From assembly GCA_018266755.1 (NCBI GenBank), contig JAFDZW010000005.1, forward strand, positions 186,001 to 250,000: a stretch of 64,000 nt of DNA, given 5' to 3'. The notes under the pieces were generated by a model that was given only the letters and a program-made list of their open reading frames with translations, did no database searches and had not been told where the DNA came from. This DNA is from Bacteroidota bacterium. GTDB taxonomy: Bacteria > Bacteroidota > Ignavibacteria > Palsa-1295. This document shows positions 1 to 64,000 of the stretch, one piece after another. The first letter of the stretch is position 1. The number at the start of each line of letters is the position of its first letter. The translations under genes were made by a program, and so were the position numbers.

Positions 1-711
1 GATATAGACCACAAAGGCGATAATCGCGATCAGAATTGCGAACATCGCTATTTCAATAATGATGTTCTTTCCGGCATCCGTACCGAAGCCATGCAACTCG
101 TCAACGAGTGCATTTGGCAGACGAGCGATGATACCGATAAAGATGATCAGAGAGATACCGTTGCCGATGCCACGCTCGGTGATCTGTTCGCCAAGCCACA
201 TCATGAACATCGTCCCTGCGGCAAGACAGAAAATCGTCGAAACGGTGAACATCAACGGGCTCATCCCAGTCGCGACAACACCGGTGCCGAGATTGCGCAA
301 GTGGACGGCAACGCCCAGGGCCTGCAATGCGGCGACCACAAATGTACCGGTACGCGTGAGCTGATTAATGCGTTTGCGTCCTTCCTCGCCTTCTTTTTGA
401 AGCTTTTGGAAGTACGGAACGACGCTTCCCATCAACTGAATGATGATCGACGTCGAAATGTACGGCATGATCCCAAGTGCAAAAATGGCAGCGTTCTTAA
501 ACGCACCACCGACAAAGAGATCGTATAATCCAAACAGCGAATTGGCACCACCGCTACCGGCCGAACGCTCGAGGGCGTGAACGTCAATACCGGGCAGCGT
601 GATATGTGCTCCAAGGCGAACAACGACAAGCAGCGCAATCGTATAAATGATGCGCTGCCGAAGCTCTTCGATCTTGAAGATATTCCGAAAACTATCCGTT
701 AGCCTGCTCAT
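1..711 (-). CDS. secY: Protein translocase subunit SecY (N-terminal part, cut by window edge)
   Basis: Core channel subunit of the Sec translocase in the inner membrane. The visible 237 codons start at an ATG at 711 and read MSRLTDSFRNIFKIEELRQR, a typical SecY N-terminus, followed by hydrophobic segments (IIYTIALLVVVRLGAHITLP; FALGIMPYISTSIIIQL) matching the first transmembrane helices and the plug region. The frame is open to position 1, so the C-terminal half lies outside the window. It sits 53 bases downstream of rplO, the canonical end of the spc operon, so it is presumably co-transcribed with the ribosomal genes. Confidence 0.96.
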   Translation of the reverse strand, partial: MSRLTDSFRNIFKIEELRQRIIYTIALLVVVRLGAHITLPGIDVHALERSAGSGGANSLFGLYDLFVGGAFKNAAIFALGIMPYISTSIIIQLMGSVVPYFQKLQKEGEEGRKRINQLTRTGTFVVAALQALGVAVHLRNLGTGVVATGMSPLMFTVSTIFCLAAGTMFMMWLGEQITERGIGNGISLIIFIGIIARLPNALVDELHGFGTDAGKNIIIEIAMFAILIAIIAFVVYI

Positions 712-764
712 TGTGCAAGAATTGACACAAGAAAATTATGACATACGATGAACGGAGCGAAGCG

Positions 765-1226
765 TTACGCAGCGGCGATCACTTCGACCTTGCCACCTGC
801 AGCTTCGATCTTGGATTGGGCACCCTTGGTGACCTTGTGGGCCTGGACCGTGAGCGCAACCGACAATGTGCCGTCACCGAGAATCTTGACCGGAGCATGT
901 CCTCCGGTGATGATTCCAACAGTACGAAGAACAGCCGGAGTGATCGGCTGTCCCTTCGGGAGCTTACCGGCCTTCGCTGCTTCTTCCAAACGAGATACAT
1001 TCACTTCTGCGTAATCAATGCGAAACGGGGCTTTGAAGCCAAATTTCGGCATGATACGCATTTTCGGCATCTGACCGCCTTCAAAACCGATCTTTGCCTT
1101 GTTACCCGAACGTGAACCAGCACCATTCGCACCGCGCGTCGACGTCTTGCCATGGCCGGAGCCATAACCGCGACCGATGCGCTTCATGTTTTTCGTTGAT
1201 CCCTTGGCGGGACGTGGGTTGCTCAT
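765..1226 (-). CDS. rplO: 50S ribosomal protein L15
   Basis: Large-subunit protein L15, 153 residues, the usual length. The N-terminus is the Gly/Arg/Lys-rich extension that threads into 23S rRNA (RIGRGYGSGHGKTSTRGANG), followed by the GFEGGQMP motif and a globular C-terminal domain ending in an alanine run. It lies between rpmD (55 bases upstream) and secY, as in the canonical spc operon. Confidence 0.97.
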   Translation of the reverse strand: MSNPRPAKGSTKNMKRIGRGYGSGHGKTSTRGANGAGSRSGNKAKIGFEGGQMPKMRIMPKFGFKAPFRIDYAEVNVSRLEEAAKAGKLPKGQPITPAVLRTVGIITGGHAPVKILGDGTLSVALTVQAHKVTKGAQSKIEAAGGKVEVIAAA

Positions 1227-1281
1227 TGTCTCTTGAGTGTGATTTGTTTACTACGCGGGTCTTCCCCGCTCGCATGAAAAA

Positions 1282-1461
1282 TTACAGTTCGGTCACTTCG
1301 ACGAGATGCTGAACGACACGGATCATGCCACGGATGGCTGGCGTGTCATTCTTCTCGACGACGTAGTTCGGACGACCGAGGCCGAGGGCCTTGATCGTAC
1401 GCTTCTGATTGACGAGCGTATCGTTGATGCTCTTGGTCTGTTTGATCTTCAGCTTCTTCAT
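1282..1461 (-). CDS. rpmD: 50S ribosomal protein L30
   Basis: Small large-subunit protein L30, 59 residues from the ATG at 1461 (MKKLKIKQTKS). The frame extends 7 codons further to an ATG at 1482 that overlaps the end of rpsE. I prefer 1461 because an AAAGG ribosome binding site lies about 8 bases before it and because the family begins at this point. The internal KRTIKALGLGR and final VxHLVEV segments are diagnostic. It is 17 bases after rpsE. Confidence 0.93.
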   Translation of the reverse strand: MKKLKIKQTKSINDTLVNQKRTIKALGLGRPNYVVEKNDTPAIRGMIRVVQHLVEVTEL

Positions 1462-1478
1462 TGACGTCCCTTTCGCGA

Positions 1479-1982
1479 TCAACCGTTGAACACTTTTGAA
1501 AGCGGAATACCGCGGCGCGATGCAACCGAATGCGCATCCGAGATCTGCTCGAGTGCATGCATCGTCGCCTTCACGAGGTTGTGCGGGTTCGACGAACCCT
1601 GTGACTTCGTGAGAATGTCCTGCACGCCGGCGAGCTCGAGCACGGCACGGACGCCGCCACCGGCGATGAGACCGGTACCCGGCGATGCCGGTTTGAGCAT
1701 GACCTTACCGGCGCCGAACTTGCCGAACACCGTATGCGGGATCGTTCCCTTGCGCAACGGCACGATGCGCACGTTACGCTTCGCGTCTTCCGTCGCCTTG
1801 CTGACGGCATCGGTCACTTCGTTCGACTTTCCCAAGCCGATACCGACGTGTCCGTTCCCGTCGCCCACTGCAACGATCGCGTTGAAGCTGAATCGACGAC
1901 CGCCTTTGACCACCTTCGCAACGCGGTTGACAGCGACCAGCTTATCTTTCAAATTCAACTCGGATGTACGTACTTTCGCCAC
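1479..1982 (-). CDS. rpsE: 30S ribosomal protein S5
   Basis: Small-subunit protein S5, 167 residues, involved in decoding accuracy and mRNA unwinding. The N-terminal double-stranded RNA-binding fold is seen in [20 protein letters not shown] and [18 protein letters not shown]. The C-terminal domain contains [19 protein letters not shown]. Gene order rplR-rpsE-rpmD is canonical, with 21 bases separating it from rplR. Confidence 0.97.
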
Positions 1983-2003
1983 GATCTTCCTCAGTGGTTA
2001 TGA

Positions 2004-2366
2004 TTAAAATTCCAAACCGCCTTCGCGGGCTGCATCTGCAAGCGCTTTCACGCGGCCGTGGTAGAGGTATCCGTTACGGTCGAAGACGACCTTGGTAATC
2101 CCCTTTTCCTTCGCAAGCGACGCAATCTGCTTGCCGACGGCGACCGACTTATCGGTCTTCTTCAACTTCTCAGCGATCTTCTGCGATCCGACCGATGCAA
2201 GGGTAAAGCCCTTGGAGTCATCGACCAGCTGCGCATAAATATCGGCATTCGAGCGGAAGACGACCAAACGCGGACGCTCGCTCGTCCCGCGCACCTTCGC
2301 ACGGATCGCGTAGCGGCGGCGTACACGACGCGCCGTCTTTGCCTGTAACTGGATCTTCGTTGCCAT
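2004..2366 (-). CDS. rplR: 50S ribosomal protein L18
   Basis: 5S rRNA-binding protein L18, 120 residues, the standard length. The basic N-terminus ([20 protein letters not shown]) contacts 5S rRNA; the conserved [10 protein letters not shown] and [20 protein letters not shown] segments are clear. It is 18 bases after rplF. Confidence 0.97.
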
Positions 2367-2384
2367 ACGCTGTTCTTCTAACGA

Positions 2385-2924
2385 TTATTTGCCTGCAGTC
2401 TTACCAGCCTTGCGGATGATCTTTTCATCGGAATACTTCACGCCCTTGCCCTTATACGGCTCCGGCGGACGGATCGAGCGGATCTTCGCTGCGACAGCAC
2501 CAACGAGCTGCTTGTCGATGCCACTGATCGTAAGCGACGTCGGAGTCGGGATATCGATCGTAATCTCGTCCGGAGCGCCAAAGACGACCGGGTGCGAGAA
2601 TCCGAGGCTGAGCTGAATCCACTTGCCGCGCTTCTCGGCCTTGTATCCAACGCCGACCATCTCCAATTTCTTGGTGTACCCTTCGCTGACGCCGACAACC
2701 ATGTTGTTCGTGAGCGCACGGGCAAGCCCGTGGAGTGCACGGATGCTGCGCTCGTCGCTGGAGCGAGTGAAGGTGATCTCACCGTTCTCGATTTTCGGTG
2801 TGATCGAAGCCGGGATCGCCGTAGCCAGCGTACCCTTCGGTCCTTTCACCGTGATCGTGCTGTCTTTCAGCTCGGCGGTGACGCCTTTCGGCAGTGTAAT
2901 AATCTTCTTTCCGATACGTGACAT
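2385..2924 (-). CDS. rplF: 50S ribosomal protein L6
   Basis: Large-subunit protein L6 near the factor-binding site, 179 residues. Two homologous domains are visible: MSRIGKKIITLPKGV with GPKGTL in the first, and the C-terminal signature PPEPYKGKGVKYSDEKI in the second. It follows rpsH after 31 bases. Confidence 0.97.
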   Translation of the reverse strand: MSRIGKKIITLPKGVTAELKDSTITVKGPKGTLATAIPASITPKIENGEITFTRSSDERSIRALHGLARALTNNMVVGVSEGYTKKLEMVGVGYKAEKRGKWIQLSLGFSHPVVFGAPDEITIDIPTPTSLTISGIDKQLVGAVAAKIRSIRPPEPYKGKGVKYSDEKIIRKAGKTAGK

Positions 2925-2955
2925 AGTCGTTCTTCCTACACCTGTTCAGATGAGC

Positions 2956-3342
2956 TTACCATACGTAGCACAATACCTCGCCACCAACGTTGAGTTGGCG
3001 CGCCTGCTTATCGCTCATCACGCCACGGGGCGTCGAGAGGATAGCGATACCAAGCCCTGAGAGTACGCGCGGCGTATCAGTGGCCTTAGTATAGCGACGG
3101 AGCCCCGGTGTCGAGATACGACGTAGTCCCATGATGGCCGGAACGCCGTTCTGATACTTGAGCGTGATGCGCAATTCGCCTTGCTTCGAATTCTCGATGC
3201 GCTCAACACTATCGATATACCCCTGCTCCTGCAGGATCGTGCTGATCGCATACTTCAGGTTCGACGCCGGTACAATGACGTACTGGTGCCGGGCCTTGAT
3301 GGCGTTACGCAACCGTGTTAAGAAATCTCCTATCGTATCCAT
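2956..3342 (-). CDS. rpsH: 30S ribosomal protein S8
   Basis: Primary 16S rRNA-binding protein S8, 128 residues. Begins MDTIGDFLTRLRNAIKARHQ and ends with the GEVLCYVW signature preceded by GIAILSTPRGVMSDKQAR. In Escherichia coli S8 represses the spc operon by binding its mRNA. Here the 74-base gap in front of rpsH is the longest between rpsJ and secY and contains a small GC hairpin (3370-3383), a possible but unproven regulatory element. Confidence 0.97.
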   Translation of the reverse strand: MDTIGDFLTRLRNAIKARHQYVIVPASNLKYAISTILQEQGYIDSVERIENSKQGELRITLKYQNGVPAIMGLRRISTPGLRRYTKATDTPRVLSGLGIAILSTPRGVMSDKQARQLNVGGEVLCYVW

Positions 3343-3369
3343 ATCAACTCTCTACTGAAAACTATACTG

Positions 3370-3383
3370 CCCGTCGCAACGGG
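3370..3383 (-). other. Small GC hairpin between rpsN and rpsH
   Basis: A 5-base-pair perfect stem (CCCGT/ACGGG) with a four-base loop lies in the rpsN-rpsH gap. There is no following U-tract, so it is not a normal terminator. It could be an mRNA processing signal or part of an autoregulatory site. The stem is short enough to be chance. Confidence 0.3.
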
Positions 3384-3416
3384 ATGTGAATAGAGTCTGA
3401 AGCGTTTCGAACGTTC

Positions 3417-3602
3417 TTACCAGCTCGCCTTGCGCAATCCGGGGATCTTGCCGTCGAGTGCCAATTCGCGCAAACACAGACGGCACAGGCCGAACTTGCG
3501 GTATACGCTATGCGCCCTGCCGCAGCGGCTGCAGCGGGTGTACTTTCTGGTCGAGAACTTCGGCTCGCGCTTCTGCTTGACTCGTAATGCTAATCGTGCC
3601 AC
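3417..3602 (-). CDS. rpsN: 30S ribosomal protein S14, zinc-binding type
   Basis: Small-subunit protein S14 of the short zinc-ribbon type (61 residues) rather than the long Cys-less type of about 100. The four metal ligands are C24, C27, C40 and C43 (CSRC and CRLC). The C-terminus [18 protein letters not shown] is typical. Translation begins at a GTG at 3602, 23 bases after rplE; no in-frame ATG exists upstream and no strong Shine-Dalgarno sequence is visible, so it may be coupled to rplE. Confidence 0.95.
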
Positions 3603-3625
3603 GTTATTTCTACGTTTGTGAACGG

Positions 3626-4270
3626 TTACGCTGTTGCCACTGCTTCACCTTCGCGCTTACGGAACGGAAGACCAAAGGCCTTCAGAAGCTCGTACGCTTC
3701 TTCATCCGTGGTTGCACTGGTGACAAAACTGATATCCATACCCGTAATACGCGACACCTTATCGACGTCGATTTCCGGGAAGATGATCTGCTCTTTGATC
3801 CCGAGCGTGTAGTTGCCACGACCGTCGAACGACTTATCGGGTACGCCGCGGAAATCGCGGATACGCGGGATGGCAAGCGACATCAATCGATCGAGAAACT
3901 CATACATACGATCGCGGCGTAAGGTGACGCGTGCACCGATGCTGAGTCCTTCGCGAAGCTTGAAGTTCGAAATGGACTTCTTCGCTTTCGTCACCGCAAC
4001 CTTCTGGCCGACGATCGCTTCGAGATCGCGAACAGCCGCTTCGAGCTGCTTTGCGTCGGACGCTGCTTCGCCAACGCCGACATTGACCGAGATCTTCGTC
4101 AGGCGCGGAACCTGGTTGATGTTCGTGTAATTGAAGCGCTTCATCATCGCCGGGACGACTTCGTTCTTATACTTGTCGTGCAGGCGAGCATGTACACCCT
4201 CTACCGCGGGATCCGTCGGAGCCGAGGCTGCGGGTGCTGCTTTTTGCTTTTGTTCTTTTGCTTTTGCCAT
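3626..4270 (-). CDS. rplE: 50S ribosomal protein L5 with Ala/Lys-rich N-terminal tail
   Basis: 5S rRNA-binding protein L5. From the ATG at 4270 it has 214 residues, longer than the usual 180 or so because of an N-terminal Lys/Ala/Pro tail of about 30 residues ([20 protein letters not shown]). The L5 core follows ([53 protein letters not shown]). A TTG at 4309 would add 13 residues ([13 protein letters not shown]), but ATG is preferred. The 47-base gap to rplX contains no other gene. Confidence 0.95.
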
Positions 4271-4317
4271 TGCTGTAGTCGTTCTCGTATTGACGATAGT
4301 TGCCGTCAAAACACTTG

Positions 4318-4641
4318 TTATGCGATCACATCGCCCGAGCGACGCGACACACGCTCATAGACTGCCTTACCGGTGCTGTCGGCGCTGACACGGCGACCGA
4401 TACGCGTGGTCTTCCCGGATTTCGGATCGACGAGCATGACATTCGATGCATTGATCGGATGCTCGCGCTCGGTAATCCCACCCTGCTGGTTCGCCTGGGT
4501 CGGACGTTCGTGCTTCTTCAGGATATTGACCCCCTCGACAAGCACGCGATTGGTTTCATTGAACACGCGCAAGACCTTCCCGCGGCGGCCGCGGTTCTTG
4601 CCGGTGATCACTTCCACAAGGTCGTTCTTCTTGATACGCAT
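4318..4641 (-). CDS. rplX: 50S ribosomal protein L24
   Basis: Assembly-initiator protein L24, 107 residues. The KOW motif is at the N-terminus ([20 protein letters not shown]), followed by [20 protein letters not shown] and a C-terminal zone with [17 protein letters not shown]. It starts 11 bases after rplN. Confidence 0.97.
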
Positions 4642-4652
4642 AGGTGCTCCTC

Positions 4653-5021
4653 TTAGATGACTTCAGGGGCAAGTGAAACGATCTTCATATACTGACGCTC
4701 GCGAAGCTCGCGTGCGACGGGTCCGAAGATGCGGGTTCCGCGCGGCTCGCCTTGGTTGTTGAGCAGTACGACCGCATTCTCATCGAAGCGGATATAGCTG
4801 CCGTCGCGGCGACGCGTTTCCTTCTTGGTGCGAACGATCACCGCCTTCGAGACTTCGCCCTTCTTCACCTGGCCGTTCGGAATTGCAGACTTCACACTGA
4901 CGACGATCACGTCGCCTACACCGGCGTAGCGACGATCATGACCACCGAGGATACGAATGCAACGCACTCGCTTGGCCCCGGAGTTGTCCGCTACTTGCAG
5001 ATTCGATTCTTCCTGAATCAT
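4653..5021 (-). CDS. rplN: 50S ribosomal protein L14
   Basis: Large-subunit interface protein L14, 122 residues, standard length. [20 protein letters not shown] opens the protein and [20 protein letters not shown] closes it. It marks the start of the spc part of the cluster, 44 bases after rpsQ. Confidence 0.98.
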
Positions 5022-5065
5022 TACTTCCTCGCTCTAGAAAATGTGCTTCGATTACCGATCCGTAC

Positions 5066-5347
5066 TTATTTCGCGCGCTCGATGACTTCGACCACGCGCC
5101 AGCGCTTCGTCTTCGACAGCGGACGGGTCTCCATAATGCGGACGGTATCGCCCGTCTTCGCATCGTCATTCTCGTTGTGCGCAACGAACTTCGTCGTCTT
5201 CTTGAAGTACTTTTTGTACTTCGCATGTGCGACCTGGCGCACCTGCTCGACGACAACGGTCTTTTGCATCTTGTCGCTAACGACCTTCCCGATACGTTCC
5301 TTGCGTCGGTTACGCGCGGGGCTTGTCATGATCTCGTTCTCTGCCAT
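5066..5347 (-). CDS. rpsQ: 30S ribosomal protein S17
   Basis: Small-subunit protein S17, 93 residues. The OB-fold core [20 protein letters not shown] and the later [20 protein letters not shown] are diagnostic. An alternative ATG at residue 7 would remove a short acidic extension (MAENEI). It follows rpmC by 24 bases. Confidence 0.96.
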
Positions 5348-5371
5348 ACGATCGTAGTCTTACTAAGATGG

Positions 5372-5584
5372 TTACTTTGCACGTGCGGCGTTCTCGCGCT
5401 CGCCGATGATCGTTTTGATGCGAGCGTTATCGCGACGCAACGTTGCGATCTGCGCATTGTTGTCGAGATGGCCCGTCATCTTCTGAAAGTTCAGCGCGAT
5501 CAGGCGCGAATTGTTCTCGCCGATCTGACGCTTCAAGTCGGCGATATCACGGCCGCGAAGTTCTGATGCTTTAGTTGCCTTCAT
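5372..5584 (-). CDS. rpmC: 50S ribosomal protein L29
   Basis: Helical hairpin protein L29 at the polypeptide exit, 70 residues. The family pattern ELRGRDIADLKRQI and ARIKTIIGERE is visible. A GAAAGGACGACC ribosome-binding stretch precedes the ATG at 5584. Spacing to rplP is 15 bases. Confidence 0.95.
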   Translation of the reverse strand: MKATKASELRGRDIADLKRQIGENNSRLIALNFQKMTGHLDNNAQIATLRRDNARIKTIIGERENAARAK

Positions 5585-5599
5585 TGGTCGTCCTTTCGC

Positions 5600-6037
5600 T
5601 TACTTACGTACTGCTACTTCTTCGACATGATCCGGACGCGTGACCATCTTGGTCATCACCGGAAGCTTATGCGAACTCAGGCGCAATGCTTCTTCCGCGA
5701 TCGCCTTCGGTACGCCGCCGATTTCGAACATGATCGTACCGGGTTTTACCACGGCTACCCAGTATTCCGGGGTACCCTTACCGGATCCCATTCGCGTTTC
5801 AGCAGGCTTTTTGGTGATCGGCTTATCGGGGAAGATCCGAATCCAGATCTTACCATCGCGCTTCATCGTACGCGAAAGCGTGACGCGAACCGCCTCGATC
5901 TGACGGCTGGTAATCCACCCACCTTCGAGCGACTTCAAGCCGAAACTGCCGAATGCAACCTGGGCTCCACGCGTGGCCTTGCCACGAACTCTGCCCTTTT
6001 GGCGCTTGCGATACTTAACTCTCTTTGGTAACAGCAT
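5600..6037 (-). CDS. rplP: 50S ribosomal protein L16
   Basis: Large-subunit protein L16 at the A-site, 145 residues. Signature segments: [58 protein letters not shown] and [20 protein letters not shown]. Canonical position between rpsC and rpmC. Confidence 0.98.
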
Positions 6038-6063
6038 TGCCGATTACTCCGAAAAAATCTTGC

Positions 6064-6858
6064 TTACTCTGCCGATGACGATTCGGACGAACCGCCTTCC
6101 TTACCACGCGTACGACCACGGCCGCCGCGACGACGACGGCGCTCGCCGCCTGCCGCGCTCACGATCGGACGACGATCGCGATCCTCGGCGCCATAGACTG
6201 CCAACTGTGCCGCAGCCTCAAGTGGCGTTTCGCCGGTAATGTCTCCGGTACACACCCATACCTTCACGCCGATGGCACCGTAGATCGTCTGTGCCGTACC
6301 ACGTGCAAAGTCGATGTTCGCACGCAAAGTGTGAAGCGGAATACGTCCTTCCTTGTACTGCTCGGTACGCGCAATTTCAGCGCCACCCAAACGGCCCGCG
6401 CACATCACGCGTATTCCTTCTGCGCCGGAACGCATGGCGGTCGCGACAGCCATTTTCATGGCGCGGCGGAAGGCGATACGACCCTCGAGCTGCTGAGCGA
6501 TCTGGTCGGCGATCAACTGTGCGTCGATCTCCGGACGCTTCACCTCGTTGATGAGGATCTTCACTTCCTTGCCCGAGCACACATTCTTCAACTCTTCTTC
6601 GAGCTGTGCAATCTCTTTGCCGCTCTTACCGATAACGACACCGGGACGCGATGTGTGGATCGTCAAGACGATACGCTTCGTCGTCCGATCGATCGTCATC
6701 TTCGAGATGCCGGCACGGCGCAAACGCTCCTTGATGTACTTACGGATAAGATTATCCTCTTCGAGCTTCTGCGCGAAGTTCTTGTCATCGTACCAGCGCG
6801 CATCCCACGGACGCGTCACAGCGATACGGAATCCGACCGGGTTAGTTTTCTGCCCCAA
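6064..6858 (-). CDS. rpsC: 30S ribosomal protein S3 with RG-rich tail
   Basis: Small-subunit protein S3 at the mRNA entry, 264 residues. Begins MGQKTNPVGFRIAVTRPWDA; the KH domain has VVIGKSGKEIAQLEEEL, and the C-terminal domain has GRLGGAEIARTEQYKEGRIP. After the core there is a tail of about 35 residues, first Arg/Gly rich (ERRRRRGGRGRTRGKEGG) and then Ser/Glu rich, longer than in the commonest S3 proteins. It lies 41 bases after rplV. Confidence 0.97.
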   Translation of the reverse strand: MGQKTNPVGFRIAVTRPWDARWYDDKNFAQKLEEDNLIRKYIKERLRRAGISKMTIDRTTKRIVLTIHTSRPGVVIGKSGKEIAQLEEELKNVCSGKEVKILINEVKRPEIDAQLIADQIAQQLEGRIAFRRAMKMAVATAMRSGAEGIRVMCAGRLGGAEIARTEQYKEGRIPLHTLRANIDFARGTAQTIYGAIGVKVWVCTGDITGETPLEAAAQLAVYGAEDRDRRPIVSAAGGERRRRRGGRGRTRGKEGGSSESSSAE

Positions 6859-6899
6859 GGTACTTGCGAGTTAAGTGAACGTGAACAGTACTTACAATC

Positions 6900-7355
6900 T
6901 TACTTAGCGGCTGCCTTCTTCTTACGGGCAGGGGCTTTCTTTGCCGGCTTCGCAGGCGCAGCAGCTTGAGCAGCCGATGCAGCAGCAGCGGCACGACGTG
7001 CAACCTTCGCAGCCTTATCGCTGACGACGATCGTCAGGTGATTCGAGCGCTTGCGCACACGGTATGCGCGCCCCATCGGAGCAGGCATGATGCGCTTGAG
7101 CACCGGTCCGCCGTCGGAGAAACACTCGCTGACGGTCAGATCTTCGACATCGATTCCGCGATTTTCGTCTTTTAACTGAAAGTTCGCGATCGCGCTACGA
7201 AGCGTCTGCTCGGCGACGAACGATGCCTTGTTGGTCATGAAGTGCAGAATCGAGAGCGCTTCCGTGACTTTCTTGCCACGAATGTTATCGAGCACCAGTC
7301 GCATTTTGACCGGTGAGCTCTGGATGCCGCGTTTACGTGCGATTGCTTGAGCCAT
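6900..7355 (-). CDS. rplV: 50S ribosomal protein L22 with Ala/Lys tail
   Basis: Exit-tunnel protein L22, 151 residues, against about 110-120 in most bacteria. The core is evident (GIQSSPVKMRLVLDNIRGKK; ILHFMTNKASFVAEQTLRSA; MPAPMGRAYRVRKRSNHLTI). The extra length is a C-terminal Ala/Lys/Pro low-complexity tail of about 35 residues ending in ARKKKAAAK, compositionally like the tail of L5 in the same operon. Confidence 0.96.
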   Translation of the reverse strand: MAQAIARKRGIQSSPVKMRLVLDNIRGKKVTEALSILHFMTNKASFVAEQTLRSAIANFQLKDENRGIDVEDLTVSECFSDGGPVLKRIMPAPMGRAYRVRKRSNHLTIVVSDKAAKVARRAAAAASAAQAAAPAKPAKKAPARKKKAAAK

Positions 7356-7373
7356 TGAGATCGTCTCCCTTTA

Positions 7374-7649
7374 TCAGGCGTTTTCCGATTTAGTGCCCGA
7401 GTGTCCGCGGAAGCTCCGCGTCGGTGCGAATTCTCCGAGTTTGTGGCCGACCATATTCTCGGTCACATACACGGGGATAAACTTATTCCCATTGTGTACG
7501 GTGAAGGTGTGTCCGACGAATTCCGGCGGAATCGTGCAAGCACGAGCCCACGTCTTGATTACCTTCTTTGCACGAGTAGCATTGAGCGCATCAACCTTGC
7601 CCATGAGCTTCTCGTCGATATACGGTCCCTTTTTCAGCGAACGTGACAT
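7374..7649 (-). CDS. rpsS: 30S ribosomal protein S19
   Basis: Small-subunit head protein S19, 91 residues. [40 protein letters not shown] and [20 protein letters not shown] are family signatures. Only 7 bases separate it from rplB. Confidence 0.98.
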
Positions 7650-7656
7650 ATGCTAC

Positions 7657-8493
7657 TTATTTCGTGCGACGTTTGACAATGAACTGATTCGAAGCATTCT
7701 TCTTGCGACGGGTACGAAGACCTTTGGCAAGCTGACCCCACGGTGACTTCGGATGCTTACGACCACCACCCGACTTCGACTTACCTTCACCACCACCCAT
7801 CGGGTGATCGACCGGGTTCATCGCCATACCGCGTGTCTGCGGACGAATACCGAGCCAGCGCGAGCGACCGGCTTTGCCGAAACTGATATTGAAGTAGTCG
7901 GCATTTCCAACGGTTCCGACGGTTGCGATACAATCGATCGGTACCTTACGCATTTCGCCCGAAGGCATCTTCAGCGTCGCAAAATCGCCTTCCTTTGCAA
8001 GCACCTGGCACGAGTTGCCTGCCGAACGAGCGATCTGACCGCCACGACCCGGCTTCATCTCCACGTTGTGGATAAACGTACCGAGCGGCATCGACTTTAA
8101 CGGAAGCGAATTGCCTGGGGCAATATCGGCATCCTTGCCACTAAGAATCTTTGCACCGACATTCAAACCGTCGGGAGCAATGATATAGCGCTTCTCGCCA
8201 TCGGCGTAGTGCAGAAGGGCGATACGGCAGTTGCGGTTCGGATCGTATTCGATCGAGGCGACCGTTGCCGGCACATCGAACTTATTACGCTTAAAATCGA
8301 TCACGCGGTACATCTTCTTATGTCCGCCGCCGCGGTGACGCGAGGTCACGCGACCGGTATTCCCGCGCCCGCCCGAACTCTTGAGCGGCGTCAGAAGCGA
8401 CTTTTCCGGAGTCGTCTTCGTGATCTCGTCGAACGAAGAGATCGAGTAGTATCTCGTCGCCGGAGTTCTTGGTTTAAGATTTCTGATTGCCAT
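7657..8493 (-). CDS. rplB: 50S ribosomal protein L2
   Basis: Peptidyl-transferase-centre protein L2, 278 residues, standard length. Recognised by [20 protein letters not shown], the [20 protein letters not shown] segment and the conserved C-terminal [17 protein letters not shown]-type stretch (here with [20 protein letters not shown]), which carries the histidine important for activity. Confidence 0.98.
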
Positions 8494-8540
8494 GTCTTGC
8501 TATATGCTTTCGATTGACTTCTCGCCTCAATCGGGCTTAA

Positions 8541-8849
8541 TTACTCTGGGGTCTTTACATCCATCGGCGTGAAGACGTCGATCGTCTGTCCGGCCTTGAG
8601 TGCAACGACTGCCTTCTTACGACGACTCTTCGCTCCACGAACGACACCGCGACGGGTGAACTGCGAACGCGTACGCGTCGGCATCCACATCGTACGAACT
8701 TCTACGACATTCACTCCGAACTGTGCTTCGACCGCATGTGCGATCTGAATCTTATTCGCGCCCGGATTGACTTCGAACGAATAGACTCCGTTCTCACTTG
8801 CGAGCGTTGCCTTTTCGGTCAGGAGCGGCTTGCGGATCACTACTTCCAT
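8541..8849 (-). CDS. rplW: 50S ribosomal protein L23
   Basis: Exit-tunnel protein L23, docking site for trigger factor and SRP, 102 residues. Begins MEVVIRKPLLTEKATLASEN; contains FEVNPGANKIQIAHAVEAQF and VVEVRTMWMPTR. It follows rplD by 17 bases. Confidence 0.97.
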   Translation of the reverse strand: MEVVIRKPLLTEKATLASENGVYSFEVNPGANKIQIAHAVEAQFGVNVVEVRTMWMPTRTRSQFTRRGVVRGAKSRRKKAVVALKAGQTIDVFTPMDVKTPE

Positions 8850-8866
8850 GGTCTTCGTCCTTCCGA

Positions 8867-9538
8867 TTATGCGGTGAGTGAAATATGTGCGACTTCGACA
8901 TTCGCGCTTCCACCATTAAAGGTTTGTTCGATCACCGGCAATGCCGACTTCTGAACAAGGATCGCACGGTTACGCCAGATGTCGTACATCGAAGCCTTCG
9001 AAGCTTCCTGCACCGAGAGCGTCGCGATATTACGACCGCTCTTATAGACGTTCTCGTCGTGCGACGCTGTCAAGAGCAGTGCATTCTTCTCAGTCAGACC
9101 GAAGGCCTTGAGCATTTCGCTCATCTTCTTCGTCTTGATTTCCGGGAAGTTAAAATCTTCAACGACATACAATGTGCCGAGCTTCACCTTTTGCGAGAGC
9201 GCACTCTTACGAGCAAGCTGCTTCACCTTCTTCGGAAGATCGAGTGAGTACTTGTGCGGCTTCGGGCCGAACATCGTACCACCACCCGGATGGAGCGGGC
9301 TCTTGATATCGCCTTGACGAGCACGACCGGTCCCTTTCTGACGGAAGAGCTTCTTGGTCGAACCGGCGATCTCGCTACGGCCCTTGGTGCTGTGCGTACC
9401 AGCGCGGCGATTTGCGAGCGTTGCCTTAATAGCAAGCCACATCGAATGCTCGTGCGGCTCGATGCCAAAGATCGCGTCATCGACCGATACGGTCTTACCG
9501 CTCTTTGCGCCGGCTGTGGTGTAAACGTCTAACTGCAT
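8867..9538 (-). CDS. rplD: 50S ribosomal protein L4
   Basis: Large-subunit tunnel protein L4, 223 residues from the ATG at 9538 (MQLDVYTTAGAKSGKTVSVD). A TTG 9 bases upstream lies at a better distance from an AAAGGA motif in the end of rplC, so the true start may be either. Core motifs: KGRSEIAGSTKKLFRQKGTG, RARQGDIKSPLHPGGGTMFG and an Asp/Phe motif VEDFNFPEIKTK. In some bacteria L4 autoregulates the S10 operon; I see no evidence for or against that here. Confidence 0.96.
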   Translation of the reverse strand: MQLDVYTTAGAKSGKTVSVDDAIFGIEPHEHSMWLAIKATLANRRAGTHSTKGRSEIAGSTKKLFRQKGTGRARQGDIKSPLHPGGGTMFGPKPHKYSLDLPKKVKQLARKSALSQKVKLGTLYVVEDFNFPEIKTKKMSEMLKAFGLTEKNALLLTASHDENVYKSGRNIATLSVQEASKASMYDIWRNRAILVQKSALPVIEQTFNGGSANVEVAHISLTA

Positions 9539-9552
9539 ACCTATCAACGATC

Positions 9553-10188
9553 TTATCCTTTGACAACCTTCACCAACTGATTCTTAGCGCCGGCAAACGA
9601 GCCTTTGACCAAGATCAGGTTCTGCTCAGGGATGATGCGCAAAATCTGAAGATTGCGCGTCGTCACCTGGTTACCGCCCATTCGACCCGCCATGCGCTGT
9701 CCTTTGAACACGCGCGACGGATAGCTGGACGCACCGATCGAACCCGGGGCACGCTGACGATCGGACTGACCGTGCGTCTGCTGACCGACACCACCGAAGT
9801 GATGACGCTTCACAACGCCCTGAAAGCCGCGACCTTTCGACGTGCTGACCACGTGAATGGTGTCGCCCTCGTGAAACACATCCGAGACATTCAAGACCGC
9901 ACCCGGCTTCAGCTCCGAGCGCTTCGCGTCGTCGAACGAGCGGAACTCGCTGACATAACGGAGCGACGGAACACCCGCCTTTTCGAAGTGACCCGCGGTC
10001 GGCTTATTCACGTTGCGATCCGGCTTCTCTTCGAAGCCGAGCTGCACCGCATCATATCCGTCGGTGGTCTTTGTCTTGATTTGCGTAACGTAGTTCGGAC
10101 CGAGCTGTACGACGGTCACGGGCACATATTCGCCCGCCTCGTCGAACACGCCTGTCATCCCTACTTTTTTTCCAAGCAATGCGCTCAT
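9553..10188 (-). CDS. rplC: 50S ribosomal protein L3
   Basis: Large-subunit assembly protein L3, 211 residues from the ATG at 10188 (MSALLGKKVGMTGVFDEAGE). A TTG five codons upstream is possible but less likely. The diagnostic RGFQGVVKRHHFGGVGQQTH and GQRMAGRMGGNQVTTRNLQI are present. The preceding 72-base gap to rpsJ has a small GC-rich inverted repeat. Confidence 0.97.
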   Translation of the reverse strand: MSALLGKKVGMTGVFDEAGEYVPVTVVQLGPNYVTQIKTKTTDGYDAVQLGFEEKPDRNVNKPTAGHFEKAGVPSLRYVSEFRSFDDAKRSELKPGAVLNVSDVFHEGDTIHVVSTSKGRGFQGVVKRHHFGGVGQQTHGQSDRQRAPGSIGASSYPSRVFKGQRMAGRMGGNQVTTRNLQILRIIPEQNLILVKGSFAGAKNQLVKVVKG

Positions 10189-10260
10189 ATCGATCTTACG
10201 CAATAAACCCGGCCGGAGCCGGCTACACTCTTGTTAGTACTAATCGGTTATACCCTGAGG

Positions 10261-10563
10261 TTATACCTTGATCTCAACTTCAACGCCAGCCGGAAGCTCG
10301 AGCTTCATCAGTGCATCCACCGTACGGCTATTCGAGTTGAGAATATCAATCAAACGCTTGTGCGCGCGGAGCTCGAACTGCTCGCGGCTCTTCTTATCGA
10401 CGTGCGGCGAACGATTCACCGTGTAGGTCGACTTACGTGTCGGAAGCGGGATCGGGCCCGAAACAACACATCCGGTCGGCTTCACCGTGCGAATGATCTT
10501 CTCCGCCGACTTATCGATCAGGTTATGATCGTAGGATTTCAGCTTGATTCGAATCTTTTGCAT
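10261..10563 (-). CDS. rpsJ: 30S ribosomal protein S10
   Basis: S10, also the NusE component of antitermination complexes, 100 residues. [20 protein letters not shown] and the signature [20 protein letters not shown] are clear. It opens the S10 part of the cluster, 76 bases after tuf, with a strong hairpin in between. Confidence 0.98.
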
Positions 10564-10595
10564 CGACTATTGTGCGCTTGACTGAGAAAGAACAG

Positions 10596-10630
10596 AAGAA
10601 GCGCACCCCGCAGGACGAAGTGCGCTTCTT
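10596..10630 (-). terminator. Hairpin between tuf and rpsJ, possible attenuator or partial terminator
   Basis: An 11-base-pair perfect stem (left arm AAGAAGCGCAC on the transcribed minus strand, right arm GTGCGCTTCTT-type complement) with a 13-base loop lies ten bases after the tuf stop. The sequence following it on the minus strand (GTTCTTTCTC) is only moderately T-rich. It could partially terminate tuf transcripts, keeping EF-Tu mRNA in excess over ribosomal protein mRNA, or act as a processing site. Confidence 0.65.
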
Positions 10631-10639
10631 ACTATCATG

Positions 10640-11848
10640 TTACTTCGTGATCTTGTCAACGACACCCGAACCGACCGTACGACCGCCTTCGCGAATAGCG
10701 AAGCGCAAGCCTTCTTCCATAGCGATCGGGGTGATGAGCTCAACCGTGAGGTCGATGTTATCACCAGGCATGACCATGTCAACGCCCGAGGGCAACGTCG
10801 CAACGCCCGTCACGTCCGTCGTACGGAAGTAGAACTGCGGACGGTAGCCGTTGAAGAACGGCGTGTGGCGTCCACCTTCCTCCTTCGTGAGGACGTACAC
10901 CTTTGCGCTGAAGTTCGTGTGCGGGGTGATCGAACCCGGCTTGGCGATAACCATACCGCGCTCGATTTCCGTCTTTTCAACGCCGCGAAGAAGAATACCG
11001 ACGTTATCGCCAGCCATTGCATCTTCCATTTCCTTACGGAACATCTCGACGCCAGTGACGACCGACTTCTTCTGGTGACCGAGACCGACGAGTTCGACTT
11101 CGTCGCCGACCTTTACACGACCGCGCTCGACACGGCCCGTACCGACGGTACCACGACCGGTGATCGAGAACACGTCTTCGACGGACATCAGGAACGGCTT
11201 ATCGACAGCGCGCTCCGGAGTCGGGATGTAGCTATCGACCGCATCCATCAACTCATAGATACACTTCAAACGCGGATCGTCCGTCGTTGCAGCCGGCTCG
11301 GAACCTGCGTTCAGCGCCTGCAGAGCGGAACCGCGGATGATCGGGGTATCGTCGCCCGGGAATTCGTACTTCGAGAGAAGCTCGCGAAGTTCGAGTTCGA
11401 CAAGCTCGAGAAGCTCCGGATCGGCAATATCACACTTGTTCAAGAACACAACGATACGCGGCACACCGACCTGGCGAGCAAGAAGGATGTGCTCACGGGT
11501 CTGCGGCATCGGACCGTCTGTCGCAGCGCAGACGAGGATGGCGCCGTCCATCTGGGCAGCACCGGTGATCATGTTCTTCACATAGTCAGCGTGGCCTGGG
11601 CAGTCAACGTGCGCGTAGTGACGGTTATCGGTCTCGTACTCGACGTGTGCCGTGGCAATTGTGATACCACGAGCCTTTTCTTCCGGTGCGTTGTCGATCG
11701 AATCGAACGAACGAACCTGAATACCGGTCGTCTTCTTCGCAAGGGCCATCGTGATGGCAGCCGTCAATGTCGTCTTGCCATGATCGACGTGACCGATCGT
11801 GCCAATATTGACGTGCGGTTTAGTACGTTCAAATTTCTCTTTGGCCAT
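10640..11848 (-). CDS. tuf: Elongation factor Tu
   Basis: GTPase that delivers aminoacyl-tRNA to the ribosome, 402 residues. Nucleotide-binding motifs: GHVDHGKT (residues 19-26), DCPGH and NKCD. Switch I (EKARGITI) and the domain 2 and 3 barrels ([29 protein letters not shown]) are intact. The start [20 protein letters not shown] is canonical. It heads the ribosomal run here; the usual upstream neighbours rpsL, rpsG and fusA are not in the window, and serS is divergent instead. Confidence 0.99.
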
Positions 11849-12259
11849 GGTAGTCTCAGTTAAAGTATGATAGTTAAATCATTCACATCGAGGCAGGCCA
11901 TACGTCTTCCCCGATGCGCAGTTGTTGGAAAACTTGTTCGATTCGTCGGCGAACGAGCCATACTGGCCGTTCTGGTGTCCGCTTGCCTAGCGTTCGGATT
12001 GTATTCTTGCGGCACATCTAAGCTGACTTGAATCGCTTATTGTTTGCCGACATACGCTTCCGGATAGCAGAGGCGAACGTGGTAGCTCTTTTTACGGAGC
12101 GAGGAGATAACGGGACATGAGTTCAAAGAGTTTCCGGGTATTCATAAATTTCCTTCGGCTTGCACAAAAATCTTCACGATCCCCCACCAGCGTGTCAAAA
12201 TGTATCTTTTCGGAGCAATACGCACCACATTATTGTTGACCTCGCTCAACCAGTCAACT
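11849..12259. promoter_or_regulatory. Divergent intergenic region between tuf and serS
   Basis: This 411-base stretch separates two divergently transcribed operons and must carry both promoters. I found no tRNA. Short imperfect inverted repeats (for example GTTCG/CGAAC near 11936) are present but not convincing. One 40-codon plus-strand frame (12117-12239) with a purine-rich stretch before its ATG is discussed among the rejected items. No promoter boxes can be assigned with confidence. Confidence 0.5.
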
Positions 12260-13540
12260 ATGTTAGATATCAAGCTCATCCGGGAACAGCCCGAACTCGT
12301 ACGCCTTGCCTGCGTGGCTAAGCATTGCGACGACGTTATCGACCAGATCCTCGAACTCGACGCAACACGCCGTGCAATGATCGGCCGTGTCGATGTTCTC
12401 AAAAACAAACGAAATACGGTTTCGGACGAAATCGCCCGCCTCAAGCGGAGTAAGGAGAACGCAGACGACGTCATCGCAGAAATGAAGGTCGTGAGCGATG
12501 AAATCACCGATATTGACATCCAGCTTCGGGAGGTCGATATTACCCTGTCGGCTCTGCTCGATACAATCCCGAACTTGACGCACGAGAGCGTCCCCTCTGG
12601 CAGCGATGCGTCGCAAAACGTCGAAGTGAAACGGTGGGCACCCAATACCAAAAGTCATCCGTACGAAAAGATATCCGGTCTGGACCACTTACAGGTCGCC
12701 GAAAAGTACGGCTTGTTTGATTTCGGACGAGGAGCGAAGATCACTGGCGCAGGCTTCCCTATCTATACGGGCCGGGGCGCTGCGCTCGAACGAGCGTTCA
12801 TAAACTTCATGCTCAACGAGCATACACGAGCGCACGGATATACGGAAGTGCTTCCTCCGTTCTTCGTCAATGAAGCCTCGCTGCGTGGTACGGGCAACCT
12901 GCCGAAGTTTCGCGATCAGGCGTACTATATGAACGAGGATGAGCTCTTCGCCATCCCCACAGCAGAAGTACCGGTAACGAACATTTATCGCGACGAAGTA
13001 CTCAAAGGTGACGATCTAACGATCAAATTCTGCGCCTATAGTGCGTGCTTCCGTCGCGAAGCAGGTTCGTATGGCAAAGACACCCGAGGCTTCCTACGAG
13101 TGCACGAATTCAATAAGGTCGAGCTTGTCAAGTTTGCAAAGCCCGAAGATAGCTACGCCGAGCATGAAGCATTGACAGCAGACGCCGAACGGATTCTCGA
13201 ACTACTCGAAATCCCCTACCGCCGATTGTTGCTTTGCAACGGCGACACCAGCTTTAGCAGCGCGAAAACATACGACCTCGAAGTCTGGGCGCCCGTCGAG
13301 GGGAAATGGCTCGAGGCGTCGAGCTGCTCTAACTTTCAAGACTTTCAGGCTCGCCGCGCCAATATCCGATTCAAGCGCGATCCGAAATCGAAACCGGAAT
13401 TTGTTCATACGCTAAACGGCAGTGGACTCGCCACGAGCCGTTTGATGGTGGCATTTCTCGAGAACCACCAGCAGCCCGATGGGTCGATCAGAATCCCGGA
13501 GGTACTGCACCCCTATCTCACCTTCACCACTATCGAGTAA
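12260..13540 (+). CDS. serS: Seryl-tRNA synthetase
   Basis: Class II synthetase charging tRNA-Ser, 426 residues from the ATG at 12260 (MLDIKLIREQPELVRLACVA); the frame is open 20 codons further upstream but the family starts here. The N-terminal half forms the long coiled-coil arm that grips the tRNA-Ser variable loop. Class II motif 2 is seen as FRREAGSYGKDTRGFLRVHE, and motif 3 as GSGLATSRLMVAFLENHQQ. The segment EASSCSNFQDFQARRANIRF is typical. It is the first gene of the serS-to-hemH run and ends 4 bases before lysA. Confidence 0.98.
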   Translation: MLDIKLIREQPELVRLACVAKHCDDVIDQILELDATRRAMIGRVDVLKNKRNTVSDEIARLKRSKENADDVIAEMKVVSDEITDIDIQLREVDITLSALLDTIPNLTHESVPSGSDASQNVEVKRWAPNTKSHPYEKISGLDHLQVAEKYGLFDFGRGAKITGAGFPIYTGRGAALERAFINFMLNEHTRAHGYTEVLPPFFVNEASLRGTGNLPKFRDQAYYMNEDELFAIPTAEVPVTNIYRDEVLKGDDLTIKFCAYSACFRREAGSYGKDTRGFLRVHEFNKVELVKFAKPEDSYAEHEALTADAERILELLEIPYRRLLLCNGDTSFSSAKTYDLEVWAPVEGKWLEASSCSNFQDFQARRANIRFKRDPKSKPEFVHTLNGSGLATSRLMVAFLENHQQPDGSIRIPEVLHPYLTFTTIE

Positions 13541-13544
13541 CGGG

Positions 13545-14834
13545 TTGAACCAGACACAGTTCTATTACCGAAACGACGAGCTCTACTGCGAGAAAGTCAG
13601 GATCGCCGAGGTAGCCGAGGAATTCGGAACACCGGTATTTGTCTACTCCGCATCTCGACTGAAGGAAAATATCCTTGGGCTTCTGTCTGCAGCCGATGCC
13701 GCAAGCGGACGCTGGCGTGTTTCCTATGCGCTCAAAGCGAATTCAAATCCGGAGATACTGAAGGTCATCGCGAGCTTCGGTCTCGGGGCCTCCGTGGTCA
13801 GCGGCGGCGAGTTACTCATTGCACTGCGCTCCGGCTTCCCGGCCGATTCTATCACGTTCGACGGTCCCGGAAAAACGGAGCAGGAAATCAGGCTTGCGCT
13901 CGATAATAATATTAAAGCGATCGTTGTCGAAAGCGAACAAGAGCTTGAAACAATCGCCGATATTGCCGCCGAACGCGAGAAGCTGGCCCGTGTGTATATC
14001 CGCGTCAATCCTCACGTCGACGCCAAGACGCACCCGTACATTTCTACCGGACTGTTGGAGAATAAGTTTGGAATCGCACTGGAGGAAGCCGAACCGCTTA
14101 TCGCCGGGTGTAACTATCCGTGGGTGAAGCTCGTCGGACTGCATTCCCATATCGGGTCGCAGATTACAGAGTCCGAGCCATTCGCCGAAGCAGCTTCTTC
14201 CATTGCAGATTTTGTACGATTACTGCAGAGCAAATACGGTATTGTCATATCTGAAGTCGATCTCGGTGGCGGTATCGGCATTCCGTATCACGGAGTTGTT
14301 CGTGACGCCAGATTGCCGGTCGATACAGCATCTGGCAATTCCGATGTTCCGGAGTTTGCTACGTATTTCGAAAAGGCTTCGGCTCCCTTTGCCGGCTTGC
14401 AGGTTGAATTAACCACAGAGCCTGGCCGTGCGATCATTGCCGACACATGCGCACTCGTCAGCACCGTACTGTATACGAAGAAAAATAGTGCGCGTACATT
14501 TGCGATCGTCGATGCCGCAATGAATGACCTGCTTCGCCCGAGCCTGTATGGCTCGTATCACCAGATCGTCCCAGCGACGATCGATCCGACGCGTCAGCAT
14601 ACCGTCACGAGCGTCGTGGGGCCGATCTGCGAGACGGGCGATTTCCTCGCTCTCGATCGCGAACTCCTGTCGTTGCGACCGAAGGATACGATTGCAGTGC
14701 TGTGTGCCGGTGCGTATGGATACGCTCTTTCATCGAATTACAATCTTCGACCCCGCGCTGCGGAGGTCATCGTCTTTGGGAGCGAAAGCGAGATCATTAG
14801 GGACCGAGAAACGATCGAAGACATATTACAATGA
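13545..14834 (+). CDS. lysA: Diaminopimelate decarboxylase
   Basis: PLP enzyme converting meso-diaminopimelate to lysine, the last step of lysine synthesis, 429 residues. PLP lysine lies in SYALKANSNPEILK; HSHIGSQ, VDLGGGIGIPY, EPGRAI and the active-site cysteine segment GPICETGD are all present. The start is assigned to a TTG at 13545, four bases after the serS stop, because there is no ATG nearby; the open frame extends upstream into serS. The gene ends with an ATGA overlap with asd, so the two lysine/aspartate-family genes are coupled. Confidence 0.95.
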   Translation: MNQTQFYYRNDELYCEKVRIAEVAEEFGTPVFVYSASRLKENILGLLSAADAASGRWRVSYALKANSNPEILKVIASFGLGASVVSGGELLIALRSGFPADSITFDGPGKTEQEIRLALDNNIKAIVVESEQELETIADIAAEREKLARVYIRVNPHVDAKTHPYISTGLLENKFGIALEEAEPLIAGCNYPWVKLVGLHSHIGSQITESEPFAEAASSIADFVRLLQSKYGIVISEVDLGGGIGIPYHGVVRDARLPVDTASGNSDVPEFATYFEKASAPFAGLQVELTTEPGRAIIADTCALVSTVLYTKKNSARTFAIVDAAMNDLLRPSLYGSYHQIVPATIDPTRQHTVTSVVGPICETGDFLALDRELLSLRPKDTIAVLCAGAYGYALSSNYNLRPRAAEVIVFGSESEIIRDRETIEDILQ

Positions 14835-15850
14835 GAACAGACATTCGACTTGGCGTTGTCGGCGCCACCGGGGCCGTTGGCGCAGAAATGTTTCGAGTAC
14901 TCGAGCAACGCAACTTCCCGTACGCTTCGTTGCGGGCATTTGCGAGCGAACGCTCGGCGGGCAAAGTAGTCTACTGTAACGGCACACAGATCACTGTCGA
15001 AGCAGTGAACGAGTCGGTGTTCACCGGCCTCGACATTGCCCTCTTTAGCGCAGGCAGTTCGATCACCAAACAGTTTCGTGCGGCCGCCAAGGCAGCTGGT
15101 TGCCTAATCATCGACAACTCGTCGGCGTACCGCATGGAGCCGGATGTGCCGCTTGTGATCCCGGAAATCAATGGGGATGATTGCCGCATGCATCAAGGAC
15201 TTATTGCCGTGCCGAACTGCTCGGCAATCGTCATGCTAATGGCGGTTGCACCATTACGCTCGCTCGGTCGGATCAAGCGTATTGTCGTCTCGACATACCA
15301 GGCCGTCAGTGGTGCCGGCGCGAAAGCCCTTGCCGAACTCGAAGAACAGACACGCGAGATCGTTGCAGGAAAAGAACCGACCAAGAATGCACTCCCCTAT
15401 CAAATCGCGTTTAATTTATTCAGCCATAATACCGAGATCAACCCGCAAGGGTACAATGGCGAGGAGTGGAAATTGATCCATGAATCGCAAAAAATACTCC
15501 ATGACGACTCGATCGCGATTACCGCGACGTGCGTTCGCGTCCCCGTCTCTCGTGCTCACAGCGAAAGCGTAAATATCGAGTTTGCAGGTCCCAGACCAAG
15601 CGTCGAAGCAATCCGCGAGGTTCTTTCGAACTCGGAAGGAGTACGCCTCGTCGACGATCGTGCACGCAATTATTTTCCGATGCCGATAGAAGCATCCGGC
15701 GGTGACGACATCCTCGTCGGGCGAATCCGCGAAGATATCAGCAATCCAAACGCAATCGATCTCTTTGTCTCTGGAGATCAACTCCGAAAAGGGGCGGCAT
15801 TAGATGCCGTTCAGATCGCGGAGTATATCTTGACTCACGACCTTCTGTAG
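14831..15850 (+). CDS. asd: Aspartate-semialdehyde dehydrogenase
   Basis: NADPH-dependent reduction of aspartyl phosphate to aspartate semialdehyde, the branch-point for lysine, diaminopimelate, threonine and methionine; 339 residues. NADP fold GVVGATGAVGAEMFRVLEQR; catalytic cysteine in AVPNCSAIVM; catalytic histidine in VRVPVSRAHSES. It overlaps lysA by four bases. Together the two genes supply diaminopimelate for peptidoglycan and lysine. Confidence 0.97.
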   Translation: MRTDIRLGVVGATGAVGAEMFRVLEQRNFPYASLRAFASERSAGKVVYCNGTQITVEAVNESVFTGLDIALFSAGSSITKQFRAAAKAAGCLIIDNSSAYRMEPDVPLVIPEINGDDCRMHQGLIAVPNCSAIVMLMAVAPLRSLGRIKRIVVSTYQAVSGAGAKALAELEEQTREIVAGKEPTKNALPYQIAFNLFSHNTEINPQGYNGEEWKLIHESQKILHDDSIAITATCVRVPVSRAHSESVNIEFAGPRPSVEAIREVLSNSEGVRLVDDRARNYFPMPIEASGGDDILVGRIREDISNPNAIDLFVSGDQLRKGAALDAVQIAEYILTHDLL

Positions 15851-15895
15851 ATGAGCCAACCGGCTCAAAAACAGAATGTTTGGGCCGATCCGTGT

Positions 15896-15922
15896 GTTAA
15901 CAGATAAATGCTTTCTGTTAAC
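15896..15922 (+). promoter_or_regulatory. Inverted repeat that places the hemX-like start codon in its loop
   Basis: Nine-base arms GTTAACAGA (15896-15904) and TCTGTTAAC (15914-15922) flank a nine-base loop TAAATGCTT. The ATG of the next gene (15908-15910) is in the middle of the loop. In RNA this could form a hairpin displaying or masking the start codon; in DNA it could be a dyad operator, each arm itself containing the palindrome GTTAAC. It is the only intergenic gap longer than 6 bases within the run from serS to hemH. Confidence 0.5.
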
Positions 15923-16753
15923 GGCATTATCCAGATCGCGCTCCCCATACTCTACGGCTCGCTTGTCGTCTGTGGGTTGCTCGCATTCTTCAAGAACGCG
16001 GTTACCGAGAAGATCTTGTATCGGCTGACGATCGCCGTGGCGCTTATCCACGTTGCGTATATCGGAAGCTATACGGTCCAGACCGGTCATTGCCTGCTCA
16101 CTACGGCCTCGGAAATTTTTTCGCTTATTTCGTTCACGATGATGACGACCTACATCATCGTCGAACTGCGCCCTGTTGGTTCAAAAGCTGGGACAGGTTT
16201 AATGGTGATGCTGGTGGCATTTGTGTTCCAGTTATTCTCGTCCCTTGTCACAAAGGGAGTGAATGTTGCTTCGATCAATCCGATTTTTCTTGACCCGGCG
16301 TTCAATGTGCACGTTGCAACGATCGTGTTCGGATATGCGGCGCTGACACTTTCGACGATCTATGGCTCGCTCTACCTCTTGTTATATCGTGCCATGAAGC
16401 GGAACCAGTTTGGCGCAGTCTTCCAACAATTACCGAGTCTCTCCCGCCTGGAAAAATACGGGATTCGGACACTTGCTGCAGGGTTTGTGTTCCTGAGCAT
16501 CTCGATCGCGTTCGGGCTCATCCTGATCCGCAGAAGTTTTTCTCCTGAGGAAGCGCAATCCTATTTGACCGATCCGAAAACGATTGCGACGATACTTATT
16601 TGGTTCGTCTTCGGCGCAACCCTACTCGTTCGCAAGCTGATGCATGTCGAGGGCCGCAAGATTGTCGTTCTTTGGATGGCGGGATACGCCCTCACCCTTG
16701 TTTCTTCCACGATCATCAACGCCTTCGGCACGGAATACCACCACTTCCTGTAG
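15908..16753 (+). CDS. CcsA/HemX-type cytochrome c assembly family membrane protein
   Basis: Integral membrane protein of 281 residues with about eight hydrophobic segments, of the cytochrome c assembly protein family. The HxxxxxxGYAALTLSTIYGS segment (residues about 135-153) and its position immediately before hemA match HemX, which in Bacillus modulates HemA level. A role in cytochrome c heme delivery (CcsA) is the alternative, but the tryptophan-rich WWD motif of true CcsA/CcmC proteins is not visible. The stop is followed after 3 bases by the hemA ATG. The 57 bases upstream contain a notable inverted repeat around its start codon. Confidence 0.8.
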   Translation: MLSVNGIIQIALPILYGSLVVCGLLAFFKNAVTEKILYRLTIAVALIHVAYIGSYTVQTGHCLLTTASEIFSLISFTMMTTYIIVELRPVGSKAGTGLMVMLVAFVFQLFSSLVTKGVNVASINPIFLDPAFNVHVATIVFGYAALTLSTIYGSLYLLLYRAMKRNQFGAVFQQLPSLSRLEKYGIRTLAAGFVFLSISIAFGLILIRRSFSPEEAQSYLTDPKTIATILIWFVFGATLLVRKLMHVEGRKIVVLWMAGYALTLVSSTIINAFGTEYHHFL

Positions 16754-16756
16754 AGA

Positions 16757-18073
16757 ATGCCCTCGAAGCTCATCGCTGTCGGAATTTCCCATCACTCGGT
16801 ACCGGTCGAGTATCGTGAGATGGTTGCGCTCTCGAGTGACGAGACGCGACGGCTGTTGCAACAGCTCAAGGAGAGCTTTACGGATGAAGCGTTGGTGGTG
16901 TCGACATGCAATCGGTCGGAAATCTATATCCGTCCGAACAATGATGAAGTCAATTCCGAATATCTCATCGACCTGCTATTCGAGCTGAAGCGAGTCCCCC
17001 ACTCGGAGCGTGGAGTTCTGCGCGAACAGTTTACAAAACTTTCCTACTGTGACGCCATCCTGCATCTCTTCGACGTCGTGACAGGCATCGACTCGCAGGT
17101 GTTCGGCGACCAACAGATTTTTGCACAGGTGAAAGACTCCTTCCGGCTCGCGGAAGAAGTCGGTTCGGCAGGTACCTTCATGACAAAGTTTGCGCATGCC
17201 GCATTCCGGGTTGCCAAACGCGCAAAGACAGAAACGAGTATCGCCGTCGGCGCAGGGACGATCAGCTACGCTGCCGTGGAGTTTGCGCGCCGGGTGTATG
17301 ACGATCTCAGAGACCACACTGCACTGATCATCGGCGCCGGCGAAACTGCAGAACTGTCCGCTTCCTATCTTATCGAACGCAATATCGGCACCGTCCATGT
17401 TGTAAACCGTACGAAAGAAAATGCCAACGAACTGTTGAAGCGCTTGCGGGGCCAGGCTCCGTTGCATCGCTCGCGAACTGCGACACTTCAGGATATCGGC
17501 ACGCTCCTGCCGCAAGCCGATATTATAATCAGCTCGACCGGAAGCCCGGACTTGGTGCTTCGAGAAGAAGATATGCGCATGGCACTGGCCGAACGCCGCT
17601 CTCCCGGTCCGGTTGTCGCGATCGACATTGCGGTCCCACGCGATATCGACCCGAAGATCGGCAAACTACCCAATGTATTTTTAAAGGATATCGACGATCT
17701 CTCCGCGATTGTCGATCAGAATCTGGCAAAGCGAAAAGCAGAGATTCCGAAGATCAAAGAGATCATCAATGAGGAATTCGAGTCGTTTCTTTCCTATTTT
17801 TCAAAACTTGAAGTAGGGCCCACGATTGCGGAGTTACGACAGAAATTCGAGAGCATCCGGCACGAAGAACTCGAACGACAGAAGGCAAAGCTCAGCCCCG
17901 AAGAGTTTGCGCGGCTCGAGGACGTGACCAGAAAGATGTTCAATCGTATTCTTCATACCCCGACAATCATGCTCAAAGAGCCGCGCACCAGCAAGGACGA
18001 CCTGCAGGCTCGCATTGAGCTTGTTCGCCTGCTCTTCGCTCTCGACGCTCAGCCCCACGACGAACAACACTAA
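16757..18073 (+). CDS. hemA: Glutamyl-tRNA reductase
   Basis: First committed step of the C5 heme pathway: reduces glutamyl-tRNA to glutamate-1-semialdehyde, 438 residues. Catalytic cysteine C51 is in VVSTCNRSEIYI; the GVDSQVFGDQQIFAQVK-type segment, the NADPH fold ALIIGAGETAELSASYL and ISSTGSPDLV follow, then the C-terminal dimerisation helix. It starts 3 bases after the HemX-like gene and shares a TAATG junction with hemC. Using the C5 route ties heme synthesis to charged tRNA-Glu. hemL, its usual partner, is not in the window. Confidence 0.98.
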   Translation: MPSKLIAVGISHHSVPVEYREMVALSSDETRRLLQQLKESFTDEALVVSTCNRSEIYIRPNNDEVNSEYLIDLLFELKRVPHSERGVLREQFTKLSYCDAILHLFDVVTGIDSQVFGDQQIFAQVKDSFRLAEEVGSAGTFMTKFAHAAFRVAKRAKTETSIAVGAGTISYAAVEFARRVYDDLRDHTALIIGAGETAELSASYLIERNIGTVHVVNRTKENANELLKRLRGQAPLHRSRTATLQDIGTLLPQADIIISSTGSPDLVLREEDMRMALAERRSPGPVVAIDIAVPRDIDPKIGKLPNVFLKDIDDLSAIVDQNLAKRKAEIPKIKEIINEEFESFLSYFSKLEVGPTIAELRQKFESIRHEELERQKAKLSPEEFARLEDVTRKMFNRILHTPTIMLKEPRTSKDDLQARIELVRLLFALDAQPHDEQH

Positions 18074-19020
18074 TGTCAAACCGCACGAAACAGATTATCA
18101 TCGGCTCGCGTGGCAGCGAACTTGCGTTGTGGCAAAGCAACCACATCAAGGACCGACTCCATGCGCTCTACCCGGATCACGAGATCGGTATCGAGATCAT
18201 CCGCACAACCGGGGACCATATTCTCGACTCCCCACTCTCGATGATCGGTGGCAAAGGTCTCTTCACCGCCGAGTTGGAAGAAGCGTTGATCGCGTCTCGG
18301 ATCGATCTTGCCGTGCACAGCCTGAAAGACCTTCCGACTCAGATCCATCCCCAGTTGGCGATCGCTGCAATATCCGAGCGTGCGGACGTTCGGGATGCCT
18401 ATGTAGGGAGCGAAGGTGCAAAAACAATCGATAGTATCCCACAGGGGGCGACCATAGCAACCGGTAGTCTTCGTCGCAAAGCCCAACTCTTGGCGATCAG
18501 GCCCGACCTGAATATCGTCGACGTTCGTGGAAACGTCCCTACACGTGTACGGAAACTTCGGGAGAATCACTGGGCAGGTATGATCCTTGCCGCTGCAGGG
18601 CTTACCCGTTTGGGCATGCAGGCGGAAATCACCCAGCATATTGATCCGTCGATCATGTTGCCTGCACCTGGCCAAGGCGCACTTGCAATTGAAGTGCGAG
18701 CCAGTGACGAACGGATGCTCTCGTTACTTGCCCCACTTAACGATCCGGATACAAATCTTTGTGTCAGCGCCGAGCGAGTGGTCCTTGATCGACTCGGAGG
18801 TGGCTGTCAACTACCGCTTGGCACGTATGCCCACCCTGTGAACGATCAGTTCGAGCTTACTGCTTGCTTTGCCGATCTTGATGGAACCTCACTGGTTCGT
18901 GCATCGATCCGTTCCGAACGCGAGGGCTTGATCGTAGCCGCAGAGAATCTTGCGAAACAATTATTGGATTCAGGCGCCGCCGAGGTGATCGCACGACTCC
19001 CATCAACTGCACGCGACTAA
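18073..19020 (+). CDS. hemC: Porphobilinogen deaminase (hydroxymethylbilane synthase)
   Basis: Polymerises four porphobilinogen units to hydroxymethylbilane, 315 residues. IGSRGSELALWQSNHIKD, KGLFTAELEEAL, VHSLKDLPT, GSLRRKAQ and RGNVPTRVRKL are classic. The dipyrromethane cofactor attaches to C245 in LGGGCQLPLG. Its first base is the last of the hemA stop, and its own stop overlaps hemD in the same way. hemB, the preceding pathway step, is absent here. Confidence 0.98.
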   Translation: MSNRTKQIIIGSRGSELALWQSNHIKDRLHALYPDHEIGIEIIRTTGDHILDSPLSMIGGKGLFTAELEEALIASRIDLAVHSLKDLPTQIHPQLAIAAISERADVRDAYVGSEGAKTIDSIPQGATIATGSLRRKAQLLAIRPDLNIVDVRGNVPTRVRKLRENHWAGMILAAAGLTRLGMQAEITQHIDPSIMLPAPGQGALAIEVRASDERMLSLLAPLNDPDTNLCVSAERVVLDRLGGGCQLPLGTYAHPVNDQFELTACFADLDGTSLVRASIRSEREGLIVAAENLAKQLLDSGAAEVIARLPSTARD

Positions 19021-19823
19021 TGCCGTCTGTTATCCTCACCCGACCGATTCAGCGTCTCGATGCTGACAATACGTTTTCGACACTCCTCAAGGACGCAGGT
19101 ATTTCGGTGCTCGAATTGCCGATGATTACGATCTCTCTTCCGAAGGCACTCGAGAGCCTCGACACCGCCCTTTACCGACTGGCACAAGCTCAGTACACCT
19201 ATTGCGTACTCAGTAGTCCTACCGCTATCGAGTTCTTTCATCAACGAGTACTCGAACTTGGACTTTATGAGTCGATCAGTGCGACAATCGGATTCGCAAC
19301 TGTCGGTGAGAAATCTGCCGCGAAGCTCGAATCGTACGGATATCGCGTTGCGATACCGCTGCCGCATCAGAACGCCGGTGCTGCTGCATTGTTAATTGAG
19401 ATGAGAAAGTTCGATCTGCGAGGGAAACCCACGCTCCTGCTGCAATCTCAGATTGGCCTCGTCGTGCTCCACCGTGCACTCGAAATGTGCGGAGCGGAGA
19501 TCGACCGGGTAACGCTCTATGAGACGACGGGCCCGAACCTTCGAGACGCTGCATTGCTTATGCATCACCTGGAAGCTCCGATCGAAGAACGCCCACGAGT
19601 AGTAGCATTCTTCTCTCCGTCGGCAGTAGAGTCGTTCGTAACCACGATCGTAGAAATGGGCAGCCAGATCCGTCAGGAATTACCGGCACTTGCCGCCATC
19701 GGTGAGACGACTGCCCTTGAAATAAAATTGTTGCTGCGCAGAGACGCAGATATCGTTGCACGCAAAGCGAATCAGGAATCGCTGGCGAATGACATCATCC
19801 AATATTTGAGATCCAATTCATGA
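19020..19823 (+). CDS. hemD: Uroporphyrinogen-III synthase
   Basis: Cyclises hydroxymethylbilane with inversion of ring D, 267 residues. This family is poorly conserved in sequence; the assignment rests on the N-terminal SVILTRPIQRLDADNTFSTL, the CVLSSPTAIEFF and FFSPSAVESFV segments at the two domain positions, and a place between hemC and hemE. The gene overlaps hemC (TAATG) and hemE (ATGA). Confidence 0.92.
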   Translation: MPSVILTRPIQRLDADNTFSTLLKDAGISVLELPMITISLPKALESLDTALYRLAQAQYTYCVLSSPTAIEFFHQRVLELGLYESISATIGFATVGEKSAAKLESYGYRVAIPLPHQNAGAAALLIEMRKFDLRGKPTLLLQSQIGLVVLHRALEMCGAEIDRVTLYETTGPNLRDAALLMHHLEAPIEERPRVVAFFSPSAVESFVTTIVEMGSQIRQELPALAAIGETTALEIKLLLRRDADIVARKANQESLANDIIQYLRSNS

Positions 19824-20875
19824 AGCCGACACTCCAAAACGATCTTCTTCTCCGTGCTGCACGACGCGAGGCGGTCGAACGCCCTCCGGTATGGTTCATG
19901 CGGCAAGCAGGCCGCTATCTCCCTGAGTACCGGGCGATCCGCTCGAGACACGATTTCTTGACAATGGTCAAGACCCCCGAACTCGCGGCGGAAGTCACGA
20001 TTCAGCCCGTCGATCTCGTCGGCGTCGATGCGGCGATCATTTTCTCCGATATCCTTACGGTTCCTGAGGCGATGGGCATGAAGCTTGTCGTCGAAGAAGG
20101 CAAAGGCGGTCCGCGCTTCCCCGACCCGATTCGAATGTACACGCAGATACGCGATCTCCGAACCGTCAATGTGCACGAACATCTTGGCTACGTTAGGGAT
20201 GCAATCTCACTCACGGTCGATCGTCTTGGCGGTCGCGTCCCGCTGATCGGCTTCAGCGGTGCACCGTGGACGTTATTCTGCTATATGGTCGAAGGATCGG
20301 GCTCGAAAGATTTTAAGCATTCGAAGCAAATGATCTTCACGAGAGAGGAAGATGCGCATCGCCTTCTGCAGAAAATTGCAGAGGCTGTTGCCGACTATCT
20401 CGTGATGCAGATCGAAGCGGGTGCGGATATCGTCCAGATTTTCGACACATGGGCAGGTATCCTCTCGCCGGACGATTTCCGTGAGTTCTCTCTGCAATAT
20501 ATCGGTGATATCGTGCGCAACGTGAAGCAACGGACGAACAATCGTGTGCCTGTCATCGTATTCTGCAAAGGAGCGAACCAGTCGATTGTCGAGATCGCCA
20601 ATACCGGATGCGATGTCATCGGACTCGATTGGACAATCGATATCGGCGAGGTGAAATCGTTAATCGGCGACCAAGTAGCGCTGCAAGGCAATATGGATCC
20701 TATTTTGCTGTATGCGACTCCAGAAGTCATTGAAGCTCGCGTGAACGAGATCGCAGAGAAAATGGGTGATAGCCGAGGCCATATTTTCAATCTCGGACAC
20801 GGCATTTCTCCGGACGTTGACCCCGACAATGCCCGTGCATTTGTCGCCGCAGCCAAACGTGCATATGATCGCTAA
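19820..20875 (+). CDS. hemE: Uroporphyrinogen decarboxylase
   Basis: Removes four carboxyl groups from uroporphyrinogen III to give coproporphyrinogen III, 351 residues. Substrate-binding RQAGRYLPEYR lies at residues 28-38; PVDLVGVDAAIIFSDILTVP and LIGFSGAPWTLFCYM follow, and near the end the GHGISPDVDP signature. It overlaps hemD by 4 bases and hemF by 11 bases. Confidence 0.98.
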   Translation: MKPTLQNDLLLRAARREAVERPPVWFMRQAGRYLPEYRAIRSRHDFLTMVKTPELAAEVTIQPVDLVGVDAAIIFSDILTVPEAMGMKLVVEEGKGGPRFPDPIRMYTQIRDLRTVNVHEHLGYVRDAISLTVDRLGGRVPLIGFSGAPWTLFCYMVEGSGSKDFKHSKQMIFTREEDAHRLLQKIAEAVADYLVMQIEAGADIVQIFDTWAGILSPDDFREFSLQYIGDIVRNVKQRTNNRVPVIVFCKGANQSIVEIANTGCDVIGLDWTIDIGEVKSLIGDQVALQGNMDPILLYATPEVIEARVNEIAEKMGDSRGHIFNLGHGISPDVDPDNARAFVAAAKRAYDR

Positions 20876-21776
20876 CACCAGTCCGCTGCGGGATCGAGTC
20901 TCCGACTTCCTGCTTGGGTTGCAGGATGAGATTACCTCTACCCTATCAAGCCTCGATTCCAGCGGCACCTCGTTTCGTGAGGATACCTGGGACCGCCCCG
21001 GCGGCGGCGGTGGCCGGGCACGTGTGCTCGAAAACGGGACGATCTTCGAGAAAGCAGGAGTGAATTACTCGGCCGTCTTCGGAACATCTCCGGCGTATCT
21101 GACAAGCCGTGATCCCAGTGCAACGGAGTTTTTCGCGACCGGCGTTTCGCTCGTCCTTCATCCGCATTCCCCGAAGATTCCGACAGTGCATGCGAACTTC
21201 CGATACTTCGAGCTTTCGAACGGCAATGCCTGGTTTGGTGGTGGGATGGACCTCACGCCGTACTATATTGACGAGACCGATGCAACGAACTTCCACACGA
21301 GCATCAAAGCCACATGCGATGCACATAACCCCGAATATTACACTCGATTCAAACAGTGGTGTGACGAGTATTTCTATATTAAGCATCGTGGTGAGACTCG
21401 CGGGATTGGAGGGATATTCTACGACAATCTTGGCAGCGGTGAATCGGATCTGGAGCGCTTTTTTCTGTTTCAGAAGGACATCGCACGTACGTTTCTTCCC
21501 GCATACGTCCCGATCGTAGAACGTCATCGTCACGAGCCGTTTACCGATGCCGAGCGACATTGGCAACTATTGCGCAGAGGACGCTACGTCGAGTTCAATC
21601 TTGTTTACGATAAAGGGACGGTGTTCGGACTTGAAACGGGCGGGCGAACGGAGAGCATATTGATGAGTCTCCCAACTCTCGCCCGATGGGAGTACGATTA
21701 TCATCCTGCTCCCGGGAGCGAAGAGGACAAGCTTCTTCAAATATTACGTTCGCCCAGGAGTTGGGCTACTAAATAA
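20865..21776 (+). CDS. hemF: Oxygen-dependent coproporphyrinogen-III oxidase
   Basis: Oxidative decarboxylation of coproporphyrinogen III to protoporphyrinogen IX using molecular oxygen, 303 residues. The start is the ATG at 20865 inside the end of hemE (MIANTSPLRDRVSDFLLGLQ), giving the normal family length; a longer open frame upstream is only hemE in another frame. Signatures: FREDTWDRPGGGGGRARVLE, FGGGMDLTPYYIDE and the C-terminal RYVEFNLVYDKGTVFGLETG. Its presence implies oxygen is available. Confidence 0.97.
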   Translation: MIANTSPLRDRVSDFLLGLQDEITSTLSSLDSSGTSFREDTWDRPGGGGGRARVLENGTIFEKAGVNYSAVFGTSPAYLTSRDPSATEFFATGVSLVLHPHSPKIPTVHANFRYFELSNGNAWFGGGMDLTPYYIDETDATNFHTSIKATCDAHNPEYYTRFKQWCDEYFYIKHRGETRGIGGIFYDNLGSGESDLERFFLFQKDIARTFLPAYVPIVERHRHEPFTDAERHWQLLRRGRYVEFNLVYDKGTVFGLETGGRTESILMSLPTLARWEYDYHPAPGSEEDKLLQILRSPRSWATK

Positions 21777-21781
21777 CTTCG

Positions 21782-22279
21782 ATGCAGATTGGCCATTATC
21801 TGATCTGTTTTGTTCTGACCGCCGCACTTGTCGTTGCCGCCCATGTGGTATCCGCAAAACGGCTGTCAACCATCGAGTTTCTCCGTTCGCAGCCGACAAC
21901 CTTGCGGGTCTTCCTCTATGCGCGAATTATCTATTGGTATATTTTCGCGATCCTCATCTCTGCGTTTCTCCTTGGAATGTCTTTGTTTTCAACTGACGGC
22001 AATCTGACTCGCCAAATCATTGCGTACAGATCGTTTGGGAAGGATAACGTCCCGACCCTTGTCATTGAACAGATGAGCACTGTGTTTCTGCCTCTGATCT
22101 TTCTAACGCTATTCACATCGATGATCGCCCTTGCGGTGCTCGGGCGTAATGTATTGCGCCAGATGCCGACGGATGAGAAGCCAGATGAGCGCTTTACGCG
22201 ATTCCGATTTACGTTCGTACTGATGGCGCTCTCACTCGTGCTTCCACCGCTTGCATTCGGATCGCTCTTACTACTATGA
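21782..22279 (+). CDS. Unidentified four-helix membrane protein between hemF and hemH
   Basis: I do not recognise a family. The 165-residue product has four hydrophobic segments (about residues 5-24, 45-66, 98-120, 143-164), a short polar C-terminal loop (RQMPTDEKPDERFTRFRF) between helices 3 and 4, and histidines H5 and H21 in or near helix 1. It starts 5 bases after hemF and its stop overlaps the hemH start (ATGA), so it is translated with heme enzymes. The missing step in this run, protoporphyrinogen oxidase, is exactly the one between HemF and HemH. Its size and topology are reminiscent of HemJ, but I see no HemJ sequence signature, so a catalytic role is only a hypothesis. An assembly or anchoring partner of HemH is an alternative. 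Confidence 0.75.
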   Translation: MQIGHYLICFVLTAALVVAAHVVSAKRLSTIEFLRSQPTTLRVFLYARIIYWYIFAILISAFLLGMSLFSTDGNLTRQIIAYRSFGKDNVPTLVIEQMSTVFLPLIFLTLFTSMIALAVLGRNVLRQMPTDEKPDERFTRFRFTFVLMALSLVLPPLAFGSLLLL

Positions 22280-23262
22280 CCTCTTCAAAAATGAAAGCCG
22301 TAGTACTTATGCAATTTGGTGGTCCGGATAGTCTCGATGCGGTCGAGCCGTTCTTGTATAATCTCTTTAGCGATCCGGATATCGTCCAGATCCCACTCGG
22401 GTTTCTGTTTCAAAAGCCGTTGGCAAAGCTGATTTCTTCTACCCGGTCGAAATCGGTTCGACTCAAGTACGCCGAGATCGGCGGGAAATCTCCCATTGTC
22501 GAGCAAACCTTAAAGCAACAACGTGCTCTTCAGCAAGCACTTGATAAGCACTACGGGACCGATAGTGTCTATGTTGGTTTGGCAATGCGTTATTGGAAGC
22601 CCTTTACAACCGAGGCGGTGTTGGAATTGAAGCGTCGGGAAATAACCGATGTTGTCCTGCTCCCCCTCTACGCCCAATATAGCGTCACAAACGCTGCATC
22701 GAGTTTTAACGAGTGGAACCGGGTGACGAAACAGATGCATCTTCACTTCAACGAGCGGCGGATAGAACAATACTACGACAATAGTCTGTACCTCGACGCC
22801 CTCAACGAGCGAATCGATGCAGGGCTCGCTCGGTTTGCAAATCCTCAGTCGGTCCACATCCTTTTCTCTGCACACGGGACACCGGTTGACCTGGTCACAA
22901 AAGGCGACCCATACTCGAAACAGATCAAAGAAACGATGGAGTTGGTAATGTCTCGGCGTCCGATGAAGAACCCGTACTCTCTGTCATTCCAAAGCAAAGT
23001 TGGTCCGAAGAAGTGGCTTGAACCGGCTACCGACAAGACGATTCAGGAGTTTGGCGCACAAGGAGTCAATCATATTCTTGTGGTACCGATTGCGTTTGTG
23101 AGCGACCACATCGAAACGGTGCACGAGCTGAATATCGAAGTTCGAGAGATCGCCGAACACGCAGGTATCCAGCAGTTTGAGGTATGTGAAGGACTTAACG
23201 ACTCTCCTCTGTTTATCGAGTCACTCTGCCAAATCGCATCAAAGGCACTAGATTTACTGTAG
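22276..23262 (+). CDS. hemH: Ferrochelatase
   Basis: Inserts ferrous iron into protoporphyrin IX, the terminal step, 328 residues. The N-terminal VVLMQFGGPDSLDAVEPFLY, the catalytic histidine region ILFSAHGTPV and the acidic path motif VSDHIETVHELNIEV are present. A central FQSKVGPKKWLEPATD segment is also typical. It closes the serS-to-hemH run and its last nine bases overlap, tail to tail, the end of the next gene on the other strand. Confidence 0.97.
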   Translation: MTSSKMKAVVLMQFGGPDSLDAVEPFLYNLFSDPDIVQIPLGFLFQKPLAKLISSTRSKSVRLKYAEIGGKSPIVEQTLKQQRALQQALDKHYGTDSVYVGLAMRYWKPFTTEAVLELKRREITDVVLLPLYAQYSVTNAASSFNEWNRVTKQMHLHFNERRIEQYYDNSLYLDALNERIDAGLARFANPQSVHILFSAHGTPVDLVTKGDPYSKQIKETMELVMSRRPMKNPYSLSFQSKVGPKKWLEPATDKTIQEFGAQGVNHILVVPIAFVSDHIETVHELNIEVREIAEHAGIQQFEVCEGLNDSPLFIESLCQIASKALDLL

Positions 23263-26200
23263 AATCACAAATTTCCCTCGCACGCTTGTAATCCCGTCAC
23301 CGGTATACCGGAGGACATACGAATATGCTCCGGACGGGAGTGTGTTTGGGTCAATTTTAAATTCACTGAGCCCTGCCTGTCCCACGTGCTTATTGTCGGA
23401 AAAGACGCGTCTGCCATATTCGTCGAATACTTCGAAGAGCAAGGTACCCGCCTGCTCTACTGAGTACGGAAAAACAATGGTCGAAGCAGCATTCCCAGGA
23501 TCAGGGCGTGGGGCCTTCACGAACAATACCCTCTTCGTACGAATATACCCTTGAAGAATTTCATCTCCACACGCAAAGGATACGGTCACACTGAGATCAT
23601 TCAAGTCGGTCGTCAATACACATCGCTGGTAGAGAGAATCGCTTCCATTGATCGCCACATTGGAAAGGTGAAGATCCGTCTGAGTCGTATCGGTCAGAAA
23701 GGTCGCAAGATAGAAGCTAAGGAGCGGCGTGTCTTTCTGTAACACAATATCGGAGTTCGATGTCAAGTGTACAGACAGTTGTTGCAACCCTCCGGGAATA
23801 TCCACGGGAGTCGTCAGTATGCGATTGTTCGGATTGGATGATAACGTGCTCACATAATGCATCAGGTCATGCACATACTCGAGTGAGAAATCGATTTGAC
23901 GAAGCCCATTTCCCGGCCAGTCGCGATCCGGCACGATGTCAATACGCGCAGTGTCTCCGGCAATGAGCACAGAGTTGACGAGAGACGGACGCAATGTCAA
24001 ATGATCTATCGGCTGAACACTCGCCACGTAGTTCACAATCTTCTCAGGAGCGAGATCGTCGTTCGTTACGATAGTTAGCATTCCTCCTCGGCCACCAACT
24101 GCAGTCGGTTGCATTTCGACGATTACGGAATCATACGACGCAGCGGGGATTTTGAACGGCACGGTAGGTGCCCAATGGACAAAATAGTCCACGCTGTTAG
24201 GGGTGATGCTGCTAACCGTGATCGGTGTGCACCCTTTGTTTTCGATGTATACAGTATCGAATCGGGAAGAACAGAACGGTAGCGTACCAAGATCGACATG
24301 ATCTCTTCGGGTCTCGGCTAAATGTGGCGCCGGGTTGATCGTGGCGGAGATTTGAATGCTTGTGTCGAATAACGAGCCATTCGGCAGTCGGCATGAAACG
24401 AGTAAGATCGCCGTATATGTCCCTGCTCCGGTAGAATCAAGTACCACAGTAACCTGCGAATTACCAGACCCCGGCGCAAGTGTTATCGGCAGTGAGCCTT
24501 GAATTGCATATCCAAAAACCGAACCTGAAACCGATGTAAGCGATGCCGAGACGATCTGCATCGAGTCACATCCGGCATTTGAGAATACAACACTTACGGA
24601 ATCGCCTCGTTCGCACTCCATCCGGTCCGGGAAATGATACGACCCAGAGCCGAGCGACGAACGAAGTAGTGCTGTCCCACTGAGTCCTAAGCCGGCAAGG
24701 TATGTAGTGGACCCGGCAGAATCGTTACCGATGTAATAATGATACCGTATCTGCCCCGAACTGCCGATATTGCGCTGCGGATGGAATCTGATCGTCAGTA
24801 CAAGTACACCGTTCGCGGCAAGCGAGATTGGCGGCTGCAACCCACCGAGAATCTCAAATGCAGGATCGGTGGAAAGCAATGAATCGATGGTGAGCGTTTC
24901 GCACGAGTTGTTACGTATCGTTAACGTGGTGTCGAAATATGTACACACAGAAGTGGGTGGCACGCGTGTCGACTGCGACGTCAGGACGCTTAGGGTGCGG
25001 TATGCGCTTCCGGCAAGATTGATGATCGTGTCCCGTGTGATTCCAAGCTGTTCGACGGTGAGTGTCAGTTTGTTCGACGACACGCCGCTCATACTCGGGC
25101 GGTATCGCAGACGCAAATTGAACAAACTATCCCGTGGAATTGCGATCGGATACGAGAGGGCCGACCCGTCGGCGGCGAATATTTCCCAATCGGTAGTCAC
25201 GCCCAGCGTTGCGGCATTCAAGAACAACGTGTCGCAACCTCGATTACTCAGCGTGACAATCGTGTCGATCAACCCCATGCAAAGATTGATCGAATCCAAC
25301 TTGATCGAATTCTGTGAGAGTGTGTATTTAGGGCCGGCCCCAAGCGCCGTGACATCGACATTGAGGATCGTATCCTGAATGACCGAGCTATCGGCAGATA
25401 CACTATGTATCTTCACCAGGAAAGTGGTCTTTGCAATCGGCCCGCTTAACTTTGCAGGATTCCAGAAAAACTGGATTGTGTCACTTTGACCAAAGTCGAG
25501 GAGCGATGGTAACGAAGGCTGCCCTGAGATCGTCAACGCACCGGACCGAATCGCTTCGTCGCTTGAATCGACGAATGAAATATCTTGAATCGTGATCGTT
25601 TGACAAGAATTCTGTGTCAAGATACTCAACCCGCTTGCCGTGGTGCATTCATCCGCGACGAGGTTGATCGTTCCCGGTTGTAGGTTCGGATTGCGAACGT
25701 CATCATGAAGTGTGCCGTCTCCCCCGTCATCGGTCCTCCAGACCCCGCCATTTTCATCGAATGCGATCACCGTACGGCCATGACAATTTCCTACCCAGAA
25801 TCTGCAATCGCGGTAATTACTCGGCCCGCCGACCGACAACCACGTAACGCCCCCGTCGGTCGATCGCATTAATCCCGTATAACGGGATGGAAACATGTTT
25901 CTCGTCCAGGCCTGTACGTACAACACATCCCCCACACCGGCCACATGGCCTGTGGTTCTCGTCGGGACGACACCAACGACCCGAAAGTTTCTGCCGTAGT
26001 TGTCGGAGCGATATACATTCAGTACTTCGACCGATGCTGTCATCTGGTCCTCACCAACTGCGAAAAATGTCGGTGTACCGACTTTCGGGTAAATACTCCA
26101 ACACTCCATGTAGAGATTGTTCGTATACCACGTCAGTCCCCCATCGCTCGACCATAATCCGTTGGCATACGATTGGCCGCTCCGAAGGCTGAAACCGGTC

Positions 26201-26766
26201 GCAACTCCGTGCGCTGCATCGACGAACCCGATATCGTTGTATTCATCCGTCCCCGCAGGCATGAATGAAAGTCCCTGGTCCGTCGAAATGCTGATTGGAG
26301 GGGTGGAGTATCTCGAAGAGAGTAGTAGTGCAGCGGGTGTCTTGCAGACCGAAGTATACTGTCCGACTCCAGCTTGCATCACCCCCCAAGTAACTCCGCC
26401 ATCGATGGTGCGCCACAGTCCGCGTGCAGAACCGAACTGATCTTCTACCACCGCATACCCATGGAGAGAATCAACCATAAGGATATCGTTCACCAACCCC
26501 TCATACCCCTGTGGAATAGTGCTCTGGCTCCATGTGTTACCGCCATCATACGTTCGCCAAATCCCATTGACTCCATCGATCCCAATGATCCCTCTCTGAT
26601 CGTTGAAGAAATAGCAGGCATTGACAACCGGAATAAAATGAGGATCAACAGAAGGCATCCGGGCGATCAACTTCCATTTTGCCGAACCGTTCGAAGGCAG
26701 ACTCATCCCTACGCTCAACATGAGCGCAACGAAGCAAAGACAAAGCCGGATTCCTCTGTGTGTCAA
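23254..26766 (-). CDS. T9SS cargo protein: Asp-box propeller plus Ig-like repeats and sorting domain
   Basis: Predicted secreted protein of 1170 residues. A signal peptide is visible from a TTG start at 26766 (hydrophobic CLCFVALMLSVGMSL, cleavage around SNGSA). Residues about 30-360 carry repeated Asp-box motifs (WRTYDGGNTW, WRTIDGGVTW, WSSDGGLTW, RSTDGGVTW) as in sialidase-like propellers. Then come several cysteine-containing beta-sandwich repeats of the ASH/HYDIN type (CETLTIDSL; GCDSMQIVSASL; GCTPITVSSI). The last 80 residues (YSVEQAGTLLFEVFDEYGRR to GKFVILQ) form a type A T9SS sorting domain. Substrate or ligand is unknown. Confidence 0.88.
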   Translation of the reverse strand: MTHRGIRLCLCFVALMLSVGMSLPSNGSAKWKLIARMPSVDPHFIPVVNACYFFNDQRGIIGIDGVNGIWRTYDGGNTWSQSTIPQGYEGLVNDILMVDSLHGYAVVEDQFGSARGLWRTIDGGVTWGVMQAGVGQYTSVCKTPAALLLSSRYSTPPISISTDQGLSFMPAGTDEYNDIGFVDAAHGVATGFSLRSGQSYANGLWSSDGGLTWYTNNLYMECWSIYPKVGTPTFFAVGEDQMTASVEVLNVYRSDNYGRNFRVVGVVPTRTTGHVAGVGDVLYVQAWTRNMFPSRYTGLMRSTDGGVTWLSVGGPSNYRDCRFWVGNCHGRTVIAFDENGGVWRTDDGGDGTLHDDVRNPNLQPGTINLVADECTTASGLSILTQNSCQTITIQDISFVDSSDEAIRSGALTISGQPSLPSLLDFGQSDTIQFFWNPAKLSGPIAKTTFLVKIHSVSADSSVIQDTILNVDVTALGAGPKYTLSQNSIKLDSINLCMGLIDTIVTLSNRGCDTLFLNAATLGVTTDWEIFAADGSALSYPIAIPRDSLFNLRLRYRPSMSGVSSNKLTLTVEQLGITRDTIINLAGSAYRTLSVLTSQSTRVPPTSVCTYFDTTLTIRNNSCETLTIDSLLSTDPAFEILGGLQPPISLAANGVLVLTIRFHPQRNIGSSGQIRYHYYIGNDSAGSTTYLAGLGLSGTALLRSSLGSGSYHFPDRMECERGDSVSVVFSNAGCDSMQIVSASLTSVSGSVFGYAIQGSLPITLAPGSGNSQVTVVLDSTGAGTYTAILLVSCRLPNGSLFDTSIQISATINPAPHLAETRRDHVDLGTLPFCSSRFDTVYIENKGCTPITVSSITPNSVDYFVHWAPTVPFKIPAASYDSVIVEMQPTAVGGRGGMLTIVTNDDLAPEKIVNYVASVQPIDHLTLRPSLVNSVLIAGDTARIDIVPDRDWPGNGLRQIDFSLEYVHDLMHYVSTLSSNPNNRILTTPVDIPGGLQQLSVHLTSNSDIVLQKDTPLLSFYLATFLTDTTQTDLHLSNVAINGSDSLYQRCVLTTDLNDLSVTVSFACGDEILQGYIRTKRVLFVKAPRPDPGNAASTIVFPYSVEQAGTLLFEVFDEYGRRVFSDNKHVGQAGLSEFKIDPNTLPSGAYSYVLRYTGDGITSVRGKFVILQ

Positions 26767-26964
26767 GCGATACTCAGCGACAATACGTGTACGAGTGGCT
26801 TATTCCACCGATTATATAAACCGGTTCTCCGGGGTTCTGTTACAAGTATAAACCGCATCAAAATTACAAAGAATTCACAGAATTGTCACCCGCATAGGAG
26901 TATCATTTTCACGTGCGCGGCGTTAGAGTTATTGAGCAATGAACACGATTGTAAAGGTGATACA

Positions 26965-28149
26965 ATGTTAAGGATCACATCTGGACTTCTCCTCTCGAGC
27001 CTCCTCCTCGGCGGCTGCTATACCGAAGTGAAAAGCACGGGAGATTATTGGGGGTACTCAGGACACCGCCATGCGCGGCGCGTGCTCGTTGAAAGTGACA
27101 CTGAGTATACACAACCTCAGCAGCCACCCCAGACAGAGGTCGTCGATACGTCGGCGCCTCCACCTGAGTACGCCGAGTCAGGCACGGGAACGACTGTCAT
27201 TAACAATTACTACGAAGATATCCCCTGGAGCCACCCATACTATTACTATTGGGGTTATTCGGCCCCTCCGGTCGTAGGCTTTTCAGTGACGTTTGGCGAC
27301 CCATGGTATTGGGGGCCCGCATACCACCACCGCTTGTGGTATGATCGCTCCTACTATGAATACCCGTGGTATTATCCCGACGCATATTACTACTCCGCAT
27401 GGGATCCGTTTGGATGGTACCCGTGCGTTGTACCGCCTGCGTATCCTTACTGGGGAGGAGGATATTATCCATACTACGGTCATCGCGGGTACTGGCACGA
27501 CGATCATAGAGGTGCAGGGTCTCCTCCCGGAAGATCAGGAACAGGCCGCATCACCGGCGGAGAGCAACGTTCGGGCCGCAGTGTAATTACATCGGGCAAC
27601 GCGGTAGGCGGGAGTTCGACAACTCCGTCTGGCGGACGCGCACCTCAGCCAAATGGCGGCGGACGTTCGACGGGTAACTCCGGCTCAAGCACCGGCAGTA
27701 CAAACACCGGACGCTCCGGAGTCAATACCGTGAAGCAACCCGAGCAAACTAACCAGAACGCAAATCCCGGTCGTTCGCAGGAAGCCGCAAGACCTGCACC
27801 ACGATCGAACGGAACCGGCCAACAAGCGCCTAGCGGCACAGGAAGAAGTCGCCAGAGCGATGGAGACCAAGCACCGAGAAATTTTAATGCCCTTCCCCGC
27901 GGAGCCCGTGCACCCGTTGCATACGGACAACGAAATTCTAACTTCCGGGCCGCTGCCAACCGAAGCTATCCCGTTTCTCGCGTACGGACGGCTCCACCGG
28001 CATACAGAGCGTCATCGGGATACTCTGCCCCACGATACTCTGGCGGTGGGCGTGGTGCGGCTTCCGTAAGCGCTCCGCGTCAGCAATCTTCAGGAGGAGG
28101 AGGCGGCGGCGGCGCACGCAGCAGTGGGGGCGGCCGTTCTCGTCATTAA
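26965..28149 (+). CDS. Tyr/Trp/Gly-rich lipoprotein with low-complexity tail
   Basis: Lipoprotein of 394 residues starting at the ATG at 26965, preceded by an AAAGGTGA ribosome binding site. The lipobox is LLLGGC with Cys18. Residues about 90-190 are exceptionally aromatic (HPYYYYWGYSAPPVVGFSVT; DPWYWGPAYHHRLWYDRSYY). The rest is Gly/Ser/Arg/Pro/Gln-rich low complexity ending in a run of Gly and GGGRSRH. The family is not one I can name. The open frame extends far upstream but that part overlaps the divergent gene and lacks sense. Likely an envelope or surface protein with a disordered C-terminus. Confidence 0.82.
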   Translation: MLRITSGLLLSSLLLGGCYTEVKSTGDYWGYSGHRHARRVLVESDTEYTQPQQPPQTEVVDTSAPPPEYAESGTGTTVINNYYEDIPWSHPYYYYWGYSAPPVVGFSVTFGDPWYWGPAYHHRLWYDRSYYEYPWYYPDAYYYSAWDPFGWYPCVVPPAYPYWGGGYYPYYGHRGYWHDDHRGAGSPPGRSGTGRITGGEQRSGRSVITSGNAVGGSSTTPSGGRAPQPNGGGRSTGNSGSSTGSTNTGRSGVNTVKQPEQTNQNANPGRSQEAARPAPRSNGTGQQAPSGTGRSRQSDGDQAPRNFNALPRGARAPVAYGQRNSNFRAAANRSYPVSRVRTAPPAYRASSGYSAPRYSGGGRGAASVSAPRQQSSGGGGGGGARSSGGGRSRH

Positions 28150-28197
28150 CACTCCTCTGCTTCGTTCAACAACAATATTATGGTCTCACCTTTATTA

Positions 28198-29727
28198 ATG
28201 TTGCGTATGAGACAGTTTATTACATGTTCCTGCATCGTAATCGGTTTGATTCTGTGGTCAACCCAAAGCAAGGCCCAAGGCTTACTCGACGGATTACGGC
28301 TTAGTACAAGTGGAACAGGTACGAGTGCACGCGGGCTCAGCATGGGAGGAGCGCTTGTCGGGGCTGTCAACGACTGGTCTGCGTTGGAATACAACCCTGC
28401 AGCACTGACCCTTGTCGAGCATAACGAATTCAATGTTGCACTCTATAACCGTTCCTATTCGTCGTCGGCCGACTTCCTTTCTACTAACAGCAGCGACGAC
28501 ATCACAAATACCGTCCCGTACTCATTTGCGTATGCGGCTCCTGTCCCCACCGACCGTGGACATCTTGCCTTCGGGCTCAGTGTCGACCGTATCGCGGATT
28601 TTACGTCTACGTATCGGTTCTCCGCAGTGAACCCGAGTTCGTCGTATTTGAATACGAGCGGATTTGTCAATGACCCCGGGTACCGTAGCGGGCTGTTCTC
28701 TAATTATCTTTCCTTTTTGGATTCGACGAACATGGCCTGGGCTCTCTACCTGACGCGCCCGTTGGACTCTACGCAGCCGAAATTGACGACTCCCTACTCG
28801 GGTGGCATGTTGCAGTCCGGGACCGTTACTCAGGAAGGCGGATTGAATGCCTTTCGGATCGGTGCGGGCGTCGATGTCGCAGAGAATGTGTCAATCGGGG
28901 CAACCGTCAATGTCCTGTTCGGTAGTTATGACTATCGCCGTACATATAGCGAGACCGATGTCAACGGCGTGTATAACCGTCCGGATTCGGCACCACCGTA
29001 TAACTTGAAATCTGCGACCATAACGGATGTTCGCTCTCAGTCGATCAGTGGTGTGAGCCTTAAACTCGCTCTCTATACCGAACCCAACGAGTATCTTCGT
29101 TTCGGGTTGACATTTACCACCCCGACAGTATATAGCATCGACGACCATTTCACACGAACAGGCGTTGCGTCGTTCACGAACGGAAGCACCTATCGTTCGT
29201 CCGATTGGCCAAATACCGAGCCATCGATCTCTAATTCCTACAGCATCACCAGCCCCGCATCCGTTTCTGTCGGTGGCTCGTTTAGCCATTGGGGACTTAC
29301 ACTCGCCGCATCCGCTTCATACACCGATTACAGTCAATTGCACTTTAGCGGCGACAATGTCGATCTGAGCGACCTCAACGATGCTGCCAGATCATTACTG
29401 CACGGTGTCCTTGCCTGGAATGTCGGTGGCGAATATATGATCAATCCTATTGGAGTGCTACTCCGTGGCGGGTTCTCTTCGACACCATCGGCATATAAAG
29501 ACGACCCGTCGAATTATGGTACGAAAACCTGGAGTACGGGGGTGGGAATACTTTTGAGCAAGTCAACGATCCTTGAGCTCGCATACAGACATTCTTCCTA
29601 CACCACAGACCATTCGTTGTACAGTGATGTGACTGCGGGACCGAACCCCACATCCGTCTCAGCGAGCATTGATAAAGACGAGATTTCGCTGTCCGAACTT
29701 GCGATCTCTTTTAGCTTCCGCTTCTGA
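28198..29727 (+). CDS. FadL/OMPP1-like outer membrane barrel protein
   Basis: Predicted outer membrane protein of 509 residues. The signal peptide is FITCSCIVIGLILWSTQSKAQG. The N-terminus of the mature protein (SGTGTSARGLSMGGALVGAV, then WSALEYNPAAL) is the plug-like signature shared by FadL, PorV and related barrels. Alternating strands fill the rest, ending in a C-terminal aromatic strand (SELAISFSFRF). ATGs at 28180, 28198 and 28207 are all possible; none has a clear ribosome binding site. A bidirectional terminator follows. Transport of hydrophobic compounds is possible but not demonstrable. Confidence 0.82.
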   Translation: MLRMRQFITCSCIVIGLILWSTQSKAQGLLDGLRLSTSGTGTSARGLSMGGALVGAVNDWSALEYNPAALTLVEHNEFNVALYNRSYSSSADFLSTNSSDDITNTVPYSFAYAAPVPTDRGHLAFGLSVDRIADFTSTYRFSAVNPSSSYLNTSGFVNDPGYRSGLFSNYLSFLDSTNMAWALYLTRPLDSTQPKLTTPYSGGMLQSGTVTQEGGLNAFRIGAGVDVAENVSIGATVNVLFGSYDYRRTYSETDVNGVYNRPDSAPPYNLKSATITDVRSQSISGVSLKLALYTEPNEYLRFGLTFTTPTVYSIDDHFTRTGVASFTNGSTYRSSDWPNTEPSISNSYSITSPASVSVGGSFSHWGLTLAASASYTDYSQLHFSGDNVDLSDLNDAARSLLHGVLAWNVGGEYMINPIGVLLRGGFSSTPSAYKDDPSNYGTKTWSTGVGILLSKSTILELAYRHSSYTTDHSLYSDVTAGPNPTSVSASIDKDEISLSELAISFSFRF

Positions 29728-29742
29728 CGATTTTACAGAGTG

Positions 29743-29780
29743 AAAAACAAAAGGCTCGGGTGTCCGAGCCTTTTGTTTTT
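29743..29780. terminator. Strong bidirectional terminator
   Basis: A perfect 17-base-pair stem (AAAAACAAAAGGCTCGG and its complement) closed by a GTGT loop. The A-rich and T-rich outer parts make it work as an intrinsic terminator in both directions, serving the FadL-like gene on the plus strand and the small barrel gene on the minus strand that converge on it. Confidence 0.95.
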
Positions 29781-29794
29781 CTGTTAATTTGAAA

Positions 29795-30301
29795 TCAGAG
29801 TCCGAAATCGATACCCAACGTAAGGAACGACGCCGAGCTACCCAACATTACGCGACCTGCAAGATTGGGGCTAAAAAAGTAGCGTAAGCCAGCGTGGGCT
29901 CCGACTCGAACCCCACTGCCATATCCATAGCCAGATCCATCTTCGCTGACGGACGCATAGTACAATCCGACGCCGAGAAACGGATCAAGATTCCGATCCT
30001 CAAGCAAGAAATGGTAGTCACCGAATACGCCGAAATACAACCACGTGACCCCATAGGTCAAATAGTATGTATAGTGATAATAGTTAATGATACCGGCAAT
30101 GCCGATAATACCCGGACCGGCATCATTGGGATGAGTAATAGGCGCCTCGAACATTCCACCAATGGTGATGGTCCCACCGTACTCACTGAGTCCGATGTGC
30201 GGGCCGAGCATATCCTTCCCGTTTTTAAATTGGGCGTTACCGGTGGTAGCGATGAGCAGGAGCGCGCAAACTGCAACTGCGGAATACGATAACTTCTTCA
30301 T
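29795..30301 (-). CDS. Small outer membrane beta-barrel protein
   Basis: A 168-residue protein with a signal peptide (KKLSYSAVAVCALLLIATTG, cleavage after NAQ) and a Gly/Tyr-rich body of short alternating strands (YYLTYGVTWLYFGVFGDYHF; FLGVGLYYASVSEDGSGYGY), ending in FLTLGIDFGL. This is the pattern of an eight-stranded OmpA/OmpW-like barrel. No specific family is recognised. It is a single gene with its own terminator. Confidence 0.78.
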   Translation of the reverse strand: MKKLSYSAVAVCALLLIATTGNAQFKNGKDMLGPHIGLSEYGGTITIGGMFEAPITHPNDAGPGIIGIAGIINYYHYTYYLTYGVTWLYFGVFGDYHFLLEDRNLDPFLGVGLYYASVSEDGSGYGYGSGVRVGAHAGLRYFFSPNLAGRVMLGSSASFLTLGIDFGL

Positions 30302-30562
30302 GGCAGTAGATGAATGAGTAACAATAAAGCTGTTCGTTGCTACGAATATACAACACCGGGGGCATAGACTCGCTAAAATGAATGGTTGTTTGCATTAGCA
30401 AGGTCGCCTCCGTACACCATACACGAAAAATACTCGCCTCATTCGCAGCAAAAAGCCTGCCCCCACCGCTCCCCTCAAAAACTACTAACTCCGGGAAGCG
30501 GAAACTCTCCGGCCCGGACATTGTTGTAGGCTCATTCAATTTTAATCTCTTAACACGAACCT

Positions 30563-30658
30563 ATGCCAAGCGGAAAGAAGCGCAAGCGTCATAAAATGGC
30601 GACCCACAAGAGGAAGAAACGTCTTCGCATGAATCGTCATAAGAAGAAAGTGCGCTAA
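30563..30658 (+). CDS. 31-residue highly basic protein, COX24/AURKAIP1-like
   Basis: A tiny frame (MPSGKKRKRHKMATHKRKKR...) of 31 residues, over half Lys, Arg or His, with no acidic residues. I recall near-identical small proteins annotated as AURKAIP1/COX24-domain in Bacteroidota; related mitochondrial proteins are small-ribosomal-subunit components, so a ribosome-associated role is likely. It is a stand-alone gene in its own 261-base space and is followed 31 bases later by a terminator. That isolated promoter-gene-terminator arrangement supports it being real. Confidence 0.85.
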   Translation: MPSGKKRKRHKMATHKRKKRLRMNRHKKKVR

Positions 30659-30689
30659 CCGTACGTTGCGCTGGATCTCCTTTGCAAGA

Positions 30690-30724
30690 AAAAGGCCCGC
30701 ATTCCAAGAGGATGCGGGCCTTTT
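30690..30724. terminator. Intrinsic terminator after the 31-residue gene
   Basis: A perfect 13-base-pair stem (AAAAGGCCCGCAT and complement) with a nine-base loop, ending in TTTT on the plus strand and T-rich on the minus strand as well. It stops the small basic gene and may also act for the flavoprotein gene on the minus strand. Confidence 0.93.
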
Positions 30725-30740
30725 CCGTTGATATAACGAA

Positions 30741-30768
30741 GAAGGCCGGGGCGCTTGCCCCGGCCTTC
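30741..30768 (-). terminator. Terminator of the flavoprotein gene
   Basis: A perfect 12-base-pair GC-rich stem (GAAGGCCGGGGC and complement) with a four-base loop lies four bases after the stop of the minus-strand flavoprotein gene. The following minus-strand sequence TTCGTTATAT is moderately T-rich. It is backed up by the next hairpin at 30690-30724. Confidence 0.8.
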
Positions 30769-30772
30769 AGTG

Positions 30773-32809
30773 CTATTCTTCGTCCGGCGTGAATTGGTTA
30801 CCGATGTTGTCGTTGTCTTGCGACTGATTGAATCGGCGCCCCCGGTTTTGGTCATACCCGCCACCACCTTGGTAACCGCCACCTCCACGCTGGGGTCCGC
30901 GGCCATACCCGCCGCCGCCCTGGTTGTAGCCGCCGCCATCCTGCTGGCGAGGACGATATCCTCCACCTCCGCCGCCTTGGTAGCCGCCACCGCCGCGTTG
31001 CGGCCCGCGGCCGTAACCGCCACCGCCCTGGTTATACCCTCCGCCGCCTTGATTGTAGCCGCCACCGCCGCGCTGTCCGCCGCCGTAGCCGCCACCCTGA
31101 TTGTAGCCTGAGTTTCTGGGTTGATAACCACCGCCGCCACCGCGCGGCTGGTAACCTCCGCCACCGCCTTGATTATAGCGTTGTCCATACCCGCCACCAC
31201 CCTGACGCGGTTGATACCCTTGGTTCGGGTTGTACCCACCGCCGCCCTGACGTGGCTGATATCCTCCGCCACCGCCCTGCTGCGGACCACGATCGTAGTT
31301 AGGATTGCGAGTCTGGAATACCGGCACGACACGGCGTGGGCTGCGCTGTTGGTATCCTCCGCCTCCACCTTGCTGGTATCCACCTCCGCCGCCCTGATTG
31401 TAGCCACCGCCACGTTGCTGCGGTGCGTACGGACGACGTCCCTGTCCGCCTCCGAAACCTCCCTGACGTGGGCCACCGGGACCTCGTTGCTGGTATCCAC
31501 CTCCGCCGCGCTGCTGGGGCGGTCCGTTCCAACGGCCACGTTGGAAGGACATCCGCTGCTGCATCTTCTGCATGCGCTTCATCTTCTTGCGCATTGCTTT
31601 CACACGCTTGCGGCGCTCCTGCTGAGTCTTCGAATTCGGATCCTTGCTCTGCCCCTTCGGCTTCTTCATCGTCTTCTTCGGGGGCACGACCGGGTACCAG
31701 TGCAAGTCATCGACCATTGCCTGTGCACGAGCGGGCTCTGCGATAAACTTTTCGGTATCGACGCCGGCAACTTCATCGGCAAGCAACTTGCCTGCAAGCA
31801 CCGAGGCAGCAAGCGAAGAAGTACCCATGACATAGTCGTCCGCGAGATAGATATTTGCGCCACCGAGCTTTACCTTCTGCACATCGCCGGACTTGAACGG
31901 GGTGTGCTTCAGGATTCCACTATGCCACCGCTTGATTTCGCTATAATTCATCTCGGGCAGCGCGAGGTCGAGCACCTGCTCGAAGACACGCTCGATGACT
32001 GCGTAGGCAACATTGTCATCCTTGTCAATGCATTCCTTGCTGGCATCGGCGCCAAGCTGGAGGTAGAACGCATTCTCGCCTTTGTACACGCCGAGTTTGC
32101 GCTTCTTCTGCTCGCGAGAGAGCCACATCACCGGCGCGGTCGCGTCGGTCGCATACACTGTAGAAAAACCGATGTTCATTTTCAACCGCGAAACACCGAA
32201 CACAGCACCAACCGTGGGCGCGTAATCGACGTCGCCAAGCAGCGAACAGAGCTTCTTGATCGTCCGCGACTCCCCTTCATGCGGTTGCAACAGTTTCTGC
32301 GCGTCGGAGGCCGGAAGTGCAAGAACGAGGGTCGAAGTCTCGTGTTTCTCTCCGCGCTGGTTCTTCAGCGTAATCGTCTTGTCACCCGGCAGGAGGTGGC
32401 TGATACGCGAATGCGTCCGGACCGGGATCTCGTGCACAATCGCTTCAGCGAGCGCCTTCATGCCGCCGTCAAGATAGTACCATTCAGGATCGACACGATG
32501 CGCGGTCGCGATCGATCGTCCGTCAAATTCCAGGATGTCGTTCGGGAGCCGCTTCAGTTGCGGCAACGCGCCTCGTTCGGCAAGAATCTTTCGAAGCAAT
32601 TCCCGCCCCTTTTGTTCGGTCTTGTCCGAAGTCTCTCCGAGTTCGATGCGCTGTGTCCCGATATCGATCGTACGGTATCCGAGGTTATGCGTCGTGGACC
32701 GACCGCCGAGCCCTCGGGACCATTCGTAAAGCGTCACGTCTTTGCCCGCTCGATGAAGGAGATATGCAGCGACCAGTCCGGTATATCCGCCGCCTACAAT
32801 AGTTATCAT
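30773..32809 (-). CDS. FAD-dependent amine-oxidase/PPOX-like flavoprotein with RGG/GGY low-complexity tail
   Basis: A 678-residue protein in two unlike halves. Residues 1-350 are a flavoprotein of the amine oxidase/protoporphyrinogen oxidase/renalase superfamily: dinucleotide fold MITIVGGGYTGLVAAYLLHR, the LYEWSRGLGGRSTT motif, and the C-terminal FAD-contact YLADDYVMGTSSLAASVLAG. Residues about 378-423 are a strongly basic helix (RRKRVKAMRKKMKRMQKMQQ). Residues 424-665 are RGG, GGY, YNQ and YQPR repeats, then a short acidic end. Start at 32809 is favoured by AAAGGA seven bases upstream; an upstream GTG would begin within that site. Substrate is unknown. A link to heme synthesis is possible by family only. 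Confidence 0.88.
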   Translation of the reverse strand: MITIVGGGYTGLVAAYLLHRAGKDVTLYEWSRGLGGRSTTHNLGYRTIDIGTQRIELGETSDKTEQKGRELLRKILAERGALPQLKRLPNDILEFDGRSIATAHRVDPEWYYLDGGMKALAEAIVHEIPVRTHSRISHLLPGDKTITLKNQRGEKHETSTLVLALPASDAQKLLQPHEGESRTIKKLCSLLGDVDYAPTVGAVFGVSRLKMNIGFSTVYATDATAPVMWLSREQKKRKLGVYKGENAFYLQLGADASKECIDKDDNVAYAVIERVFEQVLDLALPEMNYSEIKRWHSGILKHTPFKSGDVQKVKLGGANIYLADDYVMGTSSLAASVLAGKLLADEVAGVDTEKFIAEPARAQAMVDDLHWYPVVPPKKTMKKPKGQSKDPNSKTQQERRKRVKAMRKKMKRMQKMQQRMSFQRGRWNGPPQQRGGGGYQQRGPGGPRQGGFGGGQGRRPYAPQQRGGGYNQGGGGGYQQGGGGGYQQRSPRRVVPVFQTRNPNYDRGPQQGGGGGYQPRQGGGGYNPNQGYQPRQGGGGYGQRYNQGGGGGYQPRGGGGGYQPRNSGYNQGGGYGGGQRGGGGYNQGGGGYNQGGGGYGRGPQRGGGGYQGGGGGGYRPRQQDGGGYNQGGGGYGRGPQRGGGGYQGGGGYDQNRGRRFNQSQDNDNIGNQFTPDEE
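30815..31540 (-). repeat. Low-complexity repeat DNA encoding the RGG/GGY tail
   Basis: Degenerate short repeats of GGN GGN TAY and CGN GGN units encode about 240 residues almost wholly of Gly, Tyr, Gln, Arg, Asn and Pro. The repetition is at codon level and imperfect, suggesting expansion by slippage followed by drift, and this stretch is a likely site of length variation between strains. Confidence 0.85.
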
Positions 32810-33166
32810 TTGTGTTCCTTTCACGTTTCCAGTGTGGAATGATGTTCAGTTAGACCCCACGATGTAGCCCGTTAACGTCAGTAGTTGAAGAAGTCCCGGC
32901 AACTATGTGTCCATGTGTTTCGACCAATATGACCCTGTATCGCGACGTGTCCCGTCAGCATGTACAGATTCTTCGTTTCACATGTGACACTGTACCAGTG
33001 AGTACGGATACGGTGCTTCTTTTCGCTTTCTTGCTTGTCAACGTATCGTCATCCGTGAGAAAGACGACGATGGTTAATAGTGTATGAATACAAGCTCAGA
33101 GGTACAATTGCATTTGAGAAAACATACGTGGTTGGCAATACAATAACCCACGTACCAACCCTCTGG

Positions 33167-33331
33167 CTATCTACATAACCATACGTATTCCCGGCCAGTT
33201 TCCCGTAACTTCACTTTTGACGGGAGTTTGCCGAAAAAAAGTGAATGGACTGAAACATTCTGGCACGGAACTTGTAATATTACCCAACATTGTCTCACCA
33301 AGACTTCAGTCTCACGTTCTGTGTGTTTCAT
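33167..33331 (-). CDS. Possible 54-residue protein with perfect Shine-Dalgarno sequence
   Basis: The ATG at 33331 is preceded by AGGAGGT with five bases spacing, the best ribosome binding site I see in the window. The product (MKHTERETEVLVRQCWVILQ...) resembles nothing known to me and has no signal peptide or membrane segment. It overlaps the hairpin-rich DNA that might instead be an RNA gene on the opposite strand. It could be a small regulatory or orphan protein; the ribosome binding site may also be coincidental. Confidence 0.3.
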   Translation of the reverse strand: MKHTERETEVLVRQCWVILQVPCQNVSVHSLFFGKLPSKVKLRETGREYVWLCR

Positions 33332-33343
33332 AGTGACCTCCTG

Positions 33344-33375
33344 AAAGCCCGCCAGAAGCAATTCTGACGGGTTTT
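33344..33375 (+). terminator. Intrinsic terminator, orphan on the plus strand
   Basis: A 14-position stem (AAAGCCCGCCAGAA with TTCTGACGGGTTTT, one mismatch and one G-T pair) with a GCAA loop is followed by CTCTTTTA on the plus strand. No plus-strand gene precedes it within 500 bases. On the minus strand it would sit after yqgF, but the following T-tract is weaker (CTTTC). Confidence 0.8.
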
Positions 33376-33429
33376 CTCTTTTATGACGTCCCCTTTACTC
33401 TACATCTATCCCGCCAGATGTCAGGTGTA

Positions 33430-33861
33430 TCATCCTTGACTATCAAGATACTCTTGGAGGATGATCCGAGCCGCCTCTTCGTCGTGGCGATGCTTTTCCT
33501 GTCGTTTGGACTTCGAGAGCCCACTCGAACGGAGGTTATTGGCAGCCATTATGCTCGTGAGGCGCTCATCGTGAAATGCATGCCCTACCCCCACTGCATC
33601 TAACCGTTCGAAGAGGCGTTCGCCGAAGGTTCGTACTTCCGTGGTCATTTCGCTGTCGCCGCCCATGAGAGACCGTGGCAGCCCAAGCAGCACGAACCCG
33701 ACGGCCTCCTTCTCAACAAGGCTGAGAATATCATTGAGGAGTGCCGGAGACTGTGACAACGTGGTAAACGGCCTGGCAAGCATTCGCAACTCATCGCTAA
33801 TCGCAAGGCCTACACGTTTTGTACCGTAGTCGATCGAAAGAACCCGGGATCTATTCCTCAT
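33430..33861 (-). CDS. yqgF: YqgF/RuvX-type Holliday junction resolvase-like nuclease
   Basis: Small RNase H-fold protein, 143 residues from the ATG at 33861 (or 147 from an ATG four codons earlier). In Escherichia coli YqgF processes the 5-prime end of 16S rRNA precursor. The N-terminal RVLSIDYGTKRVGLAISDEL carries the first catalytic aspartate; the central VLLGLPRSLMGGDSEMTTEV, the DERLTS motif and the C-terminal KHRHDEEAARIILQEYL with its acidic residues are all present. It overlaps the end of relA by about a dozen bases, so the two are co-expressed. Confidence 0.95.
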   Translation of the reverse strand: MRNRSRVLSIDYGTKRVGLAISDELRMLARPFTTLSQSPALLNDILSLVEKEAVGFVLLGLPRSLMGGDSEMTTEVRTFGERLFERLDAVGVGHAFHDERLTSIMAANNLRSSGLSKSKRQEKHRHDEEAARIILQEYLDSQG

Positions 33862-36139
33862 ATCGAACGGCATTTGTCACACCGCGTACCTGTCGGAGCT
33901 TCTCCAGTAGACGCGCAAGATGATACGTATTCTTCACGTACACCGTCATTTTCCCGTCGAACATTTGATCGTGTGAGTCGATGCTGAACGAGCGGATATT
34001 GGTATTATTGTAGCTCGAAATGACATGGGTAAGATCGCTAATCATTCCCGGTCGGTCCTCTCCTGAAATATGAATCCCGACAAGATAGTCCGCCGTCTCT
34101 TCGGTGCTCGGCCATTCGACATCGATCAACCGTGCTTTACGGTCGTCATTCTCAAGTCGTTTGATGTTCTTGCACTCGCGTCGGTGGATTTTTACCCCTT
34201 CTCCGACCGTGACCACACCGATCACATCGTCACCAGGCACCGGGCTGCAGCACTTTGCGTAACTATAGAGCAGATCGTCTCTGCGGCCCTGAATAAGAAT
34301 GCCGGTTTGACGACGAGATTCTTCAAGATATGGCACTTCAAACACTGCACCGCCACCATCATCTTCTTTTCGGGGTTCCCCTCCGGGTTTGAGCCAATCC
34401 CGGAGTTTCGAGATGATGTCCTCTGCCTGGACACGTTCTTCGGCCAAGGCAAGATGTAGCTTCCCGATATTTCCGTGGTTCGTAGCCGATGCGAAACGCG
34501 CCAGTGTGTCGTCATTTACATGCAACTTCGCCTTGGCAAGTTTCTTATTCAGCAGTTCTTTCCCTTTGGAGATCTTGGCTCGCTGATCTTCATTGATGAA
34601 CTTGCGAATCTGATTACGAGCCTTATGCGTGGCGACGAAGTGTTCCCAGTCCGGATTCGGACTCTGAGCCTTCGAAGTGATAATCTCAACCTGATCGCCG
34701 GAGCGCAATTTTGTGTGCAACGGGACGATCTTTCCATTCACTTTCGCCCCAATGGTGCGGACGCCAACTTGTGTATGGATATCGAATGCAAAATCGACCA
34801 CGGTAGCTCCCTTGGGTAAAATGCGAAGATCACCTTTGGGAGTGAATACATAAATCTCATCCTGATACAGATTGAGCTTGAAGCTCTCCATCAGGGCCTT
34901 CGGAGCATCATCCTCGTCTTCTTCGAATAGGTCACTTACCCATTTGACCCACTCCTCGATTTCCGGGTCGGTCTTGGTGACTTGTTCCTTGTACTTCCAG
35001 TGCGCAGCCACGCCCTTCTCCGCTATTTCGTGCATCTGGCGCGTCCGGATTTGAACCTCCACCATTTTTCCGCCAGGCCCGATCACGGTTGTGTGTATCG
35101 ACTGGTAGCCGTTTTTCTTCGGGACTGAAATGTAATTCTTGAATCGCTCGGGGACCGGCGTGTAGATCGAGCTCACAATGCCATAGACCGAGAAACAGTC
35201 GTTGTCGTTCTTTGTGTCGATGATAATCCGAACCGCGAACAGATCGTACAGATCGTCGAAGCGTTTTCCGGTACGGATGAGCTTATTATAAATCGAGAAT
35301 ATGTGTTTCGGCCGACCGACGATCTCAAACTTGAATCCTTCGTGCTGCAACGCATCCCGGATAGGAGCGATCGTCTCGGCGATGTAGGATTCCCGTCCGA
35401 CGCGCGACTCGGCAAGCGATCGTTTGATTTCATCGTATGCCTCTCGGTTCAGGACTTTGAATGAGAGGTCTTCGAGCTCCCATTTGATCTTCGCCAAACC
35501 GAAGCGATGTGCGAACGGTGCATAAATATCGAGCGTCTCTTTCGCCATTCGCATCTGTCGCTCCGTCGAGAGGTACTCGATCGTGCGCATGTTATGCAAA
35601 CGGTCAGCAAACTTGATCAGCATGACGCGTACGTCATTGACCATCGAGATCAGAAGTTTGCGATACGACTCTGCCTGAGTGATCTCACGCGAGCGGAAGA
35701 TATCGCTAATCTTGGTGGCCCCATCGACGATTTCTGCGACCGTATCGCCGAACTCTTCTCGGATCTCGTCGATCGTGTACGCGGTATCTTCGACCACATC
35801 GTGCAAGAGAGCACACACGACCGAGACGTCGTCGAGCGGGACTTCCCGCACTACGATCATGGCAACCTCGAACGGATGCAGAAAGTATGGCTCACCGGAT
35901 GCCCGGCGATCGTTTTTATGAGCTTCGTAACAAAGACGGAAGGCTTTCGTGACGAGGGCTGAGTCATAGTGGCGCAGGCTGCCCTTACACGCTGTCAGGA
36001 GTTCGTCAAGTTTCTGTTGATAGACGACTTCGGAATTGTCCTCTACTTGCACAGTAGCAGCAGAACCATCACTCGGCGATGGCGGCACCGGCGATGCACT
36101 GGGAACTACGGAGGGCATACTATCATGATCCGGTTCCAT
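33851..36139 (-). CDS. RelA/SpoT-type bifunctional (p)ppGpp synthetase/hydrolase
   Basis: Stringent-response enzyme of 762 residues from the ATG at 36139, seven bases after the preceding stop; an ATG at 36163 adds eight residues. Domains in order: HD hydrolase with HPFEVA (H88) and ALLHDVVEDT (HD at 113-114), synthetase (FKNYISVPKKNGYQSIHTTV; VEVQIRTRQMHEIAEKGVAA), TGS (DEIYVFTPKGDLRILPKGAT), a helical/zinc-finger-like part with CCSPVPGD, and a C-terminal ACT domain. Both catalytic halves keep their key residues, so it should synthesise and degrade (p)ppGpp. A Pro/Ser-rich leader of about 30 residues precedes the HD domain. Confidence 0.96.
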   Translation of the reverse strand: MEPDHDSMPSVVPSASPVPPSPSDGSAATVQVEDNSEVVYQQKLDELLTACKGSLRHYDSALVTKAFRLCYEAHKNDRRASGEPYFLHPFEVAMIVVREVPLDDVSVVCALLHDVVEDTAYTIDEIREEFGDTVAEIVDGATKISDIFRSREITQAESYRKLLISMVNDVRVMLIKFADRLHNMRTIEYLSTERQMRMAKETLDIYAPFAHRFGLAKIKWELEDLSFKVLNREAYDEIKRSLAESRVGRESYIAETIAPIRDALQHEGFKFEIVGRPKHIFSIYNKLIRTGKRFDDLYDLFAVRIIIDTKNDNDCFSVYGIVSSIYTPVPERFKNYISVPKKNGYQSIHTTVIGPGGKMVEVQIRTRQMHEIAEKGVAAHWKYKEQVTKTDPEIEEWVKWVSDLFEEDEDDAPKALMESFKLNLYQDEIYVFTPKGDLRILPKGATVVDFAFDIHTQVGVRTIGAKVNGKIVPLHTKLRSGDQVEIITSKAQSPNPDWEHFVATHKARNQIRKFINEDQRAKISKGKELLNKKLAKAKLHVNDDTLARFASATNHGNIGKLHLALAEERVQAEDIISKLRDWLKPGGEPRKEDDGGGAVFEVPYLEESRRQTGILIQGRRDDLLYSYAKCCSPVPGDDVIGVVTVGEGVKIHRRECKNIKRLENDDRKARLIDVEWPSTEETADYLVGIHISGEDRPGMISDLTHVISSYNNTNIRSFSIDSHDQMFDGKMTVYVKNTYHLARLLEKLRQVRGVTNAVRYEE

Positions 36140-36146
36140 TTCGTGC

Positions 36147-37196
36147 TCAGTTTCTCGGTACATGCCACCACCCGAAGTATATCATTGCGCCGACATTCAG
36201 ATGGGTAAACGTAATAGGATCGCCACCGGTCTGGAAATCGAACTGTGGTTGTTGCTTATCCCCACTGAGCAGGAATGTTGCAGAGATATCGGCAAACGGC
36301 GAGAGTATAAAATTATCCCCGAGCTCAAGATCATAACGAGCGCCAAACATCCCCTTGATCCCGCCACGTGTGAACGATGCGCTCACCGTTTTTGAATCCG
36401 AATGAACGCCGAGCGAATCGACCGCATAATAGCTCTGCTTGCTTTCGATCGTCGTGCTGTTATACCCAAGTCCGAGATAAAATTTTACCGGAGAGTGAGG
36501 GTTGATCACAAAGTGAACATCGAACGCGATATACTTCGTCGTGATATCTTCATGTGTCGGCACGTAGTACGGAAATTTGGTAGGCGGTTTGAGCGGATCG
36601 AATTTATCGACGTAGGACGAATCCTCTTGCCTCCACAACCGATCGTTTATAAGGTCGTCCCCGACATTGAATCGGTTGTATGAAATCTGAAAGTCAATTC
36701 CCCTCGTAATCGAAGTCCCGATTGATAACGAGGAAGCAAAGACTGATGTTGGAGTAAGTTGCACTCGATTTAGCTGATTGAGCTCCGAGAGATTTCCGAT
36801 TCCGATTCCCCCACCAATCCCGATCGCTTTCCAGACGATCGGAGTGAGCGCCTTTTGTCGTGCGCGTTCCTCGTCCTGGATGCGTTCGACTGCACGCAAA
36901 CTATCGCGACGTGTCTGTTCCTGTGCCTCTCGCAGTGCTTGCTGCTGCGCTTCATACGCCGCTCGAATCGAATCTTGACGTCTGACTTCCTGCTCTTTGG
37001 AGAGCTGCTCCCGTTGCCGTCTGATCATCTCCTCTGCCTCACGACGCTGCTGCGTCATGACAGAATCCGGCGGACGGCTTCCGGGTTGGGCATGCGATGT
37101 CCCTGTCATCGCACATAATAACATCAGTAGGATGACGAGAGCCGGTGGCAAGCTCAGGCGAAATAATTTCTTCGTATTCTCCGTCGTTTGATTCAT
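36147..37196 (-). other. Alternative internal start for the outer membrane part of the TatD fusion
   Basis: An ATG at 37196, in frame, gives a 349-residue protein that starts MNQTTENTKKLFRLSLPPAL and has an ordinary signal peptide (basic n-region, hydrophobic core, cleavage near SHAQ). The TatD C-terminal helix would thus double as the signal-peptide n-region. No strong ribosome binding site is visible before it. This is the reading that makes topological sense for the coiled-coil and barrel domain. Confidence 0.45.
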
Positions 37197-37922
37197 GATC
37201 TCAGATACATCCATATTCTTGAGCGCGGCAATCTTCTCGGCGACCAACCGAACAAGTGCCGGCGTGTTGCGCTTTCCTCTCATCGGCGCGGGCGCCAGAT
37301 ACGGCGAATCCGTCTCTATGAGCATCGCTTCGAGAGGCGTCGCCTGCACAGTCGGTGCAAGCGTCGAATTCTTAAACGTGATATTTCCCGTAAAACTTAC
37401 AGCAAATCCTAACTCTACAACCTCGGCCGCCTGCTCCGGAGTGCCCGTAAAGCAATGGAATTGACCGAATTGATCTTCCGCGCCTCTGCCCGAGTACTGT
37501 TCCCGCACGATGGCAATCGTATCGTCGATAGAATCGCGAGTATGAATAATAATCGGCTTGTGCAACGATTTCGCGAGCTCGATCTGCTCCGAAAAGGCCC
37601 GGATTTGAACGTCACGAGGCGAGAAATCATAGTAATAGTCCAACCCAATCTCGCCAACTGCAACGACATTCTCATTTTTGGACGCCAACGCAATGGTATC
37701 GCGAACCTCGTCATTCCATTCCGTCGCAGAGTGTGGGTGAATCCCCAGACCGCACCACACATTCGGAAATCGGTTCGCCAGTTCGATCGTCGCATCGAAA
37801 CTTGCCAGGTCGATCGCAGGCACGATGAATCCGGCAACCCCCTGCTGCATCGCATCCGCGATCACAAGGTCACGATCCGGATCGAACTGATCCGTCTGTA
37901 AATGGCAATGCGAATCGATCAT
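36147..37922 (-). CDS. In-frame fusion: TatD-type metal nuclease plus secreted coiled-coil/outer membrane barrel protein
   Basis: A 591-residue frame with two parts that belong in different compartments. Residues 1-255 are a complete TatD-family metal-dependent DNase: HxH at 5-7 (DSHCHL), E91 (VGEIGLDYY), H127 (IIIHTRD), H156 (QFHCFTG) and D205 (ETDSPYLAP), ending in ENTKKLFRL as TatD proteins normally do. Directly after it comes a signal-peptide-like segment (LPPALVILLMLLCAMTGTSH), then a charged coiled-coil (about 287-358) and a beta-barrel domain ending in IYFGWWHVPRN. Either this is a true fusion, a lost stop codon or assembly error, or the barrel is translated separately from an internal ATG at 37196. 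The ATG at 37922 follows the TonB receptor stop by five bases. Confidence 0.85.
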   Translation of the reverse strand: MIDSHCHLQTDQFDPDRDLVIADAMQQGVAGFIVPAIDLASFDATIELANRFPNVWCGLGIHPHSATEWNDEVRDTIALASKNENVVAVGEIGLDYYYDFSPRDVQIRAFSEQIELAKSLHKPIIIHTRDSIDDTIAIVREQYSGRGAEDQFGQFHCFTGTPEQAAEVVELGFAVSFTGNITFKNSTLAPTVQATPLEAMLIETDSPYLAPAPMRGKRNTPALVRLVAEKIAALKNMDVSEIMNQTTENTKKLFRLSLPPALVILLMLLCAMTGTSHAQPGSRPPDSVMTQQRREAEEMIRRQREQLSKEQEVRRQDSIRAAYEAQQQALREAQEQTRRDSLRAVERIQDEERARQKALTPIVWKAIGIGGGIGIGNLSELNQLNRVQLTPTSVFASSLSIGTSITRGIDFQISYNRFNVGDDLINDRLWRQEDSSYVDKFDPLKPPTKFPYYVPTHEDITTKYIAFDVHFVINPHSPVKFYLGLGYNSTTIESKQSYYAVDSLGVHSDSKTVSASFTRGGIKGMFGARYDLELGDNFILSPFADISATFLLSGDKQQPQFDFQTGGDPITFTHLNVGAMIYFGWWHVPRN

Positions 37923-37927
37923 GTGGT

Positions 37928-40108
37928 TCAAAATGCGGTCTCTATACGAACAGAGTAACTTCTGAGGGGGGCTACGTTTCCTACAATCTCTACGTAATAA
38001 TAATTCAGAAGATTCTCTACCTGAAAGGTCAATTTTGCAGGCAATCCGGTGACATCTTGCATATCTCGGCTAATACGGGCGTCCAGAACGTAGGCATTTA
38101 CTCGCGCGCCGCCATCCGGCACTTGACGGGAAAGAACGGAGTCGACCGATTCATACTGGCTCACGTACCGGAAATCGGCTGAGCCTTCCCATTTCCCCCA
38201 TTGCGTCCCTAATCGTGTCTGTAGGAGATGCCGCGGACGATATTCAAGGATTGCGTTGGTCTGACGATTTCGCGGATACACATAGGTATACGCTAGTCGC
38301 GCGGAAAGCTCGTCATTAGAAAAAGGATGCCATTCGATCGCTTCCTCGTGCCCGAATATATCTGCATCGGTAATGTTCTGAAACTGGATGTACGAAGCAG
38401 ATGAGCCGGTTACAAATGTCGGCTCGATCAGATGTTGAAATCGTGTATAAAAGATTGCGGCATCGACAAAAAGATTCTGCCCACGATATGAGCCACCGAT
38501 TTCCGACGAGAGGCTTCGCTCGGGTACAAGCAACGGGTTTGGCCGTACCGGGAAGACCCCGAACACTTGATCGATATATTGCTCGCTGATCGTTGGCGCA
38601 CGAAAGCCGCTCCCGATCGATCCACGCATCGAAATATGCTCATCAACGGCATAACTCACGCCGAGCTTCGGTGAGACCTGTGTCAGCCAATTTTGAGCAT
38701 CATGCCGAATTGCATCCGCACGAAAGCCCGTGGTTACGATCGCGGGGGAAATATGCCATTCGGCCTGGGCATACCCCGAAATCGATACACCGGAGTGATC
38801 GGTGAATAGGTCGGAGGTAACACGTTGATACGAGCCGATCGCTCCAGCGGTCAGGTAGAGGCTGCTAAGATCGGTGTTCAGATCATACTCGCCCGTTGTA
38901 TTCAATGCCGACGAATGCGCACCCGGCTGGCCGCCGGGTACGGAAGGATCCGTTGTAAACTGTGTATGATACAGATCGAGACGGAATGTGTGGGAAACCG
39001 CATCCGAGAGCAGTTCAATACTCGACTGCACGTTCTCTTTCGCAGAATGAATACGCCCATTCACTACACCGAGTGAATCTGCAGGAAGCAATGGAGTCGA
39101 TAATCCCTTCCAGTATAACCATCCCCCATGGTTCTCGTTTGCTGCAAGCAAACTCGTTGTCCAGGTAGCGGCACCACCAAGTGGGACGGATGCCTTTGCA
39201 AAACCATTCACCTTATAGGAGTCATCGCCTAAACGGTACCCCTCGTTCCGCCGCACGGCGAGGGTGCCAAGTAACCCAATCTGGCCTACAGTGCCGGAAG
39301 CACCGACCTCTCCGGATGCGAACTTCGAGCCAACGGTCGGAACACGCCACTCGCTGTATTTCGGTTGATCGTAGATTCCGCCCAATACGACCGCGCCAAT
39401 ACTTAACGTATCGCTCGTCGGACGAGTGATCACGTTAATTATCCCACCGAGCGCGCTCGATCCGTACAATGCAGAGCCTGCCCCTTTAACAACTTCGATG
39501 CGGTCAATATCTAACAACGGGACAACATCGAACTTGATATCGCCATTATCCGCCGCGAGCAGCGGCATGCCGTCAAGCATGAACAATACGCGCGAACCTA
39601 CCCCTCTGCCATATCCCGATGACCCTCTTATATTTACTTGCGATTCAGTGACGCTCACACCCGGTATCCAACGAAGTGCATCGTCAACGGCGATGCTCCC
39701 GCGAGATGTTAGCTCTGCTGCTGTGGCGGTACTCACCGAAACGGGGACGTCTTGCGATAGTGTCGTATGCCGTTGGGCAGTGACGACAACCTCGTCCATT
39801 CGGCCACCGACCGGTTGAAGTTCGATCGCCCGGAAGAGAACGTGGCCGATCGCGAAGACGGTATCGGCATAACCGAGACCGGAGATGTGAATATAGGCCG
39901 CTCCAATAGAAAGCGGGAAATCATAGCGACCATCTGTTGAAGTGGGTCGAACATGGATTCGCTGGTGGTCGGCGGTTTCAATTGCGACCGTCAACCCCAC
40001 AACCGGAGCTTTTGTATGTGCGTCGATCACAACACCTTGAATCCGCTCTTGGGCACGTACAAGAGCAGCCGAAATCAACATGAACGATATGATCAACCAC
40101 CACTTCAT
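37928..40108 (-). CDS. TonB-dependent outer membrane receptor
   Basis: A 726-residue receptor. Signal peptide MKWWLIISFMLISAALVRAQ; then a carboxypeptidase-regulatory-like domain (IQGVVIDAHTKAPVVGLTVA), the TonB box area (MDEVVVTAQRH), a plug domain (GVSVTESQVNIRGSSGYGRG; DRIEVVKGAGSALYGSSALG; GIINVITRP) and a 22-strand-type barrel ending in a terminal aromatic residue (SVRIETAF). It overlaps the preceding lipoprotein gene by four bases (ATGA). Substrate is unknown; size and plug are of the vitamin/siderophore class rather than SusC. No cobalamin riboswitch is seen upstream. Confidence 0.93.
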   Translation of the reverse strand: MKWWLIISFMLISAALVRAQERIQGVVIDAHTKAPVVGLTVAIETADHQRIHVRPTSTDGRYDFPLSIGAAYIHISGLGYADTVFAIGHVLFRAIELQPVGGRMDEVVVTAQRHTTLSQDVPVSVSTATAAELTSRGSIAVDDALRWIPGVSVTESQVNIRGSSGYGRGVGSRVLFMLDGMPLLAADNGDIKFDVVPLLDIDRIEVVKGAGSALYGSSALGGIINVITRPTSDTLSIGAVVLGGIYDQPKYSEWRVPTVGSKFASGEVGASGTVGQIGLLGTLAVRRNEGYRLGDDSYKVNGFAKASVPLGGAATWTTSLLAANENHGGWLYWKGLSTPLLPADSLGVVNGRIHSAKENVQSSIELLSDAVSHTFRLDLYHTQFTTDPSVPGGQPGAHSSALNTTGEYDLNTDLSSLYLTAGAIGSYQRVTSDLFTDHSGVSISGYAQAEWHISPAIVTTGFRADAIRHDAQNWLTQVSPKLGVSYAVDEHISMRGSIGSGFRAPTISEQYIDQVFGVFPVRPNPLLVPERSLSSEIGGSYRGQNLFVDAAIFYTRFQHLIEPTFVTGSSASYIQFQNITDADIFGHEEAIEWHPFSNDELSARLAYTYVYPRNRQTNAILEYRPRHLLQTRLGTQWGKWEGSADFRYVSQYESVDSVLSRQVPDGGARVNAYVLDARISRDMQDVTGLPAKLTFQVENLLNYYYVEIVGNVAPLRSYSVRIETAF

Positions 40109-40569
40109 TGAATGAATGGTTGTCGAATAAGGGTGTCGAAGCGAACCGTCAGTACCGTTGTGTCGTCCGCCTTGCCGGGAGTCATATTGTACACAATCGC
40201 CGAATCGTCGGGAGTATGAGCAAACCCCACGATCCGCCAGTCATGATTAATACTATCCCCGTAGAGCTGCGCGACGCCAAGATATCTGTAGGTAGCCGGA
40301 GCAAGTGTAAATACGAACGAGGTATCTTGAAACGAACATGGCGCTAACGAAACGGCAAAGATGGTCTTATTGAAGCCGTTGATGATATCTGCAACCGAGA
40401 ACGGTGCCCCATGTTGCGATAACACGACAGCAAGTGCCTTTACCGAATCGCATGGCGGCATGACACCGGCAAAATGAACTCGTCCGCTGAGCGTCGAGAA
40501 TTTGCTGGGTTCAGGCGGAGCAAGCCCACGGTCACAGGAGACAACCGTGAGCACTATTGCTGCAAGCAC
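40105..40569 (-). CDS. Putative lipoprotein upstream of the TonB receptor
   Basis: A 154-residue product from a GTG at 40569 with a lipobox-like LTVVSC near its start, then a mature domain with two further cysteines (MPPCDS, LAPCSF) of unknown family. The GTG start leaves no basic residue before the hydrophobic stretch. The frame is open upstream (IIPLRHAYRL) but has no standard start codon there, so the true start is unclear and may be an ATT or lost by sequence error. Coupling to the TonB receptor by a four-base overlap suggests a substrate-binding or accessory surface role. Confidence 0.7.
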   Translation of the reverse strand: MLAAIVLTVVSCDRGLAPPEPSKFSTLSGRVHFAGVMPPCDSVKALAVVLSQHGAPFSVADIINGFNKTIFAVSLAPCSFQDTSFVFTLAPATYRYLGVAQLYGDSINHDWRIVGFAHTPDDSAIVYNMTPGKADDTTVLTVRFDTLIRQPFIQ

Positions 40570-40682
40570 GAGGCGATATGCGTGGCGTAGTGGAATGATA
40601 GGCGCTTAACAGCCTTCTCGCGAGGGGGGTTCAACTCTTTGGGTCCGTTGCTTTTACCCTGCGCATTCCCGAACGCTGAGAC
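40570..40682. promoter_or_regulatory. Divergent promoter region of the lipoprotein/TonB operon and the protease gene
   Basis: Only 113 bases separate the two divergent genes, so both promoters lie here. An eight-base palindrome CTCGCGAG is at 40617-40624. I cannot assign promoter boxes. Confidence 0.4.
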
Positions 40683-43600
40683 ATGTCCAGCCGTTACCAC
40701 TCCTGCATGATTTCTACGCGCAACCGGATCTGTTTCCTACTCATCCTGTCACTGATGCTCCAACATCGCACAGCAATTGCGGGGAGCACCAGCACCATCA
40801 TTGTTAAATTCAAGACCGTATCGGCGCTGCAATCTCCAAGTGCAGCAGTTCGCGCAGTAATCGCTAGGTTTTCTGCGATTGGTATCGAGTCCGCTCCCAG
40901 AATCGTCCCGTCGGTTACTTCGACAAATCTCCTTTCGATCCACTCATGGAATGGACTCGATAGGATCATTGTCCTGCCGCTGCGTAGTGGTATATCACGA
41001 GCCCAGGCTGTGGATGCAATTGCGCGACTCGCCGATGTAGAGTACGCCGAAGAGAACCATGTTTATCATATCGATCGCTTCGTGCCACCGAACGACTCGC
41101 TATACTCCCAGCAATGGGCGCATGATGCAATGGACGTACCGGGCGCCTGGTCATATACTCAAGGCGATTCGACGGTGAATATTGGGTTTGTCGATACAGG
41201 GGTTCAGTGGGACCACCCCGATCTTGTCGGTCAGTTCGCAGTGAACACCGCAGAAGATATTAACCACAACGGACTATTTGATCCGTGGCCCTCAACCGAG
41301 ACACATCCCGACGCGTACGGGCATCTTGTCACTGGCGATCTCGATGGAATCGACGAAGACGGCAATGGCTATGTCGATGACGTCATTGGGTATGATTTCG
41401 TCGATCAATCCAGCATCAACTTTGGTGATGCCTCCGGCCGCGATCCCATCCCCTACGATGAAGAAAGTCATACGCATGGTACGGCGGTCGCGGGGGTCAT
41501 CGGTGCGAAAGCCAACAACAGAATTGGCGTGGCAGGCGTAGCACCAGGATGCCGTCTTGTCGCATTGCGTGCACTCGACGCACTCGGAAACGGCGAGTCC
41601 GACGATATTGCAAGCGCGATTGTATATGCCGCGGACAATGGGGTAAAGGTGTTGAATCTTTCGTTCGGCGATTACTTCCCTTCGATGCTGATGCACGATG
41701 CCATTAGTTATGCCACGGAACATGGCGTGTTGGTCGTAGCATCAAGCGGAAATGAAGGCTCAGACGCACGTCATTATCCGTCGGACTTCTCGGAATGCCT
41801 ATCCGTTGGAATGACAACGCAGGATAATTCGGGACGCGAAGTACTTTCCCCAAACTCTTCCTACGGCGAAGGGATGGACCTCATTGCTCCCGGCACCGCC
41901 ATTTTAACGACGGCTGCAGACGGTTCATACCAGTCTATTTCGGGCACTAGTTTTAGTGCACCCGCTACGGCAGCAGTGGCGGGCCTATTGCTCTCGCACA
42001 ACCCTCGTCTTGGTGTCGCTGCTATACGCTCAATCCTCGAATCGACGACTGACAAACTCTCAAAAAGCACCTATGACCATTCGCATGCCAATGGCAGAGT
42101 AAATGCAAAACGAGCACTTGCTTTTGTCGGCAGTGCGAACATCAAGATTGCATCACCTCGTACCGACGACGAATTGCAGACGGATTCATCATATAGCATT
42201 CTCGGCTCCGCCGTTTCGTCGTTGTTCACTGGGTATTCGGTTTCGTATGCGTCGGGATTAAATCCTGATCATGACATCAACAATCCCCCGTCCTGGACAC
42301 TCATCGATTCCTCGGCCGAGCAAGTACTCGACGGTACGCTTGCGACGTGGAAACCCGCTGGCCTCACCGCCGGCACCTACACGATTCGTCTTGCGGTGTC
42401 TACAACCGATCGACGCTCTGTCGAAGAACGTATCACGGTCAGACTTCGAACACACCAGGCATTCGCAGCCGATGTTCAGGTGGATACAATGTACCAAAAT
42501 GAGCGAAGAATCCTCCTGATTCATGGCCGAGCCGATTCCCTGAGCCATGCACTGATACGGTACCGGGCTGTAGGCAGCTCGGAATGGTCGGTGGTGAATG
42601 ACGATCAATATGCACACGGCCATTCGATGCTCCTCAGCACAAACGAGGTGCGGGCCGGGGTGCCGATCGAATTATCATTAGTACTCTTTGATAATGCTAA
42701 CGACACGGTGACCAGTTCGTTTATCGCAGGTATACCGGATGAGTCGATCTCAGAGTCAGGCTTTCGGGAAAAACCATACGCATTACCGAGCGGCTATTTG
42801 CTCGATACGCTCATTGAACGAGGTGGTACACGATATGCCATTCAGAATATTGCAACGAGCGCATCGTCATTCGGCACTGTGGCTGCGTTTAGCTTCGACA
42901 CGTCTTCACGCTCGTTCATTAAATCAGATTCCGTACAATTACTTACACTGCCTCGATCAATCGGTCGGATCAGTCCGAGTCCCTCTCCTCAGCTACTCCT
43001 ACAAGGATCCGGCGGAACAACATACATTTTTCAGGGCAACTCCGCACATCCGGTCTTCGGAGACATGGTCTTTGCCGACACGACGTCATCACTCCCCTTC
43101 TTTGCTACATCATTGCAAGACATCGATGGCGATGGCATCGACGAATTGATCGGACGTCAAGAAGTGCAAGTTGGAAGCGGGTATCAAGACCGGTATGAAG
43201 CGGATAAGATCGTAAATGGTCAGCGAGTAGCATTCGGCAATGTTTCCGATACTACAACGCCTGCCCCACACTATGCATCCAATACCTTCTCGACACCGGA
43301 TACGAAAGCGATCGCTATCGCCGGCAATGCCCCGAATGGAATTGCGTTTCTCGACGACGATGCCGATCTTATCATTAATAAATACGATCCCTCTCCAGCG
43401 TCTAAGTTCATTACGACGTTTGTGGACGAGAATGCAGGATACACAGAAGGGAGAAATTTTGCGATTGGTGATTTTAATGGCGACGGCCTGCCCGACATTG
43501 CGCTCGCGTATCACCGGTCATACGATTACAACGACGATCTTGAGATCGAGCCTTCATACTGGACTGTAAAAGTCCTGCTCAACACTGGCACCGGCTCCTT

Positions 43601-45074
43601 TTTGACCGTCTACACCGATCATTTCTATAATGCACGTAGTAACTCGCCGTATCGTTCGAGCCTTGGTACGATCAAGAGTGTGGACGGTAATGCAGGAGAC
43701 GATCTTGTGCTTTCGCTCTTCCCAAACTTTTATCTCTTACGATACAATTCCAGTACCGGGACTATTAACCCTGTCTGGCATTTCCCATTGGCGAATTCGC
43801 CCCGAGGAGCTTTGTCGTACGACTTTGACAATAATGGAATCCGAGAGTTTGGATTTGACACCGGTGACTCTGTTCGCTTTTTCGAATGGGACGCCTCCAC
43901 TGTCTCCAGAACTCCATCCCCTGCCGGTCTTGAAGTGATCCCACGTGACACTGGCCGCATCGACCTGCGCTGGAGTGAAGTCTCATCCGTCGATCGGTAT
44001 GATGTCCTGCGAGCGCTCGACGAGCCGAATGCAACGTTCGAAACGATCGGCTCGACCCAACGTGGCTCGTTCTCGGACACTACGGTTACCAATGACACTC
44101 ATTATTTGTACTCCGTGAAGGCCCATGATCCGAGTTATACAACCCCACTGAGTTTCCCATGTCCGAGCGTTACTGGATATGCACACCACCGGCCCACGAT
44201 TATTCGTATAATCTCTCGATCGAATGCGCTTGAACTACAAACGTCAAATCTTCTTGCGACTACCGGACTAAGTGGCGGAGAATTCGTCTGTGATGATACA
44301 CTTTCGTTCTCAAGTGCTATAGTCGCCGGCGACAGCACAGTAGTGCTGACGCCTATGCGAGAGCCTTTTTCATCGGGCACGCACACGCTTCGTGTTCGAT
44401 CATTCGGATTACGTGACGTCTGGAATTCCCCCTTCGACACGACTGCCCGCATCACGTGGGAAGAACATCCGATTGTAGCGACAGCAGCATTCTATATTAA
44501 ACAGTGGAGTTTTCAGAGTGGAAACAGGATACGCGTTCTGTTTTCGATGCGTCCGGATGACAATGCACTGCTCACTTCAAATTATACGCTTTCACCATTC
44601 GGAGAGATAGGCTCTGTTACGCGTGACCCAGCCAACGACACAGCCGTGATCTTAACATTGACGCCATCCACACAGTTATCTCCTATTGGCAACTCATATA
44701 CGGTATGTGCTCATGATATTACCTCCGGCGACCAGCAACTCGCCGAGGATGGCAGGTGTGCCGGCGAGACTCCGGTCGGTTCTTCCCTCTCACATCTATT
44801 TGTCTACCCCAGTCCGGTTCATGAGAGTGATGAAGTGATGACATTCGCCGGGCTCACGCCGCAAGCCAGCATCATTATTTATACCACGGGAATGCGACTT
44901 CTCCGTCGACTGGAGAGCACCGATCAATCAGGGGGAATTCAATGGGATTTGCGGGACGAAACCGGTCGAAAATTATCGAGTGGTGTCTATATCTACCGGG
45001 TTTCAGGGAAGGATTCCGCTGGTAATGAGGTCGAGGTAGGCCAATCGAAATTTGTGATTGTAACCGACCGATAA
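40683..45074 (+). CDS. Large secreted subtilisin-family serine protease with T9SS sorting domain
   Basis: A 1463-residue predicted secreted protease. The signal peptide core is [19 protein letters not shown]; an ATG at 40707 would give a shorter n-region. A propeptide-like region follows, then the S8 catalytic triad D171 ([11 protein letters not shown]), H265 ([13 protein letters not shown]) and S423 ([16 protein letters not shown]). An insertion near 217-240 is Asp/Gly-rich ([20 protein letters not shown]), suggesting calcium. The C-terminal half has FG-GAP/VCBS-like calcium motifs ([26 protein letters not shown]), a fibronectin-like part, and a final T9SS type A domain ([14 protein letters not shown]). 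It probably acts at the surface or outside the cell; its substrate is unknown. Confidence 0.93.
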
Positions 45075-45084
45075 AAAATTGTTG

Positions 45085-45171
45085 CGGAGAGGGAGAGATT
45101 CGAACTCTCGATACCCTTGCGGGTATAACGGTTTTCGAGACCGCCCCTTTCAACCACTCAGGCACCTCTCC
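45085..45171 (-). tRNA. tRNA-Ser (anticodon CGA)
   Basis: An 87-base class II tRNA. The seven-base acceptor stem GGAGAGG/CCTCTCC, a D-arm with TGAGTGG, an anticodon loop CTCGAAA giving CGA (reads UCG), a long variable arm (TATACCCGCAAGGGTAT) typical of tRNA-Ser, and the T-loop TTCGAAT all fit. The discriminator base is G and the CCA end is not encoded. It lies between two protein genes without overlap. Confidence 0.95.
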
Positions 45172-45226
45172 TCCGTGGAAAAGACGGACAAACAACCCGC
45201 AGATGCTTCTGCGCGTTCCCCTCTTC

Positions 45227-46981
45227 TCAAAATGAGAAATTATGTGTGTACGTCAGAGTTGCGAGAATCTCCGTGAATGCAGGAGTGCCGCTTACTGAAG
45301 TGTTCGTTTCGGTCGCATAGAGTGTAAAAACGAAGGTCCCTTGGTCGCTGATGCGAAACGTAGAGTTCAGGCTCTCACTATACGTGTTCGATGTCGTACT
45401 GATCGACGGGATAGGCGGGACAGTGCTCCCTGCTATCTCAACTGAGCTACGTGTGTATCCGATCGACCCGCCGATAGATAATCGATTTTCCACTAAGCTC
45501 TTCGCACCATTAAAGGTAATACCCCGAAGGGCTGTTGAACTCGCGCTCTGCTTCGTATCGGCGATCAGTAGCGAAGCCCCGAGACTCAATGCACTTCTCA
45601 AAAATGTAATATTGTAATTGATCGTCCCGCTCGTCGTTTTGGAATTGGAATATTTCTGCGTAAATATATTCTGATCGGTATAGTCTTGGTAAGATGCCGA
45701 AAGAATGATCGACTGCGTGGAGATATTCGAGACAAAGAGAAATCTCGGTGTAACGGATGCCGATTGTGCCACACTGCTGACACGTGTGGAATCGTTGATC
45801 AGATTACTCTTCGCACTCGTCCCTTGTTGTGTCGAGTAGTTCGCATAATTCATGTCGATCCCGAAAACTTGTGCGGGGTTGATGCTAATATTCCCGCTGC
45901 CGATGATTCGCTGGGTGCGGGCCAGTTTCGTATCGAGCACATTGTCATTCTGAATACCGATTGCGCCACTCATACGAAGCTTGTTGGAAAATGCATCGAA
46001 GCTTGGGGCAATCGTATAATTCTCAATATCGGTGGTAAAATAGTACGCACCCAGCGAGGCATAGTCCGGTTCGACGCGCTCATACCCAAGACGGATGTTA
46101 AAATGCGGCACACGCAGCGTCAGGCCCGTCGTAGAAGCCAACAACAGACTCGTAGAGGAACGGGTATCGATCACCCATTTCAGACTATTGGGGATCTGTG
46201 ACGAATCGATAAGCGGCGAGCGAAGATCGCGCGTGAGAAAACTTGAGGCAATCTCCGCATCGAACGTAAGCGGTTCGATAATCTTGATCTTGGTGTTAAT
46301 TCCAAGAACGGTATTTTCCTCCGGAAAAATATTTACACGCGTCGGGATATGTGTCAACGATGCAGAATCGTCTTTTGCATGGAGGTAGATTAGATCGACG
46401 AAACTCTCGTCCGTCCCGTAGCCAATCTTTCCCGCGAGGCCCATCCGCTTGAACGCTGGTTGAACTGCAATGTTCGTCGTATCCTCTTCTACGGCACGTT
46501 GAAACCGTCCATACATAAACGAAAGTCTCAATGGATTTGGGTCGAGGTCAACGCCAGCTCCTAGAAACGTGATTCCTGCTAGAGTATATTTCGAATATGT
46601 CAGCGAGCGATATCCCAGGTGCAGAGTGACCCATTTGTATTGGGGCGATACACCGACCTGATCGAACGGTTGGCGGAACGAACTCTCCTGATCGGAAAGA
46701 ATGAAAGAGAACGGAAGAGATACACCATAGAAGCTTAGCGTCGGCGCACCCACAAAAGTCCAGCCGGTGGCCGGTCGGCGTGCAGGTCCGCCGGATACGG
46801 AATACTTATTGACGGAAATACTGACCGATCCATCGAGCCGTACCGGCCGTTCACCGACCGATGACTCAAGATCCTGAGAGCGGGCTGAATAACTGAGGAA
46901 GCAGCCGAGTAATAGTACGAGCACCACGCGCACCACGCGCGTTCCGCTATTCGGTCGACCGATGTGATGTCGCAGACACAT
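45227..46981 (-). CDS. Outer membrane beta-barrel protein, unknown family
   Basis: A 584-residue protein from the ATG at 46981 (an ATG eight codons earlier is possible). It has a signal peptide ([20 protein letters not shown]) and then a body of regularly alternating amphipathic strands with many Ser/Thr and aromatic residues, ending [11 protein letters not shown] with a terminal Phe as in Omp85-dependent barrels. I recognise no specific family. It is divergent from an ABC transporter operon, with 153 bases between. Confidence 0.8.
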
Positions 46982-47134
46982 AGTATTTTCACTCGGCACG
47001 CACACCCACGAAATTCAACTACCTCCCTGCAAAACTACCATATTTCCGCTTCAATTTACGAAATTCCGAATTGCCCGTGCAATGGGGTGTTACGTTCATA
47101 TCTTTGTAGAAAGAACTCAATAGATTCCGTTCGC

Positions 47135-48055
47135 ATGAGTGTAGTTTCCGTACGATCTGTCAGCAAGCGGTATGGGCGTTCCATTGCTGTAGACTCCGTT
47201 TCCTTCGAAATACCGTCCGGATGTATTTTTGGCCTCCTCGGACCGAATGGTGCCGGCAAGACATCGACGATTCGGATGCTGAATCTCATCACATTACCCG
47301 ATAGCGGCGAGATCGAGCTTTTCGGAGAAGCTCAACGCCTTGAGCACCAAAACCGTATCGGCTATATGCCGGAAGAACGCGGATTATACAGGAAGCTGCC
47401 TGTCCGTGAACAGTTAGAGTATCTCGGCGCCCTTCGTGGCCTTTCTAAGGCAACCTTACGAACAAGTATCGATTATTGGCTTGAACGGTTCGAAATTCAA
47501 GGTTGGGCCAAAAAGAAGACCGGAGAACTGTCCAAGGGTATGCAACAAAAGCTACAGTTTATCACCACTCTGTTGCACGATCCGGACCTCTATATTCTCG
47601 ACGAGCCGCTTTCGGGCTTGGACCCCATTAATGCAGAGATCATCAATGAGATTATCCTCGAGCTGCGATCGAAGGGCAAAACGATCATTCTTTCGACCCA
47701 TCGAATGGAGCAGGTTGAACAACTATGCGATGAAATTGCACTAATGAACCTCGGACGGATCGTTGTCCGCGGTGGCTTGCGGGAGGTTAAACAGCGTTCG
47801 AATAAGCGTATGGTTCGGCTGATTTTTGCCGGCCCCGATGGTTTTGTCATTCCCCTCGAAACAAAAGGAGTCCGAGTGGTTGAACGGCATCCGAACGAAT
47901 TACTTCTGCAGCTTCTCGAAGGTACGTCTGGACGCGATGTCCTCTCATATCTGACCACTGTGACAGAAGTCGTTACATGGCAAACGATCGAAACGCCACT
48001 GAAGGAGATTTTCCTCGAGGCAGTCACCGGCTCCACCGTCATTCCTCAGATCTGA
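47135..48055 (+). CDS. ABC transporter ATP-binding protein (NatA-like)
   Basis: Cytoplasmic ATPase of an ABC-2 exporter, 306 residues from the ATG at 47135 (the frame is open upstream but only overlaps the divergent gene). Walker A is LLGPNGAGKTS, the signature is LSKGMQQK, Walker B is LYILDEPLSGLDP, and the switch histidine is in ILSTHRMEQVEQL. A C-terminal domain of about 90 residues follows, as in the NatA/DrrA group. It lies 14 bases before its permease gene. Confidence 0.95.
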   Translation: MSVVSVRSVSKRYGRSIAVDSVSFEIPSGCIFGLLGPNGAGKTSTIRMLNLITLPDSGEIELFGEAQRLEHQNRIGYMPEERGLYRKLPVREQLEYLGALRGLSKATLRTSIDYWLERFEIQGWAKKKTGELSKGMQQKLQFITTLLHDPDLYILDEPLSGLDPINAEIINEIILELRSKGKTIILSTHRMEQVEQLCDEIALMNLGRIVVRGGLREVKQRSNKRMVRLIFAGPDGFVIPLETKGVRVVERHPNELLLQLLEGTSGRDVLSYLTTVTEVVTWQTIETPLKEIFLEAVTGSTVIPQI

Positions 48056-48069
48056 TTATACCGGCACGT

Positions 48070-49329
48070 ATGTCCAAAGTACCGATCATCATAGGGCAAG
48101 AGTTTCGCCAGAAACTGCGTTCGAAGGCTTTCATCGTAATGACGCTGCTCGCGCCGGCATTGCTTGCCCTCACAGGGTTACTTCCGAAGGCGATCGATTC
48201 GATGAATAGCGGAGAAACGAAGAAGATCGTCGTCATCGACCAGACGAAGCGTATTGCCGCTTACTTCGCAAATAAGCCGAACAATTCGTCAAAAGACGAG
48301 ATCACCTACGAGGTTCGATCGGTTATTCTACAGGACTCCTCACTCGTCGATTCATTAAAGAATGCCGTCGAGGCAAAGCAGATCGCAGGGGTCTTTTTGA
48401 TCCCCCCCGGGGCACTCGCGGATACCGGCGTCGTCTCGACGCTTCGGTTATCGAATACAAATGACTTTTCAATCGAGGCGGAAATTTCCGCGCGGTATGA
48501 AGAAGCCTTGTTCGTCGAACGGCTACGATACAATGGAGTCGATCCTGAAATGGTGCGAAATGCGCAGACGGCACATAAAATTCAGACATTGAAGGTTGAC
48601 AAAGGATCGGAAGCGGCGGATCACGGACTCGGATTTGCAGCCGGATATATCTGTGGGTTTTTCATTTATTTCTCGATGATTCTCTATGGCTCGCTGATTA
48701 TGCAAAGTGTCATCGAGGAAAAAAGCACTCGAGTAATAGAATTGCTCGCATCGAGTGCCAGACCGATCGACATCCTTGTCGGCAAGGTATTAGGCGTTGG
48801 GCTTGCAGGGCTCGTTCAGGTGACGGTCTGGGCCTTAATGTTTGCCGCACTGCCGGGTCTATTGCCAAATTTTGTGCCCGGTCTTGGTAATACACTCAGT
48901 AACATTCTCGAGCCGGTGCGGTTAGCCTATTTTATCGGGTATTTCCTTTTCGGTTACCTCATCTTCTCGGTACTCTATGCAGCGGCCGGTGCGACGGTGG
49001 AACAGGCAAGCGATGCTCAACAAGTCACGCTCCCGATCACCATTCTCATTATGGTACCGTTCTTGACGATGACGAGTGTTATTCAAGCTCCATCGAGTAC
49101 CACGAGCGTCGTGTTATCGTTAATCCCCTTTTTCTCACCGATCCTCATGATCGGCCGCATATTCAGCGAGACACCTCCATTTTGGCAAATAGCGTTATCA
49201 TTTGTCCTCATGGGACTCACATTCTATGGGGTTCTCTGGCTGGCCTCGAAGATATACCGTACAGGAATTTTGATGTACGGAAAGAAGTATACCCTCAAAG
49301 AGATCTTCCGTTGGGTACGCTATAGTTGA
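48070..49329 (+). CDS. ABC-2 type transporter permease (NatB-like)
   Basis: Membrane partner of the preceding ATPase, 419 residues from the ATG at 48070. An N-terminal helix (FIVMTLLAPALLALTGLLPK) is followed by a large extracytoplasmic domain of about 150 residues and then five or six helices, with the conserved EEKSTRVIELLASSARPIDI segment at the start of the C-terminal membrane domain. This is the topology of NatB and related sodium or drug exporters; the substrate cannot be told. Its last ten bases overlap, tail to tail, the cobalamin adenosyltransferase gene. Confidence 0.93.
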   Translation: MSKVPIIIGQEFRQKLRSKAFIVMTLLAPALLALTGLLPKAIDSMNSGETKKIVVIDQTKRIAAYFANKPNNSSKDEITYEVRSVILQDSSLVDSLKNAVEAKQIAGVFLIPPGALADTGVVSTLRLSNTNDFSIEAEISARYEEALFVERLRYNGVDPEMVRNAQTAHKIQTLKVDKGSEAADHGLGFAAGYICGFFIYFSMILYGSLIMQSVIEEKSTRVIELLASSARPIDILVGKVLGVGLAGLVQVTVWALMFAALPGLLPNFVPGLGNTLSNILEPVRLAYFIGYFLFGYLIFSVLYAAAGATVEQASDAQQVTLPITILIMVPFLTMTSVIQAPSSTTSVVLSLIPFFSPILMIGRIFSETPPFWQIALSFVLMGLTFYGVLWLASKIYRTGILMYGKKYTLKEIFRWVRYS

Positions 49330-49889
49330 GGATTCGAGGGGCGTTTTCCATCCCATGCATGCTCTTGTACGCCGAGCCGATGGTTAGCATAGCGTGCAAG
49401 AACAAAAAATAGATCGGAAAGCCGATTTACAAACGGGAGGATAAATGCTCCGATATCTTCTGTATGCATGAGCGTCACCACCTCACGTTCGGCGCGACGC
49501 GCAACCGTCCGGGCAACATGTAACTGTGCGGCCAATGGCGAACCGCCCGGCAAAATGAACTGCGTTAAGGGCTCTAGACTTTCCTCGTATTCGTCGATGA
49601 GCAATTCCAACGCCCGAATATCTTCTGCGACAACACGAGGGACATCATAACTAACCTTTGCTGAGAGTGGTGTTGCAAGATCGGCCCCTGCGACAAAGAG
49701 CAATCGTTGGATAGATACCAGGCGCGTGTTGAAGACACCACCGGTATCCAACGCCACTACAAATCCGAGGATCGAATTGAGCTCGTCTATGTCACCGTAG
49801 GCACGAATCCGTGCCGCATCTTTTCGTATTCGTCCTGCGGAAAAGAGTCCGGTCGTCCCGTCGTCACCCGTTTTTGTATAAATTTTCAT
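49320..49889 (-). CDS. Cob(I)alamin adenosyltransferase, PduO type
   Basis: Transfers adenosyl from ATP to cob(I)alamin, making coenzyme B12; 189 residues from the ATG at 49889. The N-terminal ATP-binding motif is KIYTKTGDDGTTGLFSAGRI; the central VAGADLATP-type segment and the C-terminal ARTVARRAEREVV and LPFVNRLSDLFFVLARYAN are diagnostic. The ATG overlaps the mntH-type stop by four bases. The open frame further upstream is not coding. Its presence implies adenosylcobalamin-dependent enzymes in this organism. Confidence 0.95.
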   Translation of the reverse strand: MKIYTKTGDDGTTGLFSAGRIRKDAARIRAYGDIDELNSILGFVVALDTGGVFNTRLVSIQRLLFVAGADLATPLSAKVSYDVPRVVAEDIRALELLIDEYEESLEPLTQFILPGGSPLAAQLHVARTVARRAEREVVTLMHTEDIGAFILPFVNRLSDLFFVLARYANHRLGVQEHAWDGKRPSNPQL

Positions 49890-51763
49890 TGTACAATGAA
49901 CAATGGAATCGAAAGTTCGTGTCGCACCGGCGAAATGGTCGCGCCGAAGAGTAGATCCTTGAAACCACGATGACCGTGCGAGCGCATTACCAACAGTTCT
50001 AACTGTTGTTCTTTTGCGATCCGCACCAGCTCGCGAGGCGGATCGCCGAAGCCGATCTTTGTCTGCACGCGAAGATCGGAAACCGTTGCCAATCGCTGCT
50101 CCCAATCGGTCATTAACTCTTCTGCCGCACGTGCGGCGCTATCGTGCGTTTGTTCGCGATGGAAGATGGTTGGTCCGCTGCCGACGACATGAATGAGAAC
50201 GAGTGTCCCACCGGGTGCGCAAAACGACCGGGCCTCGCTCACGACCCGCTCGTCATCGTCACTTCCCTCTACTGCCACTCCAACGATCCCGTAACGGTTG
50301 CCTGACTCCACGGTAGTGACCAATCTCCGCGTGCGTGCCTTGCGGGTCAAGCGTCCCGCCTGCTTGCGCAGCCAAGGTTTGACAATGATATAGGCTAGCA
50401 GAGCTACAATAGCAGCAAGAACCGGCAAGAGTATAAACCCCCACACGCGACTGCTCCCATCCGATGATAATAACGATTGCTCGAAATCGATAATATACTT
50501 GCCGTTGAGTCCGATGATTACCAGGGCCGTAAGCCATGATAATATCCTGACCCAGATCGGATTGGCAAATTCTCCCATCAAGCGCTTGTCAGCCGTGAAT
50601 TGAATCAGTGGTATCAATGCAAAAGACAATTGCAGACTGAGGACTACTTGGCTGGTCAACAACAATCCGAGCGTCGACCCATCGCCCATAATAGAAATCA
50701 CAATCACCGCTGGGATGATCGCGAGCATTCTGGTGATCAATCGACGAGCGACCGGACGAATGCGCAAGTGCAGAAACCCCTCCATTGTAATCTGGCCTGC
50801 GAGTGTGCCCGTGACCGTCGATGATTGTCCGCTCGCTAAGAGCGCCACGGCAAAGAGAATACCCGCGAACGTTGTACCAAGCAATGGCGAAAGCAGAGAG
50901 TGTGCCTGTTGGATCTCTGTAACGACCTGGGAATGTGAAAAAAATACCGTCGCAGAAAGGATAAGAATGGCGGCATTAATCAGAAACGCACCGTTGAGGG
51001 CGACAAAGGCATCGACGAGATTAAACTTGCAGGCCTCTCGCTTCCCTTCTGTTGTCTGCTCAATCTGTCGGGTTTGGACCAATGCCGAGTGAAGATACAA
51101 GTTATGTGGCATGACGGTGGCCCCGATAATGCCGATAGCAATCACAAGGCTGCCATTTGGCAAGGACGGGATTAATCCCCTGGCAATGCCTCCCCACTGT
51201 GGTTGTGCCAAAATGATCTCGATCAGAAAACACCCCCCGATCAGCACGACCAATGAAATGATTGCCCCCTCCAGTTTTCTGACTCCAAGGCGCTGCAGCC
51301 CGAGCAGTACAAATGCATCGAGGGCGGTGAGCAGTACTCCCCACAACAGTGAAAGACCGAACAATAGATTGATGGCGATGGCAGTCCCAAGTACTTCTGC
51401 AAGATCGCATGCGGCGATCGCTATTTCGCATAGAAACCACAGCGCAACTGCTACGGGCTTTGGATATTCATCTCGGCATGCTTGTGCCAGATCACGCCCC
51501 GTGACAATCCCGAGCCGAGCGGAAAGCGTCTGTAGCAGCAACGCCATGAGATTGCTCAGCAGCAACACCCATAGTAAGGCATACCCAAAGCGAGCCCCAC
51601 CTTCAAGATCGGTTGCCCAATTGCCAGGATCCATGTAGCCGACGCTTACCAAATACGCCGGCCCACCGAATGCAAGAAGCCGCCGGAAAATACTCACACC
51701 TGTCCCGGGTTTCGGGACAGCAACACTCTGATGTACCTCCGACAGTGATACCTGATCAGTCAT
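49886..51763 (-). CDS. NRAMP-family metal transporter fused to a universal stress protein domain
   Basis: A 625-residue protein. Residues 1-460 are an MntH/NRAMP proton-coupled divalent metal transporter with eleven predicted helices and both metal-site motifs: DPGN in GYMDPGNWATD and MPH in GATVMPHNLYLHSALVQ. Residues about 480-625 are a UspA-like nucleotide-binding domain (IVGVAVEGSDDDERVVSEA; LELLVMRSHGHRGFKDLLFG) with the G-x2-G-x9-G pattern only partly kept. Manganese or iron uptake with cytosolic regulation is the likely job. It overlaps its neighbours on both sides by four bases (ATGA), so a small upstream protein and PduO share its transcript. Confidence 0.94.
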   Translation of the reverse strand: MTDQVSLSEVHQSVAVPKPGTGVSIFRRLLAFGGPAYLVSVGYMDPGNWATDLEGGARFGYALLWVLLLSNLMALLLQTLSARLGIVTGRDLAQACRDEYPKPVAVALWFLCEIAIAACDLAEVLGTAIAINLLFGLSLLWGVLLTALDAFVLLGLQRLGVRKLEGAIISLVVLIGGCFLIEIILAQPQWGGIARGLIPSLPNGSLVIAIGIIGATVMPHNLYLHSALVQTRQIEQTTEGKREACKFNLVDAFVALNGAFLINAAILILSATVFFSHSQVVTEIQQAHSLLSPLLGTTFAGILFAVALLASGQSSTVTGTLAGQITMEGFLHLRIRPVARRLITRMLAIIPAVIVISIMGDGSTLGLLLTSQVVLSLQLSFALIPLIQFTADKRLMGEFANPIWVRILSWLTALVIIGLNGKYIIDFEQSLLSSDGSSRVWGFILLPVLAAIVALLAYIIVKPWLRKQAGRLTRKARTRRLVTTVESGNRYGIVGVAVEGSDDDERVVSEARSFCAPGGTLVLIHVVGSGPTIFHREQTHDSAARAAEELMTDWEQRLATVSDLRVQTKIGFGDPPRELVRIAKEQQLELLVMRSHGHRGFKDLLFGATISPVRHELSIPLFIVQ

Positions 51764-52005
51764 TGCTGGTTGTGGCTCAGAATAGCGTGCAGCAGTTCTT
51801 TTGCCGTATCGACCTTCCTCCTTAGCTCGCCTAACACTGCCGGCGAGACACCTTTGGACGAGGGTTTTTGATAATAGATATCGAGCGCATTGAGGTCGAT
51901 GAGCATATCGGTCAGAATCGTCATTGCCGTGGAAACACGGCCACGATTCTCACCTCGCATAAACATTTCATCCTCAAGCAGCTTCTCGTATTGGGATTCT
52001 GTCAT
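51760..52005 (-). CDS. Small acidic/helical protein in front of the NRAMP-Usp gene
   Basis: An 81-residue product (MTESQYEKLLEDEMFMRGEN...) predicted to be mostly helical, without signal peptide or membrane segment. It is joined to the transporter gene by an ATGA overlap and to the frame before it by TGATG. I know no family for it. The arrangement suggests a regulator or accessory of the metal transporter. Confidence 0.65.
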   Translation of the reverse strand: MTESQYEKLLEDEMFMRGENRGRVSTAMTILTDMLIDLNALDIYYQKPSSKGVSPAVLGELRRKVDTAKELLHAILSHNQQ

Positions 52006-52205
52006 CAGTTGGTAAATCGTACACTCGAAATGGTGGGCACCGATCCATATCGCCGCCTCAATTGCCGGTCTCGCCGGCCAACGGCTGAAGAATCATAATA
52101 TGCAACGATGGCTGGATTTGAATCAATCATGCGCATCGCATTGACGGCCGGGGCAGAACACATAAGCATTGCATACAGAATCCCCTTCGAAAAGAATCGA
52201 GTCAT
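52005..52205 (-). CDS. Possible small exported protein
   Basis: A 66-residue frame whose first 24 residues look like a signal peptide (MTRFFSKGILYAMLMCSAPA, cleavage near VNA). Its TGA overlaps the ATG of the following 81-residue gene (TGATG), the usual sign of translational coupling. There is no evident ribosome binding site and the sequence after the signal is short and basic, so it may also be an untranslated leader. Confidence 0.35.
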   Translation of the reverse strand: MTRFFSKGILYAMLMCSAPAVNAMRMIDSNPAIVAYYDSSAVGRRDRQLRRRYGSVPTISSVRFTN

Positions 52206-52220
52206 GTGTAGGCTAACACA
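52205..52220 (-). promoter_or_regulatory. Dyad TGTGT-N6-ACACA ahead of the small genes and NRAMP-Usp
   Basis: TGTGTAGGCTAACACA on the plus strand is an inverted repeat with five-base arms. Its centre TAGGCTAAC matches nine of nine positions of the centre of the DtxR-type consensus (TTAGGTTAGGCTAACCTAA), but the flanks do not. Given the metal transporter downstream, an MntR/DtxR-like operator is imaginable but weakly supported. Confidence 0.25.
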
Positions 52221-52250
52221 CTTCTTATTGGGGAAAATTCACTGTACGAC

Positions 52251-53249
52251 TTACCGCGCTACGTACTCCAATGTACGTGCCAGTACGACGGCAGGGTCGA
52301 TCTTATTCATGCAATCGAACGTATGGATCGGGCACTCATTGGAACCGTGCGAAGCACACGGCCTGCACCATAAGCCCTCGCATTCAGCCACTATGCCGGA
52401 TGCAGGACGAGGAGCAAAACCGAATTCCTTCACGGTAGGACCGAGGACATCGACAACCGGGGTGCCAACAGCGACTGCGATATGTACAGGGGCGCTGTCG
52501 TTTGATACTAACACATCTAAGTGTGAAATCACCGCCGCCGATGCTTCAAGAGATAGTTTTGATAAATAGCTTATCAACTTTACATCATATGTACTTACAG
52601 GGTTAATAATTTCAGAATCAACATCCGTTTTCTGGCCGATTAACACGATACTTCCTGCCCGAGATGAGAGCAACTGGATAAGCGAAGCAACATGTCTGGC
52701 AGGCCACCGTTTTGTCTTCCACACGCTCCCAGGCGCGATACCAATAATCGGGCGTGGGAGCTGTGAGAACTCCGGAGGTAAGAGCGTGGATGGTAATCTA
52801 AGCGTCGGCAGCGCCGTAATGTCCGCGTTTGACGATAGCGTTCGAGCTAATCGCGCCGCAGAAGTCGGGGCGTCATCGGTCTTCTCCGCAGGTATGACAT
52901 GCGTGAATACAGGACTTGGGACAATACCAACCTTCATTGGGACATTCAAACGCTTGACCAACTCTATCGTGCGCCTTGAGCGGTGCAAGCAAAACACGAC
53001 GTCAAAACCGACGGAATTCAATTCCGCCGCTTTCGCTTCAATCCCCTTAATACCGGAATCCTCGCCATATTTGTCAAACGCAAACACACGGTGGATATTA
53101 GGGGCATAGCTCAGAAGACTCGCGGACTCCGGCCGAACCAGGTAACTTATTTCAAATTCCGGGTCGATCGTCGCAAGCGTATTCGCGAGAGCCACAGAAC
53201 AGATGGCATCCCCGATGAACGCCGGCTGCATGACGAGTGCGCGCTTCAC
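52251..53249 (-). CDS. Glycosyltransferase family 9 (LPS heptosyltransferase-like)
   Basis: Predicted LPS core glycosyltransferase, 332 residues from a GTG at 53249 that overlaps the acyltransferase stop by four bases (GTGA); an ATG at 53264 is the alternative. ALVMQPAFIGDAICSVALAN at the N-terminus, IGIAPGSVWKTKRWPARHVA in the middle, and VSNDSAPVHIAVAVGTPVVD in the donor-binding half are the family's landmarks. The C-terminal cysteine cluster (LWCRPCASHGSNECPIHTFD) is also typical. It follows an LpxL-like gene, consistent with lipid A-core assembly at the inner membrane. Confidence 0.94.
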   Translation of the reverse strand: MKRALVMQPAFIGDAICSVALANTLATIDPEFEISYLVRPESASLLSYAPNIHRVFAFDKYGEDSGIKGIEAKAAELNSVGFDVVFCLHRSRRTIELVKRLNVPMKVGIVPSPVFTHVIPAEKTDDAPTSAARLARTLSSNADITALPTLRLPSTLLPPEFSQLPRPIIGIAPGSVWKTKRWPARHVASLIQLLSSRAGSIVLIGQKTDVDSEIINPVSTYDVKLISYLSKLSLEASAAVISHLDVLVSNDSAPVHIAVAVGTPVVDVLGPTVKEFGFAPRPASGIVAECEGLWCRPCASHGSNECPIHTFDCMNKIDPAVVLARTLEYVAR

Positions 53250-54040
53250 TGGACGTACTTCCATCGTTTATGCTGCCAGACCCAAGGGGCAGGTTGTTGA
53301 AGAATGATATTTTCCAGTATACTCACATGCTTTTGCGTCAACGATTCGAGCGTATCCTCAGGCTCCACAAGAATGGGGTGGAAATGAATTGTGTATTTCC
53401 CTCCTGGGCCTAACTGACACTCGGCAAACAACATTCTCGCCCCGGTTTTTAGCGCCAACCATGCGGGCCCCTGCTGTGTCGGTGTAGGAATCCCCAGAAA
53501 GTCAACTCGGACACTCTCGCTGGGTGCAGCCTGATCGGCAAGCAGAGCCAAGCATTTCCCTTCTCGTATCGTGCGGATCATTGCTCGTACGTCTCCGGAA
53601 TTAATGAGTGAATTTCCGGGGCGTAGGCGCATATTCTCGAGGAAGCGCTCGGTGAACGACGTCTGGATGTTCTTACGGACAATGGCAAAATTGGACTGAA
53701 GTTGCAAAGCTCCGCCGAATGCCAGCCACTCCCAATTTGCGTAGTGCGCAGCCACGACGATCAATCCCCGACCTTCTGCGAGCGCTGCATGGTATAGCTC
53801 GGGGTTAGAAACGTGGGTCTTCTGTTCGATCGCACGAAGTGGAGCAAACCGTAGATACATCATTTCGGCAAAGGTGCGGCCAAGAAACCGATAGGAAGCT
53901 CGGGCAGTCCTCTGCCGCCATGAATCACGAGCATGAGGAAATGCTCGCACCAAGTTTCCAATCACCACGTCGCGGCGAACACCGAGGAGATATGCGCATA
54001 GCGCAATGCTCTCCCCAACGATCACCAACAACCACCTCAT
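53246..54040 (-). CDS. Lipid A acyltransferase, LpxL/HtrB family
   Basis: Inner-membrane acyltransferase, 264 residues. An N-terminal membrane anchor (RWLLVIVGESIALCAYLLGV) is followed by the catalytic H-x4-E motif in VVAAHYANWEWLA, the GKCLALLADQAAPSESVRVD region and GPAWLALKTGARM. These match LpxL-type transferases that add secondary acyl chains to lipid A; a related phosphatidylinositol mannoside or ornithine-lipid acyltransferase is less likely in this context. It starts 6 bases after the GWxTD gene and overlaps the glycosyltransferase gene. Confidence 0.93.
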   Translation of the reverse strand: MRWLLVIVGESIALCAYLLGVRRDVVIGNLVRAFPHARDSWRQRTARASYRFLGRTFAEMMYLRFAPLRAIEQKTHVSNPELYHAALAEGRGLIVVAAHYANWEWLAFGGALQLQSNFAIVRKNIQTSFTERFLENMRLRPGNSLINSGDVRAMIRTIREGKCLALLADQAAPSESVRVDFLGIPTPTQQGPAWLALKTGARMLFAECQLGPGGKYTIHFHPILVEPEDTLESLTQKHVSILENIILQQPAPWVWQHKRWKYVQ

Positions 54041-54046
54041 GCGCGC

Positions 54047-55474
54047 CTAATTGCCCGGGGTTCGCTGAGCTTCGCGAGTAAACCAGTCGTCTTCTTCCAC
54101 TTCCCCACGCGCGTTCGAACTGACCAAGATAAAATTACCGCCACCTTGTTTGTCGACGAACACAAATTCTGCGCGTGATCCGGACTGCAACGGGATCTTC
54201 TGGCTTACGTATTCCCACTGGATATATGGTTTGGAATTAATGGCAAACGGTTCGCCGGTGATCTGATCCGGTTTACCGTACTGTATCCAGACTCGACCGC
54301 GAGACGATTTCCATCCCGGAGTCTTCATGACGCTGAACATTCGGTTCGCCTCGTCAACACGCTTTAGAAATGCACGATATTGTGACAGCGGCGCCGCACC
54401 GGTCTCCTTATCTTTTGCGCGCCAATAATCAAAGAGCCATTGTTGACGTGCTTTCAGCTCAGTAAGCTTCTCATAGCTCTTTCTCTGAATTTCTGTCGCA
54501 CCGTAGAGCGTCTGCTTCGCACGTTCCTCTACCTCCAGTTCGCTGAGGTTTCCAAAGCCTGCATCTGTATAGAGTGTAGCCTCATCGACATTTGTTGATG
54601 CAGGAGCTTCGTCCTCTTCGGAGAGCTGAATGCCGCTATCATAGAAAAATTGACGTTTTACTGAATCGACTACCGTCGTACCGCGTACGAGTGTCAATTG
54701 AAGAACGTATGCATCGGTCGGCAACCCTTCGATCTCTGCTGAGCCGATGATCGGTACAACCGGTGCGTCAAGTTGGACTTCCTCGGAGGTCTTAAACATT
54801 TCTTTCCCTGTTCCGTCGAGTACTTGAATTCGAATAACACCGCCGTTCGAGCCACTCACATCGCTCTTCGGGACCTCTACCTCCGTATAGTAATATAGCT
54901 TCGTGTAATTTCCGCCGTATGTTCTCGATGGATTCGGGATGACAAGGAAACCAACCTTTTCGAAAAAGTTGGACTTGTCGGCCGTTTTTTCCATCTGACT
55001 TGCAAATTCCACATTCGAGAACTGATACTTGGTCGGCTTACGCAGAGGCACCTCTATTTCGCGGCGGAGTGTATCGTTGTAGGACTGCTTCGTATCGTTG
55101 AGTCCGATCAATGTTAACACAGCCCGAGTGTTGGAGACAGCCGGAACCATGAAAAACGATCCATCGACAACATCGTCGGCAATATGTTGCTTCAGCTCAT
55201 CTTCAGAGCCAGCGAAGGACTTTTCTTTCTGGATCGATGCCGACCGAACTACTTTTCCGTCCTGATAGATATCGATTCTACCGTTAATCGGTGCGATCCA
55301 CTTATCACCGCTCTTTGTGAACGGCAAGAGCTTCTGCAACACACTATAGTAGACCTCTACCTGAATGGAGTCATTTCCCCGGGAGAACGCCACTGCATCC
55401 ATTGAGGTGTAACCCTGGGCATAGATCGGGATCGCCAGCAACAGCAGAAACGGGAGAATGAAGTACTTGCGCAT
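54047..55474 (-). CDS. GWxTD-domain secreted protein
   Basis: A 475-residue protein from the ATG at 55474 with signal peptide MRKYFILPFLLLLAIPIYAQ. The C-terminal 130 residues contain the GWxTD-domain pattern (TPGWKSSRGRVWIQYGKPDQ, then WEYVSQ and FVFVDKQGGGNFILV), here with Ser in place of the usual Asp. The first 300 residues are beta-rich and of unknown fold. Function of the family is not known. It is downstream of a terminator and leads the acyltransferase-glycosyltransferase pair, six bases apart, so an envelope role is inferred from context. Confidence 0.88.
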   Translation of the reverse strand: MRKYFILPFLLLLAIPIYAQGYTSMDAVAFSRGNDSIQVEVYYSVLQKLLPFTKSGDKWIAPINGRIDIYQDGKVVRSASIQKEKSFAGSEDELKQHIADDVVDGSFFMVPAVSNTRAVLTLIGLNDTKQSYNDTLRREIEVPLRKPTKYQFSNVEFASQMEKTADKSNFFEKVGFLVIPNPSRTYGGNYTKLYYYTEVEVPKSDVSGSNGGVIRIQVLDGTGKEMFKTSEEVQLDAPVVPIIGSAEIEGLPTDAYVLQLTLVRGTTVVDSVKRQFFYDSGIQLSEEDEAPASTNVDEATLYTDAGFGNLSELEVEERAKQTLYGATEIQRKSYEKLTELKARQQWLFDYWRAKDKETGAAPLSQYRAFLKRVDEANRMFSVMKTPGWKSSRGRVWIQYGKPDQITGEPFAINSKPYIQWEYVSQKIPLQSGSRAEFVFVDKQGGGNFILVSSNARGEVEEDDWFTREAQRTPGN

Positions 55475-55534
55475 CGTGTACAATGATAGATGATAAAGAA
55501 TATACGCTCGTAGCTCGATATGTTGCAATAAAAA

Positions 55535-55563
55535 CGCCTTTCCGGAATTGACCCGGAAAGGCG
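55535..55563 (-). terminator. Intrinsic terminator of the PorV-like gene
   Basis: An 11-base-pair perfect stem (CGCCTTTCCGG/CCGGAAAGGCG) with a seven-base loop, followed on the minus strand by TTTTTATTGC. It lies 21 bases after the PorV-like stop and about 60 bases before the GWxTD start, separating the two transcripts. Confidence 0.92.
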
Positions 55564-55584
55564 CAAACGAACGGAAAAGCACTA

Positions 55585-56637
55585 TTAACGGAATTGCGCG
55601 CTCACCGAGATCCGGTTGATCGTCCCGAGGGACTTCGTCGTATTGATCGCGTAGTCGATCGTCCCCATAAAATCCTCGGTCTTATATTTGAACCCTGCGC
55701 CAAGACCGAGTCCGAACTGATCCTGGTTAAACGCATATCCACCGCGAAGAGCGAGCATATCGTTCCAGACATATTCCCCGCCTAAGTTGTAGGTTTCCGG
55801 TCCGTCGGAGTGCGCAGCGAAATCAAAGCCGACGTTCAACTTCTGATCCTGCATCTCACCCTGGAACACGTCCGTTCCGACACCAATGCGGAATGACAAC
55901 GGGAGCGAGAACGTGCTCGTGACGAGCTTGGCATCGACAAGTTTGGCCGTGGTATTGGCAGTATTTTGCGCCAACACGGAAAGTGAGTTTCCGTCAAACG
56001 AACGATCGGGTCCGAGATTCGTCAAGGCCAACGATATCTTCAGATGATAGAAATCCGTCTGGTACAGCGAACCCGCATCGAATGCCAAACCGTCGGCACT
56101 GAGATCGAGAATTGCACTACGAAGGTATTTCACCGTCGCACCGAACGAAAAGCGGTCCGTAAGGGCGCCAGCAAATGTCAGGCCGAATGACATATCGTTC
56201 GCATTGAACGTGCCTGCGTTGATGTCCTTATCGATCGTAGCCTTGTTCAGTGTCCCATTATCAAGAACAGTAAGGCTAACCCCAAACCGATACTTTTCAC
56301 TGATCGGCATTACTGCACCGATGAAGTTATGCGTAATCCCAGCGAACCATGCCGTATAGGAGGCATTCGCCGAGATCCCCTGCAAATGTGCGATCCCTGC
56401 GGGGTTCCAGTAGAGGGCAGTAATATCGTCAGCAAGCGCACTAAACCCTCCGGCCATACCGGCAGCGCGTGCACCAACCCCAATCTTCGTGAACGTCGAT
56501 CCGCCAGAACCGACGTTCGTAAAGTCACTACTCGTGGTCGATGTGGTCTGTGCTCCGACGTTCAGGCTAAGGCCGAACGTCGCCGAGAGAATCATGGCAC
56601 AGCACAAAGAGCGGCGTAACAATTTCAATGAAGTCAT
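55585..56637 (-). CDS. PorV/PorQ-family outer membrane barrel protein
   Basis: A 350-residue barrel of the FadL-like PorV/PorQ group, whose members shuttle T9SS cargo or organise surface proteins. Signal peptide RRSLCCAMILSATFGLSLNV, cleavage after GAQ. The mature N-terminus has the group's hallmark GVGARAAGMAGGFSALADDI and LYWNPAGIAHLQ. The last strand is RISVSAQFR. It lies 91 bases downstream of the giant lipoprotein gene and has its own terminator. PorV paralogues are often encoded next to their partner cargo, which fits the large neighbour. Confidence 0.92.
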   Translation of the reverse strand: MTSLKLLRRSLCCAMILSATFGLSLNVGAQTTSTTSSDFTNVGSGGSTFTKIGVGARAAGMAGGFSALADDITALYWNPAGIAHLQGISANASYTAWFAGITHNFIGAVMPISEKYRFGVSLTVLDNGTLNKATIDKDINAGTFNANDMSFGLTFAGALTDRFSFGATVKYLRSAILDLSADGLAFDAGSLYQTDFYHLKISLALTNLGPDRSFDGNSLSVLAQNTANTTAKLVDAKLVTSTFSLPLSFRIGVGTDVFQGEMQDQKLNVGFDFAAHSDGPETYNLGGEYVWNDMLALRGGYAFNQDQFGLGLGAGFKYKTEDFMGTIDYAINTTKSLGTINRISVSAQFR

Positions 56638-56728
56638 TCCGTTCTATATATAGAAAGTGTACGTACGAATTCTTGTTCATCGGCTGAGCCCATCGGCGAA
56701 ATGCCGACGGGCCCCGAGTATGCTACGA

Positions 56729-59700
56729 TTAATTACCCGTCACCTGGCGATAGCCGCCAAGAATGACTGCGAATTTCTTTGTCGTTTCGCCAAGGACAGC
56801 ATCCGTGTTGATGTCCTTTGCAATGATGCGAGCGACAAGCACCTGCGAACCGACACGCTGACGGCCCGATGTCAGGAGATTCCACTCCTCTACATTGTAG
56901 CGGTCATTGAGTGAATCGACACCATTTGTCACTGTTGCACCATGGTGCTCCAGAGTGGTCACAAGATCGCCAGCCTGGGTGTAGATCTCGATGGTCGCAC
57001 GCGGTGGGAGTCGCGTGAAAAAGAGCTTCGCATTGTCGGTCGATGTTTGGCCAAGATGCGTCACAATGTACGGATTCGGCACGACCTGCACCTGATCGAG
57101 AATTTTCTGCTCCTGGTAATACGCGTTCGATGCAAAATCGACACGCTTGTCCTTCGAAGTATAGATAAAGAAGCAAGTATCCGGCATCGGCAAGCCTCGT
57201 GCGAGTCCTGTAAAGTTTACAAGAATCTGATCACCCTGACGGAAGTCACCCGTTCCTTGTATACCGGTTGCCATCGTATCACCGGTGATGGTCGAAGCAG
57301 TGATCTGCGGGAAGTTAATGATGATCTCAGCACCCGCAAGTCGGACACGATGCACCGTTGCAAGCTGCTGCCCATTCGACTGATTCGCATGATCGTACGG
57401 GTAGTAGAAACTGCCCGTCGTCTTCAAGATAAGGTTCGCCGTGCTCGGATCATCCGGAGACTCGGAGAAATGGAACGCATCGACAGCATATTTCCCTGGC
57501 TCCGGTACGAGCATCGAGTCCGGATCATTATTTGCAGGGAAGGAGATTGTCGGATCCTTCGCGGCCTGAAGTCGGCCTATATAGAATCGGCTGTCTCCTT
57601 CGTAGACAATATCATTCCGGTTACCCGGTCGAATCGGCTTCAGGAGTGCATCGCAATGTGTTGAGCTCGTAACGGTGATCGGAAGCACCGACGGGTGGAA
57701 TTCGACGCTGGAGTTCGGGTCCTTGATGCTTGTGATACGTGTCAAGTTACCGAGTGTATCAGCCTCTTGTTCGTCCAAATTCGTGGGCTGTCCGAAGTGA
57801 ATCACATAATTACATTCACCCAGCGCACCCATAAATGACGGAAGCGTTGCCCACTCCGGAAGATCGGTTAGATCGACCGCACCGCTATCTTGTTGAGCCT
57901 GCATCGTGCGGTGTGACAAGTGCACGATCGATGGATCGACATTCGACGAAGCATCGCGTACTACCTGAACCTTACGGAGGCGGTACGGAGCCTTCACCTG
58001 TTCGAACTGGTAGTCAACGACGACACGGAACGCCTGATCAACGGTCTGATTTGGAGCGAAGTTAGTATTGTCCGAGGTAAAGCGTCCTTTCACCACTGAA
58101 TCCGCATGCTGATCCAGCACTTCCTGTTGAATACCCGACGGGGTACTATACGGGGTGGTTGGTGGAACGGCATTGGGATTATACAATTTGTCGTAGGTCA
58201 GCTGTTTCCCCTGTCGCGTATCCGTCACGTTCACATATAAGTTTAACGGACTCAAATACAGGAAGTGGGGATTCAATACTTCATTCCACCTCGGCAGGAA
58301 CGAGACACAGACAGTATCATTCGAATACAAATCGAGGAATTTCCCTGTATCGACGATCTCAAGCGAGATACTATCGACACCGGCTACATGGAGATTATCC
58401 GACGTCCAGGCGCCTTGAATACAACTGATATCGCCGGCTATTTTTGTCGGAAGATCCGGGAATACGGGTCGCGAAGGGATTGCAACGACGAGATTCTTAG
58501 GGGAGACGACTGCCGTCGTCAGTGGCCCGACTTTATTGATAGAGTCAAATTCATCGGTGGCAGTAAGGAAGTAGTAATACTTCACCCCATTGAGCAACCC
58601 TTCACTGCCGTTGATGACTCCGTCGCCATTATCGTCGCCAAGATCAAGGAATGAGTGCGGCAGTGTATTCGGGGTCTTGTTCGTACGAGTGTACTTGAAG
58701 CCCGTAAATACCGGCACCTTTGCTCCTGCTTTGGTATAGAGCGTATCGGCAAAGACACTATCCTGCCTGAGATTCCATAATGACCATGTGCCGAGGTGAA
58801 CGATCGGATTCAAGCCGTCAGGGCGAATGGTCGAGTCGTGATCGCTGCGTGTGGTACGATACAGATCATAGGTATTGAACGGAAGCGTTGTGCTCAGCGG
58901 ATCCTGCGAATTATCTGCTGTATAATCCCACTTCAACAGAATCGAACGGTCGAGGCTTGTTGCCGTCAGCTGCGGGATATCCGGCGGAACCGGCGTGATG
59001 AAATGCTTCACGATCGTTGCAGAAGAATCATGCGTAGCAGCATAGCTGCCCGAGGTATCCGCAAAGACGGTATGTGCGAAGGCAATCAACTTCACGATCG
59101 AATCTTTATTCGATTCGAGGTTGGTCGTACTTGCCTGAGCAATACCAATCGCAACGGTGGTCTCGACACTCTTCCCCGGGGCCAATGTAAACGGCCCGGT
59201 AGAAAAGAGAAGACGCATATCGCCCTGGATCGCCACATCGTGATCTTTACTGCCATCGGACACAAAGTCGTAGCGAAGATCCGGCGTCGGCGGATCGTTC
59301 GAGATCGTCCACTTTTTGAACGTCGTCAGTCCGAGCTGTGATTGACCACCCGGTCCATATCCATTGACCGCTGCACTATCGCTGTTATCGACGATATTCC
59401 CATTCACGGTTACCGGTGACTCGAGGAACGAGAAACCAATAACACCATACTGCTTACCACTTTCTGGTCCCGACCACTGATACCCCATATTGAGCTTCGT
59501 CGGGTCTTGGTAATACGGTGAGTTCTTTGGAAATACACGACGTGCTCGAAGCGTATCAGCATTCAAGAGACCGAAATACGAATTGTAGTCATTTGCTGCC
59601 GCACTTCCACCGACCCCAAGATCCGGATCGAACGCAGGAGCGACAAAACACTCATACAATGTGTCTTTGGATGCATTGGTCACTTTGTGACGAACGAAGA

Positions 59701-60472
59701 TCATGTCACGATACCGGCCGAAGCTCCAGCTATAGATCACTTCGACAATGTTCAAACCGAACGGGTATCCCAAACCTTGGCGATATTCGGGGTTTGCAGA
59801 AACATCTTGGTCGGAATACACATTGACGATATCTTCCTGAGACAACATGGCCGGCACAACCTTGTCACCATTCGGCTTGAGGGTTCCAGCGAGTGTTTTA
59901 CGCACCGCATTCGATTCGATATAATCACCGAAGTAGTAGTTGTGCTTTAACGTCTTCGTCGTCGCAGTATCCCAGATTGGCCACACTTGTGACATGTCTG
60001 GCACCGTTGAGCGTACTACCCTGTCATACGCCCCGGTAGAGGTCGAATAGCGAGGACTCAGATATGAGATAAACTTCCCATCGTCTCCAGTTTCCGGGTC
60101 GTTGATCTGTCCTTCGGTGTACCAGCCGGCACCGGAATTCGGATTGTATCCGAGCTCCACCAGTTTACGGCGCTTGCCGGCAATATTCTTCTTCGTCGCG
60201 AACCACAAGCCGCCGCCGAAGATATAGGAGTTCGACGTACCGCGCGGCCAATTTAGACCGGCAACGGCATCGTTATTGAACAGCACACCTTTGTTCGTAA
60301 GATAGAAATCCAGGTTGCTGAGTGTGTTCTTCTGACGCTTAAAGGTTTGCGTCTGAAATCCGCTGGACTTGCTCTTGGAGGGTCGCGCGTTGCTGTCGCC
60401 CGCACAGGCGGCAATCGCAACCAACGCCAAGACGATGAGCGTCACACGAATGCGAAGAAGAGATGTCATCAT
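56729..60472 (-). CDS. Giant surface lipoprotein with EF-hand-like loop
   Basis: A 1247-residue protein starting at an ATG at 60472 with GGAAC before it. The N-terminal LIVLALVAIAACAGD is a lipobox. No family name comes to mind; the body is beta-rich with many Asn/Asp/Gly turns and fibronectin-like segments (QLTATSLDRSILLKWDYTAD). Residues 613-624 (DDNGDGVINGSE) are a perfect EF-hand calcium loop. The C-terminus (DQVQVVPNPYIVTHLG, then FTRLPPRATIEIYTQAGDLV) resembles the T9SS-domain fold but does not end in one. It is sandwiched between a TonB receptor and a PorV-like barrel on the same strand. Confidence 0.8.
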   Translation of the reverse strand: MMTSLLRIRVTLIVLALVAIAACAGDSNARPSKSKSSGFQTQTFKRQKNTLSNLDFYLTNKGVLFNNDAVAGLNWPRGTSNSYIFGGGLWFATKKNIAGKRRKLVELGYNPNSGAGWYTEGQINDPETGDDGKFISYLSPRYSTSTGAYDRVVRSTVPDMSQVWPIWDTATTKTLKHNYYFGDYIESNAVRKTLAGTLKPNGDKVVPAMLSQEDIVNVYSDQDVSANPEYRQGLGYPFGLNIVEVIYSWSFGRYRDMIFVRHKVTNASKDTLYECFVAPAFDPDLGVGGSAAANDYNSYFGLLNADTLRARRVFPKNSPYYQDPTKLNMGYQWSGPESGKQYGVIGFSFLESPVTVNGNIVDNSDSAAVNGYGPGGQSQLGLTTFKKWTISNDPPTPDLRYDFVSDGSKDHDVAIQGDMRLLFSTGPFTLAPGKSVETTVAIGIAQASTTNLESNKDSIVKLIAFAHTVFADTSGSYAATHDSSATIVKHFITPVPPDIPQLTATSLDRSILLKWDYTADNSQDPLSTTLPFNTYDLYRTTRSDHDSTIRPDGLNPIVHLGTWSLWNLRQDSVFADTLYTKAGAKVPVFTGFKYTRTNKTPNTLPHSFLDLGDDNGDGVINGSEGLLNGVKYYYFLTATDEFDSINKVGPLTTAVVSPKNLVVAIPSRPVFPDLPTKIAGDISCIQGAWTSDNLHVAGVDSISLEIVDTGKFLDLYSNDTVCVSFLPRWNEVLNPHFLYLSPLNLYVNVTDTRQGKQLTYDKLYNPNAVPPTTPYSTPSGIQQEVLDQHADSVVKGRFTSDNTNFAPNQTVDQAFRVVVDYQFEQVKAPYRLRKVQVVRDASSNVDPSIVHLSHRTMQAQQDSGAVDLTDLPEWATLPSFMGALGECNYVIHFGQPTNLDEQEADTLGNLTRITSIKDPNSSVEFHPSVLPITVTSSTHCDALLKPIRPGNRNDIVYEGDSRFYIGRLQAAKDPTISFPANNDPDSMLVPEPGKYAVDAFHFSESPDDPSTANLILKTTGSFYYPYDHANQSNGQQLATVHRVRLAGAEIIINFPQITASTITGDTMATGIQGTGDFRQGDQILVNFTGLARGLPMPDTCFFIYTSKDKRVDFASNAYYQEQKILDQVQVVPNPYIVTHLGQTSTDNAKLFFTRLPPRATIEIYTQAGDLVTTLEHHGATVTNGVDSLNDRYNVEEWNLLTSGRQRVGSQVLVARIIAKDINTDAVLGETTKKFAVILGGYRQVTGN

Positions 60473-60522
60473 AGTTCCGTTATACATTCCTGTAATCTGA
60501 TAGTGGCGCGTACGATGCCGGA

Positions 60523-63500
60523 TTAGAAGTGGAGCGTCACGTTGAAGTAGACTCTGCGCGGGATCTGGTAATTCGTCCGGCGAGCAAAGTTCGTCTTACG
60601 CAGTGCCTGGTATGCCTGCGATTGTTCGTCAATACTGACGCGACCGTCGTGGTTAAGATCCCAACGAGGGTTGTATTTCAACTTACCAAGCGCATCGATC
60701 TGCTGACCGTCTGCATTCGTCGGATCGTTAATGAAATCCGTCGTACCGGTATAGAGTGGATTGACACCGTCGTCATCACCCTGGCCGGAAGTCGCGTACA
60801 CGAAAAGTGGATTCGTCGTATTGAACAGGTTCACGACTTCGAGCTGGAGATCGAGCGACGTGTTACCGAAGCTCTCCCCGAAGAGATCGGCAAGAGGAAT
60901 ATTACGTGTCAACTGAGCATCCGTCTGGAAATATGCCGGCTCGCGATCTCCGTTGAATTCGCCCGATTGTTGGCCCTTTGCATTGAGTCGGGTGTACGGC
61001 ACACCTGACTGGTACTCCGTCGTTGTCGAAAGACTGAGCAACTGAAGTAACTTCGTACCGAAGATCGTCGGCCCTTCGCCACGATTGAATCCAGCAGTCA
61101 ACAACAGCTCTGCAACGTGTGTACGATCAAAGCTCAATGCGAACGGCTGCAACGGAAGCACCACGTTCGGATCCTCACCGGTCGCACCCGAATTAATCAG
61201 GAGACCGTAGTTTTCAGCTGCCGAGCTGGACGTGCCCTTCGAGACGGAATACGTATAGTTGAATCGGAACGAGTAGTTATCCGACATACGCTTTTCGAAC
61301 GTCAGCTCGATACCGCGATAATTGCCGTATTGATCATCGCTATAAAGCGTGTAACCGATTGCAAGATCCGAGCTGCTGATCTTCGAAAGACCGGACAGAT
61401 TTCTCAAATCTTTATAGATACCCTGCAGCGACATCGAAAGGACATCAGTGAGTGCGGTCGTAAAACCAACAGTAAACTCCTGCGTATGCTGAGCCTTGAG
61501 TGAGCCGTTGCCAATGATCTGGTTACCGCGTTGGATCACCCGATTGAAATTGCCACCGGTATTCGTTAGTACTTCACCGAACAATGGCTGCTCAAAGTAC
61601 AAACCGTAGTTAAAATTAAATATGGTTTGTTCGGTGACCGCATATGTGATGCCGAGTCGTGGGCTCAACTGCGTCTGCACGGGAGCTGTCGTGAAGTTCG
61701 GCTGCTTGGTTGCAGAGTCGATCGGGTGATTCGGATCGACCAATGCATGGTCATTACCAGGATTATAGATATCAAAGCGCAAGCTCGGGTTAAACGTAAT
61801 GTCGTTGAACTCCATCTTGTCACCCACGTAAATCGCGCCGATAAAGGGCTTCACTACGAACGAATCGCTGAACGGGTTAGCATCCCACGGCAATCCGTTG
61901 TTATAATTGAACAGGGTGTACAAGTGCCCTTCGAAACCGGCATTGAAGAGATGGTTCTGGCCGATCTGATTGGTATACTTGCCTTCCAACTGGATTTGGT
62001 CGCGCGTATTATGGAAGAAACCGGCAACGTTACCTGCGACGATGTACTGATTCAACAACCCATAGGGGTTGGCGGTCGAGTACGAGATCGGGGCGCCTTC
62101 GATATGTCCGGTGAACGGGTTCAAGCCAGCGCTCGAAAGGCTTAAGATATTTGCGGGGTTGCGCGGATCCGGAATCTGCTTGCTGACCGGAGTATAAATA
62201 TCGATGATTCCGTCAGGGCCAGGCGTCACGACATGGTTATTATCGTCGTAGCTGAAGTTATCCTGTGGATCGTACAACTTATAGAGCGAAAGCAGACCGC
62301 CGCCTGCCGACTGGTCGTACTTTCCATAGCGATCGTTTACGCGCTCGTATCCGACTGTAAATTCGAGAAGTCCATCACTACCGTTTTCACCCAGAGCCTT
62401 GTTCCCACGCAGGGTGTATAGATTATCGATCGTGTTTCGTGCAGGTAATTCTGCAGGATCGCCATATGCAAGTGTGACACCGTTCGATTGACGACTGACT
62501 GCGGAGAGCACAGCGTCTGCGCTTAAATGGAATCCAAGTACATCGAAGGTTACCTTTGCGGTTGCAGCGCGGGAATAATACTTACTGTTTGGCAACTGAC
62601 CGGTCGTATTTCCATACGGATCCACGACGTTGAGTCCTTCGTTATCTTGGGTCGGAGTCGTGAATGCATTCAAATAATCACGGGTGTTGATCTTTGCCGT
62701 GAGGAAATATCGAACATCGGAAGTGAACAACGGGCCACCCATAGCCAACTCATAGATACGGTCACCCGAGCCCATTTGCTTGTAACCGTTATCGGAGCTA
62801 CCGAACAATGCTGGGATTTCCTGTCGGTAATGGGCTGTCATTTCGAAATCAAGACCGCCACCTTTGGTCTGAGTATTAATTTCACCACCGATATACCCTC
62901 CCTTGGAAGCATCACCACCGGCCGTGGTGACGTTGACTTCGGAAATCGCAAGCGGCGAAACAGCCGATTGAATCACAGAGGTTGCTCCGTTGACGACGTC
63001 GTTCGTTTCGATATTATTGAAACGAATCGAATTCTGCGTACCGCGAGCACCATGGATCGAGAACCCACCATTACTGTTATCGCGGACGAGACCGGGTGTC
63101 AAGGCAACAACCTGGTCTACACTATGACGTCCGGCCGTCGAAGTGATCTCGGTCGACGAAAGCTTCGTCCCTACATTCGTAACCGATTTGTCGACGAGTT
63201 TCTCTGCCGATACGAGGATCGTGTCCTGCGCCTTCGTGGATAGCCGGAAGCTCAACTCCGTAGTCGCATCGGATTTAATGCGAACCCCCTTGACCGTCTG
63301 CGGTTCATATCCCGCGTACTTTGCCACGACGGTATAATTTTCACCGGGGCTGATATTGATAATGGTCGCGATACCGTTATCCTTCGTGTATGCTCCCTGC
63401 TTCGTCTCAAGGACCTGAACGCTGGCACGGAGCAACCCCTCGCCAGTCTTCGCATCAACGACCTTTGCTCTAATCTTACCTGGCTGCGCGAACACAGAGG

Positions 63501-63588
63501 TCCCAATACCGGCAAGACAGACGATCACCAGTGCTCCGATGATCCTGTGAAGTCGTACTGATCGCATCGTGCGGAAAGAAATGGTCAT
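60523..63588 (-). CDS. Large TonB-dependent receptor with carboxypeptidase-like N-domain and EF-hand-like loop
   Basis: A 1021-residue outer membrane receptor. Signal peptide RIIGALVIVCLAGIGTSVFA; then a CarboxypepD-regulatory-like domain (GKIRAKVVDAKTGEGLLRAS), a plug domain (GRHSVDQVVALTPGLVRDNS; AISEVNVTTAGGDASKGGYI) and a barrel ending VYFNVTLHF. This looks like the Oar-type receptors. Near the C-terminus, residues 977-988 (DLNHDGRVSIDE) form a perfect EF-hand loop. An ATG at residue 8 is an alternative start. The giant lipoprotein gene follows by 50 bases, so the two are likely co-expressed, perhaps as a receptor and its surface partner. Confidence 0.92.
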   Translation of the reverse strand: MTISFRTMRSVRLHRIIGALVIVCLAGIGTSVFAQPGKIRAKVVDAKTGEGLLRASVQVLETKQGAYTKDNGIATIINISPGENYTVVAKYAGYEPQTVKGVRIKSDATTELSFRLSTKAQDTILVSAEKLVDKSVTNVGTKLSSTEITSTAGRHSVDQVVALTPGLVRDNSNGGFSIHGARGTQNSIRFNNIETNDVVNGATSVIQSAVSPLAISEVNVTTAGGDASKGGYIGGEINTQTKGGGLDFEMTAHYRQEIPALFGSSDNGYKQMGSGDRIYELAMGGPLFTSDVRYFLTAKINTRDYLNAFTTPTQDNEGLNVVDPYGNTTGQLPNSKYYSRAATAKVTFDVLGFHLSADAVLSAVSRQSNGVTLAYGDPAELPARNTIDNLYTLRGNKALGENGSDGLLEFTVGYERVNDRYGKYDQSAGGGLLSLYKLYDPQDNFSYDDNNHVVTPGPDGIIDIYTPVSKQIPDPRNPANILSLSSAGLNPFTGHIEGAPISYSTANPYGLLNQYIVAGNVAGFFHNTRDQIQLEGKYTNQIGQNHLFNAGFEGHLYTLFNYNNGLPWDANPFSDSFVVKPFIGAIYVGDKMEFNDITFNPSLRFDIYNPGNDHALVDPNHPIDSATKQPNFTTAPVQTQLSPRLGITYAVTEQTIFNFNYGLYFEQPLFGEVLTNTGGNFNRVIQRGNQIIGNGSLKAQHTQEFTVGFTTALTDVLSMSLQGIYKDLRNLSGLSKISSSDLAIGYTLYSDDQYGNYRGIELTFEKRMSDNYSFRFNYTYSVSKGTSSSAAENYGLLINSGATGEDPNVVLPLQPFALSFDRTHVAELLLTAGFNRGEGPTIFGTKLLQLLSLSTTTEYQSGVPYTRLNAKGQQSGEFNGDREPAYFQTDAQLTRNIPLADLFGESFGNTSLDLQLEVVNLFNTTNPLFVYATSGQGDDDGVNPLYTGTTDFINDPTNADGQQIDALGKLKYNPRWDLNHDGRVSIDEQSQAYQALRKTNFARRTNYQIPRRVYFNVTLHF

Positions 63589-63704
63589 AGCCTTTACCTT
63601 TGCAAAAAAATCTCTTGAGAATACTTCAGATCACACAACTCGTTGACAGAAGTGTCTGCCTACAAGAACACAAACAACTCTCGAAAGTAGCACAGATGGG
63701 CAGA

Positions 63705-63735
63705 ACCGGTACTGCCCGACACAGGCAGTACCGGT
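63705..63735 (-). terminator. Perfect hairpin after the T9SS cargo gene at the edge
   Basis: A 12-base-pair perfect stem (ACCGGTACTGCC/GGCAGTACCGGT) with a seven-base loop lies 13 bases after the stop of the truncated T9SS gene. No T-tract follows on the minus strand, so it may be a factor-dependent terminator or an mRNA-stabilising end rather than a classic intrinsic terminator. Confidence 0.6.
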
Positions 63736-63748
63736 ATAAGCCGATAAC

Positions 63749-64000
63749 TCAATGCACGACTGCCATCATGCCCGACGCCGAACCCGTTGCAGTCGTCAGC
63801 ACAAACCGGTACACCCCAGGGACGAGCGAAGCCGTTTCGACCGGAATATTCGTCGTACCAGCGGAGAGTGTCCCGCGGAATACCGTGCGTACCGGTCGCC
63901 CGAGAATATCTTCAACAGAAAGCGTGGCAGCCTCTGGCTGATCAAGGGTAACCGGAACAGTTGTCGAGACAGCAGCTGGGTTAGGGTAATTAGCGCCAAG
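63749..64000 (-). CDS. C-terminal end of a T9SS cargo protein (cut by window edge)
   Basis: The last 83 codons of a gene that begins outside the window. The product, read from 64000 downward, starts LGANYPNPAAVSTTVPVTLD and ends VYRFVLTTATGSASGMMAVV then His and TGA at 63749. The NYPNPA opening, the VEDILGRPVR turn and the LVPGVYRF strand are those of a type A T9SS sorting domain, so the full protein should be exported and anchored or released at the surface. What precedes this domain cannot be seen. Confidence 0.88.
   Translation of the reverse strand, partial: LGANYPNPAAVSTTVPVTLDQPEAATLSVEDILGRPVRTVFRGTLSAGTTNIPVETASLVPGVYRFVLTTATGSASGMMAVVH

Follow-up and report, generated by a model that had tools for sequence, protein, structure and literature searches.

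RNA-binding metabolic enzymes are known from eukaryotic RNA-interactome capture. Disordered regions rich in Tyr and Gly bind RNA in hnRNPA2 (PMC9067507). Across prokaryotes, Arg was found in a survey to be enriched 10.4-fold in the low-complexity regions of PNPases and to be enriched in those of RNA-binding proteins generally (PMC6821194). In Bacteroides Rho, a long disordered region containing short conserved motifs promotes RNA-driven condensation (PMC13269538). On the enzymatic side, renalase is reported to oxidise 2- and 6-dihydroNAD(P), which are isomeric forms inhibitory to dehydrogenases (PMC5655536 and PMC7660482, citing earlier work that includes that of the Moran group and the paper on the bacterial enzyme).

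The window (the whole 64,000-nucleotide stretch of DNA analysed) contains a gene for a renalase-like flavoprotein with a long RGG/GGY tail (Table 1). A sequence-only reading of the DNA had described a complete FAD-binding domain continuing in frame into a basic helix and a FUS/hnRNP-like tail, and the open reading frame, Pfam, AlphaFold2 (AF2), and 11 orthologs bear this out: the fusion is confirmed as real, conserved, and unusual. Three terminator-like hairpin sites were found, against a mean of 2.9 in shuffles; the one following the flavoprotein stop codon has by far the longest stem of the three and is positioned at the gene end. The neighbours of the gene in the window are ruvX and spoT, while other genes adjoin the orthologs elsewhere. 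Because these neighbourhoods are not conserved, the flavoprotein gene probably forms a transcription unit by itself, and its genomic context gives no clue to a pathway. In the upstream regions of the orthologs, no conserved element was found except within the closely related pairs L003/L004 and L006/L007, and an Rfam search of the window matched a tRNA only. At two loci, and limited to these two (L126 and L127, in genomes G007 and G008 of genus g3), the gene adjoins a cluster of ribosomal protein genes that have relatives at window positions 1282-8849.

Table 1. Features of the flavoprotein gene and its flanks, in window coordinates and in the order in which the gene is read
Feature	Coordinates	Strand	Details and basis
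AAAGGA, ribosome-binding-site-like, just 5' of the ATG	32810..32825	-	Sequence
Whole gene, renalase-like flavoprotein with disordered RGG/GGY tail	30773..32809	-	678 aa + stop, ATG start; ORF and 10 further orthologs of the same architecture
FAD-binding, renalase-like putative catalytic domain, residues 1-348	31766..32809	-	Pfam, PDB profile search, AF2 + Foldseek
N-terminal Rossmann FAD motif MITIVGGGYTGL, beginning at residue 2	32774..32809	-	Sequence; G6, G8, and G11 invariant in 11 orthologs
C-terminal segment IYLADDYV, presumed FAD contact	31829..31852	-	Sequence; D325 invariant; contact judged from the fold family
Conserved extension, residues 349-377 (GxDxxxxIxxPxRxQAx...Wx..PP)	31679..31765	-	Invariant G349, D351, I356, P359, R361, Q363, W371, P376
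Predicted basic helix, residues 394-420 (KTQQERRKRVKAMRKKMKRMQKMQQRM)	31550..31630	-	AF2 helix, moderate confidence
Predicted disordered Gly/Gln/Tyr/Arg-rich RGG/GGY tail, residues 425-678	30776..31537	-	pLDDT, charge-hydropathy, conserved composition
Conserved short tail motif RRVVPVFQTRNP	31301..31336	-	Ortholog comparison; VNVYQT or VYSTNVRP in other genera
Acidic C-terminal motif DNDNIGNQ (DDDNIGNR-like in other genera)	30794..30817	-	G670 and N671 invariant
Terminator-like hairpin directly after the stop codon	30741..30768	-	12 bp stem (10 G-C); hairpin search

Three further ORFs of the window are recorded here as separate observations. A very basic 31-aa ORF (MPSGKKRKRHKMATHKRKKRLRMNRHKKKVR; 30563-30658, + strand), convergent with the flavoprotein gene, is one that we take to resemble the AURKAIP1/COX24 (mS38-like) small ribosomal protein. 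A NRAMP metal transporter carries a fused C-terminal universal stress protein domain (49886-51763, - strand), and a TatD-type DNase (residues 5-258; 36147-37931, - strand) is followed by ~330 further residues that have no Pfam match at E<=1e-5.

In both sequence and fold, the closest match of the flavoprotein is renalase, not PPOX, MAO, or CrtI. Only FAD/Rossmann families, and no RRM, were matched by Pfam (Amino_oxidase, 2.3e-15; NAD_binding_8, 1e-11). A profile of the 11 flavin domains searched against the PDB has Pseudomonas renalase 4zcc as its best match (8e-20, positions 2-302), and the next non-renalase chain, at 1.9e-07, matches the N-terminal FAD motif only. Foldseek with the AlphaFold2 model of the FAD domain (pLDDT 76.6, shallow alignment) returned bacterial renalases at ranks 1-7 (best 9.1e-22; TM-scores 0.70-0.72 by query length) and human renalase at rank 8. 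Residues G6, G8, G11, E29, G35, G36, and R37, comprising the Rossmann GxGxxG, the acidic residue, and the GGR, are invariant across the 11 orthologs. The pentapeptide NQRGE (residues 150-154; 32348-32362, - strand), situated in a predicted beta-turn of the domain, is likewise invariant in 11 of 11; conservation this strict seems unusual for a turn of that kind.

The C-terminal part of the domain has diverged. Specifically, the GDxFGx..VEGAxxSG segment of tail-less relatives is absent, and the tailed orthologs carry D[YF]xxGxxSxAxxxxGK. Because this segment is replaced, we do not file the flavoprotein as a renalase; the sequence comparisons and the structural model identify it as a divergent renalase-like protein, with a putative activity as an FAD-dependent oxidoreductase. 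Since the segment would contact FAD and differs from that of the tail-less relatives, the substrate may differ as well.

To define the range of the protein, we searched 61 related genomes, including 12 other genomes of the window's family, with the flavin domain. Orthologs are present in the window's genome and in 10 of those 12 (three genera), the two genomes without a match being 67% complete. The family consists of environmental bacteria of the Kapabacteria group. All 11 orthologs are single uninterrupted frames of 618-721 codons that end in a Gly/Arg/Gln/Tyr-rich tail, with 48-71% identity to the window protein in the enzyme domain; named records among them are Ca. Kapaibacterium, Ignavibacteriae, and Bacteroidetes/Bacteroidota MAGs. 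A search of 197 genomes of the class gave 11 matches at E<=1e-15, all in this family (f1) and none outside it, and a search of 395 genomes of the phylum gave a single partial match outside the family (3e-13). The nearest relatives elsewhere in the class (L018, L020, L013, and L014) are renalase-like proteins of 333-337 aa without a tail, with profile E values of 8e-18 to 4e-12. With L018 as query, the tailed protein is the best match, weakly, in 10 of 11 family genomes, with no better copy, and nothing was found in the window's own genome at E<=1e-6; the tailed gene thus appears to be a divergent equivalent of renalase in this family. A comparison of relatives with and without the tail had been proposed by the sequence-only reading: the tail is present in 11 of 11 orthologs of one family and the nearest relatives elsewhere in the class are tail-less, so the tail is an addition specific to this family.

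Beyond the FAD domain, the protein comprises a conserved extension, a basic helix, and the tail. The fold had been said to end cleanly at LAGKLLADEV before a linker; the FAD domain does end with these residues (338-347), but the conserved part runs on to about residue 377. Residues 347-430 carry a net charge of +10 to +17 in all orthologs. In the full-length AlphaFold2 model, residues 1-348 are folded, residues 394-420 form a helix, and residues 425-678 have a pLDDT of ~30 and no secondary structure, and a charge-hydropathy calculation likewise predicts the tail to be disordered in 11 of 11 orthologs. The composition proposed at the outset (RGG, GGGY, and YNQGG units) is found, but the emphasis shifts: the window tail (~254 residues) is rich in GGY (19) more than in RGG (6), with 11 RG and 6 YNQGG units. 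Across the 11 orthologs the tails span 180-285 residues and contain 22-43% G, 10-17% R, 8-22% Q, 4-10% Y, and almost no aliphatics, and each has 15-30 aromatic residues and 25-42 Arg; three (L008, L009, and L011) are weaker, with 1-3 GGY and 1-2 RGG each. The tails are unalignable over most of their length, retaining their composition and two short motifs: one reads VPVFQT, VNVYQT, or VYSTNVRP, and the other is the acidic C-terminal motif ending in GN(R/Q). The position of the motifs within the tail varies from genus to genus. Identity in the enzyme domain goes down to 48%, and the GC3 of the tail spans 0.33 to 0.63; because the composition has been held despite this divergence, we conclude that it is kept at the protein level.

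Tails of this type also occur on RNA proteins of the same lineage. We scanned 2.36 Mb (66%) of the window's own genome, comprising 12,246 ORFs, for RGG/GGY tails, using a score and cut-off of our own choosing. The top four ORFs of this portion are two RRM proteins, PNPase, and the flavoprotein (scores 10-20), and the fifth (score 7) is a Gly-rich ORF of another kind. All 11 genomes of the family encode RRM proteins, of which one class has GGY/RGG tails. A second RRM class (L254, L256, L261, L266, L270, L273, L274, L275, and L277) is without an RGG tail and has a conserved C-terminal T-D-x-[ST]-G-R-[ST]-Y-G-N-R-x-G-W-W. The PNPases (G000:C5:20932-23199, which is L290, and L285-L294) have an RGG-rich C-terminal tail, e.g. 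RGGDRRGGGDRDRRSGGGGRGGF, and this is present in 10 of the 10 family genomes with a readable PNPase C-terminus.

The occurrence of the same tail type on RRM proteins and PNPase indirectly supports an association of the flavoprotein with RNA. The argument is one of guilt by composition, drawn from four ORFs in two thirds of one genome with conservation in relatives added. We infer by analogy that the enzyme is attached to RNA through its tail and its basic helix, and it is fairly probable that the protein is a renalase-like oxidoreductase fused to a permanent nucleic-acid-association tail, for which tethering to RNA is the best-supported function. In particular, the basic helix and the Arg/Tyr/Gly-rich tail would bind RNA multivalently, with little sequence specificity, and would hold the enzyme at RNA, at ribosomes, or in RNP condensates alongside the RRM proteins and PNPase; the FAD domain would perform its redox reaction there, by analogy with renalase on dihydro-nicotinamide species; and the VxVYxT and acidic DDxxGN[RQ] motifs could serve as docking points for a partner. 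Condensation of the tailed flavoprotein is possible, given the numbers of aromatic and Arg residues in the tails, and Bacteroides Rho is a precedent for a bacterial disordered region that condenses with RNA. Against an RNA tether, the protein lacks a folded RNA-binding domain; true RGG units number no more than 6 in the window protein, and L008, L009, and L011 have few GGY and RGG units, so that a generic spacer of Gly, Gln, and Arg is another way to read the tail. In a bolder and less likely version, which we offer tentatively, the oxidoreductase would be a stable component of RNP granules, sharing the tail grammar of RRM proteins and PNPase, and would carry out redox chemistry or NAD(H) repair on RNA or coupled to it, in the extreme on nicotinamide-capped RNA.

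The tail might instead bind proteins or self-assemble, acting as a scaffold that clusters the flavoenzyme into a condensate or holds it to a partner through VxVYxT and DDxxGN[RQ]. Its aromatic and Arg residues are the sticker types of FUS-like proteins, and the conservation of short motifs within an otherwise unalignable tail fits such a role; but RNA-binding proteins encoded in these genomes have this composition too, and the strong net positive charge of helix and tail favours a polyanion as partner. We consider this reading unlikely; scaffolding and RNA binding do not exclude each other.

That the flavoenzyme acts on RNA itself, with the tail delivering a substrate such as nicotinamide-dinucleotide (NADH-type) 5' caps or other modified RNA, is improbable. 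The use of isomeric dihydro-NAD(P) by renalase, as reported in the citing passages of PMC5655536 and PMC7660482, and the RNA-binding type of the tail composition are consistent with it, but the proposal is speculation from chemistry, and the neighbourhoods compared show no link to RNA-modification genes.

A single-stranded-DNA role, in which a Gly/Gln/Tyr-rich linker and an acidic tip would work as in SSB, is highly improbable. G, Q, and Y are enriched in low-complexity regions of ssDNA-binding proteins (PMC6821194) and the tail does end in an acidic patch, but the flavoprotein has neither an OB fold nor a PF tip (its tip being DNDNIGNQ or DDDNIGNR). The family's main SSBs have short linkers, canonical DLPF tips, and no RGG repeats, on which grounds we rejected an SSB-type linker.

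Surface attachment and a self-assembling matrix, the alternatives put forward by the sequence-only reading, fare worse. Gly/Tyr/Gln-rich composition resembles that of some structural extracellular proteins, but a secreted or surface adhesive or matrix protein is very hard to reconcile with a Rossmann motif that starts at residue 2, before which a signal peptide would have no space, and the proteins of the genome that share the tail type are cytosolic RNA proteins.

The least probable explanation, an artefact in which a frameshift, repeat expansion, or mis-assembly joined the enzyme to a repeat ORF, or in which the tail is under neutral drift, could appeal to the compositional bias of the tail DNA and to a long antisense ORF overlapping the gene (31121-32842, + strand), but we rule it out because all 11 orthologs, in separate genomes, have an open frame with the tail and without stops, synonymous codons in the window gene are diverse, with Gly encoded by all four of its codons (44 GGC, 28 GGT, 22 GGA, and 8 GGG), Tandem Repeats Finder detects a single weak 21-bp repeat of 2.5 copies in the gene, the C-terminal motif is conserved, and the terminator-like hairpin follows right after the stop codon. 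The tail is thus not a product of chance or slippage, and neither a frameshift nor a loss of the tail in close relatives, the two outcomes that would have spoken against the original description, is seen in the DNA.

To our knowledge, a FUS-like tail dedicated to RNA association has not been described before on a metabolic flavoenzyme of bacteria. The literature searched contained no redox enzyme of bacteria with a dedicated, conserved tail of the RGG/GGY type, and a search for Kapabacteria plus RNA-binding returned nothing. If the tail binds RNA, it would connect RNA in bacteria with the redox chemistry of nicotinamide and flavin, and one lineage would use one tail type on RRM proteins, PNPase, and an enzyme, a proposal that simple truncations can test. 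The family also offers a natural bacterial test case for Tyr/Arg/Gly disordered regions kept by selection on composition and short motifs.

Compared with bacterial renalase (Pseudomonas, PDB 4zcc/4zcd/5krq and 3kkj), the flavoprotein shares an FAD-binding fold of ~340 aa and the SRGxGGR and DxGxQ motifs, but is only ~22% identical, has a diverged C-terminal FAD-contact segment, and carries ~330 extra residues that include the basic helix and the disordered tail. The tail-less relatives L018, L020, L013, and L014 have the superfamily domain in common with it but, unlike it, carry the classical DHG[AT]Q and GDxFG...VEGA motifs and end without a tail. The RGG and F/YGG regions of FUS and hnRNPA resemble the tail in their Gly/Tyr/Gln/Arg composition and their GGY and RGG units; the flavoprotein has no RRM or zinc finger, and the likeness is a compositional analogy, not homology. 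Bacteroides Rho is an RNA enzyme whose region is KE-rich and prion-like, whereas the flavoprotein tail is of the RGG/GGY type. Within the same genomes, the Gly-rich RRM proteins have the same kind of GGY/RGG C-terminal tail, but possess an RRM and much shorter tails, whereas the flavoprotein has no RRM and a tail of 180-285 residues. PNPase is, like the flavoprotein, an enzyme with a family-conserved C-terminal RGG-rich extension, but it is a known RNA enzyme, and its tail is shorter, D/R-rich, and without Tyr/Gln repeats. The original judgement that such a tail is unusual on a bacterial enzyme holds in this form: bacteria were already known to have RGG/GGY tails, on PNPase and Gly-rich RRM proteins, and it is the attachment of such a tail to an oxidoreductase that is unusual.
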